Assembly (NCBI GenBank): GCA_028293625.1
Contig: JAQGOL010000030.1
Location: forward strand, 372,001-436,000
Length of the DNA: 64,000 nt
Reading direction: 5' to 3'
Origin: Chthoniobacteraceae bacterium
GTDB lineage: Bacteria > Verrucomicrobiota > Verrucomicrobiia > Chthoniobacterales > Chthoniobacteraceae
Shown here: positions 1-64,000 of the stretch, piece after piece
Numbering within the stretch: the first letter of the stretch is position 1
How the letters are laid out: each line of letters opens with the position of its first letter
Program-made: the position numbers and the translations under genes
Notes under the pieces: model-generated
Told to the model about the DNA's origin: nothing
Seen by the model: the letters and a program-made list of their open reading frames with translations, nothing else
The model's database searches: none

Positions 1-34
1 ATTCGCTCATGGTTTTGAATCGTGCAAATAGCAA

Positions 35-2242
35 TCACACGTTTGATTCAGCCAATTCTTTGCATCGTTTGAGATCGAGCTTCCCGCTGGCAAGCACCGG
101 GATGGCGTCAACGCGCTGGAGCTTTTTTGGGATCCAAAGATTTGGCAGCCCGGTTGCGGCGAGCTTCTCGCGTAATGCCGCCATCTCAATGTCGCAGGCG
201 GCCAGCACCACGAGCGCTTCGCCTTTGGCTTCATCGGGAATGGAGGTGATGGCGATGTGCCGCTCGTCACTCGCCAGGCCGAGCACCTCATAAATTTTTG
301 CCTCAAGCGTTTCGTGCGGCACCATTTCGCCGCCGATTTTCGAAAAACGTGAAAGGCGCCCTTCAATAAAAAGAAAGCCATCCTCGTCGAACCGGCCAAG
401 ATCGCCTGTTTTAAACCAGTTGTCGCGCAACACATCGGCGGTGCGGACCGGGTCATCGAGGTAACCGTTGAAAATGTTCGGCCCGCGCAACCAAAGCATG
501 CCGGTGTCGTGCAGGGAGAGGATCGCATCGCTCTCCGGATCGCGAATTTGAGCCGCAAGACCCGGAGCGAGTTTGCCAACCGATCCGCGCCGGCTGCTCG
601 GCTGCACGTCCTCCCCTTTTTTTGCCACCGGCTCGGGCAAATTGACGCTGACCACCGGGGAAGTTTCCGTCAGGCCGTATCCTTGCAGCACTTCCTTGCC
701 AAAGCGCGCATGGAACGCCTCGGCCAGTTCGTTTGGAAGTTTCTCAGCACCGGTGACGATCAGCTGCAGGGATTGAATCTGGGCCGGTTCGACCTTTCGC
801 AAGTAGCCGCGAAGGAAGGTCGGGGTGGAACAGAAAAGCGTGATTTTATAACGATGAATCAGCTCGGCATTTTTTACGATATCGAGCGGATTGGGGAACG
901 TCACGGCGCGCATCCCTTCAATGAGCGGGTACCAAAGCGTGACGGTGCAGCCGAAGCTATGGAAAAACGGGAGGCAGGCCAGAAGCGAATCGCGCCGGGT
1001 AAGATTGAGCATGAGCGCAAACTGGCTCACGTTGCCGAGCAGGTTGCGATGGCTGAGCACAACGCCTTTGGGATCGCCTGAACTCCCGCTCGTAAAAAGC
1101 ACCACCGCTTCGTCGTGATCGCCAATCCGCGGAATGCCGAGGAGCCGCGCGAGAATCCACGACGGCGTCAATGCCACCGCCATTCGCCACGCCACGATAT
1201 GCGGTTTAAGGCCGGGCATCACGGTCTCCAGCTCAACGCAATGGGCCGGCCACGGGAAATCGGGCAGACGTTTCATCACGAGACGCGCCGTGATGCAATG
1301 TTCGATGGAACCGATCCGCAACGCTGCTTCAATCGCCGCGCGGCCGGCCGTGAAGTTAAGGTTTACAGGCACCTTTCCGGCAAGGACGACAGCCAGGTTG
1401 GCAATGATGGCCGCCTTGCCGGCCGGCATCACGATGGCGATCCGGTGATGCGGACATTCCCGGGCGATATACCGGCTCAAGGCGATACCCGCGGCCAGGA
1501 GCGTGCCGCGTGAGATCTGGCTGTGATCCATCCCATCAATGGCCGCCACGCTGAACTGCCGTCGCCTGAGCCCTCGAATACAGGCCTCACCCAAATGGGC
1601 GCGCAAGGTTTCCCGTTGTTGAAAACAGAACTCGCCGAGTTCAAGCATGCGCGCTCGCACGATCGCGATGCCGGCGTTCTCGGTCGCAATCGGTTCCCCA
1701 AACGCCACGGTCACCGGATAAGGAATGCGTTTGGGCCATTTGAAAAAGAATTTGCCGCCTTCAAATGAAAAAATGGATCCCCAGAGCTGATCCATCCAAA
1801 CCGGCACCACCGGGCATTTGGCGGTCCGTGCGATGAGTTCATAACCGCGTTTGAGCCGAAGCAGGATGCCGCTGCGGGAGAGTTCGCCCTCGGGGAAAAT
1901 GCAGACGATTTCGCCGCGTGCAATCAGGTCACAAGCCACTTTGACCGCCTCTTTGGCGTGCTTGGGCGAAATCGGAATCGCCTGCATGACTTCAAAGACC
2001 GGCCGCATCAGCCGCTGATTGTAAATATTCTCGTAAATGACGAACCGGATCGGCCGCGGACAGGCCAGATGCAGAATCACCGCGTCGATCCAGGTAAGAT
2101 GGTTGGGCAAAAGGAGAAAACCGCCTTTGGGCAACCGCTCAAGTCCATGCGTGTGTACACGATAGATGAACCGCGCCACAAACCGGCCGACTGCCATCAG
2201 GAGCGTTTCAGTGAGCGAGGTTTTCGGTTGGGTGGAGGACAC
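35..2242 (-). CDS. Acyltransferase fused to AMP-forming acyl-CoA/acyl-ACP synthetase (Aas-like)
   Basis: The protein probably reacylates lysophospholipids: it activates a fatty acid and transfers it to a glycerophospholipid at the inner membrane. An N-terminal PlsC-type domain carries NHLTWID (the NHX4D motif, about residue 47) and FPEGE (about residue 116). A C-terminal adenylate-forming domain carries the P-loop TSGSSGDPKG (about residue 380) and GYGLTETSP. The domain order matches the Aas family, but the N-terminal MFS half (LplT) seen in some fusions is absent; an MFS gene lies divergently next door. The frame is open to an ATG at 2401, which would overlap the neighbour's start, and that extra N-terminus looks non-coding. 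I chose the GTG at 2242; the ATG at 2197 starts exactly at the family's usual N-terminus and is equally possible. Confidence 0.85.
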   Translation of the reverse strand: MSSTQPKTSLTETLLMAVGRFVARFIYRVHTHGLERLPKGGFLLLPNHLTWIDAVILHLACPRPIRFVIYENIYNQRLMRPVFEVMQAIPISPKHAKEAVKVACDLIARGEIVCIFPEGELSRSGILLRLKRGYELIARTAKCPVVPVWMDQLWGSIFSFEGGKFFFKWPKRIPYPVTVAFGEPIATENAGIAIVRARMLELGEFCFQQRETLRAHLGEACIRGLRRRQFSVAAIDGMDHSQISRGTLLAAGIALSRYIARECPHHRIAIVMPAGKAAIIANLAVVLAGKVPVNLNFTAGRAAIEAALRIGSIEHCITARLVMKRLPDFPWPAHCVELETVMPGLKPHIVAWRMAVALTPSWILARLLGIPRIGDHDEAVVLFTSGSSGDPKGVVLSHRNLLGNVSQFALMLNLTRRDSLLACLPFFHSFGCTVTLWYPLIEGMRAVTFPNPLDIVKNAELIHRYKITLFCSTPTFLRGYLRKVEPAQIQSLQLIVTGAEKLPNELAEAFHARFGKEVLQGYGLTETSPVVSVNLPEPVAKKGEDVQPSSRRGSVGKLAPGLAAQIRDPESDAILSLHDTGMLWLRGPNIFNGYLDDPVRTADVLRDNWFKTGDLGRFDEDGFLFIEGRLSRFSKIGGEMVPHETLEAKIYEVLGLASDERHIAITSIPDEAKGEALVVLAACDIEMAALREKLAATGLPNLWIPKKLQRVDAIPVLASGKLDLKRCKELAESNV

Positions 2243-2392
2243 GGGGGCGGAGAATAGGGAAAAACGACCGGGCTTAAATCGAAAATAACTTTCGCCGAAA
2301 AGTAATGACGCCACGAAGCCGCGAATTTTTATCTCCGAATTTGGATTTGGAAATTCCACGCGCGGCAACCGAAGGCTAAAGCTTGCCGCCTC

Positions 2393-3691
2393 ATGGATCA
2401 TTCCTCGCCAATGAAACCCGCCGTTCTTCCCGGCGCGAACCGTGCGCTGGCGCTGCTGCTGGCCATTAATCTCTTCTGTTATCTGGATCGCTACATCCTG
2501 GCGGCCATCATTCCGGCAATCAAACTCGAGTTTCTTCCCGGCGACCCCGATGCCAACGGAAAAGCGGGCCTGCTCACCACGGCATTCCTGCTCAGTTACA
2601 TGCTGATGGCGCCCCTTTTTGGATGGCTGGCCGACCGTTATTCACGCTGGCCCCTGATCGGCTTGAGTGTCGCGCTCTGGAGCATCGCAAGCGGAGTCAC
2701 CGGCTTTGCCAGCACTTTCCTCATGCTGCTGGCCACGCGCATCTTTCTTGGCATCGGCGAAGCCGGCTACGGACCCGCCGCCCCCACCATCATCAGCGAT
2801 CTTTACCCGGCGGAAAAACGGGGCCGGGTGCTGGCCTGGTTTTTCATGGCAATTCCAGTCGGCAGCGCGCTCGGTTACGCGTTCGGCGGGGTGATCAATC
2901 ATTTCTGGGGATGGCGCTGGGCGTTTTTCCTCGTTGCGCCGCCCGGGCTTTTGCTCGCGTTTCTTTGCGCAAAAATGAAAGAGCCGCGCCGGGCCGGATC
3001 GACCGGATCCAAGCCGCGCGCAGCCGACTACCTGGCCCTCTTTAAGATCCCCTCGTTGATCAGCAATATCGCCGCGCAAACGGCCATGACTTTTGCCATC
3101 GGCGGACTTTCGGTCTGGGCGCCGACTTATATTCATGAGACACGCGGATTGCCGCTCGCGCAGGTCGACCTCATTTTTGGCGGGATCCTCGTCGTTGCAG
3201 GACTGACCTCCACGCTGCTGGGCGGGATGCTCGGCGATAAACTCAAGGCGCGCTTTCCCGGCTCATATTTCCTGGTCTCAGGCAGCGGGATGTTGCTCGG
3301 GTTTCCGGCGACGATCGCCATGCTTTTCACGCCCTTTCCCGTGGCTTGGATCTTTGTATTCCTGGCGATGTTTTTTCTCTTCTTAAATATTGGCCCCTCC
3401 AATACGGCCATCGCCAACGTCACTCCTCCGGCAATGCGCGCCTCGGCTTTCGCATTGAATATCCTGATTATCCACGCCCTTGGAGACGCGCTTTCTCCGT
3501 GGCTCATCGGCTGGATAAAAGATCATTACACATGGAACGCAGCCTTTTTTACCGTCTCCCTGGTCATGCTTGTGGCCGGGATTATCTGGTTGCTGGGAAT
3601 CCGGGGTTATGTGCGCGATAACGCCGCGGCTGAAGCGGAGGAGAACCGGGCATTCACCGATTCCTCGGATCCATTAAAAGCGACCGTTTAA
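2393..3691 (+). CDS. MFS transporter, spinster-like
   Basis: A 432-residue inner-membrane transporter with about 12 hydrophobic helices. The first helix contains INLFCYLDRYILAAIIPAI, and the loop between helices 2 and 3 has the MFS signature GWLADRYSRWP. This pattern resembles the Spinster/sugar-phosphate-like branch of the major facilitator superfamily; the substrate cannot be read from sequence. The start at 2393 would overlap the longest reading of the divergent acyltransferase; an in-frame ATG at 2411 is the alternative. Its stop codon shares one base with the mutS start, so the two are probably co-transcribed and translationally coupled, although no functional link between a transporter and mismatch repair is known. 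Because it is next to an Aas-like gene, lysophospholipid or lipid flipping (as for LplT) is conceivable, but that is inference. Confidence 0.88.
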   Translation: MDHSSPMKPAVLPGANRALALLLAINLFCYLDRYILAAIIPAIKLEFLPGDPDANGKAGLLTTAFLLSYMLMAPLFGWLADRYSRWPLIGLSVALWSIASGVTGFASTFLMLLATRIFLGIGEAGYGPAAPTIISDLYPAEKRGRVLAWFFMAIPVGSALGYAFGGVINHFWGWRWAFFLVAPPGLLLAFLCAKMKEPRRAGSTGSKPRAADYLALFKIPSLISNIAAQTAMTFAIGGLSVWAPTYIHETRGLPLAQVDLIFGGILVVAGLTSTLLGGMLGDKLKARFPGSYFLVSGSGMLLGFPATIAMLFTPFPVAWIFVFLAMFFLFLNIGPSNTAIANVTPPAMRASAFALNILIIHALGDALSPWLIGWIKDHYTWNAAFFTVSLVMLVAGIIWLLGIRGYVRDNAAAEAEENRAFTDSSDPLKATV

Positions 3692-6321
3692 TGGACCCGG
3701 CCTCCTCTGATTCACCGGCAAAAGCGCGAAGCTTGAAGCCGCCAAAAGCCGACGCTACGGTCCCGGCCGTGTCTGAAAATTTAACCCCGATGATGCAGCA
3801 GTATCAGGGCATCCGAAGGGGTCTCCCGCCGGATACGTTGCTCCTGTTCCGGCTTGGCGATTTTTACGAAATGTTCTTTGAGGATGCGCAGGTGGCGGCC
3901 GGCATTCTCAACGTGGCCCTGACAAAGCGGAACCTGGTGCCAATGTGCGGCATCCCGTTTCACGCGCTCGACGGCTACCTTCGCCGATTAATCAAGGCGG
4001 GACGGCGGGTGGCGATTTGCGATCAGGTGGGCGAGCCGCAGAAAGGGCAGATCGTCCATCGCGAGATTGTCCAGATCATCAGTCCCGGCACCGTGGGCGA
4101 TGTGCAGATGCTCGATGCCAAGCGCAATAATTTTCTGGCCGGGATTCTGGCCGGGGCCAAAGGCGGATTCGGTTTTGCTTTTGTCGATCTGACCACGGGC
4201 GATTTTCGCCTCACTGAAGTGGCGGACGAAAAAGCGCTTATTGATGAAATCGCCCGGGTGCAGCCCGCCGAGGTGCTTATCAGCGAGGAACAGGCGGCTC
4301 TGTTTCGCGAAATCCGAGGCCTGGTTCCCCGCGACGGCTACACGTTTCTTTATGAGCAGGCTTATTTTACCCTGCGCGACCATTTTAAGGTGCAATCGCT
4401 CGACGGGTTTGGCTGCGAGGAGATGCCCGCGGCCATCGGGGCGGCCGGCGCCATCCTTCATTATTTAAAGAATGAACTGCGCCGCTCGCTCGGCCACATC
4501 GCCCGGCTGACCTGTTACCGCAACTCGCAGTTCATGATCATTGACGCCGCCACCCAGTCGAACCTGGAGCTGGTCCAGGCGCGCGGTGGTGGACGCGACA
4601 CTTCGCTTTTAGGCGCCCTCGACCGGACCGTGACGCCGATGGGGGCGCGCAAGCTGCGGGATTGGGTGCTGCATCCCCTTTGTGAACTGAACCCGCTGGT
4701 TGCGCGGCAGGAGATCATTGGCGAACTGCTCGGCGAACCGTTTGTCCTTGGTAAAATACGCGAAACCCTCAATTCGATCCGCGATATGGAACGGACCGTC
4801 GGGCGGCTGGCGCAAACCGGCGGCAACGCGCGCGATCTGCTGGTTTTACGGACAAGCCTGGAACAGATCCCGCAGCTCAAGGCCGATATCGAAGCGCTGC
4901 AACTGGGCAGCGGGCTGCATCCCGTCAATGACACGCGCGGCCCGGATGCCTGCAAACTCTGCCAGACGATCCTTGGTGATTTGCATCCCCTTCCCGCGCT
5001 GGTTTCCCTCTTGAATACCGCCATTGTTGACGAACCGCCCGCATTGACCCGCGACGGAGGCATGTTCCGCGACGGTTATCATCCGCCACTTGACGAGCTC
5101 CGCAACGCCGGGCGCGAAGGCAAGGACTGGATCGCCCAGCTCCAACAGCGTGAGATGGAGCAGACAGGCATTAAATCGCTGAAAGTGCGGTTTACCTCGG
5201 TTTTCGGTTATTTTATCGAGGTCACAAAATCGAACCTCCATTTGGTGCCGGTAACCTGGCACCGCAAACAGACCGTCGCGACCGGAGAACGATTCATCAC
5301 GCCGGAATTAAAAGAAGTCGAAGGCAAAATCCTCGGCGCCGATGAACGGGCCAAGGCGCTGGAAATGGAGCTTTTTGGCCAGGTGCGCGACGAGGTTTTA
5401 AAAGAGCTGAGCGGCTTGCAACAAACCGCTTCGGCCGTCGCCTCGATTGATGCGCTGGCTTCATTGGCCGAGACCGCGCGGCTTTTTGGTTACTGCAAAC
5501 CGCTGCTCACCAATGAACTCCGATTGCGCGTCGTCGATGGCCGCCATCCGGTGCTCGATCAGTGTCTGATTGAGGAAAAATTCGTGCCAAACGATGTCGA
5601 CCTCGACGGCGACCGCAACCGTCTCCTGATCCTGACCGGCCCGAACATGGCCGGCAAATCGACGTATATCCGGCAGGTGGCGCTCCTGACGCTTCTGGCG
5701 CAGATCGGTTCGTGGGTGCCGGCAAAATCCGCCGAGATCGGGCTCGCCGACCGCATTTTCACCAGGGTCGGGGCCAACGATGATCTCTCACGTGGCCAAT
5801 CGACGTTCATGGTGGAAATGAACGAGACGGCCAACATCACCAACAACGCCACCGAGCGCAGCCTTGTTATCCTTGATGAAATCGGACGCGGCACCTCGAC
5901 CTTTGATGGCCTTTCCATCGCGTGGAGCGTCGCCGAGTTTCTTCACGATGAACTCAAAGCCCGCACTTTGTTTGCCACTCATTATCATGAGCTGACCGAG
6001 CTTGAGATGACGCGATCCGGGGTGCGCAATTACAACGTGGCGGTTCGCGAGTGGAACGATCAGATCATCTTTTTACGCAAAATTGTGAAGGGTGGCGCGG
6101 ACAAAAGTTACGGAATCCAGGTGGCGCGCTTGGCCGGGTTGCCGCCGTCGATCATCGCACGTGCGAAGGAAATTTTGTCCAACCTTGAGCAGTCTGAACT
6201 CAATGCCGAAGGAAAGCCGACTCTGGCCGAAAAACCGCCCGCGGCCGGGACGACCAAAACGCGTGCGAAAAAGCCCGCCGCTTCAGTCGCGGCGATCAAG
6301 CCGCAGATGACGTTGTTCTAA
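3691..6321 (+). CDS. mutS: DNA mismatch repair protein MutS
   Basis: Recognises base mismatches and small loops and starts methyl- or nick-directed repair with MutL. The 876-residue length is normal for MutS1. The mismatch-reading motif GDFYEMF lies at residues 56-62 (Phe58 and Glu60 are the wedge residues). The Walker A motif GPNMAGKS is near residue 650, followed by the Walker B/signature region with LDEIGRGTSTFDG and the ATHYHEL switch. The protein has a basic Ala/Lys/Pro-rich stretch before the C-terminal QMTLF, which resembles a beta-clamp binding peptide (inference). The ATG overlaps the last base of the upstream MFS stop. No mutL is present in the window. Confidence 0.97.
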   Translation: MDPASSDSPAKARSLKPPKADATVPAVSENLTPMMQQYQGIRRGLPPDTLLLFRLGDFYEMFFEDAQVAAGILNVALTKRNLVPMCGIPFHALDGYLRRLIKAGRRVAICDQVGEPQKGQIVHREIVQIISPGTVGDVQMLDAKRNNFLAGILAGAKGGFGFAFVDLTTGDFRLTEVADEKALIDEIARVQPAEVLISEEQAALFREIRGLVPRDGYTFLYEQAYFTLRDHFKVQSLDGFGCEEMPAAIGAAGAILHYLKNELRRSLGHIARLTCYRNSQFMIIDAATQSNLELVQARGGGRDTSLLGALDRTVTPMGARKLRDWVLHPLCELNPLVARQEIIGELLGEPFVLGKIRETLNSIRDMERTVGRLAQTGGNARDLLVLRTSLEQIPQLKADIEALQLGSGLHPVNDTRGPDACKLCQTILGDLHPLPALVSLLNTAIVDEPPALTRDGGMFRDGYHPPLDELRNAGREGKDWIAQLQQREMEQTGIKSLKVRFTSVFGYFIEVTKSNLHLVPVTWHRKQTVATGERFITPELKEVEGKILGADERAKALEMELFGQVRDEVLKELSGLQQTASAVASIDALASLAETARLFGYCKPLLTNELRLRVVDGRHPVLDQCLIEEKFVPNDVDLDGDRNRLLILTGPNMAGKSTYIRQVALLTLLAQIGSWVPAKSAEIGLADRIFTRVGANDDLSRGQSTFMVEMNETANITNNATERSLVILDEIGRGTSTFDGLSIAWSVAEFLHDELKARTLFATHYHELTELEMTRSGVRNYNVAVREWNDQIIFLRKIVKGGADKSYGIQVARLAGLPPSIIARAKEILSNLEQSELNAEGKPTLAEKPPAAGTTKTRAKKPAASVAAIKPQMTLF

Positions 6322-6400
6322 ACGGGCGCTGCCCCTTTCATTTCCGGCGGGTTCCCGCGAATTATTCCAACGATTACGAGCGTTCACCGGTTAAACAGCC

Positions 6401-7846
6401 ATGAACGTCCTTTGCCGCTCCATTCTCCTGCTCGCATGCTCGGTGGCGGCCACGCTGGCCGATGACCTTGTTAATTCGGCGATCGTTCCTGTTGCACAAG
6501 GCGGTATGGAACAACGCCACGCGGCAAAGGTCGAACTGGTTAAAAATCACAAGTTTGACCTGCTGCTGATTGGCGATTCGATCACGCACAATCTCGATAA
6601 TCCCGGATACAAGGCGGTCTGGGATCAGTTCTTCGCGCCGCGCAATGCCATCGACCTCGGCTACAGCGGAGGCCGCACCGAGAACACGCTTTGGAACCTG
6701 GCCAATGGTGAACTCGAAGGCCAGACGCCCAAGGTCGCCATCGTGCTCATTGGGACGAATAATTCCGATGACGCCAACTATCGCGTGGTCCATACCCCCG
6801 AACAGATTGCGGAAGGGACCGCGGCGATCGTGAAACTGCTCAGGGAAAAGACGCCCGCCACCCGAATCCTGTTGTTGCGGATTTTCCCGCGCACGAACAT
6901 TTATAAAAATCCCGATGGGAGCGAGCGCGGCAGCGAAGAAAAACGGTTTGCCACCAACCTGCGCGCCGGCGAACTGGTGGCGCGGCTCGCCGATGGCAAA
7001 AACGTTGTCTATCTCGATGTAAATCACGCTTTCCTTCTCCCCGACGGCACACTCGATCCAAAGCTCATGCCGGATCGGCTGCATCCGTCGCCGGAGGGAG
7101 CGCTGCGATGGGCGCGCGCGATGGAGCCGACCCTGGCGGAACTCTTCGGGGACTCGCTCCGCGAAGCCGCCGCGGCCAATAACGCGGTTGTTCCCGTCTC
7201 CAAACTTGAGCAGGACGGCTACGATTGGTTCGCCCGGCACGAAACGATCTTAAAACAACAGGACGACGCGGAAATCGTGCTCATTGGCGATTCAATCACC
7301 CATTTCTGGGGCGGCAATCCGGCCGCCAACAGGGTGAACGGCCCGCAGGCATTCGAAGCGACATTCGCCGGCAAACGCGTATTAAACCTCGGATTCGGAT
7401 GGGACCGCACCCAGAACGTGCTCTGGCGGCTCGACCATGGGGAGATGGAAAAGCTGCATCCCGCCACCGTGGTCATCAATATTGGGACCAACAATTTTGC
7501 GGGGACAAAAAATGCGCGCGCCAATTCCCCCGCCGAGATCGTCGAAGGAATTCGCGAAATCGTTCTGCGGGTCCGCTCCAAAGCGCCCCGGGCCAAGGTG
7601 ATCCTGATGGCGGTATTTCCACGTGGAGAAAACGCGGCTGATCCGATGCGCGCGAAGGTGGGCGAACTCAATGGTCTGCTGGGGCGCGAATTCGCCAATT
7701 TGCCAGGGATCACGTTTCTGGATCTGAACGCAAAGCTCACGCAGCCTGATGGCAGCATTTCGCGCGAGGTGATGAGCGATTTCCTGCATCCCAGCGAGCG
7801 CGGTTATTTGATCTGGGGCAACGCGCTCAAGGAAGCCGGTCTGTAA
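6401..7846 (+). CDS. Secreted tandem-domain SGNH/GDSL hydrolase
   Basis: A 481-residue exported protein with a signal peptide (hydrophobic LLACSVAATLA before residue 22) and two SGNH hydrolase domains resembling the acetylhydrolase IB catalytic subunit type. Domain 1 (about 45-250) has GDSIT at 58-62, GTNN, and Asp225-x-x-His228 in DRLHPS. Domain 2 (about 280-480) repeats GDSIT at 296-300, GTNN, and Asp460-x-x-His463 in DFLHPS. Both sets of Ser-Asp-His residues are therefore present. The likely role is deacetylation of sugars or polysaccharides outside the cytoplasm. It is separated by 80 bases from mutS and lies upstream of a secreted DUF1549/1553 gene. The two-copy layout is less common than single-domain members. 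Confidence 0.88.
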   Translation: MNVLCRSILLLACSVAATLADDLVNSAIVPVAQGGMEQRHAAKVELVKNHKFDLLLIGDSITHNLDNPGYKAVWDQFFAPRNAIDLGYSGGRTENTLWNLANGELEGQTPKVAIVLIGTNNSDDANYRVVHTPEQIAEGTAAIVKLLREKTPATRILLLRIFPRTNIYKNPDGSERGSEEKRFATNLRAGELVARLADGKNVVYLDVNHAFLLPDGTLDPKLMPDRLHPSPEGALRWARAMEPTLAELFGDSLREAAAANNAVVPVSKLEQDGYDWFARHETILKQQDDAEIVLIGDSITHFWGGNPAANRVNGPQAFEATFAGKRVLNLGFGWDRTQNVLWRLDHGEMEKLHPATVVINIGTNNFAGTKNARANSPAEIVEGIREIVLRVRSKAPRAKVILMAVFPRGENAADPMRAKVGELNGLLGREFANLPGITFLDLNAKLTQPDGSISREVMSDFLHPSERGYLIWGNALKEAGL

Positions 7847-7962
7847 GCTTTTCGTTTTCCGCCGGATTCGTTCAGCTCTGCTTCACAAACCCGGTTTGTG
7901 GAGTTGGCTGATCGTGTCCTATTGGTTACAATGCCGCGCCGCCCTCTCCCCGCGGAACGCCA

Positions 7963-10900
7963 ATGATTTCACAGTCCCCTCTCCTGCGTCGTCTTGCAGC
8001 GGTCACGCTTTTTCTCGTGCCGGGATTTGCCGACGCGGAAATCAACGGCGCGGAATTCTTCGAGAAAAACGTGCGGCCGATTCTTCAGGAGAACTGTTTT
8101 AAATGCCATAGTCATGCGGAGAAAATCAAAGGCGGGCTCGCGCTCGATTCCTTGGAAGGCGCCCTGAGCGGCGGCGAAACAAGCCCGGCGGTCGTGCCCG
8201 GGGATCTCGCCAAAAGCCTGCTCGTTGAAGCGATCGGCTATAAAAACGACGATCTGCAAATGCCGCCGAAAGGGAAGAAACTCAGCGAGGCGCAAATCGG
8301 CGCATTGACCCAGTGGATCTCGATGGGCGCCCCCTGGCCGGTCGATCCCAATAAGAAAAAAATGGTTTCCCGGCCCAAAGGCTCGATCACGGCCGAGGAC
8401 CGCCAATGGTGGGCATTCCAACCGGTCGCCGATCAGGCTCCACCCACGGTGGACGATCACGGATGGGCCGCCAACGAGATTGACCGGTTCATTTTTAAAA
8501 AATTGGACGAGGCGGGCTTATCCCCGTCGCCGCGCGCCTCAAAGGCGAAACTGGTGCGGCGGCTTTATTTCGATGTGACCGGCCTGCCGCCCACGCCGGA
8601 ACAGGTCGCGGCATTCGAGGCGGATTCCTCGCCAGAAGCATGGGAAAAGCTGGTCGACTCGCTCCTTGCCAGTCCGCGATATGGCGAGCGTTGGGCGCGT
8701 CATTGGCTTGATCTGGTGCGCTATGCCGACAGCGATGGATTTCGCATTGACGATTACCGGCCCCATTCGTGGCGTTATCGCGATTATGTGATCGGCGCCT
8801 TCAATGACGATAAACCGTATGACCGTTTCATTCAGGAGCAGATCGCGGGCGATGAAATGTTTCCCGACGATCCTCAAGCCCATATCGCCACCGGATTTTT
8901 AAGGCACTGGATCTACGAATATAACAACCGCGATGTGCCCGGCCAGTGGACGAATATTTTAAACGACGTCACCGACGTAACGGCCGACGTCTTTCTTGGG
9001 CTTGGGGTGCAATGCGCGCGATGCCACGATCACAAGTTCGATCCCATTTTACAGAAGGATTATTACCGGCTTCAGGCCTTTCTGGCGCCGCTTGTCCCGA
9101 CGGAAACCGCGGCCGCGACCGAGTCTGAACAAAACCAATACGCGGATAAACTGGCGCCCTGGGAACAAAAGACAGCGGCTTTGCGCGCGCAGATCGCCAC
9201 CTTGGAAGCGCCGTATCGGCAGAAAGCGGCGGAGGAGGCCATTGGCAAGTTTCCCGAGGAAATCCAAGCGCTCATTCACAAACCGGTTTCCGAACGGGCA
9301 CCGTTGGAACATCAGCTGGCGGAACTGGCTTACCGGCAGGTCGATTATGAATTCGGACGCCTGCTCACGCATGTTCCCGACAAAGCCAAAAAAGAGCTGA
9401 TTGACCTTCAGAAGGAACTTACCAGGTTCGACAAAGAAAAACCGCAGGCATTGCCGGTGGCGTTTGGGGTTGGGGATGTCGGACCGATCGCGCCGGTCGT
9501 GCGGATTCCGAAAAAGGAGCAGCTTGGCGATATCGCTCCCGGCTTTTTAACCATTTTTGGAGAGGAACCGGCGCGGATTGAGGCCAAAACGAATTCCACG
9601 GGACGCCGCACGGCGCTTGCGCGCTGGCTGACAACGCCGGATAACGCCCTTGTTACCCGCGTCATTGTCAACCGGGTCTGGCAATATCACTTCGGCCAGG
9701 GATTGGTTCTCACCACCTCTGATTTTGGCAAACTCAGCGAACCGCCATCCCACCCGGAGCTGCTCGATTGGATGACGCGCCGTTTTGTGAAGGACGGCTG
9801 GTCTTTTAAAAAGCTGCACCGGCTGATTCTGCTCTCGTCGACCTGGCAGGAAGCCGCGGTTGCCGAAGATACTGCCGGCATTTCAAATGCCTCCTTTGCC
9901 GACGCCAAAACCCCGCAGCTGGTTGATCCCGAAAACCGGTTGCTGTGGCGAAGCGGCACCCGGCGTCTCGATGCCGAACAGATTCGGGACGCGATTCTGG
10001 CGACAACCGGCGAGTTGGATTTGAAAAACATAAGCGGCCCCGGAGTCGATGGGAACCAGCCGCGCCGGTCGATCTTCAACAAGGTCATGCGCAATACACG
10101 CGATCCGTTGCTGGAAGTGTTTGACGCTCCCGAAGCCTTTTTAAGCGCTTCCCAACGCAACACAACGACCACGCCAACCCAATCGTTGCAGATGCTAAAT
10201 AGCGCATGGTCGCTGGAGCGGGCCAAAATCTTCGCGCAACGAATCGAACGCGAGTTCCCTTCAAGCGATACCCGGCCCCGGCTGATCCGCGCGTTTCAAC
10301 TCACCATGGGCCGGGCTCCCACCGCCATTGAAGCCGATCAGCTCGGCGCATTTTTGGGCGCCCAGGAAACACGGCTCTCAGGGCGTGTGGTCAAAAAGGC
10401 GGCCGTCCCGTTTCTTGGCGAAAAAATGCCGTTTCGCGATGGACGCGGTGCGGTGTTTGCCCCCGGCAGCGCGCAGCAACAACTCGGTGTGCCGAACGGC
10501 TTCGACGTCGAGAGTGCCGGATTTACCGTGGAAGCTTTTGTAATGCTGCGTTCGCTCTATCCAAATGGGAACGTGCGCACGATTGCTTCCCAATGGGATG
10601 GGATAAAGGAACATGCGGGCTGGGCGCTTGGAGTTTCCGGCAAACAATCGCGTTATAAACCGCAAACCCTCGTTCTCCAGCTCAATGGAAAGGGAACGCC
10701 TCCCGATCAGGCGCCTGAACCAATCTTCAGCGGGCTGACCCTCCAGATCGGCAAACCGTATTTCGTGGCAGTCAGCGTTCCAATCGACGCGGCCACGGGT
10801 GTGACGTTCTTTCTCAAAGATCTCTCCAACGACGATGAGCCGATGCTCACCGCGACGCTTCCGCATCAGACCGCAGGCGGTCTCACCAACTCGGCGGCCT

Positions 10901-11199
10901 TTACAATCGGCGGACGCGCCGGAAATGACCAGCAAACCTGGGATGGAATCATCGATGATGTGCGTCTGAGCCGCGGGATGTTGCCCCAGGACAAACTGCT
11001 TTTTACCGCCGAGATCGCAACCGAATCGACGATGGGCTACTGGCGTTTTGACACAGGGCCGGATCCTTTCAAAGACGGCGCGGTGAATGGACACAGCATT
11101 GTTCCCGCTGCGTTGGATGAGCCAACCGCACAGGAATCGGCATGGATCGACCTTTGCCATGTGCTGCTCAACTCCAACGAGTTCCTTTACCTTGATTGA
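7963..11199 (+). CDS. Planctomycete-type cytochrome c / DUF1549 / DUF1553 protein with embedded LamG domain
   Basis: A large exported protein of 1078 residues, typical of PVC bacteria and usually found next to DUF1501 proteins. After a signal peptide, a cytochrome-like domain holds the haem motif CFKCH (C45, C48, H49) with the conserved KGGLALDS stretch. DUF1549 follows from about residue 165 and DUF1553 from about 550. A concanavalin/LamG-like domain (about 810-1050) sits just before the final helix, whose ending AWIDLCHVLLNSNEFLYLD is the normal end of DUF1553, so it looks inserted into the domain rather than appended. A role in extracellular polymer (sulfated or complex glycan) breakdown is proposed for this family, but its chemistry is not established. 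The downstream DUF1501 gene follows at once. Confidence 0.92.
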   Translation: MISQSPLLRRLAAVTLFLVPGFADAEINGAEFFEKNVRPILQENCFKCHSHAEKIKGGLALDSLEGALSGGETSPAVVPGDLAKSLLVEAIGYKNDDLQMPPKGKKLSEAQIGALTQWISMGAPWPVDPNKKKMVSRPKGSITAEDRQWWAFQPVADQAPPTVDDHGWAANEIDRFIFKKLDEAGLSPSPRASKAKLVRRLYFDVTGLPPTPEQVAAFEADSSPEAWEKLVDSLLASPRYGERWARHWLDLVRYADSDGFRIDDYRPHSWRYRDYVIGAFNDDKPYDRFIQEQIAGDEMFPDDPQAHIATGFLRHWIYEYNNRDVPGQWTNILNDVTDVTADVFLGLGVQCARCHDHKFDPILQKDYYRLQAFLAPLVPTETAAATESEQNQYADKLAPWEQKTAALRAQIATLEAPYRQKAAEEAIGKFPEEIQALIHKPVSERAPLEHQLAELAYRQVDYEFGRLLTHVPDKAKKELIDLQKELTRFDKEKPQALPVAFGVGDVGPIAPVVRIPKKEQLGDIAPGFLTIFGEEPARIEAKTNSTGRRTALARWLTTPDNALVTRVIVNRVWQYHFGQGLVLTTSDFGKLSEPPSHPELLDWMTRRFVKDGWSFKKLHRLILLSSTWQEAAVAEDTAGISNASFADAKTPQLVDPENRLLWRSGTRRLDAEQIRDAILATTGELDLKNISGPGVDGNQPRRSIFNKVMRNTRDPLLEVFDAPEAFLSASQRNTTTTPTQSLQMLNSAWSLERAKIFAQRIEREFPSSDTRPRLIRAFQLTMGRAPTAIEADQLGAFLGAQETRLSGRVVKKAAVPFLGEKMPFRDGRGAVFAPGSAQQQLGVPNGFDVESAGFTVEAFVMLRSLYPNGNVRTIASQWDGIKEHAGWALGVSGKQSRYKPQTLVLQLNGKGTPPDQAPEPIFSGLTLQIGKPYFVAVSVPIDAATGVTFFLKDLSNDDEPMLTATLPHQTAGGLTNSAAFTIGGRAGNDQQTWDGIIDDVRLSRGMLPQDKLLFTAEIATESTMGYWRFDTGPDPFKDGAVNGHSIVPAALDEPTAQESAWIDLCHVLLNSNEFLYLD

Positions 11200-11222
11200 T
11201 TAAAAGAACCGAGTCAGCCCTT

Positions 11223-12635
11223 ATGATCCCACGCCGCGATTTTCTTTGCCAAACGAGCTTGGGCGGGCTTGCGCTGACCCAGCTTTTGCACCGCTCAGCC
11301 CTTGGGGAAATGCTCGCAAAAGAACAGGCCCGCTCGGTGGTGCAACCGATGCTTCCTCGCCTGCCACAGCTTCCGGCACGCGCCAAAAGTGTGATTTTCC
11401 TCTTCATGGAAGGTGGTCCAAGTCACATCGATCTGTTTGATCCCAAACCGAAACTCAATGAGCTGGCGGGCCAGCGTCTTCCGGAAAGCTTCGGGAAAAT
11501 TGTCACGGCCATGGGCGAGAGCGCTTCCCCGCTTCTGGCATGCAAACGGAGTTGGAAACAGCACGGCCAGAGCGGCATCTGGCTCAGCGACTGGCTGCCG
11601 CATCTCGCCGATTGCGTGGATGATCTGGCTGTGATCCGCTCGTGCATGGGCGACGGAATCAATCATTCCTCCGGGGTTTGCCAGATGAACACCGGCTCGA
11701 TTTTGGCGGGCCGGCCCTCCCTTGGCGCCTGGGCCGGTTATGGACTCGGCACCACAAACCAAAATCTGCCCGGCTTTGTTGTCATGCAGGATAGCGCGAC
11801 CACGGTCGTTAATGGACCGCGCAATTGGGGAAGCGGTTTTATGCCGGCCGTTTATCAGGGAACACGAATTGAAGGAGGAAGCGATCCGATTGCCAATCTC
11901 GTGCCGCCCGGTGAACCGGATGCGGAACGGCAGCGCGCCAAGCTCGATCTTTTGATGAAACTCAACCGCGCCCACGCTGAACCGCGGATTCAAAGCGAAC
12001 TCGACGCGCGGATTGCCAGCTACGAGCTCGCCTTTCGAATGCAATCGGAGGCGCCCGAAGCGGTTGATCTTTCCAGCGAAACCGAAGCGACGCGAACGCT
12101 CTACGGGCTCGATGACAAGGAGACTTCGAAGTTTGGCGGCATGTGCCTGCTCTCGCGGCGGTTGGTTGAACGTGGCGTGCGCTTCGTGCAGCTTTATCAC
12201 GGAGCCGGCAGCAAATGGGATTCGCACGCGAGGCTGGAAGAGAATCATTCCAAGCTTTGCCGCTCAATGGACAAGCCCGTGGCCGGCCTGCTTAAAGACC
12301 TCAGAGCGCGTGGCCTCCTCGATTCCACACTCGTGGTATGGGGCGGCGAATTTGGACGCACTCCCATGAGCGAGAAAGGCGATGGGCGCGATCATAATCC
12401 AACCGGCTTCACGATGTGGATGGCTGGAGGCGGCGTGAAAGGCGGCCAGACAATCGGGGGCACGGACGAACTCGGTTTGCGCGCCATCGATGAGCCTCTT
12501 CACGTTCATGATCTGCATGCCACGATCCTCTGGCTCATGGGGCTCGATAACATGGGCCTCGTTTACAAATACAAGGGCCGCCCCGAACGCCCAACACTCA
12601 ATGAAGGCGAGCCGTATCGAAAAATCGTAGGATAA
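11223..12635 (+). CDS. DUF1501 family secreted protein (sulfatase/alkaline-phosphatase-like fold)
   Basis: A 470-residue protein. The ATG at 11223 is chosen because it gives the N-terminus MIPRRDFLCQTSLGGLALT, a twin-arginine (Tat) signal. An in-frame TTG at 11196, overlapping the previous stop, is an alternative that would add nine residues. Family features visible are FLFMEGGPSHIDLFDPKP near the N-terminus, HSSGVCQMNTG, and the C-terminal WGGEFGRTP with GRDHNP. These proteins share the alkaline-phosphatase-like fold and almost always follow a DUF1549/1553 gene, as here with a 23-base gap. Tat export implies that it folds, possibly with metals, before crossing the membrane. The exact reaction of the family is unknown. 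Confidence 0.92.
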   Translation: MIPRRDFLCQTSLGGLALTQLLHRSALGEMLAKEQARSVVQPMLPRLPQLPARAKSVIFLFMEGGPSHIDLFDPKPKLNELAGQRLPESFGKIVTAMGESASPLLACKRSWKQHGQSGIWLSDWLPHLADCVDDLAVIRSCMGDGINHSSGVCQMNTGSILAGRPSLGAWAGYGLGTTNQNLPGFVVMQDSATTVVNGPRNWGSGFMPAVYQGTRIEGGSDPIANLVPPGEPDAERQRAKLDLLMKLNRAHAEPRIQSELDARIASYELAFRMQSEAPEAVDLSSETEATRTLYGLDDKETSKFGGMCLLSRRLVERGVRFVQLYHGAGSKWDSHARLEENHSKLCRSMDKPVAGLLKDLRARGLLDSTLVVWGGEFGRTPMSEKGDGRDHNPTGFTMWMAGGGVKGGQTIGGTDELGLRAIDEPLHVHDLHATILWLMGLDNMGLVYKYKGRPERPTLNEGEPYRKIVG

Positions 12636-12762
12636 TTGATTCTCCACGCGTGGTTTCACCGCGCCCTGGCCGCTCTCCGCGCGTTTGCAAAAGGGAAAGG
12701 ATGACGGTTAAGAAAGGGGCGGAAAAGCTTGTGCTGCTCTCGTTCATGGGCACGGTTACTTC

Positions 12763-14115
12763 ATGATCGCTCGCCCATTGTTTTCGAAGCTTTCTGGTCT
12801 GCTCCTGGGATTGCTGATTTTTAACGAATGCGGCAACGCCGCGGAAGATCGGGTCGAGAAAATCGAGCTGACCATCCAGATACAACCGGCTCCGCCCGCC
12901 GCCGAACCGAGCAGCTTTGAGGAAGTCACAGCAAAGCTCGATAAAGGCGGGCTGCTCTACCTTTATCTCAGTACCGAGCAATGGCTTGCGGGATTGTCCT
13001 CGTATATCGGCTCTTTTCGCGACGCAATGCTGCCAGCGGCTGGCCTTGGAAACGCCAAAAAGGAAAAAGCCCTGCGCGCTTTCGACACCGTCACCGGGCT
13101 GATTAAAAAAAGCGGCCTTGAAGAGATCAGCGGCGTGGGAGCGAGTTCCGTGGCCATTGAACCGGGTCTCTACCGGAACAAGTTTTTCGCGCATCACGGA
13201 AAAGGGACTGGTTTTTTATGGTCCGCATTCGGCGCTCCTTCGCATCGGTGGACAGCGCTCGATTTTTTGCCCGCCGATACGGCGCTGGCGAGCTTCTCAG
13301 ATCTCGATCTTCCGCAACTGATCGGCATTGCGACGCAGGCAATTGAGCAGTCCGGGAATCGTGCTGCGAAAAAAGGACTCGATGCGGTGCTTCTTCAGTT
13401 TGCCGCAATGACCGGGATGCAGCTTAACGACGCGATCGAGTCGTTTGGCGGGTCAGTGGGCATTGTGTTGACTTTGGACCCTGCCAATTCGGTGCGCGTT
13501 CCAATTAATGGAAAAGAGGAAGCCATTCCCGTCCCGCGCATTGCCCTGTTTCTGAAGGTCAAAGACGATCGAATTTTCAATCAGATCGACAAAATCACGG
13601 GGGTAAATCCGTTTGTCATGCGCGTGGATGAGCCGGAGCTGAAAATGCGGACAGTGCCGATGCCCATCCTGCCGCAATTCACCGCGCGCGCCACGGCGGC
13701 AATGTGGGACGGTTATCTCATCCTTGCTTCCGACGACAAGCTCGTGCGCGATTTCGTGGCCACCCGTAAGGAAGGCAGAGGACTCAAGGCGACGCCGGAA
13801 TGGATAAAACTCGCGGCCGGTCTTCCTGAAGAAGGCGACGGGTTCCACTTTGTCAGCCAGCGTTTTGCCGAAGTATCCAATCGCTTGCAGGCCGGGCTGA
13901 TGAAAACCCGCCCGGGTGATCTCATGATGCAAAAATTGCTCGACGGGCAAAAAACAGGGGCGTCTTTCACAGTCTCCGCGCATTTGGACAATGGATGGCT
14001 GGCCGTGGGCAATGGGACGCTGAGCGGCCCGCAAATCATCCGGCAGATGCTAATGGCCCCGGCGATCATCGCCGCCGGGCTTTTCCAGCCTGTGGAGGTG
14101 ATCATTCTTCCTTAA
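12763..14115 (+). CDS. Unknown exported protein, 450 aa
   Basis: I do not recognise the family. The N-terminus has a basic start and the hydrophobic segment LSGLLLGLLIFNECGNAAE, consistent with Sec export; the Cys near residue 25 does not fit a clean lipobox. The rest is a mixed alpha/beta protein without obvious catalytic motifs, cysteines or repeats. It has the look of the large periplasmic DUF3352-like proteins of unknown role in this phylum (similarity of style only). It stands alone between the DUF1501 gene and the kinase gene, with 127 and about 70 bases on either side. Confidence 0.7.
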   Translation: MIARPLFSKLSGLLLGLLIFNECGNAAEDRVEKIELTIQIQPAPPAAEPSSFEEVTAKLDKGGLLYLYLSTEQWLAGLSSYIGSFRDAMLPAAGLGNAKKEKALRAFDTVTGLIKKSGLEEISGVGASSVAIEPGLYRNKFFAHHGKGTGFLWSAFGAPSHRWTALDFLPADTALASFSDLDLPQLIGIATQAIEQSGNRAAKKGLDAVLLQFAAMTGMQLNDAIESFGGSVGIVLTLDPANSVRVPINGKEEAIPVPRIALFLKVKDDRIFNQIDKITGVNPFVMRVDEPELKMRTVPMPILPQFTARATAAMWDGYLILASDDKLVRDFVATRKEGRGLKATPEWIKLAAGLPEEGDGFHFVSQRFAEVSNRLQAGLMKTRPGDLMMQKLLDGQKTGASFTVSAHLDNGWLAVGNGTLSGPQIIRQMLMAPAIIAAGLFQPVEVIILP

Positions 14116-14188
14116 CGTTGAGGGTTGTAGCGGAAGGATTAAAATCAGCTGATCCTTTTTCACGCCCGATTTCGCATGTGTGGGCAGA

Positions 14189-16327
14189 ATGGACAACCCG
14201 ATAACTCCCCACGCCGATCGTGTCGAAGCGCTCTTCAGCTCCGCGCTCTCGTTTACCGACCCGGAACAACGCGAAATCCACCTTCAAAAAGAATGCGGGA
14301 ACGACGAGCCGCTTCTCTGCGAAGTCCGCGCATTGCTTGCCGCGCATGATCAGGCAGACGATTTCCTTAAGCTGACGCCCGAAATTGAGGCCGAACTCGC
14401 CCGGCTCAAACCGGAGGAAGCCGGCGAACGGATTGGCAATTATAAGTTGCTCCAGCAGATAGGTGAAGGCGGATTCGGCACGGTTTGGATGGCGGAACAG
14501 GAAGCACCGGTAAGAAGGCGGGTTGCGTTGAAAATCATCAGGCTCGGGATGAATTCAAAGGAAATCATCGCGCGCTTTGAGCAGGAACGGCAGGCGCTCG
14601 CGGTCATGGAGCATCCCAATATCGCAAAGGTATTCGACGCCGGCGCGACCCCGTATGGCCGGCCGTTCTTTGCAATGGAATTGGTGCGCGGCATCAAAAT
14701 CACCGATTATTGCGATGAAGCCAACCTCGCGACTGCGGACCGGATCAGGCTTTTCATCGCGGTCTGTTACGCGGTGCAGCATGCGCACCAGAAAGGAATC
14801 ATTCATCGTGATTTGAAACCTTCGAACATCCTGGTGACGCTGCACGACGGGGTGCCGGTGCCGAAAGTGATCGATTTCGGCGTGGCCAAGGCAACACAGG
14901 CCCGGCTCACTGAGCTGACGCTTTTCACACAGTTCCAGCAGATGATTGGGACACCGCTTTACATGTCGCCTGAGCAGGCGGAAATGAGCGGCCTCGATAT
15001 CGACACCCGTAGCGACATTTATTCGCTCGGCGTTTTGCTTTATGAACTGCTCGTCGGCCGGACCCCGTTTGATGCGGAAGCAATGCTGCGAGCCGGTTAC
15101 GACGAGATCCGCCGCGTGATCAGGGAACAGGAACCGGCTCGCCCTTCCAAAGCGCTCGATACAATGGCGCGGGATACCCTGACGACGGTGGCGCATCATC
15201 GTGCAAGCGAGCCGCCCAAGTTGATTCACAGCATTCGCGGCGATCTTGACTGGGTGGTGATGAAGGCGCTCGAAAAAGATCGCACCCGCCGCTACGAGAC
15301 GGCTGAGAGCCTCGGCGCGGATCTTTTACGTCATCTCCAAAACGAACCGGTCATTGCACGGCCGCCGACGACTCTTTACCGGATCCAAAAGTTCATCCGC
15401 CGAAACAAAAAAACGGTCATGGCAGCGGCTGCCATCGCCGGTGTTTTGCTCGTGGCATTTGCTTTTATGACGGCGGCTTACCTGCGTATTCGCTATTTTG
15501 CCCAGGAAACAAACGAAGCCTACGTCGATCGGCTCCAGGCAATGAGCGCTCAGGATGAGCTGAGTGCGCAGATGAATCGCCTGAATGAAAATGAGCGCCG
15601 GCTTCTGAATGAAAACGCGGCGACCGCACGTTTCCTTCGCGAGCTGATCGCCGCCGCGAGCAGGGAAGGGAACGGCACCGCAAGCCTGAACGACGCGGCG
15701 ACGGCGGCCTCGGCTCGCATGCTCGGGGAGTTCACATTGAACCAAAGTCCGGACAAAAGTCTGCGTGAAGCGAGTTTATGCCAGATGTTCGGCTCCGTTT
15801 TCTGGCAATTGGGCGATTTGGAACGGGCGGAAACCGTCCTGAGGAAAGCCAGAGAATGGCGTTTTGCGTATCTGCCCGGCAGTCATCCCGGCGAGTCAAG
15901 GCAGGTGGCCGAGACGCTCTACAGCCTTGCCGTGGTGTTGCGGGGCCGGGACAAATTCGCGGAAGCCGAAACAGCGCTGCATCAAGGGCTTGATTTGAGA
16001 ACACCGACAGCTGGCGGACTCGATCCGGCGGATCCGCTGGTTGTCGATACGCTAAATCTGCTCGGCCTTCTTTGCGGGGATCGCAAAGAGTGGGCTGACG
16101 CCGATACAAGGCATCGCGAAGCGCTCGCTTTGGCCCGGCGGATTGAACCCGAGGGTGGTTGGCGCACGGTCCGCTCATTGCGTTACGTGGCATCGGTATT
16201 CGAACGCCTTGGCCACCCTGCCAGCGCCGAACCACTCCTCCTTGAAGCGGAGCAAATGGCGGGAAAACTACCGGCCGACACCGAGGCCGGTTCGATGGCG
16301 GATCCGGAATCCGTCCTGTCAAAATGA
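14189..16327 (+). CDS. Transmembrane Ser/Thr protein kinase with TPR-like C-terminus
   Basis: A Hanks-type kinase of about 712 residues. Counting from the in-frame GTG at 14180, the glycine loop GEGGFGTVW starts at residue 95, the catalytic HRDLKPSN has Asp211, the DFG Asp is 232, and the activation loop ends in GTPLYMSPEQA. A conserved juxtamembrane block ending in PPTTLYRIQKFIRRNKK precedes one membrane helix (about 412-434). The outer part has a short coiled coil and tetratricopeptide-like helices (about 530-690). This architecture is a hallmark of Verrucomicrobia and Planctomycetes. The ATG at 14189 is preferred over the GTG at 14180. The stop overlaps the ECF sigma factor by 4 bp, so kinase and sigma factor form one regulatory unit. 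Confidence 0.93.
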   Translation: MDNPITPHADRVEALFSSALSFTDPEQREIHLQKECGNDEPLLCEVRALLAAHDQADDFLKLTPEIEAELARLKPEEAGERIGNYKLLQQIGEGGFGTVWMAEQEAPVRRRVALKIIRLGMNSKEIIARFEQERQALAVMEHPNIAKVFDAGATPYGRPFFAMELVRGIKITDYCDEANLATADRIRLFIAVCYAVQHAHQKGIIHRDLKPSNILVTLHDGVPVPKVIDFGVAKATQARLTELTLFTQFQQMIGTPLYMSPEQAEMSGLDIDTRSDIYSLGVLLYELLVGRTPFDAEAMLRAGYDEIRRVIREQEPARPSKALDTMARDTLTTVAHHRASEPPKLIHSIRGDLDWVVMKALEKDRTRRYETAESLGADLLRHLQNEPVIARPPTTLYRIQKFIRRNKKTVMAAAAIAGVLLVAFAFMTAAYLRIRYFAQETNEAYVDRLQAMSAQDELSAQMNRLNENERRLLNENAATARFLRELIAAASREGNGTASLNDAATAASARMLGEFTLNQSPDKSLREASLCQMFGSVFWQLGDLERAETVLRKAREWRFAYLPGSHPGESRQVAETLYSLAVVLRGRDKFAEAETALHQGLDLRTPTAGGLDPADPLVVDTLNLLGLLCGDRKEWADADTRHREALALARRIEPEGGWRTVRSLRYVASVFERLGHPASAEPLLLEAEQMAGKLPADTEAGSMADPESVLSK

Positions 16328-16878
16328 ACGAGACAACCCGATTGCTCGGAGCCATCCAGGACGGCGACCCGCGTGCCGCGGACGAGTTGCTGGCACTGGT
16401 CTATGGTGAACTTCGCCGCCTCGCCTGTGTGAGAATGGGGCACGAACAGCCGGGTCATACACTTCAACCGACCGCGCTCGTTCACGAGGCGTGGCTGCGC
16501 ATCGGCGGCCTGGAGAATTGGCAGAGCCGGGCGCATTTTTTTTCCGCCGCCGCTGAAGCCATGCGCAGAATTCTGATCGACCGCGCCCGCCGCAAGCTGG
16601 CAGCGCGTCACGGCGCCGGGCAAAAGCCGATCGACATCGCGGAGATTGAAATCGCAGCGCCCGCCAAGGACGACGAGTTGATCGCCCTTGATGAAGCGCT
16701 CGAAAAACTCGCCCGCATCGCGCCGCAAAAAGCCGAGGTTGTAAAACTGCGATTTTTCGCAGGCTTCAGCATTGAGGAAGCGGCGCGTGTTCTTGGAATC
16801 TCCGAGCCGACCGCCAAACGCCATTGGACGTTTGCGCGGGCCTGGCTTTATCGGGCCATCACCGAATCCGCCGGGTAA
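16324..16878 (+). CDS. ECF-type RNA polymerase sigma factor (PVC type)
   Basis: A 184-residue extracytoplasmic-function sigma factor. Region 2 contains LVYGELRRLACVRM followed by LQPTALVHEAWLR, a stretch typical of the planctomycete/verrucomicrobial ECF subfamily (TIGR02999 style) that usually partners with Ser/Thr kinases rather than anti-sigma factors. Region 4 contains FFAGFSIEEAARVLGISEPT and a helix-turn-helix. Its ATG overlaps the kinase stop (ATGA). In related genomes the sigma gene usually comes first; here it follows the kinase. The likely model is that the kinase senses a periplasmic signal and phosphorylates the sigma factor, but this is inferred from family work. It converges on the next gene with only 10 bases between stops. 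Confidence 0.93.
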   Translation: MNETTRLLGAIQDGDPRAADELLALVYGELRRLACVRMGHEQPGHTLQPTALVHEAWLRIGGLENWQSRAHFFSAAAEAMRRILIDRARRKLAARHGAGQKPIDIAEIEIAAPAKDDELIALDEALEKLARIAPQKAEVVKLRFFAGFSIEEAARVLGISEPTAKRHWTFARAWLYRAITESAG

Positions 16879-16888
16879 GCCAAACGCT

Positions 16889-18943
16889 TTAGCGAGTAGC
16901 GGTTGCAGCAGGGATATCGTCGCCGTCCGGGAAGAAAAACTCGACGTATCCGAGCATCATTTCCTCGGTGGTCTGCAAGCCCCAATGAACGATTTTGGTC
17001 GGATCAGGATTGGCGGGATTATTGGCGCTATTATCAAACCAACCGATCGCGCGCACCTTGCTGCCGGCGGGAATGGTCGGCGGTTCGGCGAAACGATAAG
17101 CGAGCTGCCAGTTGAAATCATACCGGGGCACATCGAGAAGGGTGCGCAGTTCGCCATTGGGCAGGACCGCTTCATACCGGAACGCTTTTCCGCGCACATG
17201 CATGTGCGGCATGAACCCGAGCACCTTGACATCGCGCGGCACTGGAATGAGCCCGGTTTCCGCATGATTTTCTTCACCGGCGGGAATAGTAAGCCGCGGT
17301 GCCGCGATACCCGCGACGTGAATCAAATGTTTGGGCGGCTCCTTAGCAAAAAGCAGTCCGATCCGCGATTGATCCTCGGTGGCGGTGCCGTTGGGCGTGT
17401 AATGGATCTGGAAAACAAGGCGTGAATTGGCGGGAAGTGGTTTGGCGAAACCATCGGGATAAATCACTGAACTATTGCCCGGGACATACGCGGCAAAAAA
17501 TCCGCCGATCGCATCGAGCCCGCGGCCGTTGCTCGCTTTGTCCTGAGCGAAAATAAGGATGTGATGGACCACTTCCCGAGCCGTCGGCTTGACCTCAAAT
17601 CCGCGAATCCAGCGATCCTCAGTCAACCCGGTGTCCACGGCGGTGATCTGGTAGGACATGGTGCCGGTGGCTTTGACGGCAATCGGTTTTGGAATCTGCA
17701 GGACGAGATCCGGCGCGCCGATCTGCCACTCAGCTGGCCACTGCCGGACAATGGGCGCATCTTTGGCGTCGCCGACCGGACGTCCGCCTTCCAGCCACGC
17801 GAGCAGGTCGGCCTTGTCGCGCTCCACGAGGGAACGATCATTCAGCCAGGGGGAATGCGCGGCGGGCGCTGCAAACCAGGGCGGCATCAATCCGCGGCCA
17901 ACCATCTTCTTGATCATGTTCGCTTTGGCGTTGACCTGCTCAACGGTTTCCAGCGCAAACGGCGCCACGCCCCCGGCGTGATGACACTCAAGGCAATTGC
18001 TTTGGAGCAAACGCGAGATGCGGTTGTGATAAGTCGGCGTGATCGCCGCAACCGCTTTGCTTACGTCCAGGAGGCAACCCGGCGCTTCAGTCGCGTTGAT
18101 CGCCGGCACGCCCCCCGCCAACACCGCATCAAGCGCCGCGCTCAGATAATTCCGCCGTGGCGCATCGAGCGAATAACCAAGCCCATACTGGTCGTCGATC
18201 GCGCCACGGTAAATCAGGGTCCGGGCCGCATCGACAACGAACGTGTCCGTGGAAGAAAGGGCGCCGAGGGTCGAAGCCAGCGCGCCGGTCGGATCAAGCG
18301 CGCAAGGAGCGGAAAAAGCGTGTTCTTTTAAGATCGCCTGAAGTTCAGCCGGCGTATCGGTCGCCGCGGGCGCAACGAGAAGGAACAGCACCCCTTTGGC
18401 GCGATATTCTTTTTCAAGTCTCGCAAGGGTGGGCACATACCGTTTGCTGACCGGGCAACTTGAACTGATCAGCGCGATTGCCAGCGGCTTGCCTGCCTGG
18501 AACTCACTCAACTGCCACTTTTTCCCTTCCAGATCCGTAAAGCTCACATCAGGCAACATCGCGCCAATCCCATGCTCGCCGGCCTTGAGCTGTTTCGGTT
18601 CCTGGCGGGGCGAGGAATCGTCGAGCACAAACGCGGGGGGCGGAACCGCGGTGGGCGCCGGCAGATCCGTTTGCGGATTGAGGAAAAACGCGAGCACCTT
18701 CTGCGCTTCGTCCAAGGTAACGGCGCCGTCGTTGTTTGAATCGAGCCGTTTGATCCACGGCTGCGTCCCGAGCTCATCTCCGCTCAATTTGCCATCGCCA
18801 TTTTTGTCCATTTGCTTGAACACGGCGGCGAGCCCTTCAGGAGTAAACGCCGGGGGCGCTCCGATTACCGGAGGGAGCTGCAAGAAATTGACAGCGGCAA
18901 TCATTCCAAGGAGGACCGGAGAGAAAGAAGATCGTGGGAACAT
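16889..18943 (-). CDS. Exported EF-hand / redoxin / haem-motif / copper monooxygenase-like fusion
   Basis: A 684-residue multidomain protein with a signal peptide (hydrophobic VLLGMIAAVNFL). Two EF-hands follow: D46-E57 (DKNGDGKLSGDE) and D68-E79 (DSNNDGAVTLDE). A redoxin (AhpC/TSA-like) domain spans about 130-290, with its Cys in SSSCPVSKRY. A haem motif CLECHH begins at C317. The C-terminal half resembles type II copper, ascorbate-dependent monooxygenases, with the His pair of VVHHILIF (about 457) and HMHVRGK (about 578). Such fusions are known only as uncharacterised proteins in PVC bacteria. The combination suggests a periplasmic, copper- and haem-dependent oxidation with thiol or peroxide handling, but the substrate is unknown. 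It is convergent with the sigma factor and divergent from tetR. Confidence 0.85.
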   Translation of the reverse strand: MFPRSSFSPVLLGMIAAVNFLQLPPVIGAPPAFTPEGLAAVFKQMDKNGDGKLSGDELGTQPWIKRLDSNNDGAVTLDEAQKVLAFFLNPQTDLPAPTAVPPPAFVLDDSSPRQEPKQLKAGEHGIGAMLPDVSFTDLEGKKWQLSEFQAGKPLAIALISSSCPVSKRYVPTLARLEKEYRAKGVLFLLVAPAATDTPAELQAILKEHAFSAPCALDPTGALASTLGALSSTDTFVVDAARTLIYRGAIDDQYGLGYSLDAPRRNYLSAALDAVLAGGVPAINATEAPGCLLDVSKAVAAITPTYHNRISRLLQSNCLECHHAGGVAPFALETVEQVNAKANMIKKMVGRGLMPPWFAAPAAHSPWLNDRSLVERDKADLLAWLEGGRPVGDAKDAPIVRQWPAEWQIGAPDLVLQIPKPIAVKATGTMSYQITAVDTGLTEDRWIRGFEVKPTAREVVHHILIFAQDKASNGRGLDAIGGFFAAYVPGNSSVIYPDGFAKPLPANSRLVFQIHYTPNGTATEDQSRIGLLFAKEPPKHLIHVAGIAAPRLTIPAGEENHAETGLIPVPRDVKVLGFMPHMHVRGKAFRYEAVLPNGELRTLLDVPRYDFNWQLAYRFAEPPTIPAGSKVRAIGWFDNSANNPANPDPTKIVHWGLQTTEEMMLGYVEFFFPDGDDIPAATATR

Positions 18944-19102
18944 CGGGGATAAAGACGTGAGACTAAAACGCCAGGTTACGTGATTTGTTTCGCAGAAATA
19001 TTAACAATTTTTTAGCATTATTTGGCGCAAAGCTGTAACCAATCCGCCAAATCCGGGTATTATATGGGCCGCTGAAGAAACTTCACGTTGACCCCCTGTA
19101 GC

Positions 19103-19115
19103 CGACCGGTCTAGT
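19103..19115. promoter_or_regulatory. Probable TetR operator upstream of the regulator gene
   Basis: The sequence CGACCGGTCTAGT contains the perfect 8-base palindrome GACCGGTC (19104-19111) and ends 8 bases before the tetR ATG. A near copy (11 of 13 bases) occurs at 19729-19741 before the first gene of the downstream operon. The GGTCTA half-site resembles operators I recall for LmrA/YxaF-type TetR proteins. The occurrence of the same word directly before both transcription units is seen in the sequence; binding is inference. Confidence 0.55.
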
Positions 19116-19123
19116 TAACCTCA

Positions 19124-19708
19124 ATGGCTTCCGGCACCACCAAAGAACGCATTCTCCAGGCCGCCGAGGAAATCATGCTCGCCAAAAGTTTCCACTCTGT
19201 CGGGCTCAATGAAATCCTCTCCGCGGTGAAGGTTCCCAAAGGGTCGTTTTACCATTACTTCAGCTCCAAGGAGCAATTCGGGGTGGAACTTATCTCGCAT
19301 TATGTCCGGGAACATACAGTGCGATTGCAAAAAGGGTTTTCTGATAGCAACACCAGCGGACTCCAAAAATTTCTCGATTACTGGAACTTCTCGATCGGCT
19401 TAATGACCCAGGGCGATTGCCGCCAGTCGTGCCTTGTCGTCAAACTCAGCCTGGAAGTCACCAGCTTCAGCGAACCGATGCGCGAAGTTCTTGCCGGGGG
19501 CCTCACCAAATGGCGGGAGATCTTTGAACAAGCCGTTCGCGAAGGCCAGGCCGACGGAAGTATTTTAAAAACACTCGATCCAATGGAAACCGCAGAGATC
19601 ATTCAGGATACCTGGCAAGGCGCGTTGCAGCGGGCGCAGGTGGAAAAAAGCGTGCAGCCATTGAGGGGCGCGGTGCGGTTTTTGAAGCAGTGGCTTGAAG
19701 CGGAATGA
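19124..19708 (+). CDS. TetR-family transcriptional regulator (LmrA/AcuR-like)
   Basis: A 194-residue regulator. The N-terminal helix-turn-helix domain (about 5-60) is classical TetR: KERILQAAEEIMLAKSF, then LNEILSAVKVPKGSFYHYF. The ligand domain has a single Cys in QGDCRQSCLVVK (two Cys residues four apart), which resembles the reactive-cysteine region of NemR/AcuR/LmrA-type regulators and could sense electrophiles or quinones (inference). It is transcribed in the same direction as the following operon, with 47 bases between, and both units begin with the same 13-base motif, so it probably represses itself and the operon. Confidence 0.9.
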   Translation: MASGTTKERILQAAEEIMLAKSFHSVGLNEILSAVKVPKGSFYHYFSSKEQFGVELISHYVREHTVRLQKGFSDSNTSGLQKFLDYWNFSIGLMTQGDCRQSCLVVKLSLEVTSFSEPMREVLAGGLTKWREIFEQAVREGQADGSILKTLDPMETAEIIQDTWQGALQRAQVEKSVQPLRGAVRFLKQWLEAE

Positions 19709-19728
19709 AAGTATTGGCAATTACTAGT

Positions 19729-19741
19729 CGACTGGTCTAAT
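19729..19741. promoter_or_regulatory. Second probable TetR operator, before the HtrA-like gene
   Basis: CGACTGGTCTAAT lies 15 bases before the ATG at 19756. It matches the site before tetR at 11 of 13 positions. It sits inside a wider imperfect palindrome, ACTAGTCGACTGGT, at 19723-19736, centred on TCGA. The spacing from tetR's stop is about 20 bases, so this is the promoter region of the operon that follows. Binding by the TetR protein is inferred from the paired arrangement. Confidence 0.55.
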
Positions 19742-19755
19742 ATCGACTCCTTTCC

Positions 19756-20805
19756 ATGAAACTCATCCGTCCTGTCAGAGCCCGCCGCGGCGATGCCGCC
19801 GGCCGGCGTTTGCAAAAAAACAGCGCGCCTCTTTTCGATTCCGAGGCGCCCGCTTACGAGGATCACCAGCTCCTCGATCATTATTCACAAACCGTCACGG
19901 CTGTCGCCAATCGCGTCGCTCCAAGCGTTGTTAATATCCGGGTTGTTTCCGGTGAAAACGGCCAGGGGAGCGGCTCGGGCTTCATCATTGCGCGAGATGG
20001 CTTTATTCTTACAAACAGCCATGTCGTCCATGGCGCAAAAACACTCGAAGTTACCTTGCACGATGCCCGGGTTTTCAGCGCGCAACTGATCGGCACCGAT
20101 CCAGAAACCGATCTTGCCGTGATCCGCATTGACGCGCCTGACCTTGAGCACGTGCGGCTGGCCGATTCGAGCGCGATCCAAGTGGGTCAAATCGCGGTGG
20201 CGATTGGCAGTCCGTTTGGATTTCAACAGACTGTCACTGCTGGAATTATCAGTGCGTTGGGCCGCTCAATGCGTTCCAACTCGGGCCGGCTGATGGACGA
20301 TATTGTCCAGACCGACGCGGCGCTTAACCCGGGTAATTCCGGTGGGCCGCTGGTCAACAGTGCCGGCGAGGTCATCGGTGTGAACACAGCCGTCATCCTG
20401 CCCGCGCAAGGCATCTGCTTTGCAATCGCGAGCAACACCGCGGAATTTGTCGCGGCATGGCTGATCAAAGAAGGCCGGATCCGCCGCAGTTCCATCGGTG
20501 TGGCTGGACAAAATGTGCCGTTGCATCCGCGGGTCGTCCGTTTTCACCGGTTGCCGGTCGATCGCGGCGTGCTCGTTGCAGAGATTGAACCGCGGAGTCC
20601 CGCGGCGCTGGCGGGCCTCGTAAAAGGCGATGTGATTGTCGGGTTCAAAGGCCGGCCGCTCGCCACCATCGACGATCTTCATAAGCGGCTGGTTGCGTCT
20701 GAAATCGGCGTGGCCTCGGCGCTCATGCTCCTTCGCGGGACCGAGAAGATCTTCGCGACCGTGATACCGCGGGAATTGCCGCCGGTTTCATCGCAAAAGA
20801 GCTGA
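19756..20805 (+). CDS. HtrA/DegP-like serine protease with one PDZ domain
   Basis: A 349-residue trypsin-fold protease. The catalytic triad is visible: His89 in NSHVVHG, Asp119 in ETDLAVI and Ser195 in NPGNSGGPL. One PDZ domain covers about 250-340, with GVLVAEIEPRSPAALAGL and GDVIVGFKGRPL. Most HtrA proteins are exported, but this N-terminus (MKLIRPVRARRGDAAGRRL) has no hydrophobic stretch, so the protein appears cytoplasmic or the true start is elsewhere. It is the first gene of a likely operon with thioredoxin, DUF5069, a DNA glycosylase and an MDR oxidoreductase, behind a TetR operator. A role in removing damaged protein under electrophile or thiol stress is inference from this context. 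Confidence 0.9.
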   Translation: MKLIRPVRARRGDAAGRRLQKNSAPLFDSEAPAYEDHQLLDHYSQTVTAVANRVAPSVVNIRVVSGENGQGSGSGFIIARDGFILTNSHVVHGAKTLEVTLHDARVFSAQLIGTDPETDLAVIRIDAPDLEHVRLADSSAIQVGQIAVAIGSPFGFQQTVTAGIISALGRSMRSNSGRLMDDIVQTDAALNPGNSGGPLVNSAGEVIGVNTAVILPAQGICFAIASNTAEFVAAWLIKEGRIRRSSIGVAGQNVPLHPRVVRFHRLPVDRGVLVAEIEPRSPAALAGLVKGDVIVGFKGRPLATIDDLHKRLVASEIGVASALMLLRGTEKIFATVIPRELPPVSSQKS

Positions 20806-20831
20806 ATCAAATTCTTAAACAAAGCAAAACA

Positions 20832-21173
20832 ATGAACGAACCCATTAACATCGACGAAGCGAGTTTTGATAAAGCGGTCCTCCAATCGCCGGTGCCTGTC
20901 CTGGTCGACTTCTGGGCGCCGTGGTGCGGCCCATGCCGGCTCATGGCGCCTGTGCTCAATGAAATAGCGAGCGAACACGGTGGCCGTTTCCGGATCGCGA
21001 AGGTCAATGTCGACGACGATCCCGCATTGGGACAGCGCTTCTCGGTGCGCGGAATTCCCGCGCTCCTTTTTTTCAGCGGTGGCCAGCTGCGCGATCAAAT
21101 CACAGGCGCCACGGGCAAACGCGACATCGTCGCCAAACTTGAATCACTTACAGCCCCTTCAACCGCCGCCTGA
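20832..21173 (+). CDS. trxA: Thioredoxin
   Basis: A 113-residue thioredoxin with the redox motif WCGPC (Cys32 and Cys35) in FWAPWCGPC, followed by VDDDP and the cis-Pro in GIPALLFF. Length and motif are fully standard. It reduces disulfides of cytoplasmic proteins such as peroxiredoxins and reductases. It lies 26 bases after the protease gene and 14 before the DUF5069 gene, in the TetR-controlled cluster, which suggests a dedicated stress copy rather than the housekeeping trxA; the main copy is not in this window. Confidence 0.95.
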   Translation: MNEPINIDEASFDKAVLQSPVPVLVDFWAPWCGPCRLMAPVLNEIASEHGGRFRIAKVNVDDDPALGQRFSVRGIPALLFFSGGQLRDQITGATGKRDIVAKLESLTAPSTAA

Positions 21174-21187
21174 TTTAACGCTCCCTT

Positions 21188-21652
21188 ATGAATAACAACA
21201 CAGACATCTCCGCCCCAAATCTCACCCAGCGTCCGCCGCGCAGTCCACGGAGCCGCATCGGCAACTACGTGCTGCTGCCGCGGATGCTGGACAAAGGGCG
21301 TGCCGAGATCGCCGGACTCAATGGCGAGTATCATTACAACTGCCCGCTCGATCAGCACATCCTCAACTTTCTTGGAATCGACCCGGAAGCCTTGCGCGAT
21401 CAGCTTTCCCAGGGAAAAGGCGATGGCGAAATCCTTGAATGGATCAACGCGAATGCAACGCATAAACATACGCCCTGGGAGATCGACCAGTGGAGCGAAT
21501 TTCAGGCGCGGCGCGGCCCTGACAGCGATGCCGAGACGCTTGGCTATTTCGCTGAAGCCGTCGGCAAATTCTCCAAAACCCGCGAGGACATCCATTCCTG
21601 GGCCGATTTGCTCGACCTGGATGATTACGTCACGTTCGGCGGCAAAGCATAG
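21188..21652 (+). CDS. DUF5069 domain protein
   Basis: A 154-residue soluble protein. The conserved stretches LTQRPPRSPR, IGNYVLLPRMLDKGRAEIAG and GEYHYNCPLDQ match my recollection of DUF5069, a family of unknown function found in many environmental bacteria. It has one Cys (in NCPLDQ) and a W-rich middle. There is no signal peptide or membrane helix. It sits between thioredoxin and the DNA glycosylase with gaps of 14 and 6 bases, so it is almost certainly co-expressed with them. No activity can be named. Confidence 0.82.
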   Translation: MNNNTDISAPNLTQRPPRSPRSRIGNYVLLPRMLDKGRAEIAGLNGEYHYNCPLDQHILNFLGIDPEALRDQLSQGKGDGEILEWINANATHKHTPWEIDQWSEFQARRGPDSDAETLGYFAEAVGKFSKTREDIHSWADLLDLDDYVTFGGKA

Positions 21653-21658
21653 AACCGG

Positions 21659-22285
21659 ATGACAGCGTGCGAGCATTTAAGCCAGCGGTGTGAAGTAATG
21701 CGCCGGCTCATTTTACAACATGGCCCATGCACGCTCATTCCGGATGGCCGCCGCAGCCCGTTTGAATCGCTGGTCCGCGCCGTGGCTCATCAACAGCTCC
21801 ACGGCGCGGCGGCCGAGAAAATCCTTGGCCGTTTCCAAGCCGTGTTTGGACCGCGCCGTTTTCCAAGCGCCAGGCGTCTCGCCACCGTCTCGGATGAAAC
21901 ATTGCGGGGATGCGGTTTTTCCGGGGCGAAAACGGCGGCCCTTCGCGACATTGCGGAGAAAACCATTTCCGGCGTGGTCCCAAGCGCGCGCGCGATTGGG
22001 AAAATGGGCGACGAAGAGATTATCGAGCGGCTCACCGCGGTGCGCGGGGTAGGCCGATGGACGGCGGAAATGCTGCTCATTTCCATGCTTGGGAGGCCCG
22101 ACGTGCTGCCGGCGGACGATTTCGGCGTTCGCAACGGATTCCGGATTGCCTTCGGGCTTTCCGAGCTCCCCCGCCCCAAGGAACTTATTGCCTATGGCGA
22201 ACGCTGGCGCCCTCATGGCACAACCGCCGCCTGGTATCTCTGGCGAGCCGCCGATAGCACAAAAAAACCAACCTCAACCGCGTAA
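21659..22285 (+). CDS. HhH-GPD DNA glycosylase (AlkA-like 3-methyladenine glycosylase II)
   Basis: A 208-residue base-excision repair enzyme that removes alkylated bases. It has the helix-hairpin-helix VRGVGRWTAEMLL and the catalytic Asp of the GPD loop in LPADDFGVRNG (Asp153/Asp154), plus the ending in WRPHGTTAAWYLWRAAD typical of AlkA/MAG-type enzymes. The N-terminal AlkA extension is missing, as in short MAG-like members. The iron-sulfur cluster Cys ligands of EndoIII/MutY are absent. It lies 6 bases after the DUF5069 gene in the TetR cluster; an alkylation or aldehyde stress role fits the context. Confidence 0.9.
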   Translation: MTACEHLSQRCEVMRRLILQHGPCTLIPDGRRSPFESLVRAVAHQQLHGAAAEKILGRFQAVFGPRRFPSARRLATVSDETLRGCGFSGAKTAALRDIAEKTISGVVPSARAIGKMGDEEIIERLTAVRGVGRWTAEMLLISMLGRPDVLPADDFGVRNGFRIAFGLSELPRPKELIAYGERWRPHGTTAAWYLWRAADSTKKPTSTA

Positions 22286-22294
22286 CAATCGACT

Positions 22295-23305
22295 ATGCGA
22301 TCTTATCAACTCACTTCCCAAACCGGACCCGACGCCTTGCAGATTGCCGAGCTTGCCGAACCCAAACCGGCGCCTGGCCAGGTCCTGATTAAAGTTCACG
22401 CGGTATCGCTGAATTACCGCGATCTCATGGTGGCCGACGGGCGTTATGGCAAGGCGGCGGTGCCGCTTGTGCCCATTTCCGATGGCGCCGGCGAAATCGT
22501 CGCGCTGGGAGAAGGCGTCAAACGCTGGCAGGTCGGCGACCGCGTGGCAGGCACGTTTTTCCAGGGCTGGCAGACCGGTCCATTCCGGCGTGAAGCGCTC
22601 GATACGGCGCTGGGCGGCGCGCTTAACGGAATGCTCTCCGAATACGTGGCACTTTCCGAAGAAGGGGTCGTGGCGATTCCCGCGCATCTGAGTTTTGAGG
22701 AAGCCTCAACACTGCCGTGCGCGGCGCTTACCGCCTGGCATGCCTTGGTGACCGACGGCAGGATCTCCGCCGATCAAACCGTTCTGCTGATTGGAACCGG
22801 AGGCGTCTCCATTTTCGCGCTTCAATTTGCCAAAATGCATGGGGCCCGGGTTATCATGACCTCCAGCAGCGACGAGAAACTGGCCCATGCGCGCGACTTG
22901 GGGGCCGACCTCCTGATCAACTACAAAAAAACGCCGGATTGGGAAAAAGAGGTTTTCCGGCTCACGGATAAGATAGGCGTTGATCACGTGGTGGAAGTGG
23001 GCGGGACCGGGACATTTAACAAATCATTGCGGGTGCTTGCGCCGGGTGGAACCATCAGCCTGGTGGGCGGCGTGAGCGGGTTCACCAGCGACATACCGTT
23101 GATTGAAATCATCGCCAAAGCGGCGCTTGTTCGAGGAATTTATGTCGGCAGCCGTGAAATGTTCGAGTCGATGAACCGTGCGATCACCCGGCATCAAACC
23201 CGGCCCGTTGTTGACCGCGTATTTGGGTTTGCGGAAGCGCCTGAAGCGTACCGTTACCAACAAAGCGGTGCGCATCTCGGCAAAGTCGTAATCTCAATTC
23301 CATAA
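22295..23305 (+). CDS. Zinc-free MDR oxidoreductase, NAD(P)H:quinone reductase-like
   Basis: A 336-residue medium-chain dehydrogenase/reductase. It has the GroES-like N-terminal domain (ALQIAELAEPKPAPGQVLI, then LNYRDLMVADGRY) and a Rossmann domain with LLIGTGGVSIFALQFAK. The catalytic Zn ligands of classical alcohol dehydrogenases are not evident, which fits the quinone reductase/enoyl reductase branch. It probably reduces quinones or reactive enones with NAD(P)H. It starts 9 bases after the glycosylase stop and is the last gene of the cluster, followed after about 100 bases by a strong terminator. Confidence 0.88.
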   Translation: MRSYQLTSQTGPDALQIAELAEPKPAPGQVLIKVHAVSLNYRDLMVADGRYGKAAVPLVPISDGAGEIVALGEGVKRWQVGDRVAGTFFQGWQTGPFRREALDTALGGALNGMLSEYVALSEEGVVAIPAHLSFEEASTLPCAALTAWHALVTDGRISADQTVLLIGTGGVSIFALQFAKMHGARVIMTSSSDEKLAHARDLGADLLINYKKTPDWEKEVFRLTDKIGVDHVVEVGGTGTFNKSLRVLAPGGTISLVGGVSGFTSDIPLIEIIAKAALVRGIYVGSREMFESMNRAITRHQTRPVVDRVFGFAEAPEAYRYQQSGAHLGKVVISIP

Positions 23306-23410
23306 AGGGTTTTCTCTGCGAAACAGCCGGCATCGGGTTTTGCTGGGGTGCAGACACTATAGAGATCGGAGCGCCTCGTTGCTTAACTAAAAGCGGATTG
23401 GACGGTGGGC

Positions 23411-23457
23411 GAGAGGCCCGGTTCTTCAGGGGTGGGGAACCGGGCTTCTCTTTTTTT
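23411..23457 (+). terminator. Rho-independent terminator of the TetR-linked operon
   Basis: GAGAGGCCCGGTTC (23411-23424) pairs with GAACCGGGCTTCTC (23437-23450) to give a 14-bp stem with one G-U pair and a 12-base loop, followed directly by seven T residues. This is the strongest hairpin terminator on the plus strand in the window and separates the MDR gene from the WXG100 operon. The rest of 23306-23613 has no gene; a weak TTGAAC/GATAAA pair at 23513-23539 may be a promoter for the next operon. Confidence 0.85.
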
Positions 23458-23613
23458 ATGCCCGGATACCCCGTTTCGTGATGCCTTTCCGTCGAAAGGC
23501 GCAATCCGCTCATTGAACTGCTTGTGGGAGCACGATAAAGGTGATTCCAAGCAGGCTGCGAATTTCTCGTGGCGAGCTTTTCCCATCCACATTTTACCCC
23601 CAAAAGGAGAACT

Positions 23614-23886
23614 ATGGCTCAAGCGATCATGGACCCCGAAGAAGTGCGCCGCTTCGCAAAGGAGCTCAAACGCTTCAATGACGAAGTGCAGGTAAGAGCG
23701 GCGTCGCTTCAAGCCCGATTTGCGGCGTTGGGAAGCACTTGGCAGGATCAGGAACACGAGAAATTTGCCGAGGAATTTATTGTGACGATGAAGGCGCTAA
23801 AACGGTTCGTTGAAGTCTCTGAAAAACAGACGCCGTTTTTGTTAAAAAAAGCGCAACGCATCGACGATTACCTCGACCAGCGATAA
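23614..23886 (+). CDS. WXG100 (ESAT-6-like) small protein
   Basis: A 90-residue all-helical protein with no signal peptide. Two helices are joined by a turn with LGSTWQDQEHEKF (Trp near residue 43), the W-x-D variant of the WXG motif. The ATG at 23614 is preferred to one at 23569 because AAAGGAGA ends four bases before it, a good ribosome-binding site. WXG100 proteins are substrates or partners of type VII (ESX) secretion and are exported as helical-hairpin dimers by an FtsK/SpoIIIE ATPase, and such an ATPase is the fourth gene of this operon. The next gene starts 3 bases after its stop. Confidence 0.85.
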   Translation: MAQAIMDPEEVRRFAKELKRFNDEVQVRAASLQARFAALGSTWQDQEHEKFAEEFIVTMKALKRFVEVSEKQTPFLLKKAQRIDDYLDQR

Positions 23887-23889
23887 GCC

Positions 23890-24399
23890 ATGGCCGATCA
23901 GGCTAAAATCAGTTCCATCGACGCGCTTGAGGCGTTCCGGGCAAGTTTGATCATCTTCCTCACCAGGGCTCACGGCTCGGTCGATTCCGTTGGCGATGAA
24001 GTGCGGCGCACACGGGTCTGGCTTCAAAACGATCAACGGATCCATTGGGAAAATCAGATACGCCGCTGGCGCCGGCAGCTCGATCAAGCCACGCAGGATC
24101 TTATGAGTGCGCGGCTTTCGGGGCTTCGGGATTCGACCTCTGCCCAGGAGATGGCGGTGGTGAAATGTAAACGCGGCTTGGCTGAGTCGGAGGAAAAATT
24201 GCGCAGTGTCAAAATCTGGAACCGCGATTTTGATCATTATATGGGTCCATTATTAAAACGAATGGAAGGTCTTCGCCAGTTCCTTGACTACGACATGCCG
24301 AAAGCGCTCGCTTATCTGGTTCAAGCTCAGCACACACTCGATGCGTATGCAGAAACAAAACTTTCTGGCTCCGTAGCTCCGGCACCACCACCCGAATGA
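23890..24399 (+). CDS. Helical protein of the WXG100/FtsK operon, unknown
   Basis: A 169-residue, predicted all-helical, charged soluble protein without signal peptide, membrane helix or Cys pairs. It has paired motifs such as WENQIRRWRRQLDQATQDLM and a second helical half (VKCKRGLAESEEKLRSVK) suggestive of a long coiled hairpin, longer than a WXG100 but of similar character. I do not recognise a named family. Because it is sandwiched between two WXG-like genes and overlaps the next one by 4 bp (ATGA), it is probably a partner, chaperone or longer substrate of the same system. Confidence 0.75.
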   Translation: MADQAKISSIDALEAFRASLIIFLTRAHGSVDSVGDEVRRTRVWLQNDQRIHWENQIRRWRRQLDQATQDLMSARLSGLRDSTSAQEMAVVKCKRGLAESEEKLRSVKIWNRDFDHYMGPLLKRMEGLRQFLDYDMPKALAYLVQAQHTLDAYAETKLSGSVAPAPPPE

Positions 24400-24608
24400 G
24401 CAGCCGAGTCAACGGTTCCAATCTCTCGCAGGCGGCCAAGGAACTTTCCATTCAATGGGAACAAGCCCGCGCTTCCTGGCGTGACGTAAAGAGCCAGGAA
24501 TTTGAACAAAAATATCTCGACGTCCTTCCCCAGCATCTGGCGAGGACACTGGCGGTGATTGAAGAAATCGACGCCCTTTTAAGAAAGGTCAGACACGATT
24601 GTGAGTAG
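24396..24608 (+). CDS. Second WXG100-like small protein
   Basis: A 70-residue helical protein containing ASWRDVKSQEFEQKYL, the same Trp-x-Asp turn followed by a 'sxxFxxxyl' helix as the first gene of the operon, and a C-terminal helix LARTLAVIEEIDALLRKV. It is shorter than canonical WXG100 proteins (about 100). The start overlaps the previous stop by 4 bp and its own stop overlaps the GTG start of the ATPase gene by 8 bp, so expression of the two is coupled. It could form a heterodimer with the 90-residue protein, as EsxA/EsxB do (inference). Confidence 0.75.
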   Translation: MSSRVNGSNLSQAAKELSIQWEQARASWRDVKSQEFEQKYLDVLPQHLARTLAVIEEIDALLRKVRHDCE

Positions 24609-27600
24609 CGAAATTGATTTGCGAGTCAGCTGGAGCCTCGAACTCTTAACCCGGCTTAAACAAACCGTTACCGAGTTCTCAGCCAAAGAGGATCAACTTC
24701 AGCGCGAGCTGCGTACCCGGCGGCATGCAATCGAACGCCAATACCGTGAGACGCTCGAAAAACTTGGAAACTGGTCCTCGACAGAAGTCGCCCGAACAGA
24801 AGCCAATTTCCAGGAAGCTTCCGAGCGGTTTCGCATGCTTTTCGAGCAACGCCGATCACGGATCCAACGCGCCCAGGCCTCTACGATCCGCAATCTTCCC
24901 AAGCGCGCCAAGGCAGCCAAAGAGAAATGGATGGGTGACTTGCAAATGCGCAAGTTCCGCGCGGAGCGCAACCAGGCGAGCGGCTTGGAAGCGGTGGCCG
25001 AGGCGTTCACAAAATATAATACACGCCTCGCTGAGCGGCGTGAAACTTTTGTGCATCTTGAACAACAGGCGCGCAAAGCCTTTGGCGGCTATGGCGCATT
25101 CCGCCGAATGCTGCGCCGGGGAAGCAGTGAAGGACTCAATATTACCCCCACCAACCTTGATCACTGGCTTGAACAATTTCAAACCTCCCTTCAAAGCGCC
25201 GAGGCGCATCTGGCCGAATTTCGACGGCTCCCGCTGCCGCGAATTTTCCGATTTGTCCCGATTGCCGGCCTGATTTCAGTCCTCTTTCTGGCAACCGTCG
25301 TGCTGGCTTACCTGTTTGGAACCAGCTCGACACACGCCGGCGTCATCATCGGTGCCGGATCTCTGCTGTTGACCGCGGTGGTTCTTATTTTCCACGTCGG
25401 CAAACGCCAGGGCAAACCATTGGCAGCCGCAATTGCCGATTCACTCGCCGAAGCAAGCCGGCTTCACGATCCTTGCGTGGCGGCCGCTGAAGCCAAACGT
25501 GCAGCCAACCGGCAGCGGGTTGAGGACGAATATGAACGCGCGGACGGCGCTATCCGCCAGCAATGGGATCGCGCGCCGGAGGTGGAAGCCGACTACGAAA
25601 ATGCCCTGCGCAAAAAGATTGAGATCCAGGTGCCGCGGGCATTTGCCAGGAACGCGGCGATGCTCGTTCCAAAACTGGGCGTGCTGGAAACGGAGCGCAA
25701 TCCGGCGCTCAAGGCTCTGACCGGGGATGCGGAATCAAAAAAGGAACAGCTTGCGGCCGCTTATCAGGCCGACATCGCCGCCTTTCTGGCCGATGAGAAA
25801 GCCCGCTGGGAAGCGCTCGATGCGGACTGGAAACAGGAGATTCTGCCGCTCTTTCAAATCATCAATGCGATGAACGCGGAAACCGCGGCCCATTTCCCTG
25901 CGTGGAACGCGCCGTTGGTGGAAAATTGGGCGCCGGCCATGCGTTTTACGCCCGCCGCGAAGTTTGCCCAGCTCAACCTCGATTTGAGCGCCCTCGCACC
26001 GCCTAAAGAGACGCAAAACGCGCAGCCTCCGCGGCTGCAACTCCCTGGAGCAACGCAACTTTCCATCCCGCTGGCGCTCACCTTCCCCCAGGAGGGATCG
26101 CTTCTTTTTGAAACCGAAGAATCGAGCAACGCGCTCATCATTGACGCGGTTAACAACATCATCCTGCGGCTCCTGGCCACCACACCGCCTGGAAAACTAA
26201 GCTTTACGATCATCGATCCGGTCGGTCTCGGACAGAACTTTGCCGGGCTCATGCATCTTTCCGATTACGAAGAGAGCCTGATTAATCGCCGCATCTGGAC
26301 GCAGCGCGATCAGATCGACGACCGGCTGAGTGAACTCAACGAGCACATCGAAAAAGTCATTCAGATGTATCTCCGGAATGAATATGCCACCATTACCGAA
26401 TATAATGCACAGGCCGGGAGCGTTTCTGAAAAGTATCACTTTCTGGTCGTAGCCGATTTTCCCGCGAACTTCAGCGAAACGGCCGCGCGCCGGCTTCAGA
26501 GCATCGCCGTCAGCGGACCTCGCTGCGGTATTTTCACCCTTATCCATTGGGACAAACGGCTTCCGCTTCCGGACGGATTTTCACCTGATGAACTCCGCAA
26601 AAACAGCGTCTGCATCCGGCATGAGAACGGCCAATTTTTCCTGAATAAAAACCAGGCCGAGGGAGGTGCCGCGCTGGTATTTGACCTGCCACCCAATCCC
26701 GACCTGGCAATTGACCTGGTGCACAAAATTGGCAAAAGCAGCATCGACTCCAACCGGGTCGAAGTCCCTTTCGCTCAAATCGCGCCGATCGAGTCCGAGA
26801 TGTGGACGCTCGATACCACCAACGAACTGCGCATTGCCATGGGCCGCACCGGTGCCACCAAGCTCCAGTATCTCGCCATTGGAAAAGGAACCCGGCAGCA
26901 TGCGCTTTTTGCGGGAAAAACCGGTTCGGGCAAATCGACGCTTTTCCACGTTATCATCACCAACCTGGCGCTCGCATGCAGTCCCGATCAGGTGGAGTTT
27001 TATCTGATCGATTTCAAAAAAGGCGTCGAGTTCAAGTGTTACGCCTCAAAACGGCTGCCGCATGCCAGAGTGATTGCGATTGAAAGCGATCGCGAATTTG
27101 CACTGAGCGTCTTGCAGCGCGTGGATGAAGAATTAAAACGGCGCGGCGATCTGTTCCGCAAACTTGGTGTGCAGGACATCGCCGGTTACAAACGCGCCGG
27201 CGGAACCGAACCGATCCCCCGCTCTCTTCTTATCATCGACGAGTTCCAGGAGTTTTTCGTTGAAGACGACGCCATCGCCCAGAGCGCTTCCCTGCTTTTC
27301 GACCGGATTGTGCGACAGGGCCGAGCGTTCGGCATTCACGTTCTGCTCGGGTCGCAAAGCCTCGGCGGCGCCTACTCGCTGGCGCGTGCGACCATTGGTC
27401 AGATGGTCATCCGGGTCGCCCTTCAGTGCAACGAGGCCGATGCGTACCTGATCATGGATGACAGCAACTCGGCCGCCCGCCTGCTCTCACGCCCCGGGGA
27501 AGGGATTTACAATGACGGAGGCGGGGCGGTGGCCAACAACAGCCCGTTTCAGGTTGTTTGGTTGCCCGATGATGAACGCGATAAATGGCTGGATAAAGTC

Positions 27601-28494
27601 CGTCTTCTGGCCGGGCAGCATCCCGGGCACGATACGAGTCCCATCGTTTTTGAAGGCAATGCTCCCGCTGATATTCGCGAAAACGACAAGTTGCGTTTTG
27701 CATTGGCCACCCAGCCCGTGACCACGCCCCGTTCCAGCCGCGCATGGCTTGGCGCCCCAAACTCCATCAAGGGTCCGACAGAAGCGGTTTTCCAACGCCA
27801 AAGCGGCAATCACCTCCTCATTGTCGGCCAGCGCGATGAAGCCACCCTTAGCCTCCTTGCCATCTCGCTCCTCTCGCTGGCGACTCAATTTCCCGCAGGC
27901 ACGGCAAAATTTGTGTTGCTCACCAGCGCTGCGCCCGAATCCACCGAGTTGATTGAGCAAGTGCTGGCCGCCATTCCGCATGAAGTCACTGTCGCCCGGG
28001 GACAGGATATCAGCGGTGTCATGAGTGAGCTTTCCGCTGAAATGAAAGCACGCGTCTCCGGAGAGCGGCCCGCCGATGCGCCGCCGGTTTTTCTCGTTAT
28101 TCACGGGCTCCACAAGTTCAAGAAACTGCGGCACGAGGACGACTTCAGCTTCTCCTCAGGCGGCGAGGAGTCGAGTCCAAGCGCGGAATTCACGGCCTTG
28201 ATCAATGAAGGGAGCAGCCACGGGATGCATATCCTCGTCACCGTCGATACATTTAATAACGTGAACCGGTTTATGAGCCGTAAAGCGCTCAGCGAATTTG
28301 AAATGCGCGTCGTTTTCCAGATGAGCGCCAATGATTCAGCCAGCCTGATCGATTCCCCCAAAGCAAGCGGCCTTGGGCTCCATCGCGCATTGTTTTATAA
28401 TGAACACGACGGAACGCTCGAAACGTTCCGGCCTTATGCCACACCGCCCTCCGATTGGATGGCAGAGGCGGCGGCAAGTTTCGCGAAGGCCTGA
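24601..28494 (+). CDS. FtsK/SpoIIIE-family ATPase of type VII-like secretion (EccC/EssC-like)
   Basis: A 1297-residue membrane ATPase. Residues 1-200 form a long charged coiled coil. Two membrane helices span about 215-270. Three RecA-like domains follow: a degenerate first one (about 480-720), an intact one with Walker A GKTGSGKST (772-780) and Walker B LLIIDE (Asp880, Glu881), and a degenerate third one (about 1040-1270) where the P-loop reads GQRDEATLS. Three tandem domains after two N-terminal helices is the EccC/EssC design, and in those proteins too the copies differ in integrity. The EssC forkhead-associated domains are replaced here by the coiled coil. It starts with GTG. No EssA, EssB, EccB, EccD or mycosin gene lies nearby. 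Confidence 0.88.
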   Translation: MSSEIDLRVSWSLELLTRLKQTVTEFSAKEDQLQRELRTRRHAIERQYRETLEKLGNWSSTEVARTEANFQEASERFRMLFEQRRSRIQRAQASTIRNLPKRAKAAKEKWMGDLQMRKFRAERNQASGLEAVAEAFTKYNTRLAERRETFVHLEQQARKAFGGYGAFRRMLRRGSSEGLNITPTNLDHWLEQFQTSLQSAEAHLAEFRRLPLPRIFRFVPIAGLISVLFLATVVLAYLFGTSSTHAGVIIGAGSLLLTAVVLIFHVGKRQGKPLAAAIADSLAEASRLHDPCVAAAEAKRAANRQRVEDEYERADGAIRQQWDRAPEVEADYENALRKKIEIQVPRAFARNAAMLVPKLGVLETERNPALKALTGDAESKKEQLAAAYQADIAAFLADEKARWEALDADWKQEILPLFQIINAMNAETAAHFPAWNAPLVENWAPAMRFTPAAKFAQLNLDLSALAPPKETQNAQPPRLQLPGATQLSIPLALTFPQEGSLLFETEESSNALIIDAVNNIILRLLATTPPGKLSFTIIDPVGLGQNFAGLMHLSDYEESLINRRIWTQRDQIDDRLSELNEHIEKVIQMYLRNEYATITEYNAQAGSVSEKYHFLVVADFPANFSETAARRLQSIAVSGPRCGIFTLIHWDKRLPLPDGFSPDELRKNSVCIRHENGQFFLNKNQAEGGAALVFDLPPNPDLAIDLVHKIGKSSIDSNRVEVPFAQIAPIESEMWTLDTTNELRIAMGRTGATKLQYLAIGKGTRQHALFAGKTGSGKSTLFHVIITNLALACSPDQVEFYLIDFKKGVEFKCYASKRLPHARVIAIESDREFALSVLQRVDEELKRRGDLFRKLGVQDIAGYKRAGGTEPIPRSLLIIDEFQEFFVEDDAIAQSASLLFDRIVRQGRAFGIHVLLGSQSLGGAYSLARATIGQMVIRVALQCNEADAYLIMDDSNSAARLLSRPGEGIYNDGGGAVANNSPFQVVWLPDDERDKWLDKVRLLAGQHPGHDTSPIVFEGNAPADIRENDKLRFALATQPVTTPRSSRAWLGAPNSIKGPTEAVFQRQSGNHLLIVGQRDEATLSLLAISLLSLATQFPAGTAKFVLLTSAAPESTELIEQVLAAIPHEVTVARGQDISGVMSELSAEMKARVSGERPADAPPVFLVIHGLHKFKKLRHEDDFSFSSGGEESSPSAEFTALINEGSSHGMHILVTVDTFNNVNRFMSRKALSEFEMRVVFQMSANDSASLIDSPKASGLGLHRALFYNEHDGTLETFRPYATPPSDWMAEAAASFAKA

Positions 28495-28499
28495 GCGAT

Positions 28500-29732
28500 T
28501 TACCGTTTTTGAACGGTTAACACCGAGATCGGGCTGTGCCCCTGCTCAACAACAAAAGTCCAGCGCGTCTCGACTTTTCGGCCCTGGCTGGTTGCCGAAA
28601 CAATCACCGCGTATTTGTCCGCCTTTAACGGCTTAACCGGCAAATACGCAATCGTTTTTGTCTGGGGATTGTAAACGGCCGGAAGCGGCCCGGTGCCGCT
28701 CATTCTCATTGTCACGCTGCCCGGATCAATCACACCAAAACTGCCAAGATCCGCCCGCAAAGTCATTGGTGGAACGCTGAGAATTGCGCCGTCTTCAGGC
28801 TCCGTCCTAAGCGCCTTGACCGCCACGGCTGCCGGCCCGGCACCCGATCCGCCTGAATCGAAAACAATCGCATCAGCAAAAACCTTCGGTTTGTTGGACT
28901 CAATCATATACCGGCCGACGGCATTGGAAGGGGTTTCGGCTCCGATTTTTTGACCGTCGACAGTAAAGAGCAACTCGTAGCCGGCCTTTGCGGAGGTTTC
29001 CTTGATATGCTCATTGCAACCGCCGTAGGGCACCGCGAGGGCGATCACTTTGACCCCAAGCCGCTCTTCGATGAGCGCCTTTGAGTCATGCAATTCCGCC
29101 CATAACCACTTTTCATACGCCGGGTTCGCGGCGTTGTTTCCGCGTTTTCCACGCAAATCGCGATGGGAAACGGTATGGCTTTGAATCTCCACGCCCGCGT
29201 CGCGCATCTCGGCGAGTTGTTCCCAGGTAATTGATTCCCCGCCCGATTTGGCCCCTCCTTTGACGTATGTGGTGTAGACAAACAACGTAAATGGATATTC
29301 AAATTTTTTGAGTATCGGCCATGCGACCGTGTACGCCGACTTGTATCCATCATCGATGGTGATCAACGCGCAAACCGGCGGAAGGCTTTTTTCCCCGCGT
29401 TTCCAGGCCATAAAATCTTTTAATGAAATGACGCTGATCCCGTTCTCCTTCAATGCGTTCAATTGCGATTCGAACACCTGAGGAGTAATCTCGGTATCGG
29501 GTCGACGGACATTGTTTACAAAACGGTGATAACCCAAAACGATCACCCGTGAACTCGGCTCCAGCACCTTGGCCGCCGGCGCTTCCACCAGAGGCGTCGA
29601 TTCCACCAAATTCGGTTTGGGCAGCTCAGCGATTTGAATCGGCTGCGTTTCCACCGACTTGACAGGGCTTTTTCCACATCCGCTCCAGAGAAGGAATGTC
29701 GCGGCGGCAGTCAAAAAATAGATGGCGTTCAT
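28500..29732 (-). CDS. Lipoprotein polysaccharide deacetylase (NodB-like)
   Basis: A 410-residue protein with a lipoprotein-like signal ending in LLWSGC (Cys19). The NodB catalytic fold is shown by TIDDGYKSAY (metal-binding Asp pair) and IQSHTVSHRDL (His-x-x-x-His). It probably removes N- or O-acetyl groups from peptidoglycan or an exopolysaccharide at the cell envelope. The C-terminal 110 residues have beta-rich, Ig-like character ending in ETRWTFVVEQ. It is convergent with the ATPase gene, with 5 bases between stops, so it is not part of that operon. A small inverted repeat (ACCGTT/AACGGT) at its 3' end may act as a weak shared terminator. Confidence 0.9.
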   Translation of the reverse strand: MNAIYFLTAAATFLLWSGCGKSPVKSVETQPIQIAELPKPNLVESTPLVEAPAAKVLEPSSRVIVLGYHRFVNNVRRPDTEITPQVFESQLNALKENGISVISLKDFMAWKRGEKSLPPVCALITIDDGYKSAYTVAWPILKKFEYPFTLFVYTTYVKGGAKSGGESITWEQLAEMRDAGVEIQSHTVSHRDLRGKRGNNAANPAYEKWLWAELHDSKALIEERLGVKVIALAVPYGGCNEHIKETSAKAGYELLFTVDGQKIGAETPSNAVGRYMIESNKPKVFADAIVFDSGGSGAGPAAVAVKALRTEPEDGAILSVPPMTLRADLGSFGVIDPGSVTMRMSGTGPLPAVYNPQTKTIAYLPVKPLKADKYAVIVSATSQGRKVETRWTFVVEQGHSPISVLTVQKR

Positions 29733-29994
29733 GGCAGCTCCCTTTGCGTTTTCATCGGCTCATTCCCAGGCCGGATCGCAGGGTCGATGCGGCACTACCT
29801 TAAAGAATCGGGTCCCGCCTGCCACAATTGCGCTCAGGGGAACGCCTGATGATGCCCTCGGGAGAGAGGCGGACCCCTCGGAGCAAGTCCCTCAACGCCA
29901 GTCGAACGCAGTAAAATCACATTCTTCAAACAAGCACCCCTAGGCTTCGATCGGGTGGCCCCCTTTTTTTGAAAAGGGTTGTATCTGGTCTGCA

Positions 29995-30324
29995 ATGAAC
30001 CTTCTACCCCATGAATGCTTTGCCGAACTCATTGGCATCCTGCGTGACGGCTTGCTCCGTCGTGGATTTCACTTTTTTTCCGGAGATGAACTCAGCCGGC
30101 TTTGGGAACCAGCAAGCTCGCGTTGCGTCAAGCTCGAGCAGATCCGCACGCTGGCCGAAGCGTGCGGGGCAAAGTTCGAAGCGGATGCCAGATTTAGCAC
30201 GGCGCGATTTGTCCCATTAAAAAAAGCCGGAGTCCAGAAGCCACAGAAAGGCCGCCGGCTCTCGGATATGGCCGCCTGGCCCGGTTCAGCCGCAGATATT
30301 GATACCATCAAAATGGCAGCCTGA
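29995..30324 (+). CDS. Small unknown protein preceding a response regulator
   Basis: A 109-residue soluble protein, not recognised. It has ordinary composition, a possible leucine-rich helix near the N-terminus and a Lys-rich tail, with no known motif. Support is moderate: the ATG start, normal codon use and its position 7 bases before the response regulator start argue that it is real. It may be a partner or sensor-like companion of the regulator, but that is not shown. Confidence 0.45.
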   Translation: MNLLPHECFAELIGILRDGLLRRGFHFFSGDELSRLWEPASSRCVKLEQIRTLAEACGAKFEADARFSTARFVPLKKAGVQKPQKGRRLSDMAAWPGSAADIDTIKMAA

Positions 30325-30331
30325 TCATCGC

Positions 30332-30739
30332 ATGAACTCAAACCCGCTTTTTGATTCAACGCCGGAACCGACGTCTAAGAATTCACTGCGAATTCTCGTG
30401 GCGGAAGATGACTTAAATATTCGGGATCTTCTCTATCTCATTCTTACTCAAGCCGGCTATTTGGTATCCACAGCCAGTGACGGCCTTTGCGCTTCGAGCG
30501 CCATTGCCTCCGATGCATTTGATCTGGTCATTACCGACCACGAGATGCCGCGGCTCAACGGCCTTGGATTGGTCAAACAACTGCGCTCGGTAAATTACCC
30601 CGGAAAAATCATTGTCCTCTCCAGTCCTCCAAGCATGGCGGATCGTGGCGCGTATAAAGGACTTTCCGTCGACAGGATGCTTTCCAAGCCGTGCCTGAAC
30701 GAGCTCCTGATTCAAACCATTGAAGAAGTCACCCATTAG
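30332..30739 (+). CDS. Stand-alone response regulator receiver protein (CheY-like)
   Basis: A 135-residue single receiver domain. Acidic pocket residues Asp26 and Asp27 in AEDDLNIRD, phosphorylation site Asp69 in VITDHEMP, Ser in IVLSSPPS (replacing the usual Thr/Ser) and Lys119 in LSKPC are all present. There is no output domain, so it acts by protein contact, in phosphorelay or motility-type signalling. The ATG at 30332 is chosen over the in-frame TTG at 30299, since the domain starts about 20 residues later. No histidine kinase is adjacent. Confidence 0.9.
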   Translation: MNSNPLFDSTPEPTSKNSLRILVAEDDLNIRDLLYLILTQAGYLVSTASDGLCASSAIASDAFDLVITDHEMPRLNGLGLVKQLRSVNYPGKIIVLSSPPSMADRGAYKGLSVDRMLSKPCLNELLIQTIEEVTH

Positions 30740-30852
30740 TCTCGCCCGATAAAGGGACCGGCCGCGGTGCGCCGTGCGCGGCAGAGAGGCTTGCATTGCA
30801 AAAGGACCGCGCATTGCGTTAAACAGCGCACCGTTGCGCCAGCTTTCCTCCT

Positions 30853-33528
30853 ATGCGAACCACCCCACGATTGTTCCCCGTCGCGCTTTTTCTTGCCGCG
30901 GCCGCCGCCAGTGCCGCCCCGCAGCCGCCTCCTCCTGATTATCGGTTCAAAGTGGAAACCTTTGTTGAAGGTATTCCACAGCCGATGCAGCTCAAAATCG
31001 CTCCGGATGGACGGGTGTTCTTCAACGAATACGGCGGTAAACTCAAAATATACCATCCCGACACCAGACAACTTGTCGAAGCGGGCCAGCTCGAAGTCTG
31101 GACCCAGCAGGAGAACGGTTTTCTGGGGTTCGCGCTCGATCCGGAATTTGACGCCAACGGTTTTATTTACTGTCTCTATTCGCCACCGAACTTTCCCGGC
31201 CAGCACCTGAGCCGGTTCACCATGAAAGGCGACGTGCTCGATCCGGCGAGCGAGAAGCTGATCCTCAAGTATGAGGAACAGCGCAAGGAATGCTGCCACC
31301 ATGCCGGCTCGGTCGAATTCGGGCCGGATGGCTTGCTTTACTTTTCGGCCGGCGACAACACCCATCCTTTTGGCGACTCGGCCTCTTATGCGCCAATCGA
31401 TACACGGCCCGGACGCGAACCGTGGGACGCCCAGAAATCGGCCTCCAATACCAACAGCCTGAACGGCAAAATCCTTCGCATCCGCGTCAAGCCCGACGCG
31501 ACTTACGAGATCCCAGCCGGCAACCTGTTTCCTCCCGGCACACCCAAAACGCGCCCGGAAATCTTTGTGATGGGATGCCGCAACCCGTGGCGCATCGCGG
31601 TCGATCAAAAAACCGGCTACCTTTATTGGGGCGAAGTGGGACCCGACGCCAATGACGACGGCCCGAGGGGCTCGCGTGGCTACGACGAAATCAATCAGGC
31701 GCGCAAAGCGGGCAACTTCGGCTGGCCCTATTTCGTCGGCAAAAATTTCCCGTATGCCGCGTACGATTTTGTCGCCAAACAGATCGGTCCAAAATTTGAT
31801 CCGCTGCATCCGTTCAACGAAAGCCCAAACAACACCGGCTTGCGCGATCTGCCTCCCGCCCAGCCGGCCTTCATTTATTGGCCTTACGGCGAATCGCCTG
31901 AATTTCCGATGCTCGGCAAGGGCGGACGCACCGCGTGCGCGGGACCGGTTTTTCATTACGAAACAGCGTTTGAGAAGACCGGCGGATTTCCGGCTTATTT
32001 TGACAACTGCCTGCTATTTAGCGACTGGCAGCGGCCTTTTATCAAATGGGCGCGTCTTGATAAAGATTCCAACCTTGAAGGCATCGAGTCTTTCACCTCG
32101 GCGGTCGTCAATGCAAACGCCAAGGAACAGATGGATGCCGCCGCCGGCGCGATCGCGCAGGGAGCCACATTGGTAAAACGCGTCGTGAGCAGCGTTTTTG
32201 GAAAAGATGGCTGCCTTTATCTGCTCGATTACGGCGAAACCTGGGGCACAAACAAGGACGCAAAACTCCTCAGGATTTCTTATCAGCGCGGCAATCTCGC
32301 TCCGATCGCCAAAGTCGGCGCCACCCAAAGCAGAGGCCGCGAACCATTGACCGTGAACTTTTCAAGCAACGGATCCGCTGATCAGGAAGGAGCCGCCCTG
32401 AGCTTTGAATGGCGGCTACAACCCGGTGACAAAATCTTTTCCAAAGAACCGAATCCGCAGCTGACCATCAGCGAGCCCGGCAACTATCGCGCTGAATTGC
32501 GCGTAAGCGATCCGGAAGGCGCTACGGGAATTGCCAGCGTGGCATTGATCGTGGGCAATAGTGCGCCGGAAGTAAAATTTGAGCACCCGGCCAATGGCGA
32601 TTTTTTCACCCCAGGCAAACCGATCGCGTATCGGGTCAACGTGAATGATGCCGAGGATGGCGCTTCATTAAATAAACCTGACGAGTTCGGAATCCGCACA
32701 TTGGTGAGCGCGGCGGTCAAAGAGGCCGATGGCAAGGATTCAGCCAACGATCCGGGGCTTACCCTGATGAAGCAAAGCGATTGCTTTAACTGCCACGCTA
32801 TCGAGCAAAAGGTGGTCGGTCCGCCGCTGCTGGAAGTGGCCGCCAAATACCGGGACCAGCCCGCCGCCCTGGAAGCCAGCGTTCAGCGGGTTATCAACGG
32901 CTCGACCGGCGTCTGGGGCCAGGTCCCGATGCTCGCCCATCCGCAGCATACTGCCGATGAAATCCATATCATGCTCCGGTGGGTCTTTGGCCTGGAAAAA
33001 GGAAAAGGCGGACCGGCAATCGCGCGCGGGCTTTCGGGCGAAATCACGGCGCCCTCTTCCGATAAAGCCGCCAGCTTTGTCCTGGAAGCGACTTACACCG
33101 ATGCCGGACGCGCTCCGGCAGGCAGCCTCAGTGGAAAAGCGGCTGTCACCCTTCGGCCCAGGCGCATTGAAGCGATCAGCGGCGAGCTGCATGGGCCGGC
33201 TGTTTTGGGGCATAATCTCGGCGCTATTGACGACGGACACAGCGTGCGTCTGGCCGATATCAACCTTGCTGATGTCGGCAGCGTTACCGTGCGTGCTTCA
33301 TCGGGCAATGTCGGTGGAAAAATCGAGTTCCGAACCGGCGCGAAGGACGGGGCGCTTATCGGCTCCGTGGAGGTGCCAAACACCGGCGGCTGGGAAAAAT
33401 GGATCGAAGCCCGGAGCGAACCCGGCACAGTCATCCCACCGGGACGCGCCGACATTTTTCTCGTTTTTGTAAACCCGGGCAAGGGCGGGCTCATGAATCT
33501 TGATTGGGTGCAATTTAATCCGCGTTAA
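30853..33528 (+). CDS. Secreted PQQ-type sugar dehydrogenase / PKD / cytochrome c / CBM fusion
   Basis: An 891-residue exported protein with a signal peptide ending in ASAAPQ. The N-terminal beta-propeller (about 30-480) resembles the glucose/sorbosone dehydrogenase (GSDH) family, with LKIAPDGRVFFNEYGG and RNPWRIAVDQKTGYLYWGEVG. A PKD-like domain follows (about 495-580). A class I cytochrome domain has the haem motif CFNCHAIEQK (C644, C647, H648). The last about 140 residues resemble a CBM6-like carbohydrate-binding domain ending in GGLMNLDWVQF. It probably oxidises a bound sugar outside the cytoplasm and passes electrons to its own haem. It stands alone, 113 bases after the response regulator. 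Confidence 0.88.
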   Translation: MRTTPRLFPVALFLAAAAASAAPQPPPPDYRFKVETFVEGIPQPMQLKIAPDGRVFFNEYGGKLKIYHPDTRQLVEAGQLEVWTQQENGFLGFALDPEFDANGFIYCLYSPPNFPGQHLSRFTMKGDVLDPASEKLILKYEEQRKECCHHAGSVEFGPDGLLYFSAGDNTHPFGDSASYAPIDTRPGREPWDAQKSASNTNSLNGKILRIRVKPDATYEIPAGNLFPPGTPKTRPEIFVMGCRNPWRIAVDQKTGYLYWGEVGPDANDDGPRGSRGYDEINQARKAGNFGWPYFVGKNFPYAAYDFVAKQIGPKFDPLHPFNESPNNTGLRDLPPAQPAFIYWPYGESPEFPMLGKGGRTACAGPVFHYETAFEKTGGFPAYFDNCLLFSDWQRPFIKWARLDKDSNLEGIESFTSAVVNANAKEQMDAAAGAIAQGATLVKRVVSSVFGKDGCLYLLDYGETWGTNKDAKLLRISYQRGNLAPIAKVGATQSRGREPLTVNFSSNGSADQEGAALSFEWRLQPGDKIFSKEPNPQLTISEPGNYRAELRVSDPEGATGIASVALIVGNSAPEVKFEHPANGDFFTPGKPIAYRVNVNDAEDGASLNKPDEFGIRTLVSAAVKEADGKDSANDPGLTLMKQSDCFNCHAIEQKVVGPPLLEVAAKYRDQPAALEASVQRVINGSTGVWGQVPMLAHPQHTADEIHIMLRWVFGLEKGKGGPAIARGLSGEITAPSSDKAASFVLEATYTDAGRAPAGSLSGKAAVTLRPRRIEAISGELHGPAVLGHNLGAIDDGHSVRLADINLADVGSVTVRASSGNVGGKIEFRTGAKDGALIGSVEVPNTGGWEKWIEARSEPGTVIPPGRADIFLVFVNPGKGGLMNLDWVQFNPR

Positions 33529-34034
33529 AAAGGGCACCGTCGGCGAAAATAACGCATCCGCTTTGCGCAGGGTGGCGGAAAATCCGCTTTCTGACCGTGT
33601 CGCGCTTAAAATCTGAGAAAGACAAGGCGCGCATTTTGGCTGGAAAAAAGTAGCCGAGCCGGGGCGGCAACGAATTTTAAGAATGTTTTGCGCGGCAGGC
33701 ATCCTTTATGCACTGAGCGTCTGGAATGTGTTACGCCTATTCTCATCCGTTGCTCTTGCCAGAGCTTCTGGTCATAGAGGCGTTGGATGAAAATCAAAAA
33801 GGCGTGCCGCATTTCCCACGGCAATTTATCCAACAAGCCCAAAACGAGCTCCCGGCCAATTCGTCAACCGCGAATCAAAAGAGCCATTCCATTTTTCTTT
33901 TACCTGCCGTTGCGGCCGATAACCTGCGGCACTTGGTTTTCCAAGCCATCCACTGATTAAATCGTGCTAAAAACCCGCACGTTGTCATCCAAAACGGACA
34001 GACAATAGCGCTGAAAGCGCCTGCCACCCCGCCC
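33529..34034 (+). other. Intergenic region without a supported gene
   Basis: About 500 bases between the sugar dehydrogenase and the pseudopilin operon. Short open frames exist on both strands, the longest about 76 codons at 33726-33956, but their composition is not protein-like and none has a convincing start. I see no tRNA, clear hairpin terminator or repeat. Confidence 0.6.
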
Positions 34035-34538
34035 GTGAATTTACCACATCGACCCCGAGCAAAACGTCCAGCCCGTCCTGGAACCAACGCATTCACCCTG
34101 CTTGAAGTCATCGTTGCGGCCAGCATCCTGGTGCTTCTGATCAGCGGCTCGATCGCCACCATGGTTTACCTCAACCGGTTCGCGGCCGCGACCCGGCTCC
34201 AGACCTTGGCGCTGGGTGTCGTGCAGGAGCGCATCGACCAGGTGCTCACTATTCCGTGGAAAACGAAGTCGCGGCCCGCGCTTTTGAACGAAACGGCGGT
34301 TACGGACATGCCGGCGGTGCTCCCCCCGACCGAAGGCGACGCGATCGTCCTTAACGATGATCCGCTCAACACCACCGCCTACTCGACACTCGACACTCCT
34401 GTCTCGGCCCGGCGTTACGTCTATATCAAGAATATCGATTCCCATTCGATACGGGTGACCGTTGTCGTTGCCTATACTTTCAGCCGGCGCTCTTACACTC
34501 TGGCCCATACCACACTCCGCTCCTCCGATGATATCTAA
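34035..34538 (+). CDS. Type II secretion/type IV pilus minor pseudopilin (PulI/PilV-like)
   Basis: A 167-residue prepilin starting with GTG. The cleavage and methylation signal reads NAFTLLEVIVAASILVLLI: prepilin peptidase would cut before Phe, with Glu at position +5 of the mature protein. Ala at position -1 instead of Gly is common in this phylum. The rest is a small globular domain after the hydrophobic helix. It is the first of four overlapping genes and would form part of a pseudopilus tip or pilus assembly complex. Confidence 0.85.
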   Translation: MNLPHRPRAKRPARPGTNAFTLLEVIVAASILVLLISGSIATMVYLNRFAAATRLQTLALGVVQERIDQVLTIPWKTKSRPALLNETAVTDMPAVLPPTEGDAIVLNDDPLNTTAYSTLDTPVSARRYVYIKNIDSHSIRVTVVVAYTFSRRSYTLAHTTLRSSDDI

Positions 34539-35427
34539 CCGCTCAAGACTTCATCGGCCCGGCTGGTCGCGCCGTGCGTTCACGCTGGTTGAAGTAATAG
34601 TCGCCACCGCGATCTTTTCCATCATTTCAGTGGCGCTCCTCGGCTTCATGTCGATGTCGATGAAGATGGTTTCCCGCAACCTTGCGACAAATCATAGCCA
34701 TAACGAGGCGCGTCTCGCTGCGAGCCGGCTTTTTAATGATCTTCACGGCGCGGCGTCGGTATTTACGCTGGTTAATTACGACGGCTCAAGCAATAGCGAT
34801 ATATCCACCACGATTTCAAATCCGGTGGTAGTCGATACGTTGAGCGGGCTCACTTTAAGCGCGCAGCGGGCAAACTGCGTGCGCTTCTATAAGCTGGTTG
34901 CAGGCCCCTGCCGCATGACCAGCACTCCGACCGCCACCTCCACTATCCTGACATTCGATGTGCCGGTCGCGCTTGATGTCAATGACCGCCTTTCGATCCC
35001 GCTTATTTCCGATTCCTTCAGCATCACCGCGGTGACACCTGCCTTCACCGGAACCCAGACTGCATCTAAAGCGATTACGATAGACCACGCGATTACTTAT
35101 AACTTTAAGGATTCGGCAGCCAACGTCACCACCGGCTATTTCTACCGCCCGGTTGCTTACAGCGTTGTAGGAAATCAGCTACGCTATCACGCGAAATTTC
35201 AGGGCAGTGACCAGAATACCTTCACGCCGATTCGTAATAACATTACTTCGGCAACGCCTTTCTCGCTGCTTTACCTGGCAGGCTCGGCCCTCACCACCGG
35301 AAGACAATTGCGTGTCTCCTTGGAGACCAACGACATGCAGTTCAACAATCTTAAATTCCTCGGCGCCGCCACTACTTACCAGACAGTCATCACCCTTCTT
35401 AACCAAGATCCACCTATTAAAAAGTGA
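34528..35427 (+). CDS. Minor pseudopilin (PulJ/PilW-like)
   Basis: A 299-residue prepilin. The signal SRRAFTLVEVIVATAIFSII follows 16 basic/polar residues. The ATG at 34528 overlaps the previous stop by 11 bases; a longer in-frame start at 34462 would put 22 extra residues before the prepilin leader and is unlikely. The large C-terminal globular part fits PulJ/PilW-type minor pilins. It ends by overlapping the next gene by 4 bases. Confidence 0.85.
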   Translation: MISNRSRLHRPGWSRRAFTLVEVIVATAIFSIISVALLGFMSMSMKMVSRNLATNHSHNEARLAASRLFNDLHGAASVFTLVNYDGSSNSDISTTISNPVVVDTLSGLTLSAQRANCVRFYKLVAGPCRMTSTPTATSTILTFDVPVALDVNDRLSIPLISDSFSITAVTPAFTGTQTASKAITIDHAITYNFKDSAANVTTGYFYRPVAYSVVGNQLRYHAKFQGSDQNTFTPIRNNITSATPFSLLYLAGSALTTGRQLRVSLETNDMQFNNLKFLGAATTYQTVITLLNQDPPIKK

Positions 35428-37415
35428 TTACCAATAAAACCCGATCCCCGGGAAGCGCGGTGCTGGCGGTGCTGCTTATTATCGCATTCACCACCGCCTT
35501 TATCGCCGTTATTTATCATCTGACGGCTACAAGCGCGCTCACGACCCGCCGCACCATCAATCGCAGCACCGCCATGGCGTATGCCGATGCGGTGATGGAA
35601 AGTCTTTTCAACCAGTGGCGCACGGTCATGGTCAATGCGAACAGCTCCGATGACCGCGACAAGGGCGTTCCGAGCTCTTCGCTCACCACTTTGAGCGTTC
35701 CGACCACCAGCGTGGTCGGACGGCTGCCCGGGATTTATGCCCCCTCAAGCGCGGCGGTGACCGCGGCGACGCCGATGCTTCAAACGACCACCGACTCCAC
35801 CGGCCGGCCCGTTCCCGAGAACGGCACCACTGTCAGCAACCGTAAACGCCTCTACTACGTCGCCACCGTAACGGTCCCTTACAATGTGGCGCGAGGCACC
35901 GATAACGTCACCATCAAACGCGTTTTTGTCCGGGGCGGCCGCAGCTTGTTTGATTACTTCTTCTTCGGGACGCAGCCGCGCGTTGAATTTCATCCGGGCG
36001 CCCCGATGTATGTCAATGGCGACGTCTATGTCGAAGGCGAACTCTATACGGCCCACGACTATTTGCATTTTCTCAATGATGTGACCTTCACCGAAGGCAA
36101 CACAATCAAACTAAGTTATAGTCCTGACGATCCCCGGCCCGCCGGGACGACCATCACGAATGGAGGACTTGCCGACAACTGGGTTTCAACTCCCCACATG
36201 GGACCTGAGCAGAAGCTTTTTGATACTCCACAAAGTGCCATGGATCCGCGTTTCACCGACACGAATATGGCCAACGATACCGACTCAGACCAGAACCTGA
36301 ACAATGACGGTTACCACGAATTGGTTGAGCTGCCCGAGCCCACCGGCGATGACCCTCTGGCCATCAACAGCACAGAGAATCATCGCCTTTCAAAAAACGC
36401 CGATTACCGAATTGAAGTCAGCGCCGACAACACTGTCACCATTTACAAAGGCCAGCCGGCCGCGGGTGCCGCGGAAGTTCCTCTCTCTACTTCGAATGCT
36501 GAATATACCGTCTTAAAAAACGCTTTAACCACCGATAATGCCATATACGATATTCGTGAAGGCGACTACGCACGCCTCGTGACGTTGGACGTGGAAAAAG
36601 TGAGGGTCGCCGCGGATGCAGGCCAGCTCATTGATGGAGTGAACGTGACACCCAACGTCAAGGATGGCTTTACGATCTATATAAAAGACACAAGCCAGGG
36701 AGCAGTGAGCACTTATCTTTCAACACCCGGCACGTTGGCGATTGCCGCCAAGACAGGTGTCCCTGCCGTACCCGCCAACTACACCCGCGTTACAAGCAGC
36801 GAATTGCGAGGAGTCAGGCTGATCAATGGCGGGAAACTTCCTCTCAGCGGTTTGACGATTGCGACGCCCCATGCGGCGTATATCCAGGGCGATTACAATA
36901 CCGGCACCACAAAGAGCGGCACCACGATCACAGCCCAGCCGGCGACGAATACAACCACACAATACACGCCGCCCAATGATACGCCGAGCGCCTGGGTCAG
37001 CGGTTATGGTCACGAAGACAGGCCGGCCGCGGTAATCGCCGATGCCGTCAATATTCTTTCCAATTCGTGGAAAGATGATCAGTCACCCAAATCCAAATCA
37101 TCCAAAGTAGCCTCCAGCACCACTATCAATTGCGCCATCCTCGCGGGCAATGTCGCCTCCAACAGTACTTCTTATAGCGGCGGCGTCGAAAACTTCGTCC
37201 GCTTCCACGAAACCTGGAGTAACAAATACCTGACGATCAAGGGCGCGCTCGCCCTTCTTTATACAAGCAAGGAAGCAACCGGCAAATGGGCGAGCGCGGA
37301 CTATGATCCGCCAAATCGCCGCTGGTATTACGACAACGCTTTCCAGGAACGAACACCGCCCGGATTCCGTTTCGCACGCAGCTACGATCGCGGCGATTGG
37401 ATCGCACACCAATGA
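35424..37415 (+). CDS. Large PilX-like pilus/pseudopilus-associated protein
   Basis: A 663-residue protein with a GTG start overlapping the previous stop by 4 bases. The N-terminus GSAVLAVLLIIAFTTAFIAV is a membrane helix after a short basic leader, resembling PilX/PulK-type components rather than a classical prepilin (no FTLxE). The long remainder is predicted extracytoplasmic, rich in Thr/Ser/Asn and beta structure, without obvious catalytic motifs. Its place between two pseudopilins and a small secreted protein suggests a structural or adhesive role. I do not recognise a specific family. Confidence 0.8.
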   Translation: MITNKTRSPGSAVLAVLLIIAFTTAFIAVIYHLTATSALTTRRTINRSTAMAYADAVMESLFNQWRTVMVNANSSDDRDKGVPSSSLTTLSVPTTSVVGRLPGIYAPSSAAVTAATPMLQTTTDSTGRPVPENGTTVSNRKRLYYVATVTVPYNVARGTDNVTIKRVFVRGGRSLFDYFFFGTQPRVEFHPGAPMYVNGDVYVEGELYTAHDYLHFLNDVTFTEGNTIKLSYSPDDPRPAGTTITNGGLADNWVSTPHMGPEQKLFDTPQSAMDPRFTDTNMANDTDSDQNLNNDGYHELVELPEPTGDDPLAINSTENHRLSKNADYRIEVSADNTVTIYKGQPAAGAAEVPLSTSNAEYTVLKNALTTDNAIYDIREGDYARLVTLDVEKVRVAADAGQLIDGVNVTPNVKDGFTIYIKDTSQGAVSTYLSTPGTLAIAAKTGVPAVPANYTRVTSSELRGVRLINGGKLPLSGLTIATPHAAYIQGDYNTGTTKSGTTITAQPATNTTTQYTPPNDTPSAWVSGYGHEDRPAAVIADAVNILSNSWKDDQSPKSKSSKVASSTTINCAILAGNVASNSTSYSGGVENFVRFHETWSNKYLTIKGALALLYTSKEATGKWASADYDPPNRRWYYDNAFQERTPPGFRFARSYDRGDWIAHQ

Positions 37416-37972
37416 AACTGCACATCGCAGCATGGCTGCTCGCCTCCGCCGGCATCGCACCCGGCCTGGATCTCACACCTGAAACAAGCTTTAAGGAGTT
37501 GGAGGGAACAAAAATCCTGACCACCTTTTTCAAGGACGGCGCTCGGACAGTCATCTGGGATCAACCATGGCCGGTGAGCGGCGGAGGCACTAAAATTGCC
37601 CTTTATCCGCCCGATGTCTCGGGCTCCGCCATGTTTATCGAAATCAGGAAGCCACAGGCCGATGCCATCCCGCAACCTGGCGCAACGCAAACAGAGCTGG
37701 AGAAATGGGCCGTGCAGTTCCTTCCCCAGGATATAACCAAGCTTGTCTGTGTCCGCTCGGTTCCGTGTCCCTATCAGCTTCATACGAAGCCAAGCCAGGA
37801 ATTTATCTTTGACTACGTTTCCCAAGTCCGCTGCATGAGTTCATCGATCAGTTATGTCGACCTCAATGAGAACGAGCGGGTTATAGTCCATATCACGGCG
37901 CCCACTGAAGCCTTCAAACCAATCCGGGCCACCGCACTCAAAAGCATGTTCCGCTGGAAGTGGTCGAATTAA
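37412..37972 (+). CDS. Small exported protein of the pseudopilin operon
   Basis: A 186-residue protein with a Sec signal (MKLHIAAWLLASAGIAPGLD). The ATG overlaps the previous stop by 4 bases (ATGA); an in-frame upstream start at 37397 would extend it by five residues. The mature part has two Cys residues in VCVRSVPCPYQ and no recognised domain. Position and overlap make it part of the pseudopilin operon; its function is unknown. Confidence 0.75.
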   Translation: MKLHIAAWLLASAGIAPGLDLTPETSFKELEGTKILTTFFKDGARTVIWDQPWPVSGGGTKIALYPPDVSGSAMFIEIRKPQADAIPQPGATQTELEKWAVQFLPQDITKLVCVRSVPCPYQLHTKPSQEFIFDYVSQVRCMSSSISYVDLNENERVIVHITAPTEAFKPIRATALKSMFRWKWSN

Positions 37973-38069
37973 GCGGCAGCATTGGTCAGCCACCCATTCG
38001 AGATGGAGACCAAGCGCCAGCGGTTTGAGGCGCCGGCACTGACCCTTACCGCAGAGTAGAACAGGTCTC

Positions 38070-38474
38070 TTATTTGCCAAGCGGCTTGCCGGCGCTGATC
38101 CAGGCCTTCAATCCGCCATCGAGATGCATGATCGATTGAAACTTCTGATCTTTAAAAGCAGGCAACGCACGGGTGCTGCGCGCGCCACCACCGCAATGCA
38201 CCACATACGACTCGTTCTTATCGAGCGCGCCGATCTTTTCCTTAAAATCAGGCGCTGAGCAATCGATGTTCCGGGCCCCGGCGATGTGGCCGGCGGCGAA
38301 CTCTTCAGGCGACCGCAAATCGATGACGGTGGCTTTTTTCTGGGTGATCAGAGGCGCCACTTCCGCCGGCGTTACATGCTTTGCGCCATCAGGCCCGGCG
38401 GCCGCGGCAGCTTGGCCAAAAGAGGCGGCCGCGGAAAAACAGAGCAGTGAAAATGCGAGGAAATGACGATTCAT
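38070..38474 (-). CDS. Exported rhodanese-like protein
   Basis: A 134-residue single-domain rhodanese with a signal peptide (FLAFSLLCFSAAASFGQA). The active-site loop is CGGGARS, with the Cys preceded by VVH, and the domain opens with VIDLRSPEEFAAGHIAGARN. Such periplasmic rhodaneses transfer or carry sulfur to thiols, but the acceptor is unknown. The start at 38474 is chosen because the signal peptide begins there; the frame is open about 24 codons further upstream. It lies just after the convergent pseudopilin operon. Confidence 0.9.
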   Translation of the reverse strand: MNRHFLAFSLLCFSAAASFGQAAAAAGPDGAKHVTPAEVAPLITQKKATVIDLRSPEEFAAGHIAGARNIDCSAPDFKEKIGALDKNESYVVHCGGGARSTRALPAFKDQKFQSIMHLDGGLKAWISAGKPLGK

Positions 38475-38608
38475 AGAGTGAGGATTTAGGTTTTGGCTGG
38501 CGGCCCGAGTCTGGGTTAAACCGGTCGGGCACGACACAAGGATCACCGAGCAAGAGTCAATGCAACCCTTTCATGCGAAACCGGTTGAGTTTCACCGGGT
38601 CGCGCAGC

Positions 38609-41600
38609 TTACCTGGCTTTAAGCGACTCGAGGTAAGCGAGGATGCTCGCGAGCTCCGCGGGGGAGATCGTATTGACCAATCCCTCGGGCATCATGGAGG
38701 TATCGCGTTTGCCGCGGGCTTTAATGTCGCCGACTTCAAGCTTCACCACCTGCCCGGTGATGTTGCCCACATCCAGCGAATCGCCGCCTTCGCGGGTCAC
38801 AAAGCCTTCAATGTGTTCGCCTTTCTTTGTATCAAACCATTGCGACTCGAATCCCTGCGCGATCTTGGCGCTCGGTTTGATGATCGATTCGCATAGCTCT
38901 TTGCGAGTATAACGGGTGGCGATTCCTGCCAGCATTGGGCCCTTGGCCGGCTCATCCGGCGACGTCGTGTGACAGGCGATGCAGCCCTGGCGCAGGAACA
39001 GATCCTTCCCCTGCGCTGCACTCCCTCCTTTTTGAACGGCGTCCGAGACCTCTTCAAACTTCATCTGCGCGATCAATTGCGCGGGTGTCTCAGTGTTATT
39101 CAAACCGAGGCTCTGGTAGGCAAAGAGCGCCGCCTCGGCCACGGCGTTGTCAGGCGACTTCAATTGGACGCGCACGTCCTCTGCATACGCCTTGGCTTTG
39201 GTCCGTGCGATTACTCCCAGCAGGCTGGCCGCCAGCTCAGGTTTCGCCCACGATTTGGCGACTGCCTTCTCAGCGCCTTCCTTCTCCTTGCCCTTGATCA
39301 GGTTGTTGGTAGCCACATTCACCAGGATCGTCTGAGCCAACAGACGTCTGGCCGCATCGCTCCCCTCAACCAATTTCGCCAGATCGCCCACTTTTCCCGC
39401 GTTCTTGGCGTCACGCGTGAAATTCTCATACGCGGCCGTCAGCGCCGGATTTCCCGGATCGCGCCCGGCAAAGGAGGCAAACGCCGTGATGACGGAATCA
39501 AAGGCGGCGCCGTGTTCGTAGGAGCGCTGCAATAATCGGAGCGAGCGGGCGCGCATCTCGGGATTCTCTTTTTCGTTCGCGGCGACAGCCACCAGGGCCC
39601 GGAACGCTTCATTGGGGAGTTCATTCTTTGGGCTGAACATTCCTTCCACCGCCGTCAGCTTTGAGGCGGAATCCGAACCGGCTTTGGCCAGCATCAATTC
39701 GACCAGGCCTGGAAAGTTAACCTTCGTGCGGTACATGTTTGAAACCAACCAGCGCGCGTCTTCATCGCGGGCCGTATCGAGTTCCGCCTTCAGGGCGCCT
39801 TCCACTTTATCCGAGCCCTCCCAGCGTTCGCCTTTATAAAGCGGGCCGCTGTTATCGGGACGCGTCCCCCACCATTTGTTCATTTCATAAGGCGACTCGC
39901 GCTGATCGAGCCGGCATAGCGCATTAAGAATGCCCTGGCGAAGCTGCGGTTCTTTGACTGTCGCAAGCCGCGAAATCAAGCCGTCGACCACTTTGGTGTC
40001 GTAGATGGCAAAAAGCGCGCGCAAGGCGCCGGGCTTCGCTTTTTCATCCGCGGAATCGAGCGCGCCGAGGCAGGCATCCACCGCCTTGAGCGCCGACAAT
40101 GAACGAATGGCGATGTGCGAGACAACAGGATCCTTGTCCGCGGTCAAAGGGAGCAACGCGCCGGCTTCATCGAGCTTTTTAAGCCGGCCAATCCCGGTAA
40201 CGGCCTGCAAACGCACCCGCGGGTTGGCATCCTCAAGCGCCGAGACAAACGGTTGCGCCGGCAGTTTGGCAGCCAGCCGCTGATCGTCGGCTAGCGCCTT
40301 CAGGGCATATTCGCGCAGCTCATCATTTTTGGTCATCGCCAGGAGCGCGTCGAACGACTGCGCTCCGTCAAGCTGTGCCAGGGTAAAAATGGCCGCCACC
40401 CGTGAGTTGATCGGCGCGGTCGAATTGGCGAGCCCGGCCAATGCTTCACTCACGCCTTCCTGCTTTAGCGCGGAGCGGTGCAAAAGCTCGCGTTGCGCCG
40501 CAAGCCGCCAGGTTGCGCTGGGCGAATTGAGCGTTTGGACAAGCTGCACGCCGGTCAATGCCAGCAGGTCGGGCGCGGGAGCCGGTTTATTCTCCTTGCC
40601 GGAAACGCGGATAACATAACCGGCGGAGGGCCCGACGTAGGTGAACGTAGCCCCTTCCCAGCTGGTAATATAAACGTGCCCCATGCCGTCCACATCCATG
40701 TCCGTGGGCCGGGTGATTTTCACAAATTCCCTGGCATCATCCTTCCACGTGGCGCCGTCAGCTTTGAGCGCATGGCGATAGACGTAACTGCGGCCCCATT
40801 CCACCGTGAAAAGGCCGTGCCCCCATTCACCCGGGAACCCCGGTTCATCGATGAAAATCGAGCCGCAGGGCGAGCCGCCGCCGTAGTCGACCATGGCGTC
40901 GATAAACTCGCCTTTGAAATTTTGATAAAGCGACGGGTAACCGTAATTGGCACCGGGCACCACATGGGAGAGGCGATCATTCCAGCCGTCGCCATCGTTG
41001 GTGTTGTCGCGCGTAAAAAGGTCGAGCGTCGGGCTGACCGCCACGTCGTAAATATTGCGCTGGCCGCGGGAGACAAATTCGAGCCCCGTGCCATCAGTGC
41101 GCACGCGAACCACACCGCCCCCTTTCATGTGTAACGAATTGCCATCGCGGCCTTCCGCCTTGATCGCGCCGTAGTCGCCCACCGCCACGTAAATCCAACC
41201 GTCGATGCCGAGCCGGCAACCGTTGGTGGTATGATCGGCGCCCCGGAATTTCAGGTCAAACCCGAGTCCCGTGATCAGTTCCTCGCTCCGCTGCGCGACG
41301 CCACTGCCATCCTCGTCGTAGTAAGCGGTGAGATTTGGCGGGTGCATGACATAAAGCACGCCGCCTTTGCCTCGCGGCTCCCAGATGACGCCGCGAGGAC
41401 TGTCCATTTTCGCGAACACATTAAATTTGTCCGCTTTCCCGTCTCCATCGGTATCAATGCAACGCACCACACGGCCGCGATCGGCTTTGGCATCAAGTGA
41501 TCCATTCTCGTCGACCGCGACAAAGACCGATGAGCCGTCCGGCGCGGCGCTTACGCTCGTCGGGTAGCCAAGGTCGGGTTGATTGGCAAAAAGGTTGAGG

Positions 41601-41701
41601 TCAAAACCTTCGGGCACCTTGATGTTTTTTAATGGCTCATCCACCGCAAAGGCGATGCTGCCGCAGAGAATCGAGGCAAAAAATATGGGGCGATAAATCA
41701 T
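38609..41701 (-). CDS. PVC-type membrane-bound dehydrogenase-like protein with HEAT repeats and haem motif
   Basis: A 1030-residue exported protein with a signal peptide (ASILCGSIAFAVD). The N-terminal beta-propeller (about 30-390) is the TIGR02604-type domain, with PTSVSAAPDGSSVFVAVDE and GRVVRCIDTDGDGKADKF. HEAT-like helical repeats fill about 400-860. A C-terminal cytochrome domain carries CIACH (C907, C910, H911) with KGPMLAGIATRYTRKELCESI, typical of the TIGR02603 haem domain. The combination is almost confined to PVC bacteria and is thought to oxidise sugars or related compounds in the periplasm; the exact substrate is unknown. Confidence 0.92.
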   Translation of the reverse strand: MIYRPIFFASILCGSIAFAVDEPLKNIKVPEGFDLNLFANQPDLGYPTSVSAAPDGSSVFVAVDENGSLDAKADRGRVVRCIDTDGDGKADKFNVFAKMDSPRGVIWEPRGKGGVLYVMHPPNLTAYYDEDGSGVAQRSEELITGLGFDLKFRGADHTTNGCRLGIDGWIYVAVGDYGAIKAEGRDGNSLHMKGGGVVRVRTDGTGLEFVSRGQRNIYDVAVSPTLDLFTRDNTNDGDGWNDRLSHVVPGANYGYPSLYQNFKGEFIDAMVDYGGGSPCGSIFIDEPGFPGEWGHGLFTVEWGRSYVYRHALKADGATWKDDAREFVKITRPTDMDVDGMGHVYITSWEGATFTYVGPSAGYVIRVSGKENKPAPAPDLLALTGVQLVQTLNSPSATWRLAAQRELLHRSALKQEGVSEALAGLANSTAPINSRVAAIFTLAQLDGAQSFDALLAMTKNDELREYALKALADDQRLAAKLPAQPFVSALEDANPRVRLQAVTGIGRLKKLDEAGALLPLTADKDPVVSHIAIRSLSALKAVDACLGALDSADEKAKPGALRALFAIYDTKVVDGLISRLATVKEPQLRQGILNALCRLDQRESPYEMNKWWGTRPDNSGPLYKGERWEGSDKVEGALKAELDTARDEDARWLVSNMYRTKVNFPGLVELMLAKAGSDSASKLTAVEGMFSPKNELPNEAFRALVAVAANEKENPEMRARSLRLLQRSYEHGAAFDSVITAFASFAGRDPGNPALTAAYENFTRDAKNAGKVGDLAKLVEGSDAARRLLAQTILVNVATNNLIKGKEKEGAEKAVAKSWAKPELAASLLGVIARTKAKAYAEDVRVQLKSPDNAVAEAALFAYQSLGLNNTETPAQLIAQMKFEEVSDAVQKGGSAAQGKDLFLRQGCIACHTTSPDEPAKGPMLAGIATRYTRKELCESIIKPSAKIAQGFESQWFDTKKGEHIEGFVTREGGDSLDVGNITGQVVKLEVGDIKARGKRDTSMMPEGLVNTISPAELASILAYLESLKAR

Positions 41702-41953
41702 GGAAACAAAAGTGGAAACCGGTGGGAAGAGAGGCCGCTGTCCGAACCGGAAACAGAAGCCGGAAGCTGGCGCGCATCGATTAACCGGTCCCCTCTTCCG
41801 GTTCTTAGCTCAATTCCAGGCGTGCCGTCATTATTGCCGGACACCAAGGTTTGGGAACGGCCTCAAAATGGAGCGATGAAAGGTTCAAAACCGTGGAAAA
41901 CCGACATTTGACAAAAAACGTTTTATCACGATTCTCTCCGCTCCCCTGCGCCC

Positions 41954-44815
41954 ATGAAAGCCCACTCCCTTTCCCCGATTGAACCCCTTGAAGCCCGCAT
42001 CGCTCCCGCGCTGACGCTGGTCAATGCGTTGCCTGACATTGTCGCGGGCGTCGGAAAAACCGGAGCTCTGATCGACTTGAGCGGCGTCTTCGGAGACGCC
42101 TCGAGCTTTCACACCAAGGTGCAGTTCACGACAAACTTTGATACCGACACGACAACACCCGGTTTGCAGGCTGGCATCATCGTATTTGAACTCTTTGATG
42201 ACGCGGCCCCGTTGACCGTGCAGAATTTTCTTCAATACGTAAACAACACGGGAAAAGGAGATTATGACGGGACCTTTTTCCATCGCTCCGTTTCCGGCTT
42301 TGTCCTCCAGGGCGGCGGATTTGAAGCGACCGCCCCGGCGAGCCACATTCCAATCGGGGCCGAGGTGCACAACGAATACGATAGCTCGCGCTCGAACCTT
42401 ACGGGGACCATTGCGATGGCCAAGATCGGCACCGGTCCGAACACAGCTTCAAGCGAGTTTTTTATCAATCTCGGCGACAACTCGTCGAATCTGGACAATC
42501 AGAACGGCGGATTCACGGTTTTCGGCAAGGTGACCGCAGGCATGGATGTGATCAACGCGATCGCCGCCCGGCCGCAGAAAGATTTTTCGGGCACGGTCGG
42601 CGCGGCGCTCGGCAGCGTGCCGGTTCAGCCAAGTTACACCGGGACCGGCGTTCCGACTGCCGCGGACTTCATCACGATCACCGATGCCAAAGTAATCGCC
42701 CCGACGCATACGACGGCCGACGGCGTGACCTTCTCGGTGGTTAGCATCACCGATAACGCCACCCAGTTCGATTCGACCCTGGTGACAGGCAATCTTATCG
42801 GCGCCGATTCGCTTGCACTCAATTACGCGGCCGGAAAAAGCGGCACTGCCACCGTCAAAATCAAAGCATCGCAAGCCGGCGCCGAGGATCAGTTTGATTC
42901 ATTCCAGGTCACGGTTAAGCCGAACTTGGCCACGAGCATTGTCAGCGACGGGCTGGCGGCGGTGCTTGTGCCCGGGGCTTCGGGCAAGGTGCGAGTGGAA
43001 CTCACCAATAACGGCGCCGCGTTGCTGACGGGGAAAGCAGACGTTTCCTTTTACCTTTCCAAGGTGACCGACAGCGATCCGACCGGCACTCTTTTCGATT
43101 CAAGCGACAGGCCAGTAGGCTCGATATCCGGGAAAACGGTCAAACTGGCAAGTGGCGCGAGCACTTTCCTAAGTGGAAAGCTCAAAGGGTTGCCGGACGC
43201 TTCGATCGATAAGACGCAAAACGAGTTGTTCCGCCTGATCGCCGTCACTGAAGTTCACAACGCGGCCGATAACGTCACGGTCTCCGAGCTGTTTGCGGAT
43301 GACAACGTGGCGATTGACGGGAACATCCACCGTTTCATTTCCACGCCTAATCTTGTTTCTGAAGTCGTGGCCGACAAACTGCCGGGCAGTATCATTGTGC
43401 CAGGCGACACCGGCGCCATTACATTGAAGCTGAGCAACAATGGCTATACGCAGCTCACAGGCACCGTCGACGTGACGTTCTATCTCTCGATGCTCAATAG
43501 CGCGGACCCGAACGGCGTGTTTTTTGATCCCGGTATCGATACGAAAATCGGCGTCCTGCATAATCTCGATGTAAACCTGGGGACCGGGAAAAGCGCGCTG
43601 GTGACAGGCGACATTTCCATCCCCACCGAGCTGGCTGCAACCCGCGGCCAATCGTATCGGATCATTGCTGAAATCACTTCGGTCCCCTCCGGGGGAGGCG
43701 TGCTCGCTTTAAACGAATTTGACGCCTCAGACAACCTCTCGGCCACTGCCGGCACGCACGCTCTTTACAATGCCTTCGGCAATCTGCTCGAACGCAAGAA
43801 CGCACCGCTGCATTACACCGACGCGGATGGCAACCAGGTTACGCTGACCATGAAGGGGAGCGGTTTTGGCGAGATCCTGGTCTCAAGCACGGGTGAACTT
43901 GATCTCGCCCTCTACAACACCACCGCCTCTTCGGCGGTAAGCGGCTCGGTAGCCGTCGCAGTTGGCGGCGCCGCCGGCACGCAACCGCATACCGCCCTTC
44001 ACAATATCTACTCCAGCGGCGGCACCTCCCAGCCGATTCCAATTGGCACCGTTTTATTGGGCGCATTCGACGTGCATGGCGAAATCGAATTCTCGGGCGG
44101 AATCAAAAGCCTGACCCTGGGCAATCTCATCGATTCCAAAACGTCCGCCTCGCACCTGATCGACATCGGCGCGTTCGCGGGAAAAGGGAATCAGGCGCTC
44201 TCGGTGAAATTCGGATCGGTAACGGATTACGAATTCCGTTCGTTCATGCCTGTCAACTCGATTGCCGTTCAGGAATGGATCGACAGCAATGCCACGATTG
44301 AACAGCTCGCGATGGTTTCGCTGAAGAGCTTTTCGGCGGCAGGCAATTTGGAAGATAGCGTTTACGCGAATATCGACTTCAACCAGGTCGCCTATTCGAA
44401 GGTAAAACTTACCAGCTTTACCGTTGGCGGCGCACTCGATCACGCGACCGTGCAGATCGGTGGCGATGTCGGCAAAGTTGCCCTCGGCTCGATGAATTCC
44501 AGTTACTTTTATGCGGGAGTTATTGCCACTCCAAACGAAGCTCCCAACTATATCTTTGCTCCGCACACGCTTGACAGCTTTGTCGTTAAAGGGGCCACGG
44601 GCATCTTTAAGGATTCCGTGGTCGGCGCCGGCAACATCGGCTCTGTCAGCATCCAAAACGTCGATGGCAGCGGCGGACCCGGTGCATACGGTGTTGTTGC
44701 GTACGCAATCAAAAGTTATTTGCGCGAACAAGGCGCCGCATCGCCTTTCACCGGCACCAATCTTACGCCCGACACTTACGACGTCATTGGCAACTATTCG
44801 GTGCGGGTGATTTAA
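41954..44815 (+). CDS. Surface protein with cyclophilin-type PPIase domain and CARDB-like repeats
   Basis: A 953-residue protein. The start SPIEPLEARIAPA resembles the 'LEPLE' motif found at the N-terminus of many large PVC surface proteins. A cyclophilin domain spans about 55-240 (FFHRSVSGFVLQGGGF, then ANTASSEF-like GPNTASSEFFINLG). Two related beta-sandwich repeats follow, each with the pattern LTNNGAALLTGKADVSFYLS and LSNNGYTQLTGTVDVTFYLS, as in CARDB/Ig-like cell-surface domains. The rest is beta-rich with no known active site. There is no clear classical signal peptide. A TTGACA box at 41908 may belong to its promoter. Extracellular proline isomerisation or a purely structural role are both possible. 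Confidence 0.82.
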   Translation: MKAHSLSPIEPLEARIAPALTLVNALPDIVAGVGKTGALIDLSGVFGDASSFHTKVQFTTNFDTDTTTPGLQAGIIVFELFDDAAPLTVQNFLQYVNNTGKGDYDGTFFHRSVSGFVLQGGGFEATAPASHIPIGAEVHNEYDSSRSNLTGTIAMAKIGTGPNTASSEFFINLGDNSSNLDNQNGGFTVFGKVTAGMDVINAIAARPQKDFSGTVGAALGSVPVQPSYTGTGVPTAADFITITDAKVIAPTHTTADGVTFSVVSITDNATQFDSTLVTGNLIGADSLALNYAAGKSGTATVKIKASQAGAEDQFDSFQVTVKPNLATSIVSDGLAAVLVPGASGKVRVELTNNGAALLTGKADVSFYLSKVTDSDPTGTLFDSSDRPVGSISGKTVKLASGASTFLSGKLKGLPDASIDKTQNELFRLIAVTEVHNAADNVTVSELFADDNVAIDGNIHRFISTPNLVSEVVADKLPGSIIVPGDTGAITLKLSNNGYTQLTGTVDVTFYLSMLNSADPNGVFFDPGIDTKIGVLHNLDVNLGTGKSALVTGDISIPTELAATRGQSYRIIAEITSVPSGGGVLALNEFDASDNLSATAGTHALYNAFGNLLERKNAPLHYTDADGNQVTLTMKGSGFGEILVSSTGELDLALYNTTASSAVSGSVAVAVGGAAGTQPHTALHNIYSSGGTSQPIPIGTVLLGAFDVHGEIEFSGGIKSLTLGNLIDSKTSASHLIDIGAFAGKGNQALSVKFGSVTDYEFRSFMPVNSIAVQEWIDSNATIEQLAMVSLKSFSAAGNLEDSVYANIDFNQVAYSKVKLTSFTVGGALDHATVQIGGDVGKVALGSMNSSYFYAGVIATPNEAPNYIFAPHTLDSFVVKGATGIFKDSVVGAGNIGSVSIQNVDGSGGPGAYGVVAYAIKSYLREQGAASPFTGTNLTPDTYDVIGNYSVRVI

Positions 44816-44821
44816 AAACCC

Positions 44822-45418
44822 TCACAGATCCGAGGGAACCAGCGAGAACATCACGGCGTCCGTGCAACGGCCGTTTATCACAGAGCGGTTCCTGAGAATT
44901 CCCTCGCGTTTGGCGCCGGCTTTTTCCGCGGCGCGTTGACTGGCGATATTTCCAATCGATGCGACGATCTCGATACGGGCCAGTCCGAGCGCTTCAAATC
45001 CAAAACGAGCCACGCGGCGTGCCGCGGAACTTGCCATGCTGCGTCCGGTGCGGCTAGTACGCACCCAGTAGCCCAGATTGGCCAGATTGTTGTCGCGCGA
45101 GATGGAGGTAAGGCCGCAGACCCCGACCACCTCCTTTGTCTTTCGGTCGACAATTACAAAATCGTAAGCCTCGCCGATTGCCCATGCCGCCGAGCGCGAC
45201 TGGCACCAGCGGGTCGCCTCTTCGAATGAATAATCGGCACGGCACCATGGCAGCCACGGCGAAAGTTCAATGAACGACTCGCGCAGAGCCTCGTAGATCT
45301 CATCGGCATCGCAAGGGTCCACCGGCCGCACAAACGCCGCGTCATGCCCCCCTGACTTCCCTCGGCACATTTCCAGGGAAACCAAATCGGGCATTGGCGC
45401 GAATAAACGGGTTTTCAT
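44822..45418 (-). CDS. GNAT acetyltransferase, RimJ/RimL-like
   Basis: A 198-residue N-acetyltransferase. The acetyl-CoA-binding region is NLGYWVRTSRTGRSMASSAA, with ARIEIVASIGNIASQRAAEK downstream, typical of RimJ/RimL/MddA-type enzymes that acetylate N-terminal amines of ribosomal proteins or other small amines. The substrate cannot be predicted. It is convergent with the cyclophilin gene with 6 bases between stops. Confidence 0.9.
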   Translation of the reverse strand: MKTRLFAPMPDLVSLEMCRGKSGGHDAAFVRPVDPCDADEIYEALRESFIELSPWLPWCRADYSFEEATRWCQSRSAAWAIGEAYDFVIVDRKTKEVVGVCGLTSISRDNNLANLGYWVRTSRTGRSMASSAARRVARFGFEALGLARIEIVASIGNIASQRAAEKAGAKREGILRNRSVINGRCTDAVMFSLVPSDL

Positions 45419-45573
45419 CGGGCTGAGTCACCATCGGGAAAGGAATGCTCCGGTGCGAAGCAAAAGGCGGCCCCTACCTTCCGCTCCGGGAATGCCAGCA
45501 GAGACGGCAACGGTCGGCCCTCACAATCGGCTTCCGGCATGAGGAAATCGCTTAAGCTGAAGAGGAATTGCGC

Positions 45574-45610
45574 AAAAAAAAGCCGCCCCGGGAAACCCGG
45601 GACGGCTTTT
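45574..45610 (-). terminator. Terminator downstream of ppdK (minus strand)
   Basis: GCCGCCCCGGG (45582-45592) and CCCGGGACGGC (45596-45606) form an 11-bp stem around an AAA loop, followed on the minus strand by an eight-T run (45574-45581). Read on the minus strand, the one mismatch becomes a G-U pair. It ends the ppdK transcript; the run of T on the plus side is shorter. Confidence 0.85.
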
Positions 45611-45629
45611 ACAAGTCAGTTATTGACGG

Positions 45630-48600
45630 TTACTTCCGGCCTTTGGCCTTGGCAACAGGCTTGACCGCTGGTTTCGGAGCAGGTTTGGCGGCAGCCTTGG
45701 GAGCCGGTTTTGCAGCGGCTTTCGGCGCGGCTTTGGCAGCCACTTTCACGGCAGGTTTTGCCACGGCTTTTGGAGCTGGCTTGGCTGCCACTTTCGCGGC
45801 GGGCTTGGCGGCGGCTTTCGGCGCTGGTGTGGCGGCAGCCAGGACCTTGGCCCCGGCGCGGCGCTCTTCGATTGCGGCCTGCGCGGCGGCAAGGCGTGCG
45901 ACAGGCACGCGGAACGGGCTGCACGAGACGTAGTTGAGTCCGAGTTTGTGACAGAACTTCACGCTCTCAGGATCGCCGCCGTGCTCGCCGCAGATACCAA
46001 GCTTGATGTTGGGCCGCGTGGCGCGTCCTTTGATCACGGCGGTTTCCATCAGCTGTCCGACGCCTTCCTGGTCGAGCGTCGCAAACGGGTTCTTCTTGAA
46101 GATCTCGTTCTCGATGTAAGGCATGAGGAAGTTGCCCATGTCGTCACGGCTGATGCCGAGCGCGGTCTGGGTCAGATCGTTCGTGCCGAAGCTGAAGAAC
46201 TCCGCGGTTTCCGCGACCTTGTCGGCCGTGAGGGCGCCGCGCGGCACTTCGATCATGGTGCCAACCATGTAATCGAACTTCACCTTCTTCTCCGCCATCA
46301 CTTCCTTGGCAACGCGATGAACGATCTCAACCTGAAGATCGAGTTCCTTCTTGAACCCGACGAGCGGGATCATGACCTCGGGCTTCACCTTGATCTTCTT
46401 CTTCGCCACATCGGCGGCGGCTTCAAATACAGCGCGGGCCTGCATTTCGGTGATCTCGGGATACGCAATGCCAAGACGACAGCCGCGGTGACCGAGCATC
46501 GGGTTGAACTCGTGAAGATCCTTCACGCGCTGCGCGATTTTCTCGGACGCAATGCCGATTTTCTCCGCGAGCGCCTGCTGGGAGGCGTGATCATGCGGGA
46601 GGAACTCATGAAGCGGCGGATCGAGGAAACGGATCGTCGCGGGGAAGCCTTTGAGCGCCTTGAAGATACCGGTGAAATCTTCGCGTTGATACGGAAGGAG
46701 CTTGGCGAGCGCCGCTTTGCGATCGTCGGTCTTGTCAGCGAGGATCATCTCGCGCATCGCGTCGATGCGGTCGCCTTCAAAGAACATGTGCTCGGTGCGG
46801 GTCAGACCGATGCCGGTGGCGCCGAACGCGAGGGCGTTTTGAGTCTGCTCGGGGTTGTCCGCGTTGGTGCGTACTTCCAGGCGGGTCGCCTGTCCGCACC
46901 ATTTCATGAGCTGCTGGAAGGCCTTGAACTTCTGGGTCTTCTGCGCGGCTTTATCGCCGTGGATCATGCCCGTGATGATCTCGCTGGGCGAGGTCGGGAG
47001 CTGGCCGGCGTAAACGGTGCCCGCCGTGCCGTCGATCGAGAGGAAGTCGCCTTCCTGAAAGCTCTGATCGTCAACAGTGACCGTCTTCTTGCCGTAATCG
47101 ATCTGGAGCTTGGAAGCGCCGCAGATGCAAACCTTGCCCATCTGGCGCGCCACCAATGCGGCGTGCGAGGAGACACCGCCCTTGGCGGTGAGGATTCCCT
47201 CGGCTGCGATCATCCCGCGCAAATCTTCAGGCGAGGTTTCATTGCGAACCAGGAGCACTTTCTCACCCTTCTCGGCAGCAGCAGCTGCGCGATCGGCATT
47301 GAGATAGATCTTGCCGGAAGCGGCGCCGGGGCCGGCGGGAAGGCCGGTGGCAATCGCCTTGGCTTTCTTGACAGCGGCGGCGTCGAAGATCGGCGCAAGA
47401 AGCTGGTCGAGCTGGTCGGCCGGATTGCGCATGACCGCAGTCTCCCAGTCGATGAGCTTCTCATTGAACATGTCGATCGAGAACTTGAGCGCGGCGGCGG
47501 CGGTGCGCTTGCCGTTGCGCGTCTGAAGCATGAACAGCTTGCCTTCCTGGATGGTGAACTCGACGTCCTGCACATCCTTGAAATGTTTCTCCAAAGTCGC
47601 GCGCACCTTGAGCAACTCGGCGTAGCTCTTTGGCATGTGCTTCTTAAGCTCAAGCACAGGCTCGGGCGTGCGCACGCCGGCAACGACGTCTTCGCCCTGC
47701 GCGTTGATGAGGAACTCACCGTAAAATTCGTTGGTGCCATTGGCCGGATTGCGCGTGAACGCAACGCCTGAACCGGAGGTCTCGCCGGTGTTGCCATAAA
47801 CCATCGCCTGCACATTGACAGCCGTTCCCCACTCGGTTGGGATGTTGTATTTGCGGCGGTAAACGATCGCGCGATCGTTCATCCACGAGCCGAACACGGC
47901 GCCTGCCGCGCCACGGAGCTGATCCCATGGATCATTCGGGAACGCCTTGCCGGTCCGCTCTTTCACCAGCGCTTTGAAACGCTTGACCAGCTCCTGATAA
48001 TCCTCGGCTACCAGCTTGGAATCATCAATGTCGTGCTGGCCGTATTTCTCGTCCTTGTAATGCTCGATGGCGGCTTCAAAAGGATCGTGATCTTCGCCTT
48101 CGCGCTTCTGGACGCCCATGACAACGTCGCCATACATCTGGATGAAGCGGCGGTAACAATCCCAGGCAAACCGCTCGTTCTGGGTGGCGGCCACAAGCGC
48201 CTTTACAGTCTCATCATTGAGGCCAAGGTTGAGGATCGTGTCCATCATCCCGGGCATCGAATCGCGCGCACCGGAGCGGACTGCGACAAGCAGTGGCATC
48301 TTCTTGGTGTCGCCGAACTTGGTCCCCATGATCTTCTCCATGTTGATCACGCCTTTTTCCATCTCGGCCTGAAGCGACGCGGGATAAGTGCGGCGATTGG
48401 CGTAAAAATAGGTGCAGACGTCGGTCGTGATCGTGAAGCCGGGAGGCACTGGAAGCCCGATGCGGGTCATCTCAGCGAGGTTGGCGCCTTTGCCTCCGAG
48501 GAGGGCTTTCATCGAGCCGTCACCGTCGGCTTTATTATTGCCCCAGGTATAGACGTATTTGGGAGCTTTGCCCGAGGTTGTTGCACCGTTCTTAGCGACG

Positions 48601-48665
48601 GTATTCGCAGTCGCCGCCGGCTTGCGCGCGGCTGACGGTTTGATGGTTTTTGCTTTGGTAGGCAT
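45630..48665 (-). CDS. ppdK: Pyruvate, phosphate dikinase with Lys/Ala/Pro-rich tails
   Basis: Interconverts pyruvate, ATP and Pi with PEP, AMP and PPi. The ATP-grasp domain has [23 protein letters not shown]; the phosphohistidine domain has [15 protein letters not shown], with His501 as the phosphorylated residue. The C-terminal TIM barrel carries the PEP-binding [14 protein letters not shown] with its catalytic Cys. At 1011 residues it is longer than the usual about 880 because of two unusual ends: about 45 basic N-terminal residues and about 75 C-terminal residues made of repeated 'AAKPA(P/A)K', like histone H1. The ATG at 48665 is chosen; the frame is open 37 codons further. A large antisense open frame over this gene is a composition artefact. 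Confidence 0.95.
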
Positions 48666-48894
48666 GTGAGTGGAAATAGGAACTCGATTCCACAACGCAA
48701 CGCCGTCTTGTAGGGGACTCGCTTTCAGGAATAAAAGCTCCGTCGCTCGGGAAAAGAGCCGTGTCTTATGCCACAAGAAATTTGTGACTTAAAGAGTTTT
48801 TTGATTTGACGCCCAACGAAGGGCTAAGAAACACGGCGCACTCTAAAACGGGATCGAGTTGCAGAGAGGCTGCGGAACCGCTTTTTAGCTGAAA

Positions 48895-48922
48895 CGGCGC
48901 ACGATTAAAAAACCGTGCGCCG
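48895..48922 (-). terminator. Hairpin downstream of the DUF6263-like gene
   Basis: CGGCGCACG and CGTGCGCCG form a perfect 9-bp stem with a 10-base loop, 32 bases past the stop of the gene ending at 48954. There is no long T-run on either strand, so it is a possible Rho-independent terminator or mRNA-end hairpin rather than a certain one. The rest of 48666-48953, upstream of ppdK, has no gene. Confidence 0.5.
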
Positions 48923-48953
48923 CTAAAGTCTTAACTATCAACCGGCCGTCGAA

Positions 48954-49889
48954 CTACTTGATTTCTTCGACGCTGGTCAGCTCCACACTGACCACCTGCT
49001 TGACCGGGATCTTGATGACGTCACCCGGATTAAGCGGGTTGTTCATGCTCATATTCATCTCCTGGTTCATCTCTGAGGAACGCGCGGTTCCGAGAGCGTT
49101 ATCAAACCAGACGGTCCCTTTCATTGAGCCGCTCTCCATCTTCATGCCGAGCGCCGCGAGTGGGTTGGCATTCTTGGCGCCAGCCGCATCCGGCGTGCTG
49201 GTGATTGAACCCGCCACGGCAATTTCCGCGCATGGCACGCCGTTGTGCGGAACAGTTCCTTTGTAAGTGTAAGTTCCCTTGATTGAAACCTTGCCCATCT
49301 GCGGCATCGGCACGTCGATATTAAATGGCCAGCTATCGCCTGCCTTCACCGGCTTTCCGGGAAGCGCCTGCAGCGCGCTCTGATTGATCATCGTGTTGAG
49401 CGTCTCCTTGTTCAGAATCCCGCTTGCCATCGGATTTCCCGCGGTGGCTCCCACGATTTCATCGAGGTTTTCAAACTCGGTCACTTTGTCGTCCGCATCG
49501 ATGATGGCGCGGATTTCCTTGCCGACGATTGCGGCGAACGCATTGCCGCCCGGGGCCGTCGCGTCGGGTTTGTCGGAATCGATCTTCATCTTCTGGCCGC
49601 CCATATCGGTATCCACAAGAAGGTGCTCGTACTTCAGGGCAAGCCGCTTGCGTTTCCCATCAGGAAGCTTGGTGATCGCCATGCTCGTATTGGCGGACAT
49701 GCTCATCTTCTGATCCATGGGAATGTCTCCAATCTTCATTTTGGTGGACTGATCCATCTTCATGGTTTGCAGGTAGCGTTTGCCGGGCTGCCACTGCTGC
49801 TTCAGCGTCACGGCGGTCTCGGCAAAGGCGGACGAAAGCGTCAATACCAGGGCCGTTGCGGACGAAAGGGGGCGAATGAATTTGTTCAT
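48954..49889 (-). CDS. Exported DUF6263-like protein, unknown function
   Basis: A 311-residue secreted protein with a clear signal peptide (SATALVLTLSSAFAE). The rest is a beta-rich domain with GKRYLQTMKMDQSTKM and, near the end, TARSSEMNQEMNM. I recall this pattern in DUF6263, found in PVC bacteria with no known function; the assignment is tentative. It stands alone between ppdK and uvrA. Confidence 0.75.
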   Translation of the reverse strand: MNKFIRPLSSATALVLTLSSAFAETAVTLKQQWQPGKRYLQTMKMDQSTKMKIGDIPMDQKMSMSANTSMAITKLPDGKRKRLALKYEHLLVDTDMGGQKMKIDSDKPDATAPGGNAFAAIVGKEIRAIIDADDKVTEFENLDEIVGATAGNPMASGILNKETLNTMINQSALQALPGKPVKAGDSWPFNIDVPMPQMGKVSIKGTYTYKGTVPHNGVPCAEIAVAGSITSTPDAAGAKNANPLAALGMKMESGSMKGTVWFDNALGTARSSEMNQEMNMSMNNPLNPGDVIKIPVKQVVSVELTSVEEIK

Positions 49890-50080
49890 AGATAAAGGGA
49901 GGCTGCAACGGATGCATTATCCGATTGCCCGCTTGTTGCCCATGGAATTTGCGAGCAAGGAGTTTACCGGCAGATTACGGTTAACACGGATTCGCCCGGC
50001 AGTAGCCGCCCGCTTTCCGCTCCGCGCAAATCCGCGGATAAAATCTCCGGCCTCCTCGGACGTGGCGTTTGCATTGCGGC

Positions 50081-53000
50081 ATGGGTGACGCGAAGGTGCG
50101 CACCTTTTTTGTGAAAAAACCGCCCCTTACCATCGCCCCTGAGCCCGCGGCTGCCCCGGCTCCCTTCATTCCGCCGATCTCCGTGGAGCAAATCGAGATT
50201 CGCGGCGTCCGGCAGAATAACCTCAAGGGATTTGATCTCGACCTGCCAATCGGACAGCTTAGCGTGATCACCGGTCCGAGCGGGAGCGGCAAATCGAGCC
50301 TCGCCTTCGACACGGTCTATGCTGAGGGGCAGCGCCGGTATGTGGAAACTTTCTCCCCATACACGCGCCAATTCCTTGAGCGCATGGACAAGCCCAAGGT
50401 CGACGAGATCCGCGGCATCCCACCGGCCATTGCCATCGAACAGGCCAACCCCGTCAAAAGCACGCGCTCCACGGTTGGGACCATCACCGAGATCAACGAC
50501 TATCTCAAGCTGCTCATGCCGCGCGTGGTCGAAGCCTTCTGTCCATCGTGCGGACTACAGATTCGTCCGGAAACCTCCCGCTCGATCGTCGACTCGTTTT
50601 TTTCCGGGCATGCCGCTTCGATGAAAAGCGTGCTCGTCACATTCGGCGTGCCGCTTCCCGAAAAAACCGTACCGGCCGAGTTCTTTGGTTTTTTGCAACA
50701 GCAAGGTTACCTGCGGGTCTGGATCGCGGGAGAGATTTTTCGAACGGATGAGCCGCCTCCCGCCGGGCGTTTGCCGGCCGTGGTGCGCGTCATCCAGGAT
50801 CGCATTGCAGTGAATGAAGAAAACCGGTCGCGTCTGTGCGAGGCTGTCGAAACAGCACTCCGGTTTGGCAAAGGGCAGATCGGCTTTATCGCGGAAGGTT
50901 CAAAGCAACTGCTCCCCTTCTCCACGGGTTGGCATTGCGCCCATTGCGATATCGATATTACGCCGCCAAGCGCCGGGCTTTTTAGTTTTAATCATCCGCT
51001 TGGCGCCTGTCCAAAGTGCCGCGGATTCGGCCGCACGATCGCCATCGATCTGGAACGCGCGATTCCCGACCGCGAGCTGAGCCTCGCCGATGGCGCGGTC
51101 AAACCGTTCCAGACCGAGAGCGGCGGCGATTGCCAGCGCGACCTGAGCCGATGCGCCGCTGTGCGCGAGGTCGATATGAAGATACCCTTTGCTGAACTGC
51201 CCGCCGCGGATCAGCGCTGGGTGCTTTATGGAGAACGGCCCGGAACCCCGGGCACTGAACTTTGGGAATCAGGCCTTTGGTACGGGGTCCGGGGGTTTTT
51301 TGATTGGCTCGAAAGCAAGGCTTACAAGATGCATGTGCGCGTCCTGCTCAGCCGGTATCGGACCTATGCGGAATGCCCCGATTGCAACGGCGGCCGCTAT
51401 CAGCCCGCGACGCTCAACTTCCGGTTTGGCGGCAAGACAATGCCGGAGTTGATGAAACTCTCGATCGCCGATTTGCACGCGCTTTTTGATCCCGCGCGGG
51501 TCGCGGCAAATCCGGCATCGGCGGATTCGAGCACGGAACTGTTATTGGGTGAAGTGCGTTCACGGCTCCATTTTCTTTTGGAGGTGGGCCTCGATTATCT
51601 GAGTCTCGACCGGCCAACGCGGACTCTAAGCGGCGGCGAAATTGAACGGGTAAACCTGACTACATGCCTTGGGGCGTCGCTGGTCAACACGCTCTTTGTG
51701 CTCGATGAACCAAGCGTTGGACTGCATCCGCGCGACACCGGACGGTTGATCCGGGTATTGCAAAGCCTGCGGGATAAAGGCAACACGCTCCTCGTGGTCG
51801 AGCACGAGGAGGCGATCATTCGCGCGGCCGATAACGTGGTGGAAATCGGACCGGGCCGGGGCGAAGCCGGCGGGCAACTTGTCTTCAGCGGGCGCCTTGA
51901 AACACTGCTTCAATCGGTAGCCCTCGCGCCGGGCAAACCGTCGAAGGGTAAAACCGCGGCGGGCTCGCTCACGGCCGATTATCTGACCGGGCGCAAGTCG
52001 ATCCCTGTGCCGGCGAGCCGGAGGAAACCGACCGGCTTCATCTCCATCAAAGGGGCGACGGAACATAATCTGCGTGGGATCGACGTCGATTTTCCGCTCG
52101 GCGTATTTGCCTGCGTGAGCGGCGTCTCCGGATCGGGCAAGAGCACGCTGGTTCACGAGGTGCTATTTAAGAAACTGCTTCAGGAAAAAGGGATCACGGA
52201 GGAAGGCCAGCCCGGCGCGTGCAAAAAGATCATCGGCGCGCACCGCATCAATCAGGTCGTCATGGTCGATCAATCGCCCCTCTCGCGCACGCCGCGATCG
52301 AGTCCGGCGGTTTACCTCGGCGTGTTCGACGCGATTCGCGAGCTGTTCGCGGCGACGCCCGATGCCATGGCACGCGGCTTAACCGCCAGTGCGTTTTCGT
52401 TCAACTCCGGCACCGGCCGTTGCGAGCGCTGCTCGGGCAGCGGCTTTGAGAAGATTGAGATGCAGTTCTTAAGCGACGTATTTGTTCGTTGCCCGGAGTG
52501 CGAAGGAAAACGTTACCAACCCGAGATGCTGCTCCACCTTCTTGGAGGCAACGACACCGAGGAGGGCAAATCGATCCATGATGTCCTCTCGATGACCGTC
52601 AGCACCGCGATCCTCTTTTTTGAAAAGCTCGGCGCAAAAAAAGTGACGGGACCGCTGCAAGTTCTGGAGGAAGTCGGGCTCGGTTACCTAACCCTTGGAC
52701 AGCCATTGAATGTGCTTTCAGGCGGCGAATCGCAACGGCTCAAACTCGTGGAACGCCTCACGCTCGGAACCCGCGGCACCGGCATGGCGGCCACAACCCT
52801 GCTCATCTTTGACGAGCCAACCACCGGCCTTCATTTCGATGACGTCGCGTTGTTGCTCAAAGCCTTCGACCGCCTCGTTGAACAGGGAAACAGTCTCCTC
52901 GTCATTGAACACAATCTTGAGGTGATCAAATGTGCGGATTACCTCATCGATCTCGGTCCGGAAGCGGGCGTCCATGGCGGCCTCCTTGTCGCCGCCGGCA

Positions 53001-55789
53001 CGCCCGAGGAAGTCATGGAAGTCGAGGCTTCACACACCGGACGTTATCTCAAGGAAATCGGGAAACCGCGAACTAATGAGGTTTCTTCACGGATTGCTGA
53101 AACGCCGTTTCCCAAGTCTGCAAACGGGAGGTTCGGGAGGAAGAGTGAGGGAAGTGCCGGAATCACGGTTTACGGCGCGCGCGAGCATAACCTCAAGAAC
53201 ATCACGGTCACCATTCCGCGCGACCAGATGGTGATCATCACCGGGCTGAGCGGTTCGGGCAAATCAACGCTCGCCTTCGACATCCTCTTTGCCGAAGGAC
53301 AACGGCGCTTCCTCGATAGCATGTCGGCTTATGCGCGGCAGTTTGTGGAGCAGCTCGAAAAGCCCGAGGTCGATCTCATTGTCGGACTTCCCCCCAGTGT
53401 CGCCATTGAACAGCGGATCACGCGGGGCGGCGGAAAATCGACCGTCGCAACGGTCACCGAAGTCTACCATTTCCTGCGCCTTCTTTTCGCGAAACTCGGC
53501 ACCCAGTATTGTCCGAAGTGCGATCTGCCGGTGGAAAAACAGAGCCTTGGCGCCATCACGCGCCAGGTCGAAGCGCTCGCAAAAAAAGGGCGCGTCCGGG
53601 TGCTCGCCCCGCTGGTCAAAGCGCGCAAAGGATTCCACACCGATGTCGCCAAATGGGCCGTCAACCATGGGTTTGAAGAACTCTTTGTCGACGGCGCATT
53701 CATGCGGGCCGATCAATTCCAAAAACTTGAACGGTTCCGCGAGCATTCCATCGATGTGGTGATCGGCGCAAGCGGTGCCAAAGTGAATATCCAGGATCTG
53801 CTCAAGCCGGCATTGAAGATCGGCAAAGGCACGGCACGGATCGTCGATGCGCGCGGCCGATCGACCACCGTCAGCACCGAGATGAGCTGTCCGGGATGCG
53901 GCGATTCATTTGAAGAACTTGATCCGCGTCTTTTTTCATTCAACTCCCCGCATGGCTGGTGCGATCAATGCCACGGGTTTGGCGAGATCTGGAAAGCCTC
54001 GGTCAATCCGAGGCTCGAGACCGCCGTCGAATTGGAAATGGATGCCGAACGCCAGCACGAATCGCTCGATGCCGGCGAGGCGGAAATCTGCTCCGGCTGC
54101 CATGGCGCGCGTTTGAATGAAGTGGCCCGGCACGTCCGGATCCGCGATGTTGCTATCGATACCATCGCGGCGATGCCGGCGCGGCAGGCGTTGGTTTGGG
54201 CATCAAAACAGAAGTTCACCGGCAACCAGCAGATCATCGCCGCCGACATCCTGCCCGAGATCATGCAACGCCTTAAATTCATGGGCGAAGTCGGACTCGA
54301 TTACCTGGCGCTCGGACGCTCGGCCAAGACATTGAGCGGCGGTGAATCGCAGCGTATCCGACTCTCGGCGCAGCTTGGCTCCAATCTGCGCGGCGTCCTC
54401 TATGTGCTCGATGAGCCGACCATCGGACTGCATCCGCGTGATAACGAGAAGCTGCTCGACACCCTTGAAGCGCTCAAGAAAAAGGGGAACTCGCTTGTCA
54501 TCGTAGAGCACGACGAGGAAACGATGCGGCGCGCCGACACTATCATTGATCTGGGGCCAAGGGCCGGCTCCGGCGGCGGCCACGTCGTTGCGCAGGGAAC
54601 CATGGCTGAGATTCAGGCCAACCCGCTCTCCGCCACGGGACGCTGCCTGCGAGAGCCGCTTCAACATCCGACCCGCGGCACGCGGCGTGCACTTGGTGAA
54701 GTGACACGCTGGATCGAACTTGAAGGCGCGACCTTGCATAACCTCAAAGGGGTTGATGTGCGCCTCCCGCTTGGCCGCTTAAGCGTGATCACCGGCATCT
54801 CCGGCTCGGGCAAAAGCACATTGATGCGCGGCATTCTTAAACCGTCCATTGAAGCGCTCCTGAAAAAGAAAAGCGCCAAGGGGTCTGTGCGTGGAAAAAA
54901 AGAGGGGCCGTATCGGGCGCTTCGCGGGGTCGAACAAATAGAGACCGTGTATGAAGTCGATCAATCGCCTATTGGCAAAACGTCGCGCTCCACGCCTGCC
55001 ACCTATATCAAGGTCTTTGACGAGATCCGGAAGCTCTATGCCCAGGTGCCGCTTTCCCGAATGCGCGGTTACACGGCAAGCCGGTTTTCGTTTAATTCCG
55101 AAGGCGGCCGTTGCGAGACGTGTGCCGGCCAGGGCGTGATTAAAGTGGAGATGAACTTCCTGCCGACGAGCTATGTGCCGTGCCACGATTGCGAAGGCAA
55201 ACGTTACAACGGCGCCACGCTTGAAGTCCTCTACAACGACCAAAGTATTGGTGATGTCATGGCGATGACGCTTGAACAAGCCGCCGATTTTTTCCGCGCG
55301 ATAACGAAGATCTACCGGCCACTTACCCTGCTCTGCGACACGGGGCTCGGCTACCTCACACTTGGCCAGCCAAGTCCCACATTAAGCGGCGGCGAAGCCC
55401 AGCGACTGAAACTCGCCAGCGAACTGACCCGCGGCCTCGGCCGTGTGCAAAACGCGCGGCTACGCGAAAATCGCGAACTCAAGTCAACGCTGTATCTGCT
55501 CGAAGAACCGACCATTGGCCTGCACATGGCCGACGTCACCGAGTTGCTTAAAGTCCTCCATCGCCTCGTCGACGATGGCCAGACCGTCATCGTTATTGAA
55601 CATAATCTGAGCGTGATTGCCGAAGCCGATTACATCGTCGATATCGGGCCTGAAGCCGGTGAGAACGGAGGCGAAGTCGTCGCGTTCGGCACGCCCGAGG
55701 AAGTCGCAAAGAGCAAGCGCAGCCGCACCGCGCCGTTCCTGCGCCAGACATTGGCCGGCGGCGAACTTAAACCACGCCAGAAGAAATAA
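50081..55789 (+). CDS. uvrA: Double-length UvrA excinuclease subunit (four ABC ATPase modules)
   Basis: The damage-recognition ATPase of nucleotide excision repair, here two complete UvrA copies fused in one 1902-residue chain. Four Walker A motifs are visible: [27 protein letters not shown] and GISGSGKST, each paired with an LSGGE signature. Zn-binding Cys pairs CPSCG and CAHCD (copy 1) and CPKCD and CPGCG (copy 2) mark the insertion domains. In the fourth module the Walker B Asp is Glu (LLEEPT instead of LLDEPT). Double UvrA is known in Chlamydia and relatives. The ATG at 50081 is preferred to the upstream TTG at 50069. No uvrB or uvrC is nearby. Confidence 0.95.
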
Positions 55790-55877
55790 AGCATCCGGTC
55801 CGGGCGAACATCCGGCAGATTAGACTCGCGCTCACATATTGAGTGCGTCTCCTGAATTTGCCGCTAAACCAACTTGG

Positions 55878-56756
55878 ATGATATCGCTCGGCTCAAAGCG
55901 CGGCTACCTTTCCGATTGGATAACTCAGCGATGGGTCCAATTCACAGGGCGGCGTGTCAGCCTCGCCTCCGAGCCCTGGCTCGCGGGGCCGATTGCTCCC
56001 ACGACCGGTATCGGTCCGGATTATTTCGCTGCGTTGGCAGGCACCGAGGGATTGCGCCTTGAGCAGACCGATAATGCCGCGGGCATCATTTCCAACTTTG
56101 CCACACTGCGAGGCGCGGCTTTTGAACCGTCCAACGTCCATCCGAGCGTAACCCGCTTCTACGAGCAGACATCTGCTTACGAGCTGGACGCCTGGGCGGA
56201 GTGGTGCGGCTTGTTCCGGCCGTTTGGCTGGCTCCTGGCCGTTCTATTCAGTCGCCGCCTACAGCAACTCAATGTTCCGCTTTCGGGCCTCGACACGAGC
56301 AAGGGTCTTACGAGCGAGGTTCTTCAGTTCATTGATCCTGCCAGCGGTTCGATACAGCACACAGCGTGGTTCCGCCGACTCCGAGGCAGTGGCAATGTTC
56401 TTTACGCGGGCTTCTACTCCGTCTGCACGCTGCCCGGTCACGCCGACCCGTGCGTGAAGGTTGTTTTCCCGCTGCCAAACGGCAATGCGATTATCGTCAT
56501 GCGCACGGAGTGCCGCGCCGACGGCTCCTTTGTCGTCACGTCAGCTGGTGACCGCTTCGGCGAGCCGGGCTTTTACTTCACACTGCACGGCGGCTCCGGC
56601 ATTGCCTGGGCACGCTACGTCAAGGCGGTCCGCGAAAGTATTCACGTCTACCCGGCCGAGAACGGGCTTCTCCGCGCAGACCATCTCCTGACTTACTTTG
56701 GCGCGACCTTCCTTCGGCTTCATTACTGTATGCGCCGCCAACCGAATGCTGATTAA
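55878..56756 (+). CDS. Unknown soluble protein, about 292 aa
   Basis: I do not recognise this protein. From the ATG at 55878 it is 292 residues; an in-frame TTG at 55839 would add 13. It begins MISLGSKRGYLSDWITQRW and has one strongly hydrophobic stretch, FRPFGWLLAVLFS, in the middle, with beta-rich flanks. No catalytic motif or signal peptide stands out. It follows uvrA by 88 bases in the same direction and may share its transcript, but no functional link is apparent. Confidence 0.65.
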   Translation: MISLGSKRGYLSDWITQRWVQFTGRRVSLASEPWLAGPIAPTTGIGPDYFAALAGTEGLRLEQTDNAAGIISNFATLRGAAFEPSNVHPSVTRFYEQTSAYELDAWAEWCGLFRPFGWLLAVLFSRRLQQLNVPLSGLDTSKGLTSEVLQFIDPASGSIQHTAWFRRLRGSGNVLYAGFYSVCTLPGHADPCVKVVFPLPNGNAIIVMRTECRADGSFVVTSAGDRFGEPGFYFTLHGGSGIAWARYVKAVRESIHVYPAENGLLRADHLLTYFGATFLRLHYCMRRQPNAD

Positions 56757-56974
56757 TTCTGGCGCTTCCGCAAACGGGTATGGTCGAGTCGATGTATGAC
56801 GCACCAAAACATTGGTTCCACCTCCCCGCCCCTTCTTAATCATAATCCTTCGCGCACAGAGAGATTACGAGTGCGTTTCCAGGGTAAGCTCCTAAGAAGA
56901 TCTATCCAATGAGCGGCATACCGGTGCAAACCCGCCGGGCCCACAACTTCCCAGGCTTCAAAAATCAGGGCCTA

Positions 56975-57412
56975 TCATGGTAACTTTTTTGGTTTCGCCA
57001 TGGCCTGCTTATCGTAGTTGCCGCGTTCAATGCTGGCTACCACAGACGACATTGGGAGTTTCATCATGATGCATCCTGCACAGGTTTGAACCTCCTGTTT
57101 TGAAGAGGTGAAAGATTTGACCTGCTCGTCGAAGAGCAAACGATTTTTCAACCGCAAACCAACCAGCGCGTAGCATCGGGATTGGGCATTGCCGGTCTTC
57201 AACAGTTCAAGAAAATCGGATTCGGCTGAGGCCGACTTAAAAACCTGCTTGAACGCGATCTCGCCCTCTGAAGTGGTGCCAGCGAATCCAACTCCACCAA
57301 AAGCGAAGACTTCGATGCCGTCAAGTTTCTCAATCGCCGCCCGGTCGCTGGCTAAAGCAAACGAGCTAAACAGCGTGAGAAGTGTGAATATGCGGAAGAT
57401 CATTGGTTTCAT
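56975..57412 (-). CDS. Small exported protein, unknown
   Basis: A 145-residue protein with a clear signal peptide (MIFRIFTLLTLFSSFALASD). The mature region has Cys residues in SRCYALVGL and in QTCAGCIMMK, the latter a CxxC pair. The start at 57412 is chosen because it begins the signal peptide; the frame is open nine codons further. Function is unknown. It is the first of several poorly conserved genes in the 57-60 kb region. Confidence 0.65.
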   Translation of the reverse strand: MKPMIFRIFTLLTLFSSFALASDRAAIEKLDGIEVFAFGGVGFAGTTSEGEIAFKQVFKSASAESDFLELLKTGNAQSRCYALVGLRLKNRLLFDEQVKSFTSSKQEVQTCAGCIMMKLPMSSVVASIERGNYDKQAMAKPKKLP

Positions 57413-57798
57413 AGGAATTCGTTCGCAGTAAGCGTTCAATCATCGGTTGGATTGATAGCATTTGAAAATGCTGATAACCGGCAATCTCCCTGCGCATCCG
57501 GAACATGACAGCTGCCAAGCCTGGCGGCAGCTCCACGGTAGTCGCAATCACGCTTGAATGCTTGAGGAGACCAAAACCGGTTGAAGTATTTTGTTCGGCA
57601 TCGGTTGGCGTTGAGAGATGATTCATGGGTGCCATCGTTTCGATATAATACAATCTTGGGACAGGCTCTATATAGCTTAATGGGGATCGTTTCGTAAATC
57701 ATTCCAAAGTCCCAGCATTCACGCACGGGCCTCACAGCTAGGCAGCGCACTTTCCATGAGCTATCCGAGCCTGATCCCTAAATCAACGATTCTGCGAT

Positions 57799-58677
57799 TT
57801 ACTTGTAATTGGAAGTCTCTGCTTGTGGCTCTTTGCATGGAGGTTCAGGAATTGCCTTTGTTGCCCACAGGCGGCGCTCCCACGTGGTCGCCTTCCGGTA
57901 TCCGGAAAAAAAGGCGGAGGATGCGACAACGCTGAGGCCGACAATCAAAGCAGCTCCCATCTGGACCGAGCCACAACGATACCTCCAGTTTTCTCGAACC
58001 TGCATTCGGTAGTCACTCACCGCGCCCCAGACACAAAGCAAGCAGAGTGTAATTGAAGCGAGGATAGCAAGAACGCATACACCGCGTAGTATTCGGGACA
58101 ATGTGCGCATAGATAGAAAGAAGCTGAATAACCCCGAGCTCAGCCACGCCTTGCGGGCGAGGACGGATGTGGGTTCGCGCACACCACGCTGCCCGCCGGG
58201 AGTTAGGCGCCGTTGGGTGGTTTTGGGACTATTAAGTAAAGCACTCGATTGGGCGACGTTCGTTGCGGCATGGGTGAGACGATGATACCAGCCATAGCAG
58301 GCGAAAGTGAACATGGTCGCGAGTAAGGTGCCGGTGCCCCAAAGTAAGGGAGGCATCAACTGACGAATGATCGAAAACGGAAGACCAAAAGACAAAATGG
58401 CAAGTATAATTATCGGGATAATAACGCTGAAACCTACGCCAATGAACAGAGCTGTAAAAATGCGGGTCCGCGTTTGCTGCGGCAGAAGCAAAAGCCCGGT
58501 AACGAAGAATGCGAGGAATGCCGAATAGCCAAAGCCGCCAAAGAAAAACGTCCATCGATTCGGAAGATCGTGTATAAACGGAGTTGCGACGCAAAAAACC
58601 GCCGTTAAAATAGCGAACGTGCGGCCAAAGACCACCACTGGTCGAGCAACGTACCAAGTAGAGTTAAAGGGATTCAT
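57799..58677 (-). CDS. Membrane protein frame, possibly two genes joined across a dyad element
   Basis: A 292-residue open frame. The first half (to about residue 150) has four hydrophobic segments; the second half, starting at an internal Met (ATG at 58110, FLSMRTLSRILRG), has two more. The piece between, TPGGQRGVREPTSVLARKAW, looks like translated non-coding DNA and coincides with the dyad element at 58126-58208. It may therefore be two small membrane proteins, 58200-58677 and 57799-58110 (103 residues). In another frame the upstream part could end in PNGA and a TAA at the element's edge. No family is recognised. A longer start at 58827 is unlikely. Confidence 0.5.
   Translation of the reverse strand: MNPFNSTWYVARPVVVFGRTFAILTAVFCVATPFIHDLPNRWTFFFGGFGYSAFLAFFVTGLLLLPQQTRTRIFTALFIGVGFSVIIPIIILAILSFGLPFSIIRQLMPPLLWGTGTLLATMFTFACYGWYHRLTHAATNVAQSSALLNSPKTTQRRLTPGGQRGVREPTSVLARKAWLSSGLFSFFLSMRTLSRILRGVCVLAILASITLCLLCVWGAVSDYRMQVRENWRYRCGSVQMGAALIVGLSVVASSAFFSGYRKATTWERRLWATKAIPEPPCKEPQAETSNYK
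58126..58208. repeat. Imperfect dyad-symmetry element (attC-like?)
   Basis: An 83-base stretch runs from GAATAAC to GTTAGGC. Its ends are partly complementary (TAACCCCGAG against CCGGGAGTTA, 7 of 10), a middle pair GCGGGC/GCCCGC matches exactly, and the centre has TGTGGG-TTCG-CGCACA (5 of 6). GTTAGGC fits the integron core site GTTRRRY; the other end fits RYYYAAC poorly on the plus strand. An integron recombination site, a REP-like repeat or a chance hairpin are all possible. Confidence 0.35.
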
Positions 58678-58930
58678 TCTCACAGGAGGTATCCCGCTCA
58701 TTGGATGTATCGTCTGAAGAAGTCCACTTTGAAAGCGCCCGCTCAATCGTAATCTCCCTGCGTTCGGAGGATTATGATTATGATCATGAGGGGACGGGAG
58801 GTGTTCCAATGTTTTGGCGTCATACATCTCTACCTGTGCCTGTCCTTAAATGTCGGCGGGAAGTAGTTGGCGCAACCGCCTGCTCAACGCATGACCGAAT
58901 TCCACAGGCGCCCCAGGCGCAGTTTCGCTT

Positions 58931-59437
58931 TCATTGCAGGCTCTGCCTTTTCCCGATATGCACCGGGCTGACTTTGGTTGCGTCCGCCAGTATAATCCGC
59001 GTGTTGGTAAGTTTCTGCTCCGCGGCACTCAATAGCTGACAGTGGCGAAGGTAGCGCCTTTTTGCCTCCGCATACTCACTGCGGCCTCCTACTGCCTTTG
59101 GCGCATTCGCGGACATATCAATGTGTTCCGGGTCCGGGTTGATGATTCCGTCGTGTTCCCTGATCCGGGCCATTTCAGCGGCGGAAGCATCCGCTTGTTG
59201 TTGCTGGCGCTCTACTTCGGCCTCAGCCGAACTCAGAGTCTTATCCACGGTCCGTTGCAGATCGCGCGATCGGTTTTCTCGGTAGACCTCTGCAATCGTG
59301 TTGGCGATCTTAGCGGCCAGTGCGGCGTCGCGATCATAGGCTCCAATTTCCAGCAGGCGAGTATTGCGAACTTCACGAATTTCAATCGCCCACGCTCTCG
59401 GCTCCACTGACGGGTTAGCCGTTGCGGGCGTTGTCAT
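58931..59437 (-). pseudogene. Fragment of a Wzz/GumC-type exopolysaccharide chain-length protein
   Basis: A 168-residue frame with EIREVRNTRLLEIGAYDRDA and ANTIAEVYRENRSRDLQ, a pattern I recognise from the middle of Wzz-domain chain-length/export proteins, followed by a Gln-rich coiled coil. The usual N-terminal membrane helix and the C-terminal part (second helix or kinase) are missing, so it is a decayed remnant or an unusual truncated gene. It starts in a 4-base overlap with the stop of the frameshifted frame upstream. Confidence 0.55.
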
Positions 59438-59644
59438 TCGAGATCTCTTGCGAAGTTCAGTTTGTGACCGTCGGGAAAGGTCTTTTCCTTCCGTTGTCCG
59501 TTCACGGTATAATTGATCAGTCTCTGTTTGGACATTCCGGGCGCTGGATCGACGCCCTTGGCGGCGCCGCGAACTTCAAGCGTTACTGGGTCTCACGGAA
59601 AACAAGAGAACGGTTAGTAGTAGCAGGTAGGTAGCAAGTTTCAT
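59434..59644 (-). pseudogene. Small secreted protein with a one-base frameshift
   Basis: From the ATG at 59644 a signal peptide MKLATYLLLLTVLLFSVRP is encoded and then meets a TGA after 22 codons. Skipping one base near 59590 (in the CCC run) opens a frame continuing VTLEVRGAAKGVDPAPG and ending INYTVNGQRKEKTFPDGHK...LE. The joined product would be about 70 residues. Its TGA overlaps the ATG of the Wzz-like fragment. Either this is a real frameshift mutation or a sequencing error in a C-run. Confidence 0.5.
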
Positions 59645-59681
59645 GGGAGAAGTAAAATCATAAGGGACATGTAAGTAGTTG

Positions 59682-60066
59682 GTGCGCCGCAGCGACGAGG
59701 CATTCCTTGACTATCTTGCCGCGCAGCGCATTCCCGATCCAACTACCAGCGGAATTTTACCCGGCGCTTCGGCCCAACAACTTCCTAAAAGAGACCTTCA
59801 TTGATATTGATGGCACCATCGCTGGCGCGCACGGAGAATGCAAAGGCGGGATGTCGCTCTCCTACAAAGGCGTTTGGAGCTATCATCCACTTATCGTCGC
59901 TTTGGCTAATACCAAGGAAGTGCTTTACGCGATTAACCGTCCGGGCAACGTGGTGAGTCACGATGGCTGCGTTCCGTGGACAGATCGCTCGATTGCCCTT
60001 GTAAGAAAAGTGCCAAAAAGATCACGCCGCGAGGCGACACAGACTAGACGCTTACGACCGAACTGA
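59682..60066 (+). pseudogene. IS1380-type transposase remnant
   Basis: Two reading frames match different parts of an IS1380-family DDE transposase. The frame from 59682 gives [21 protein letters not shown], an N-terminal block of the family. The frame open from 59707 gives [20 protein letters not shown] and [17 protein letters not shown], the region around the first catalytic Asp. The two are in different frames and the C-terminal part with the remaining catalytic residues is absent. The element is inactive, with no terminal inverted repeats recognised. Confidence 0.7.
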
Positions 60067-60082
60067 CCGTTGGGATAAAGAA

Positions 60083-60120
60083 GGGAGCGGGGAAAACACG
60101 TTCTCCCCGCTCCCTCTTTT
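60083..60120. terminator. Perfect hairpin, probable bidirectional terminator
   Basis: GGGAGCGGGG (60083-60092) and CCCCGCTCCC (60105-60114) form a 10-bp perfect stem with a 12-base loop, followed by TCTTTT and preceded by AAAGAA. The near-symmetric flanks would allow termination on both strands. It lies between the transposase remnant and the PEP-CTERM gene; the rest of 60121-60284 has no gene. Confidence 0.75.
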
Positions 60121-60284
60121 CCTGCCAGAGCCGACTGCACTTACTTGCGCTGCCGAGACACGTGGCCCACAACCTTCAGGCTTCAATTTCCGTCCATCAG
60201 GCAAAACACGGCGGCGTAGAGCCAGGAATTACGACAGCTTCAGCAAGGCTCCTGCGCTGAGCGCTTACGCAAGTCCTTCTACTC

Positions 60285-61604
60285 TCAAGCCGATTGGCGC
60301 CTGCGCCGGAGAAAACCAAGGCCGGCAGCACCCAGAGCAAGCAGACCCGCGCTGGTTGGTTCGGGAACCGACCTGATATCGATGCCGCTGGCCGCAGTGC
60401 CCACAAAGGCGCCATTGTTATCGTTCACGCGCAGGATTAGCTTCTCGCCGCCGCCAAGCTCAAAAAAGTTCAGGGTGAGCTTGTCGCCGTCTTTGAGCGC
60501 CACGTTGGGAATGGTGGTATTGCTGGCACCGGTGGGTCCGGCAAACTCCCCGATCACAACTCCATTGAGCCGCAGGCGGAACCCATCGTCACTATCCACA
60601 TAAAGAGTATAGGTGCCGCTATCGCCATCGAAGCCATCGCCATTCAGGTCCACAAAGCCTTCGCTGGAGACCGCAAACTGGTCACCGCCACCGAGCACGA
60701 AGGGGTTAAAGACCGCCTCAAAAAGAGCGCGGCCTTCCTTGCCGGCGACAAAGCCGCCGCTGCCATTGAGAAGTGCCTCGCCCTCTTCAATATTCTCAAC
60801 CTTTGTGGCATCGGTGCCGCCGCCGGCGTTTGCCGTGTTGGTGGCACCGAGAAAGACCTGGCGCACATTAAAACCGGTAGGCGCTACTACACCTGTGTTA
60901 ACGGTGAATTTGAAGTTACTTACCGCTTGCGCAGCATTTTCGCCGCCCGTGCCTCCGCTAAAGCCTACATAAGCGGTATTGCCTCCGACGGTGGTCGGGA
61001 GGCTCCCCACATTGAAGTAGCGCGATTCCGTGGCTCCGGTGACTGAATCAGTCAGGCGTGCGCCAAGAAAGGTGCCGTTGTAATCGATCCGGACATTAAC
61101 CGGATTGGCTCCCGTGAGAGTCACCAGGCTCGCCGCAGTTGGGATCGAGACGCCGCCGCTTCCATAGCCAAAACCGTCGTCGTTGTAGATGTTGAACTTG
61201 ACGGCTGCACTTGGGGTAACGCCTTCGTAACCCACTGCTCCACCGCCACCCCCGCGGGCAGTCAGGCCCTGGTTTTGCAGCAGAAAGGTAAAGCCATCCG
61301 CCGGGTTGCCGCTGCCGTTGAGGAAGTCGTAAGTAAAGCTCGCCGTGAAGTTGGTGATCGTCTGCGCGGTGTTAAAGAAGGCACTGGTGGCTTCGCCATT
61401 TGCCGCAGTGGTAAGGTTGAGCACGCCATTGGAAATGGTCGGGGCGCCCCCCGCAACTGCCTCCGGGCTTGCGTTGAGGGTGAAGGTGGCGGCATCGAAT
61501 CCGGTAATGTCGGCCTGGGCCAGACTCAGGGACGCAATGGAAGAAGTCAGAATTGCAAAAGCAAGTCGATGGGAAGCAGCGCGGGTGTTTAGGGGGGATT
61601 TCAT
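60285..61604 (-). CDS. PEP-CTERM secreted protein with lectin-like and PA14-like domains
   Basis: A 439-residue exported protein with signal peptide LAFAILTSSIASLSLAQAD. The first domain (about 30-230) is beta-rich with NPADGFTFLLQNQG, a bacterial L-type lectin-like pattern. The second (about 240-400) has YTLYVDSDDGFRLRLNGVV, typical of PA14 domains. The C-terminus VPEPTSAGLLALGAAGLGF plus RRRRQ is a textbook PEP-CTERM sorting signal: the Pro-Glu-Pro motif, a membrane helix and an Arg-rich tail. Exosortase would cleave it, but no exosortase gene lies in the window. The ATG at 61604 is chosen; an open extension of 48 codons lacks protein character. It probably binds sugars on the cell surface or in the matrix. 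Confidence 0.9.
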   Translation of the reverse strand: MKSPLNTRAASHRLAFAILTSSIASLSLAQADITGFDAATFTLNASPEAVAGGAPTISNGVLNLTTAANGEATSAFFNTAQTITNFTASFTYDFLNGSGNPADGFTFLLQNQGLTARGGGGGAVGYEGVTPSAAVKFNIYNDDGFGYGSGGVSIPTAASLVTLTGANPVNVRIDYNGTFLGARLTDSVTGATESRYFNVGSLPTTVGGNTAYVGFSGGTGGENAAQAVSNFKFTVNTGVVAPTGFNVRQVFLGATNTANAGGGTDATKVENIEEGEALLNGSGGFVAGKEGRALFEAVFNPFVLGGGDQFAVSSEGFVDLNGDGFDGDSGTYTLYVDSDDGFRLRLNGVVIGEFAGPTGASNTTIPNVALKDGDKLTLNFFELGGGEKLILRVNDNNGAFVGTAASGIDIRSVPEPTSAGLLALGAAGLGFLRRRRQSA

Positions 61605-62068
61605 AAGGAGAGGAAGACCGAAATTCAGCCTGCAGTTGGCCACAGGAAATACATCCGGCAAGAGGATGTCCTGGAGAGTGTTAACAGCGAACGGCGGGCT
61701 GGTTATTCGGGTATCTGGTTGCTGTAATCCTGTCAACGCTGGGAGCATTTCTATTTACGAGCCGGGCAGATACGAATGGCTGAGATTAAGGCCATTACGT
61801 TTGTTCGGCTCGTAGAAACCGACCCAAGATCACCGCGCTCATTCCGGTGTTGGAAATCGGCTTAAAGCAAATGCGCGGGAATAGCTTTGCGCTTCCAAAG
61901 CGCAGCCCGCCACACCGCTATGCCGGTATGGGATAGATGCGGAGCACCAGTGGCTGCACGACATTGCCTGTCCGGGCAATCCCTCCCCTTATCACCGCAT
62001 CTCGACCACGCGCGATTCTTAATCAGCGAATCTTATCGTCCAGGCGCTGAAATCAGGAAACCAACAAA
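61605..62068. other. Intergenic region without a supported gene
   Basis: About 460 bases between the PEP-CTERM and redoxin genes. Short frames on both strands have no protein-like features. It probably contains the promoter of the PEP-CTERM gene, but I see no convincing consensus boxes, hairpin or repeat. Confidence 0.6.
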
Positions 62069-62656
62069 TCAGACAGGCTCATTGCCGGGCTTCCATTTGA
62101 TACTGCATCCGATGCTTGCCTTTTGATCAGGATTCACCGGGCTATCGGCGAGCACGGCTTCGATTGCTTCGCGCAGGTCGCGGCCATCGAGAGTTCCGCG
62201 GCCGGGACGCGCCTCGCCTCGGCTTGGACGCGAGTCATCGAGCTGACCGCGGTAGACCAGCGTGCGATCCGGGCCGAAGAGGAAAAAATCGGGTGTGCAT
62301 GCCGCGGTATAAGCTTTGGCGATCGCCTGGGATTCATCGTAGAGGACGGGAAAAGTGAACCCGGCTTCGCTGGCCATCCGGGCGGTCGGTTCCGGCGCAT
62401 CCTGGGGATATTGAACGGCATCGTTGGAAGTAATGGCGACGATGCCGACGCCTTTTCCCGAGTAATCATAAGCGAGCCGGACCAGCTCGCTGCGAACATG
62501 GACGACATACGGGCAATGGGCGCAAAGGAAAATGACTACAAGCGCCTTGTGATCTTGAAAATCCGCGAGTGACACGGTTTTTCCCGAGGTGATATCGGGG
62601 AGTGAAAAACCGGGGGCGGCGGTTCCCAGAGCGAGCATGGAAGAAGGTACGGACAT
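62069..62656 (-). CDS. Thioredoxin-fold redoxin (AhpC/TSA-like)
   Basis: A 195-residue protein of the redoxin/peroxiredoxin group. It opens APGFSLPDITSGKTVSLADF and has the active-site motif FLCAHCPYVVHV, where CAHC is a CxxC pair, followed by the usual VGIVAITSN and PDFFLFGPD. There is no signal peptide. Such proteins reduce peroxides or disulfides, and this type often occurs in PVC and Bacteroidetes genomes. It is divergent from purU, with about 120 bases between the starts. Confidence 0.9.
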   Translation of the reverse strand: MSVPSSMLALGTAAPGFSLPDITSGKTVSLADFQDHKALVVIFLCAHCPYVVHVRSELVRLAYDYSGKGVGIVAITSNDAVQYPQDAPEPTARMASEAGFTFPVLYDESQAIAKAYTAACTPDFFLFGPDRTLVYRGQLDDSRPSRGEARPGRGTLDGRDLREAIEAVLADSPVNPDQKASIGCSIKWKPGNEPV

Positions 62657-62775
62657 AAGAACTTTATGGGTTGCGGGAGAGACTGCATTTTACAGGCACC
62701 TCCAATTTATCGACAATCATATCGCCACCCCTGATTGGCAACCCCGCACTGCCGCTTCCAAACCGACCCGTTTCG

Positions 62776-63621
62776 ATGTCTCTCCTTCTAAAACTCTCCT
62801 GTCCGGATCGCGTCGGTCTTCTTGCGTCGATCGCCGGCTGCATCGCAAAATACGGCGGCAATTTGCTGGAGGTGCATCAATTCACGGACTCGCAGGCGAA
62901 ATGGTTTTTCACCCGGATGACCATCGAGACGATCCAGGTTAACCTGCCGGAATTACGCGCGGAATTTGAAGTGATGGCGCGCGGCTTTGATGCGGAGTGG
63001 ACCATTCGAGCTTCCGACAGCCGCATGAAAGTCATTCTGATGGTGAGCAAGCTTGGGCACTGTCTCGCCGACCTTTTGTGGCGGTGGCGCTCGGGAGAAC
63101 TGGCATTCGACATTCCATGCGTGATTTCCAACCACGAGGACTTCCGGTCGATTGTTGAACGCGAAGGGATCGAATTTCATCACGTGCCGGTGGAGCCCGG
63201 CAACAAGGCGGCCGCATTTGATGAAGTGGCGCGCCTGGTTCGCCGGAGCGCTCCGGATCTCGTCGTGCTCGCCCGTTATATGCAAGTGGTGCCCGCCGAA
63301 TTATGCGCGGAATTTCGCGGCCGGATTATGAACATTCACCATTCGTTTCTGCCCTCATTTGTCGGGGCCAATCCTTACCAGCGGGCCTATGAGCGCGGGG
63401 TGAAATTAATCGGTGCCACGTGCCATTACGCGACTGAAGAACTCGATGCCGGCCCGATCGTTGATCAGGAAGTGATTCGGGTGGAACATTTCCACACGCC
63501 CGAGGATCTGGTGCGGATTGGACGCGACTGTGAACGGCTGGCACTTGCGCGCAGCGTGCGATGGCATCTGGATGACCGCGTGCTGATCCACGGCAACAAA
63601 TCGATTGTCTTCCGCGATTGA
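62776..63621 (+). CDS. purU: Formyltetrahydrofolate deformylase PurU
   Basis: Hydrolyses 10-formyl-tetrahydrofolate to formate and tetrahydrofolate, supplying formate for purine synthesis and balancing the folate pool. The 281-residue length is normal. The N-terminal ACT domain (LLKLSCPDRVGLLASIAG) is followed by the formyltransferase-like domain with MNIHHSFLPSFVGANPY (the catalytic His) and GATCHYATEELDAGPI, with the Asp. The ATG at 62776 is chosen because it starts the ACT domain; a longer frame from 62671 adds 35 residues with no family match. Confidence 0.95.
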   Translation: MSLLLKLSCPDRVGLLASIAGCIAKYGGNLLEVHQFTDSQAKWFFTRMTIETIQVNLPELRAEFEVMARGFDAEWTIRASDSRMKVILMVSKLGHCLADLLWRWRSGELAFDIPCVISNHEDFRSIVEREGIEFHHVPVEPGNKAAAFDEVARLVRRSAPDLVVLARYMQVVPAELCAEFRGRIMNIHHSFLPSFVGANPYQRAYERGVKLIGATCHYATEELDAGPIVDQEVIRVEHFHTPEDLVRIGRDCERLALARSVRWHLDDRVLIHGNKSIVFRD

Positions 63622-63776
63622 TCGCCATCTTTTTTCCAAAGCGGGTCCAATACATTACGAATAAGGGGCGCCTTTTTGCCTCTTAAATTCGCGGGTTTTG
63701 CCCATTGGATAATAATAATTATTTCACGCTTGCGGCAGTCTTTCGGCCAGCGATAGTGCCCCGCCCTATCCCTGGT

Positions 63777-64000
63777 ATGAAAAACAGAGCCTGTTCCTTT
63801 CTCGCTTCCGGCATCCTGCGCCTGATTGCGATTGTTTCCTTCCTGGCAATTCCGGCGGCTTCCAAGGCCGTGCCTGTGCTGCAGGATCTGCTTTCTGAGC
63901 CGACCGCGCCAACCGCCACTTTGAAGGTCACACCGACCATTCCCGTCGGTAAGGCGCTCGTTTTTCCCGTCAGCGCTTATGATGACTCCGGCAGCCCATT
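63777..64000 (+). CDS. 5' end of a secreted protein, truncated by the window edge
   Basis: The ATG at 63777 opens a frame that continues to the window end. It encodes a signal peptide (ILRLIAIVSFLAIPAASKA, cleaved near residue 33) followed by TPTIPVGKALVFPVSAYDD, a beta-rich start. Secreted verrucomicrobial peptidyl-prolyl isomerases can begin this way, but only 75 residues are visible, so no function is assigned. Confidence 0.6.
   Translation, partial: MKNRACSFLASGILRLIAIVSFLAIPAASKAVPVLQDLLSEPTAPTATLKVTPTIPVGKALVFPVSAYDDSGSP

What the first reader, a model, noticed from the sequence alone, without database searches (positions are those of the whole stretch)
23614..28494. Compact four-gene WXG100 / FtsK-type operon: a candidate minimal type VII-like secretion system in a diderm bacterium
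Two WXG-like small proteins (W-Q-D and W-R-D turns), a 169-residue helical protein and an EccC/EssC-like ATPase (two membrane helices, three RecA-like domains, only the middle one with an intact Walker A) sit in one operon with gaps of 3 bases or overlaps of 4 and 8 bases. The usual EssA/EssB, EccB/EccD and protease genes are absent, and the FHA domains of EssC are replaced by a coiled coil. WXG100 genes in PVC bacteria have been noted before, but this arrangement with a coiled-coil ATPase and a second WXG-like partner is not one I know to be characterised. How it would cross an outer membrane is open.
Basis: partly seen in the sequence, partly recalled or inferred. Interest (0 to 1): 0.8.

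Follow-up and report, generated by a model that had tools for sequence, protein, structure and literature searches.

The report
Four-gene WXG100/EssC-type operon, probable exporter
A compact set of four genes, kept together in many Verrucomicrobia, encodes a membrane-anchored motor and three small helical partners related to the type VII secretion systems of Gram-positive bacteria, and probably exports those partners in a bacterium that has two membranes.

Summary
Four real genes lie at 23614-28494: a WXG100 protein (g1), a 169-residue helical hairpin (g2), a 70-residue WXG100-like protein (g3) and a 1297-residue ATPase (g4). The order is conserved in 76 of 80 related loci. Two of the other four are cut by contig ends; in the remaining two genomes g4 lies elsewhere. 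The ATPase motor groups with EccC, not FtsK, and matches EccC domain D1 best. YukD and YukC were not found in this genome; EccB could not be judged. "Type VII-like" is supported as kinship; secretion is not shown.

In the tree made here the closest relatives are the coiled-coil EssC-like ATPase/WXG100 cassettes of Type III-A CoCoNuT and TerD-linked loci. One CoCoNuT-like locus sits in this same genome. The CoCoNuT paper (PMC11090510, section 10 read) cites earlier work for stand-alone versions, so the kind is in print. What I did not find in print is the fixed, membrane-anchored Verrucomicrobiota form, with g2 as a bare hairpin. Best guess: an inner-membrane motor exporting its own WXG100-type partners. 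Main rival: a cytosolic conflict module. Outer-membrane passage is unexplained.

The parts
23411..23450 (+). terminator-like hairpin (18 pairs) followed by a T run, upstream of the operon
   Evidence: the region as a whole has no excess of terminator-like sites over shuffles (9 found, mean 8.8), but this is by far the longest stem of the nine
23614..23886 (+). g1: 90-aa WXG100 protein; the turn is W-Q-D, not W-x-G; AGGAG just upstream
   Evidence: Pfam WXG100 35.3 bits; 85% mean column identity over 19 loci; sequence
23890..24399 (+). g2: 169-aa helical hairpin (helices 2-77 and 80-160) with a Pro/Ala-rich tail; no Pfam or NCBIfam family above a cut-off
   Evidence: AlphaFold2 model pLDDT 90.9
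24396..24608 (+). g3: 70-aa WXG100-like protein with an invariant W28-x-D30
24601..28494 (+). g4: 1297-aa FtsK/EccC-type ATPase (GTG start)
25252..25308 (+). g4 hydrophobic segment 1 (residues 218-236)
   Evidence: hydropathy
25336..25392 (+). g4 hydrophobic segment 2 (residues 246-264)
   Evidence: hydropathy
25918..26748 (+). g4 domain A (residues 440-716): degenerate ATPase-like domain, in the position of the EccC DUF domain
   Evidence: model; no sequence match to any EccC domain; structural match to the EccC5 stalk/DUF chain (Z 14.7, rmsd 6.5 over 262 residues), but the EccC5 DUF crystal matched domain C instead
26749..27615 (+). g4 domain B (residues 717-1005): active motor, closest to EccC D1
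   Evidence: hhalign E 4.6e-30 to EccC D1, against 1.6e-15 (D2) and 7.7e-9 (D3)
26914..26937 (+). Walker A GKTGSGKS (residues 772-779), invariant in 56 of 56 rows
27226..27243 (+). Walker B LLIIDE (D880 and E881 invariant in 56 of 56 rows)
27616..28491 (+). g4 domain C (residues 1006-1297): degenerate ATPase domain resembling EccC D2/D3
   Evidence: hhalign E about 5e-6 to 7e-6 to both D2 and D3

Best explanation
The operon encodes a stand-alone, membrane-anchored member of the coiled-coil EssC-like ATPase/WXG100 cassette family, a side branch of the type VII (EccC/EssC) lineage. Inferred mechanism: g4 sits in the inner membrane by its two helices, probably as a hexamer, and hydrolyses ATP only in its D1-type central domain. 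The small helical proteins form dimers or a bundle (g1 with itself or with g3; the g2 hairpin with g3, comparable to an LXG/Lap or PPE/PE pair), dock on the degenerate C-terminal ATPase domain, and are threaded or gated across the inner membrane. Since no other g1-like or g2-like protein was found in the genomes searched, apart from the CoCoNuT WXG100, the only substrates visible are g1 to g3 themselves. Shown by sequence: the genes, conserved order, ATPase lineage, two hydrophobic segments, a single canonical motor, and WXG100 kinship of g1 and (through a bridge) g3. Inferred: assembly, docking, export, and everything beyond the inner membrane.
For: EccC side of the split from FtsK, 100/100. 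Top Foldseek hit EccC 4nh0 (E 6e-28), then EssC, with FtsK at 1e-11. NCBIfam EccCa 113.6 bits against FtsK 30.2, all below the curated cut-offs. The genome has its own separate FtsK. Two hydrophobic segments in g4, none in the two CoCoNuT-type ATPases checked. g1 Pfam WXG100; the g3 profile, and weakly the g2 profile, align with a WXG100 above shuffles. Same order in 76 of 80 loci; nearest start codons give a 4-base g2-g3 overlap in 56 of 79 and an 8-base g3-g4 overlap in 44 of 76. Where g4 is not adjacent (L127, L128, G179) the genome encodes it elsewhere. Of 387 genomes of the phylum, WXG100 passes its cut-off in 21, and 17 of those also have g2. One g1 and one g2 per genome in 10 of 10 genomes, plus the CoCoNuT WXG100 in the window's genome.
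Against: No secretion data exist. YxxxD/E is found in the last 30 residues of 0 of 82 g1 proteins. The membrane partners of T7SSb were not found (YukC, YukD; EccB inconclusive). The CoCoNuT-type relatives lack membrane helices, so the cassette can evidently exist without membrane anchoring. Of the seven g4 proteins checked by hydropathy, four give two clear segments, L156 gives three calls (two overlapping), L149 two overlapping weak ones and L099 only one. g1 is unusually conserved for a secreted effector.
Confidence: 0.5

Rival explanations
1. A cytosol-facing conflict (anti-phage or stress) module: g4 is an ATP-driven remodeller or nucleic-acid pump held at the membrane, and the WXG100-type proteins are adaptors that never leave the cell.
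For: The relatives nearest in the tree lie in defence or stress loci: the CoCoNuT-like locus of this genome (L037: VWA, VWA, WXG100, ATPase, PP2C, kinase), a Caballeronia plasmid with VWA, WXG100, FtsK, CARF, VWA, PP2C and kinase, and a Rhodococcus plasmid beside TerD genes. Models of the defence ATPases SspH, Mad8 (over 2-264 of 314 positions) and HerA also match the motor domain.
Against: g1, g2 and g3 have no PADLOC match, and g4 matches ATPase models only. In the Verrucomicrobiota loci no Pfam family occurs in more than 6 of 145 flanking ORFs scanned, and VWA, PP2C and kinase are not among the 25 commonest families. Two hydrophobic segments in g4.
Confidence: 0.27
2. A true secretion system whose toxins or enzymes are encoded elsewhere in the genome and are recognised through g2/g3 as carriers.
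For: In a Rhodococcus cousin the g2-like hairpin carries an extra C-terminal domain (L181 314-aa protein; hhalign 31.4 against at most 18.4 in 60 shuffles). CoCoNuT relatives have a coiled coil fused to a nuclease-like domain in the second gene (PMC11090510).
Against: No second g2-like protein with E below 0.1 in 10 of 10 genomes, and no second g1-like protein with E below 0.1 except in the CoCoNuT-like locus of the window's genome. No flanking gene cluster recurs in more than 11 of 80 loci.
Confidence: 0.15
3. A DNA translocase of the FtsK kind.
For: Shared FtsK/SpoIIIE Pfam domain; the structural aligner gives an FtsK motor domain the top Z (26.5), EccC following at 25.5.
Against: The tree places g4 with EccC (100/100); Foldseek and profile scores favour EccC; the genome has a separate FtsK; the WXG100-type partners are conserved.
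Confidence: 0.05

Closest known systems
[quoted passage not shown]
   Same: EssC-like ATPase with one active central domain and a long N-terminal helical region, a WXG100 protein, a second small WXG100-like protein and a coiled-coil protein; in one group with g4 in the motor tree (100/99, order within the group not resolved)
   Different: There: no membrane helices, a nuclease-like domain fused to the coiled coil, an HU-mimic-like gene, and flanking VWA/TerY genes. Here: two hydrophobic segments in g4, g2 a bare hairpin, no such flanks
TerD-linked WXG/FtsK operon of a Rhodococcus plasmid (L181)
   Same: ATPase of 1322 aa with one canonical Walker A, a 73-aa protein with W-R-D, an 87-aa protein with W-K-D that matches the g1 profile, and a g2-like hairpin
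   Different: Gene order reversed, g2-like protein has an extra C-terminal domain, TerD neighbours, no membrane pair by hydropathy; the 73-aa protein does not match the g3 profile above noise
T7SSa/T7SSb (EccC/EssC with EsxA)
   Same: FtsK-type ATPase whose D1-like motor is intact, WXG100 partner, membrane segments in the ATPase
   Different: One ATPase domain fewer; no FHA domain matched; no YukC or YukD found in the window's genome; WxD instead of WxG; no YxxxD/E
T7SSc-T7SSj (PMC11217815)
   Same: Divergent EssC-like ATPase plus WXG100 in gene clusters
   Different: That paper covers Gram-positive bacteria, and those clusters carry further components, in all but T7SSd a YukD-like protein; none of its sequences was compared here

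Membership tests
Type VII secretion system (sensu EccC/EssC + EsxA) | EccC/EssC-lineage ATPase rather than FtsK | tested here: met
   (100/100 split); NCBIfam equivalog cut-offs not reached; no Bacillota EssC in the tree
Type VII secretion system (sensu EccC/EssC + EsxA) | WXG100 partner encoded with the ATPase | tested here: met
   g1 above the Pfam cut-off; the TIGR03930 ESAT-6 cut-off is not reached (29 against 44.85 bits)
Type VII secretion system (sensu EccC/EssC + EsxA) | ATPase anchored by transmembrane helices | tested here: met
   two hydrophobic segments, by hydropathy only; not clear in every orthologue
Type VII secretion system (sensu EccC/EssC + EsxA) | YukD/EsaB-type ubiquitin-like component | tested here: not met
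   0 hits in own genome, B. subtilis control rings; PMC11217815 reports none for T7SSd either
T7SSb | EssB/YukC | tested here: not met
   0 hits in own genome, B. subtilis control rings
T7SSa | EccB | tested here: inconclusive
   no hit, but no control rang
Type VII secretion system (sensu EccC/EssC + EsxA) | four ATPase-like domains (DUF, D1-D3) | tested here: not met
   three alpha/beta domains in the model; four domains in EccC/EssC according to PMC11217815
Type VII secretion system (sensu EccC/EssC + EsxA) | ATPase-dependent export of the WXG100 protein | not testable with these tools
   needs fractionation or secretome data
CoCoNuT Type III-A EssC extension | flanking VWA/TerY, PP2C, kinase and core Cnu genes | tested here: not met
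   ten window neighbours scanned are other families; not among the common families of 145 flanking ORFs
CoCoNuT Type III-A EssC extension | coiled coil fused to a nuclease-like domain | tested here: not met
   g2 ends after the hairpin; g2 ORF length 155-236 aa over 81 rows
FtsK DNA translocase | clusters with FtsK motor domains | tested here: not met

The most novel reading that the evidence does not exclude
A four-protein type VII exporter in a diderm: g4 drives g1 to g3 across the inner membrane, and the WXG100-type proteins themselves assemble the path through the periplasm and outer membrane, with no dedicated envelope components. The CoCoNuT-linked, membrane-free versions would then be this exporter re-used inside the cell for defence.
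Probability: 0.13. Interest if true: 0.85.

Novelty: new variant of a known kind. Interest (0 to 1): 0.55.

Why it matters
It would be one of the smallest gene sets built round an EccC-type motor, in bacteria with an outer membrane, where type VII secretion is not established as far as I know. Because the same kind of cassette exists with membrane helices (here) and without them (CoCoNuT loci), comparing the two would show directly whether WXG100/EssC pairs do anything other than secretion. The system occurs in records titled as cultured bacteria (Chthoniobacter flavus Ellin428, Verrucomicrobium sp. BvORR106 and BvORR034), so it can be tested.

Tried and rejected
Looking for a toxin or immunity gene among the neighbours: I clustered ORFs of the window and 20 fetched loci, 18 of them orthologous, and 561 rough flanking ORFs of the 80 named loci (upstream ORFs in 77 loci, downstream in 63). 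No flanking cluster recurs in more than 11 of 80 loci; the largest are from the Roseibacillus/Akkermansiaceae group or common superfamilies at varying places. A Pfam scan of 145 of 229 eligible nearest flanking ORFs gave at most 6 members per family, mostly metabolic (only the 25 commonest of 120 families are shown). The ORF calls are greedy and rough.

Looking for further substrates: 10 genomes searched with the g2 and g1 profiles gave one clear g1 and one clear g2 each, plus the CoCoNuT WXG100 in G000; the other matches had E of 0.127 or more.

Fold comparison of g2 against the PDB gave only generic helical bundles, none with E at or below 0.001. g3 against g1 directly by hhalign was weak (probability 4.8) and g2 against g1 weaker still; the link of g3 to WXG100 rests on the CoCoNuT WXG100 as a bridge. 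The nulls are residue shuffles, which also destroy helical periodicity, so they are lenient. The alignment of g2 with a WXG100 (26.8 against at most 16.2) is only a hint.

Structural aligner: FtsK (Z 26.5) and EccC (25.5) motor domains come out nearly level, so the tree and profile scores carry the placement. Whether domain A is the EccC DUF domain is suggested mainly by position; the crystal of the EccC5 DUF domain matched domain C. The 698-aa ATPase of G013:C41 is not in the tree because my motif search missed its P-loop; the Mad8 and SspH ATPases were not in it either. EccC D2 and D3 are long branches there. No Bacillota EssC was in the tree; the Paenibacillus row fell with FtsK.

Family tree of g4 by taxon: labels are submitter titles and many are unreliable, so no claim on transfer is made.

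Papers: PMC11090510 passages and section 10; PMC11217815 passages and Discussion; PMC3935865, PMC7159879 and PMC10853773 passages only; of all others only search listings. Anantharaman 2012 is not held and is known here only through PMC11090510. Searches whose listed titles and abstracts showed no description of this operon in Verrucomicrobia; the lists were capped. Sutcliffe's 2011 note on WXG100 in further phyla is recalled, not seen. The LXG/Lap and PPE/PE comparison is recalled, apart from the abstract of PMC9600955 in a listing.


Full report
What is there. Four genes on the + strand at 23614-28494, spaced by a 3-base gap and overlaps of 4 and 8 bases. A terminator-like hairpin of 18 pairs at 23411-23450 separates them from the upstream gene, and a convergent polysaccharide deacetylase gene ends just downstream. 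Upstream neighbours are a TetR regulator, a trypsin/PDZ protein, a thioredoxin, a DUF5069 protein, a HhH-GPD DNA glycosylase and an alcohol dehydrogenase-type protein; none looks like part of the system.

The proteins. g1 (90 aa) passes the Pfam WXG100 cut-off, although not NCBIfam's ESAT-6 cut-off. Its turn is W-x-D in 82 of 82 rows, a W-x-G occurs in 2, and the YxxxD/E motif known from type VII substrates (recalled) occurs in the last 30 residues of 0 of 82. It is the most conserved of the three small proteins (85% mean column identity over 19 loci; g3 60%; g2 52%). g3 (70 aa) has W-x-D in 81 of 81 rows, and its profile aligns with the WXG100 protein of this genome's CoCoNuT-like locus with a score of 41.4, against at most 20.2 for 60 shuffles; against the g1 profile itself it is weak. 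g2 (169 aa) matches no family above a cut-off and is modelled as one long helical hairpin, pLDDT 90.9. Fold search gave only generic helical bundles, none at E 0.001 or better.

The ATPase. g4 has one canonical Walker A, which is invariant with Walker B D880-E881 over 56 non-redundant orthologues. Hydropathy gives two membrane segments. The motor domain separates from eight FtsK motors with 100/100 support, stands next to the EccC domains (a group of their own, 93/87), and joins two CoCoNuT-type ATPases and one TerD-linked ATPase in one group (100/99), within which the order is not resolved. Foldseek ranks EccC and EssC above FtsK; by the structural aligner FtsK (Z 26.5) and EccC (25.5) are nearly level. 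By profile comparison with three EccC proteins the central domain is D1-like (score 204, against 109 for D2 and 65 for D3), the last domain is D2/D3-like (47 each), and the first has no sequence match. So the active centre is most simply the D1 motor of EccC, with one of the other ATPase domains missing. This differs from the labelling in PMC11090510, which calls the active domain of the CoCoNuT homologues D2.

Conservation. In relatives, 25 of 97 genomes (own included) have a g4 match with E below 1e-150. I fetched 18 of the 24 others with flanks, and all 18 have g1-g2-g3-g4 in order. A scan of GTDB genomes with the g1 alignment found 250 relatives among 391 pattern matches, of which the best 80 were kept: 76 of 80 have all four genes in order and on one strand; two of the other four stop at a contig end (L134, L146); two have g1-g2-g3 without g4 beside them (L127, L128), and both genomes encode g4 elsewhere. 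G179 is like these two. In one of the 76 (L150) g4 is split into two frames. Titles of the 80 name Verrucomicrobiota or Kiritimatiellia groups except one 'Bacteroidetes' bin (L112) and one plain 'bacterium' (L152); L112 nests among Verrucomicrobiota in the g4 tree. In an even draw of 387 genomes of the phylum the system marker g2 is found in 17 and WXG100 above its cut-off in 21, including all 17. So most genomes of this phylum with a WXG100 protein have this system, and the system is patchy.

What travels with it. No flanking gene cluster recurs in more than 11 of 80 loci, and no Pfam family occurs in more than 6 of 145 nearest flanking ORFs scanned, out of 229 eligible; they look like ordinary metabolic and regulatory genes, not a defence island. 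Ten genomes each have one clear g1 and one clear g2, with no further match below E 0.1 except the CoCoNuT WXG100 in the window's genome. YukD and YukC were not found in the window's genome while the B. subtilis control rings. EccB gave nothing anywhere, so it is not settled. The genome has three Omp85 matches, as expected of a bacterium with an outer membrane.

The wider family. The same genome carries a second WXG100/ATPase cassette (G000:C40): two VWA genes, WXG100, a 445-aa coiled-coil protein, a 120-aa protein, a 75-aa helical protein, a 1106-aa ATPase without membrane segments, then a VWA-like gene, PP2C, a kinase and a large helicase-like protein (the coiled-coil, last VWA and helicase labels are by eye). 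This is close to the layout that PMC11090510 (section 10) describes as the EssC-type extension of Type III-A CoCoNuTs; a Caballeronia plasmid shows it too. That paper cites Anantharaman and others (2012) for stand-alone copies of the WXG100/FtsK operon. A Rhodococcus plasmid has a TerD-linked cousin whose 314-aa protein begins with a g2-like hairpin (31.4 against at most 18.4 in 60 shuffles) and continues with another domain. The Verrucomicrobiota g2 may therefore be the carrier part of such proteins without cargo.

How it most likely works. A membrane-anchored EccC-type motor moves its own small WXG100-type partners, with g2 and g3 as a carrier/chaperone pair. Lineage, hydrophobic segments, constant company and overlapping genes are shown by sequence; assembly, docking and export are inferred. 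The main rival is an intracellular role in conflict or stress, as in the CoCoNuT and Ter loci, where the three relatives checked show no membrane pair. Nothing here explains passage across the outer membrane.

Verdict. It is a new variant of a known kind, of moderate interest, and testable in cultured strains.

Noticed in passing
L037 and L154 (G000:C40:1-34600): The window's genome carries what looks like a Type III-A CoCoNuT locus with the EssC-type extension, on another contig.
   Followed up: partly
L162 10388-16976 (G013:C41): A third kind of cassette: a 698-aa ATPase with only the active and the last domain of g4, a 92-aa and an 87-aa WXG100-like protein, then 543-, 147- and 573-aa proteins without Pfam families above a cut-off.
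   Followed up: partly
L188 6996-11798 (Deinococcus actinosclerus plasmid): FtsK-annotated 947-aa protein followed by an 88-aa protein with a W-Q-D turn that matches the g1 profile, and further small helical proteins.
   Followed up: partly
L187 1752-9969 (Rhodococcus pseudokoreensis plasmid): Hsp70, TPR and GrpE genes next to an FtsK-like ATPase and a 272-aa protein that by eye has a helical start and a different C-terminal domain; it may be an effector with a partner gene.
   Followed up: no
L181 10603-11547 (Rhodococcus plasmid): The g2-like hairpin is fused to a C-terminal domain that resembles ParB-like domains by eye only; Pfam gives nothing.
   Followed up: partly
L150 7009-10899: g4 is split into two reading frames in this bin; a frameshift or an assembly error.
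   Followed up: no
window 30853-33528: Large protein with a glucose/sorbosone dehydrogenase domain, PKD domain and CBM6.
   Followed up: no
window 16889-18943: 684-aa protein combining EF-hands with an AhpC/redoxin-type domain.
   Followed up: no
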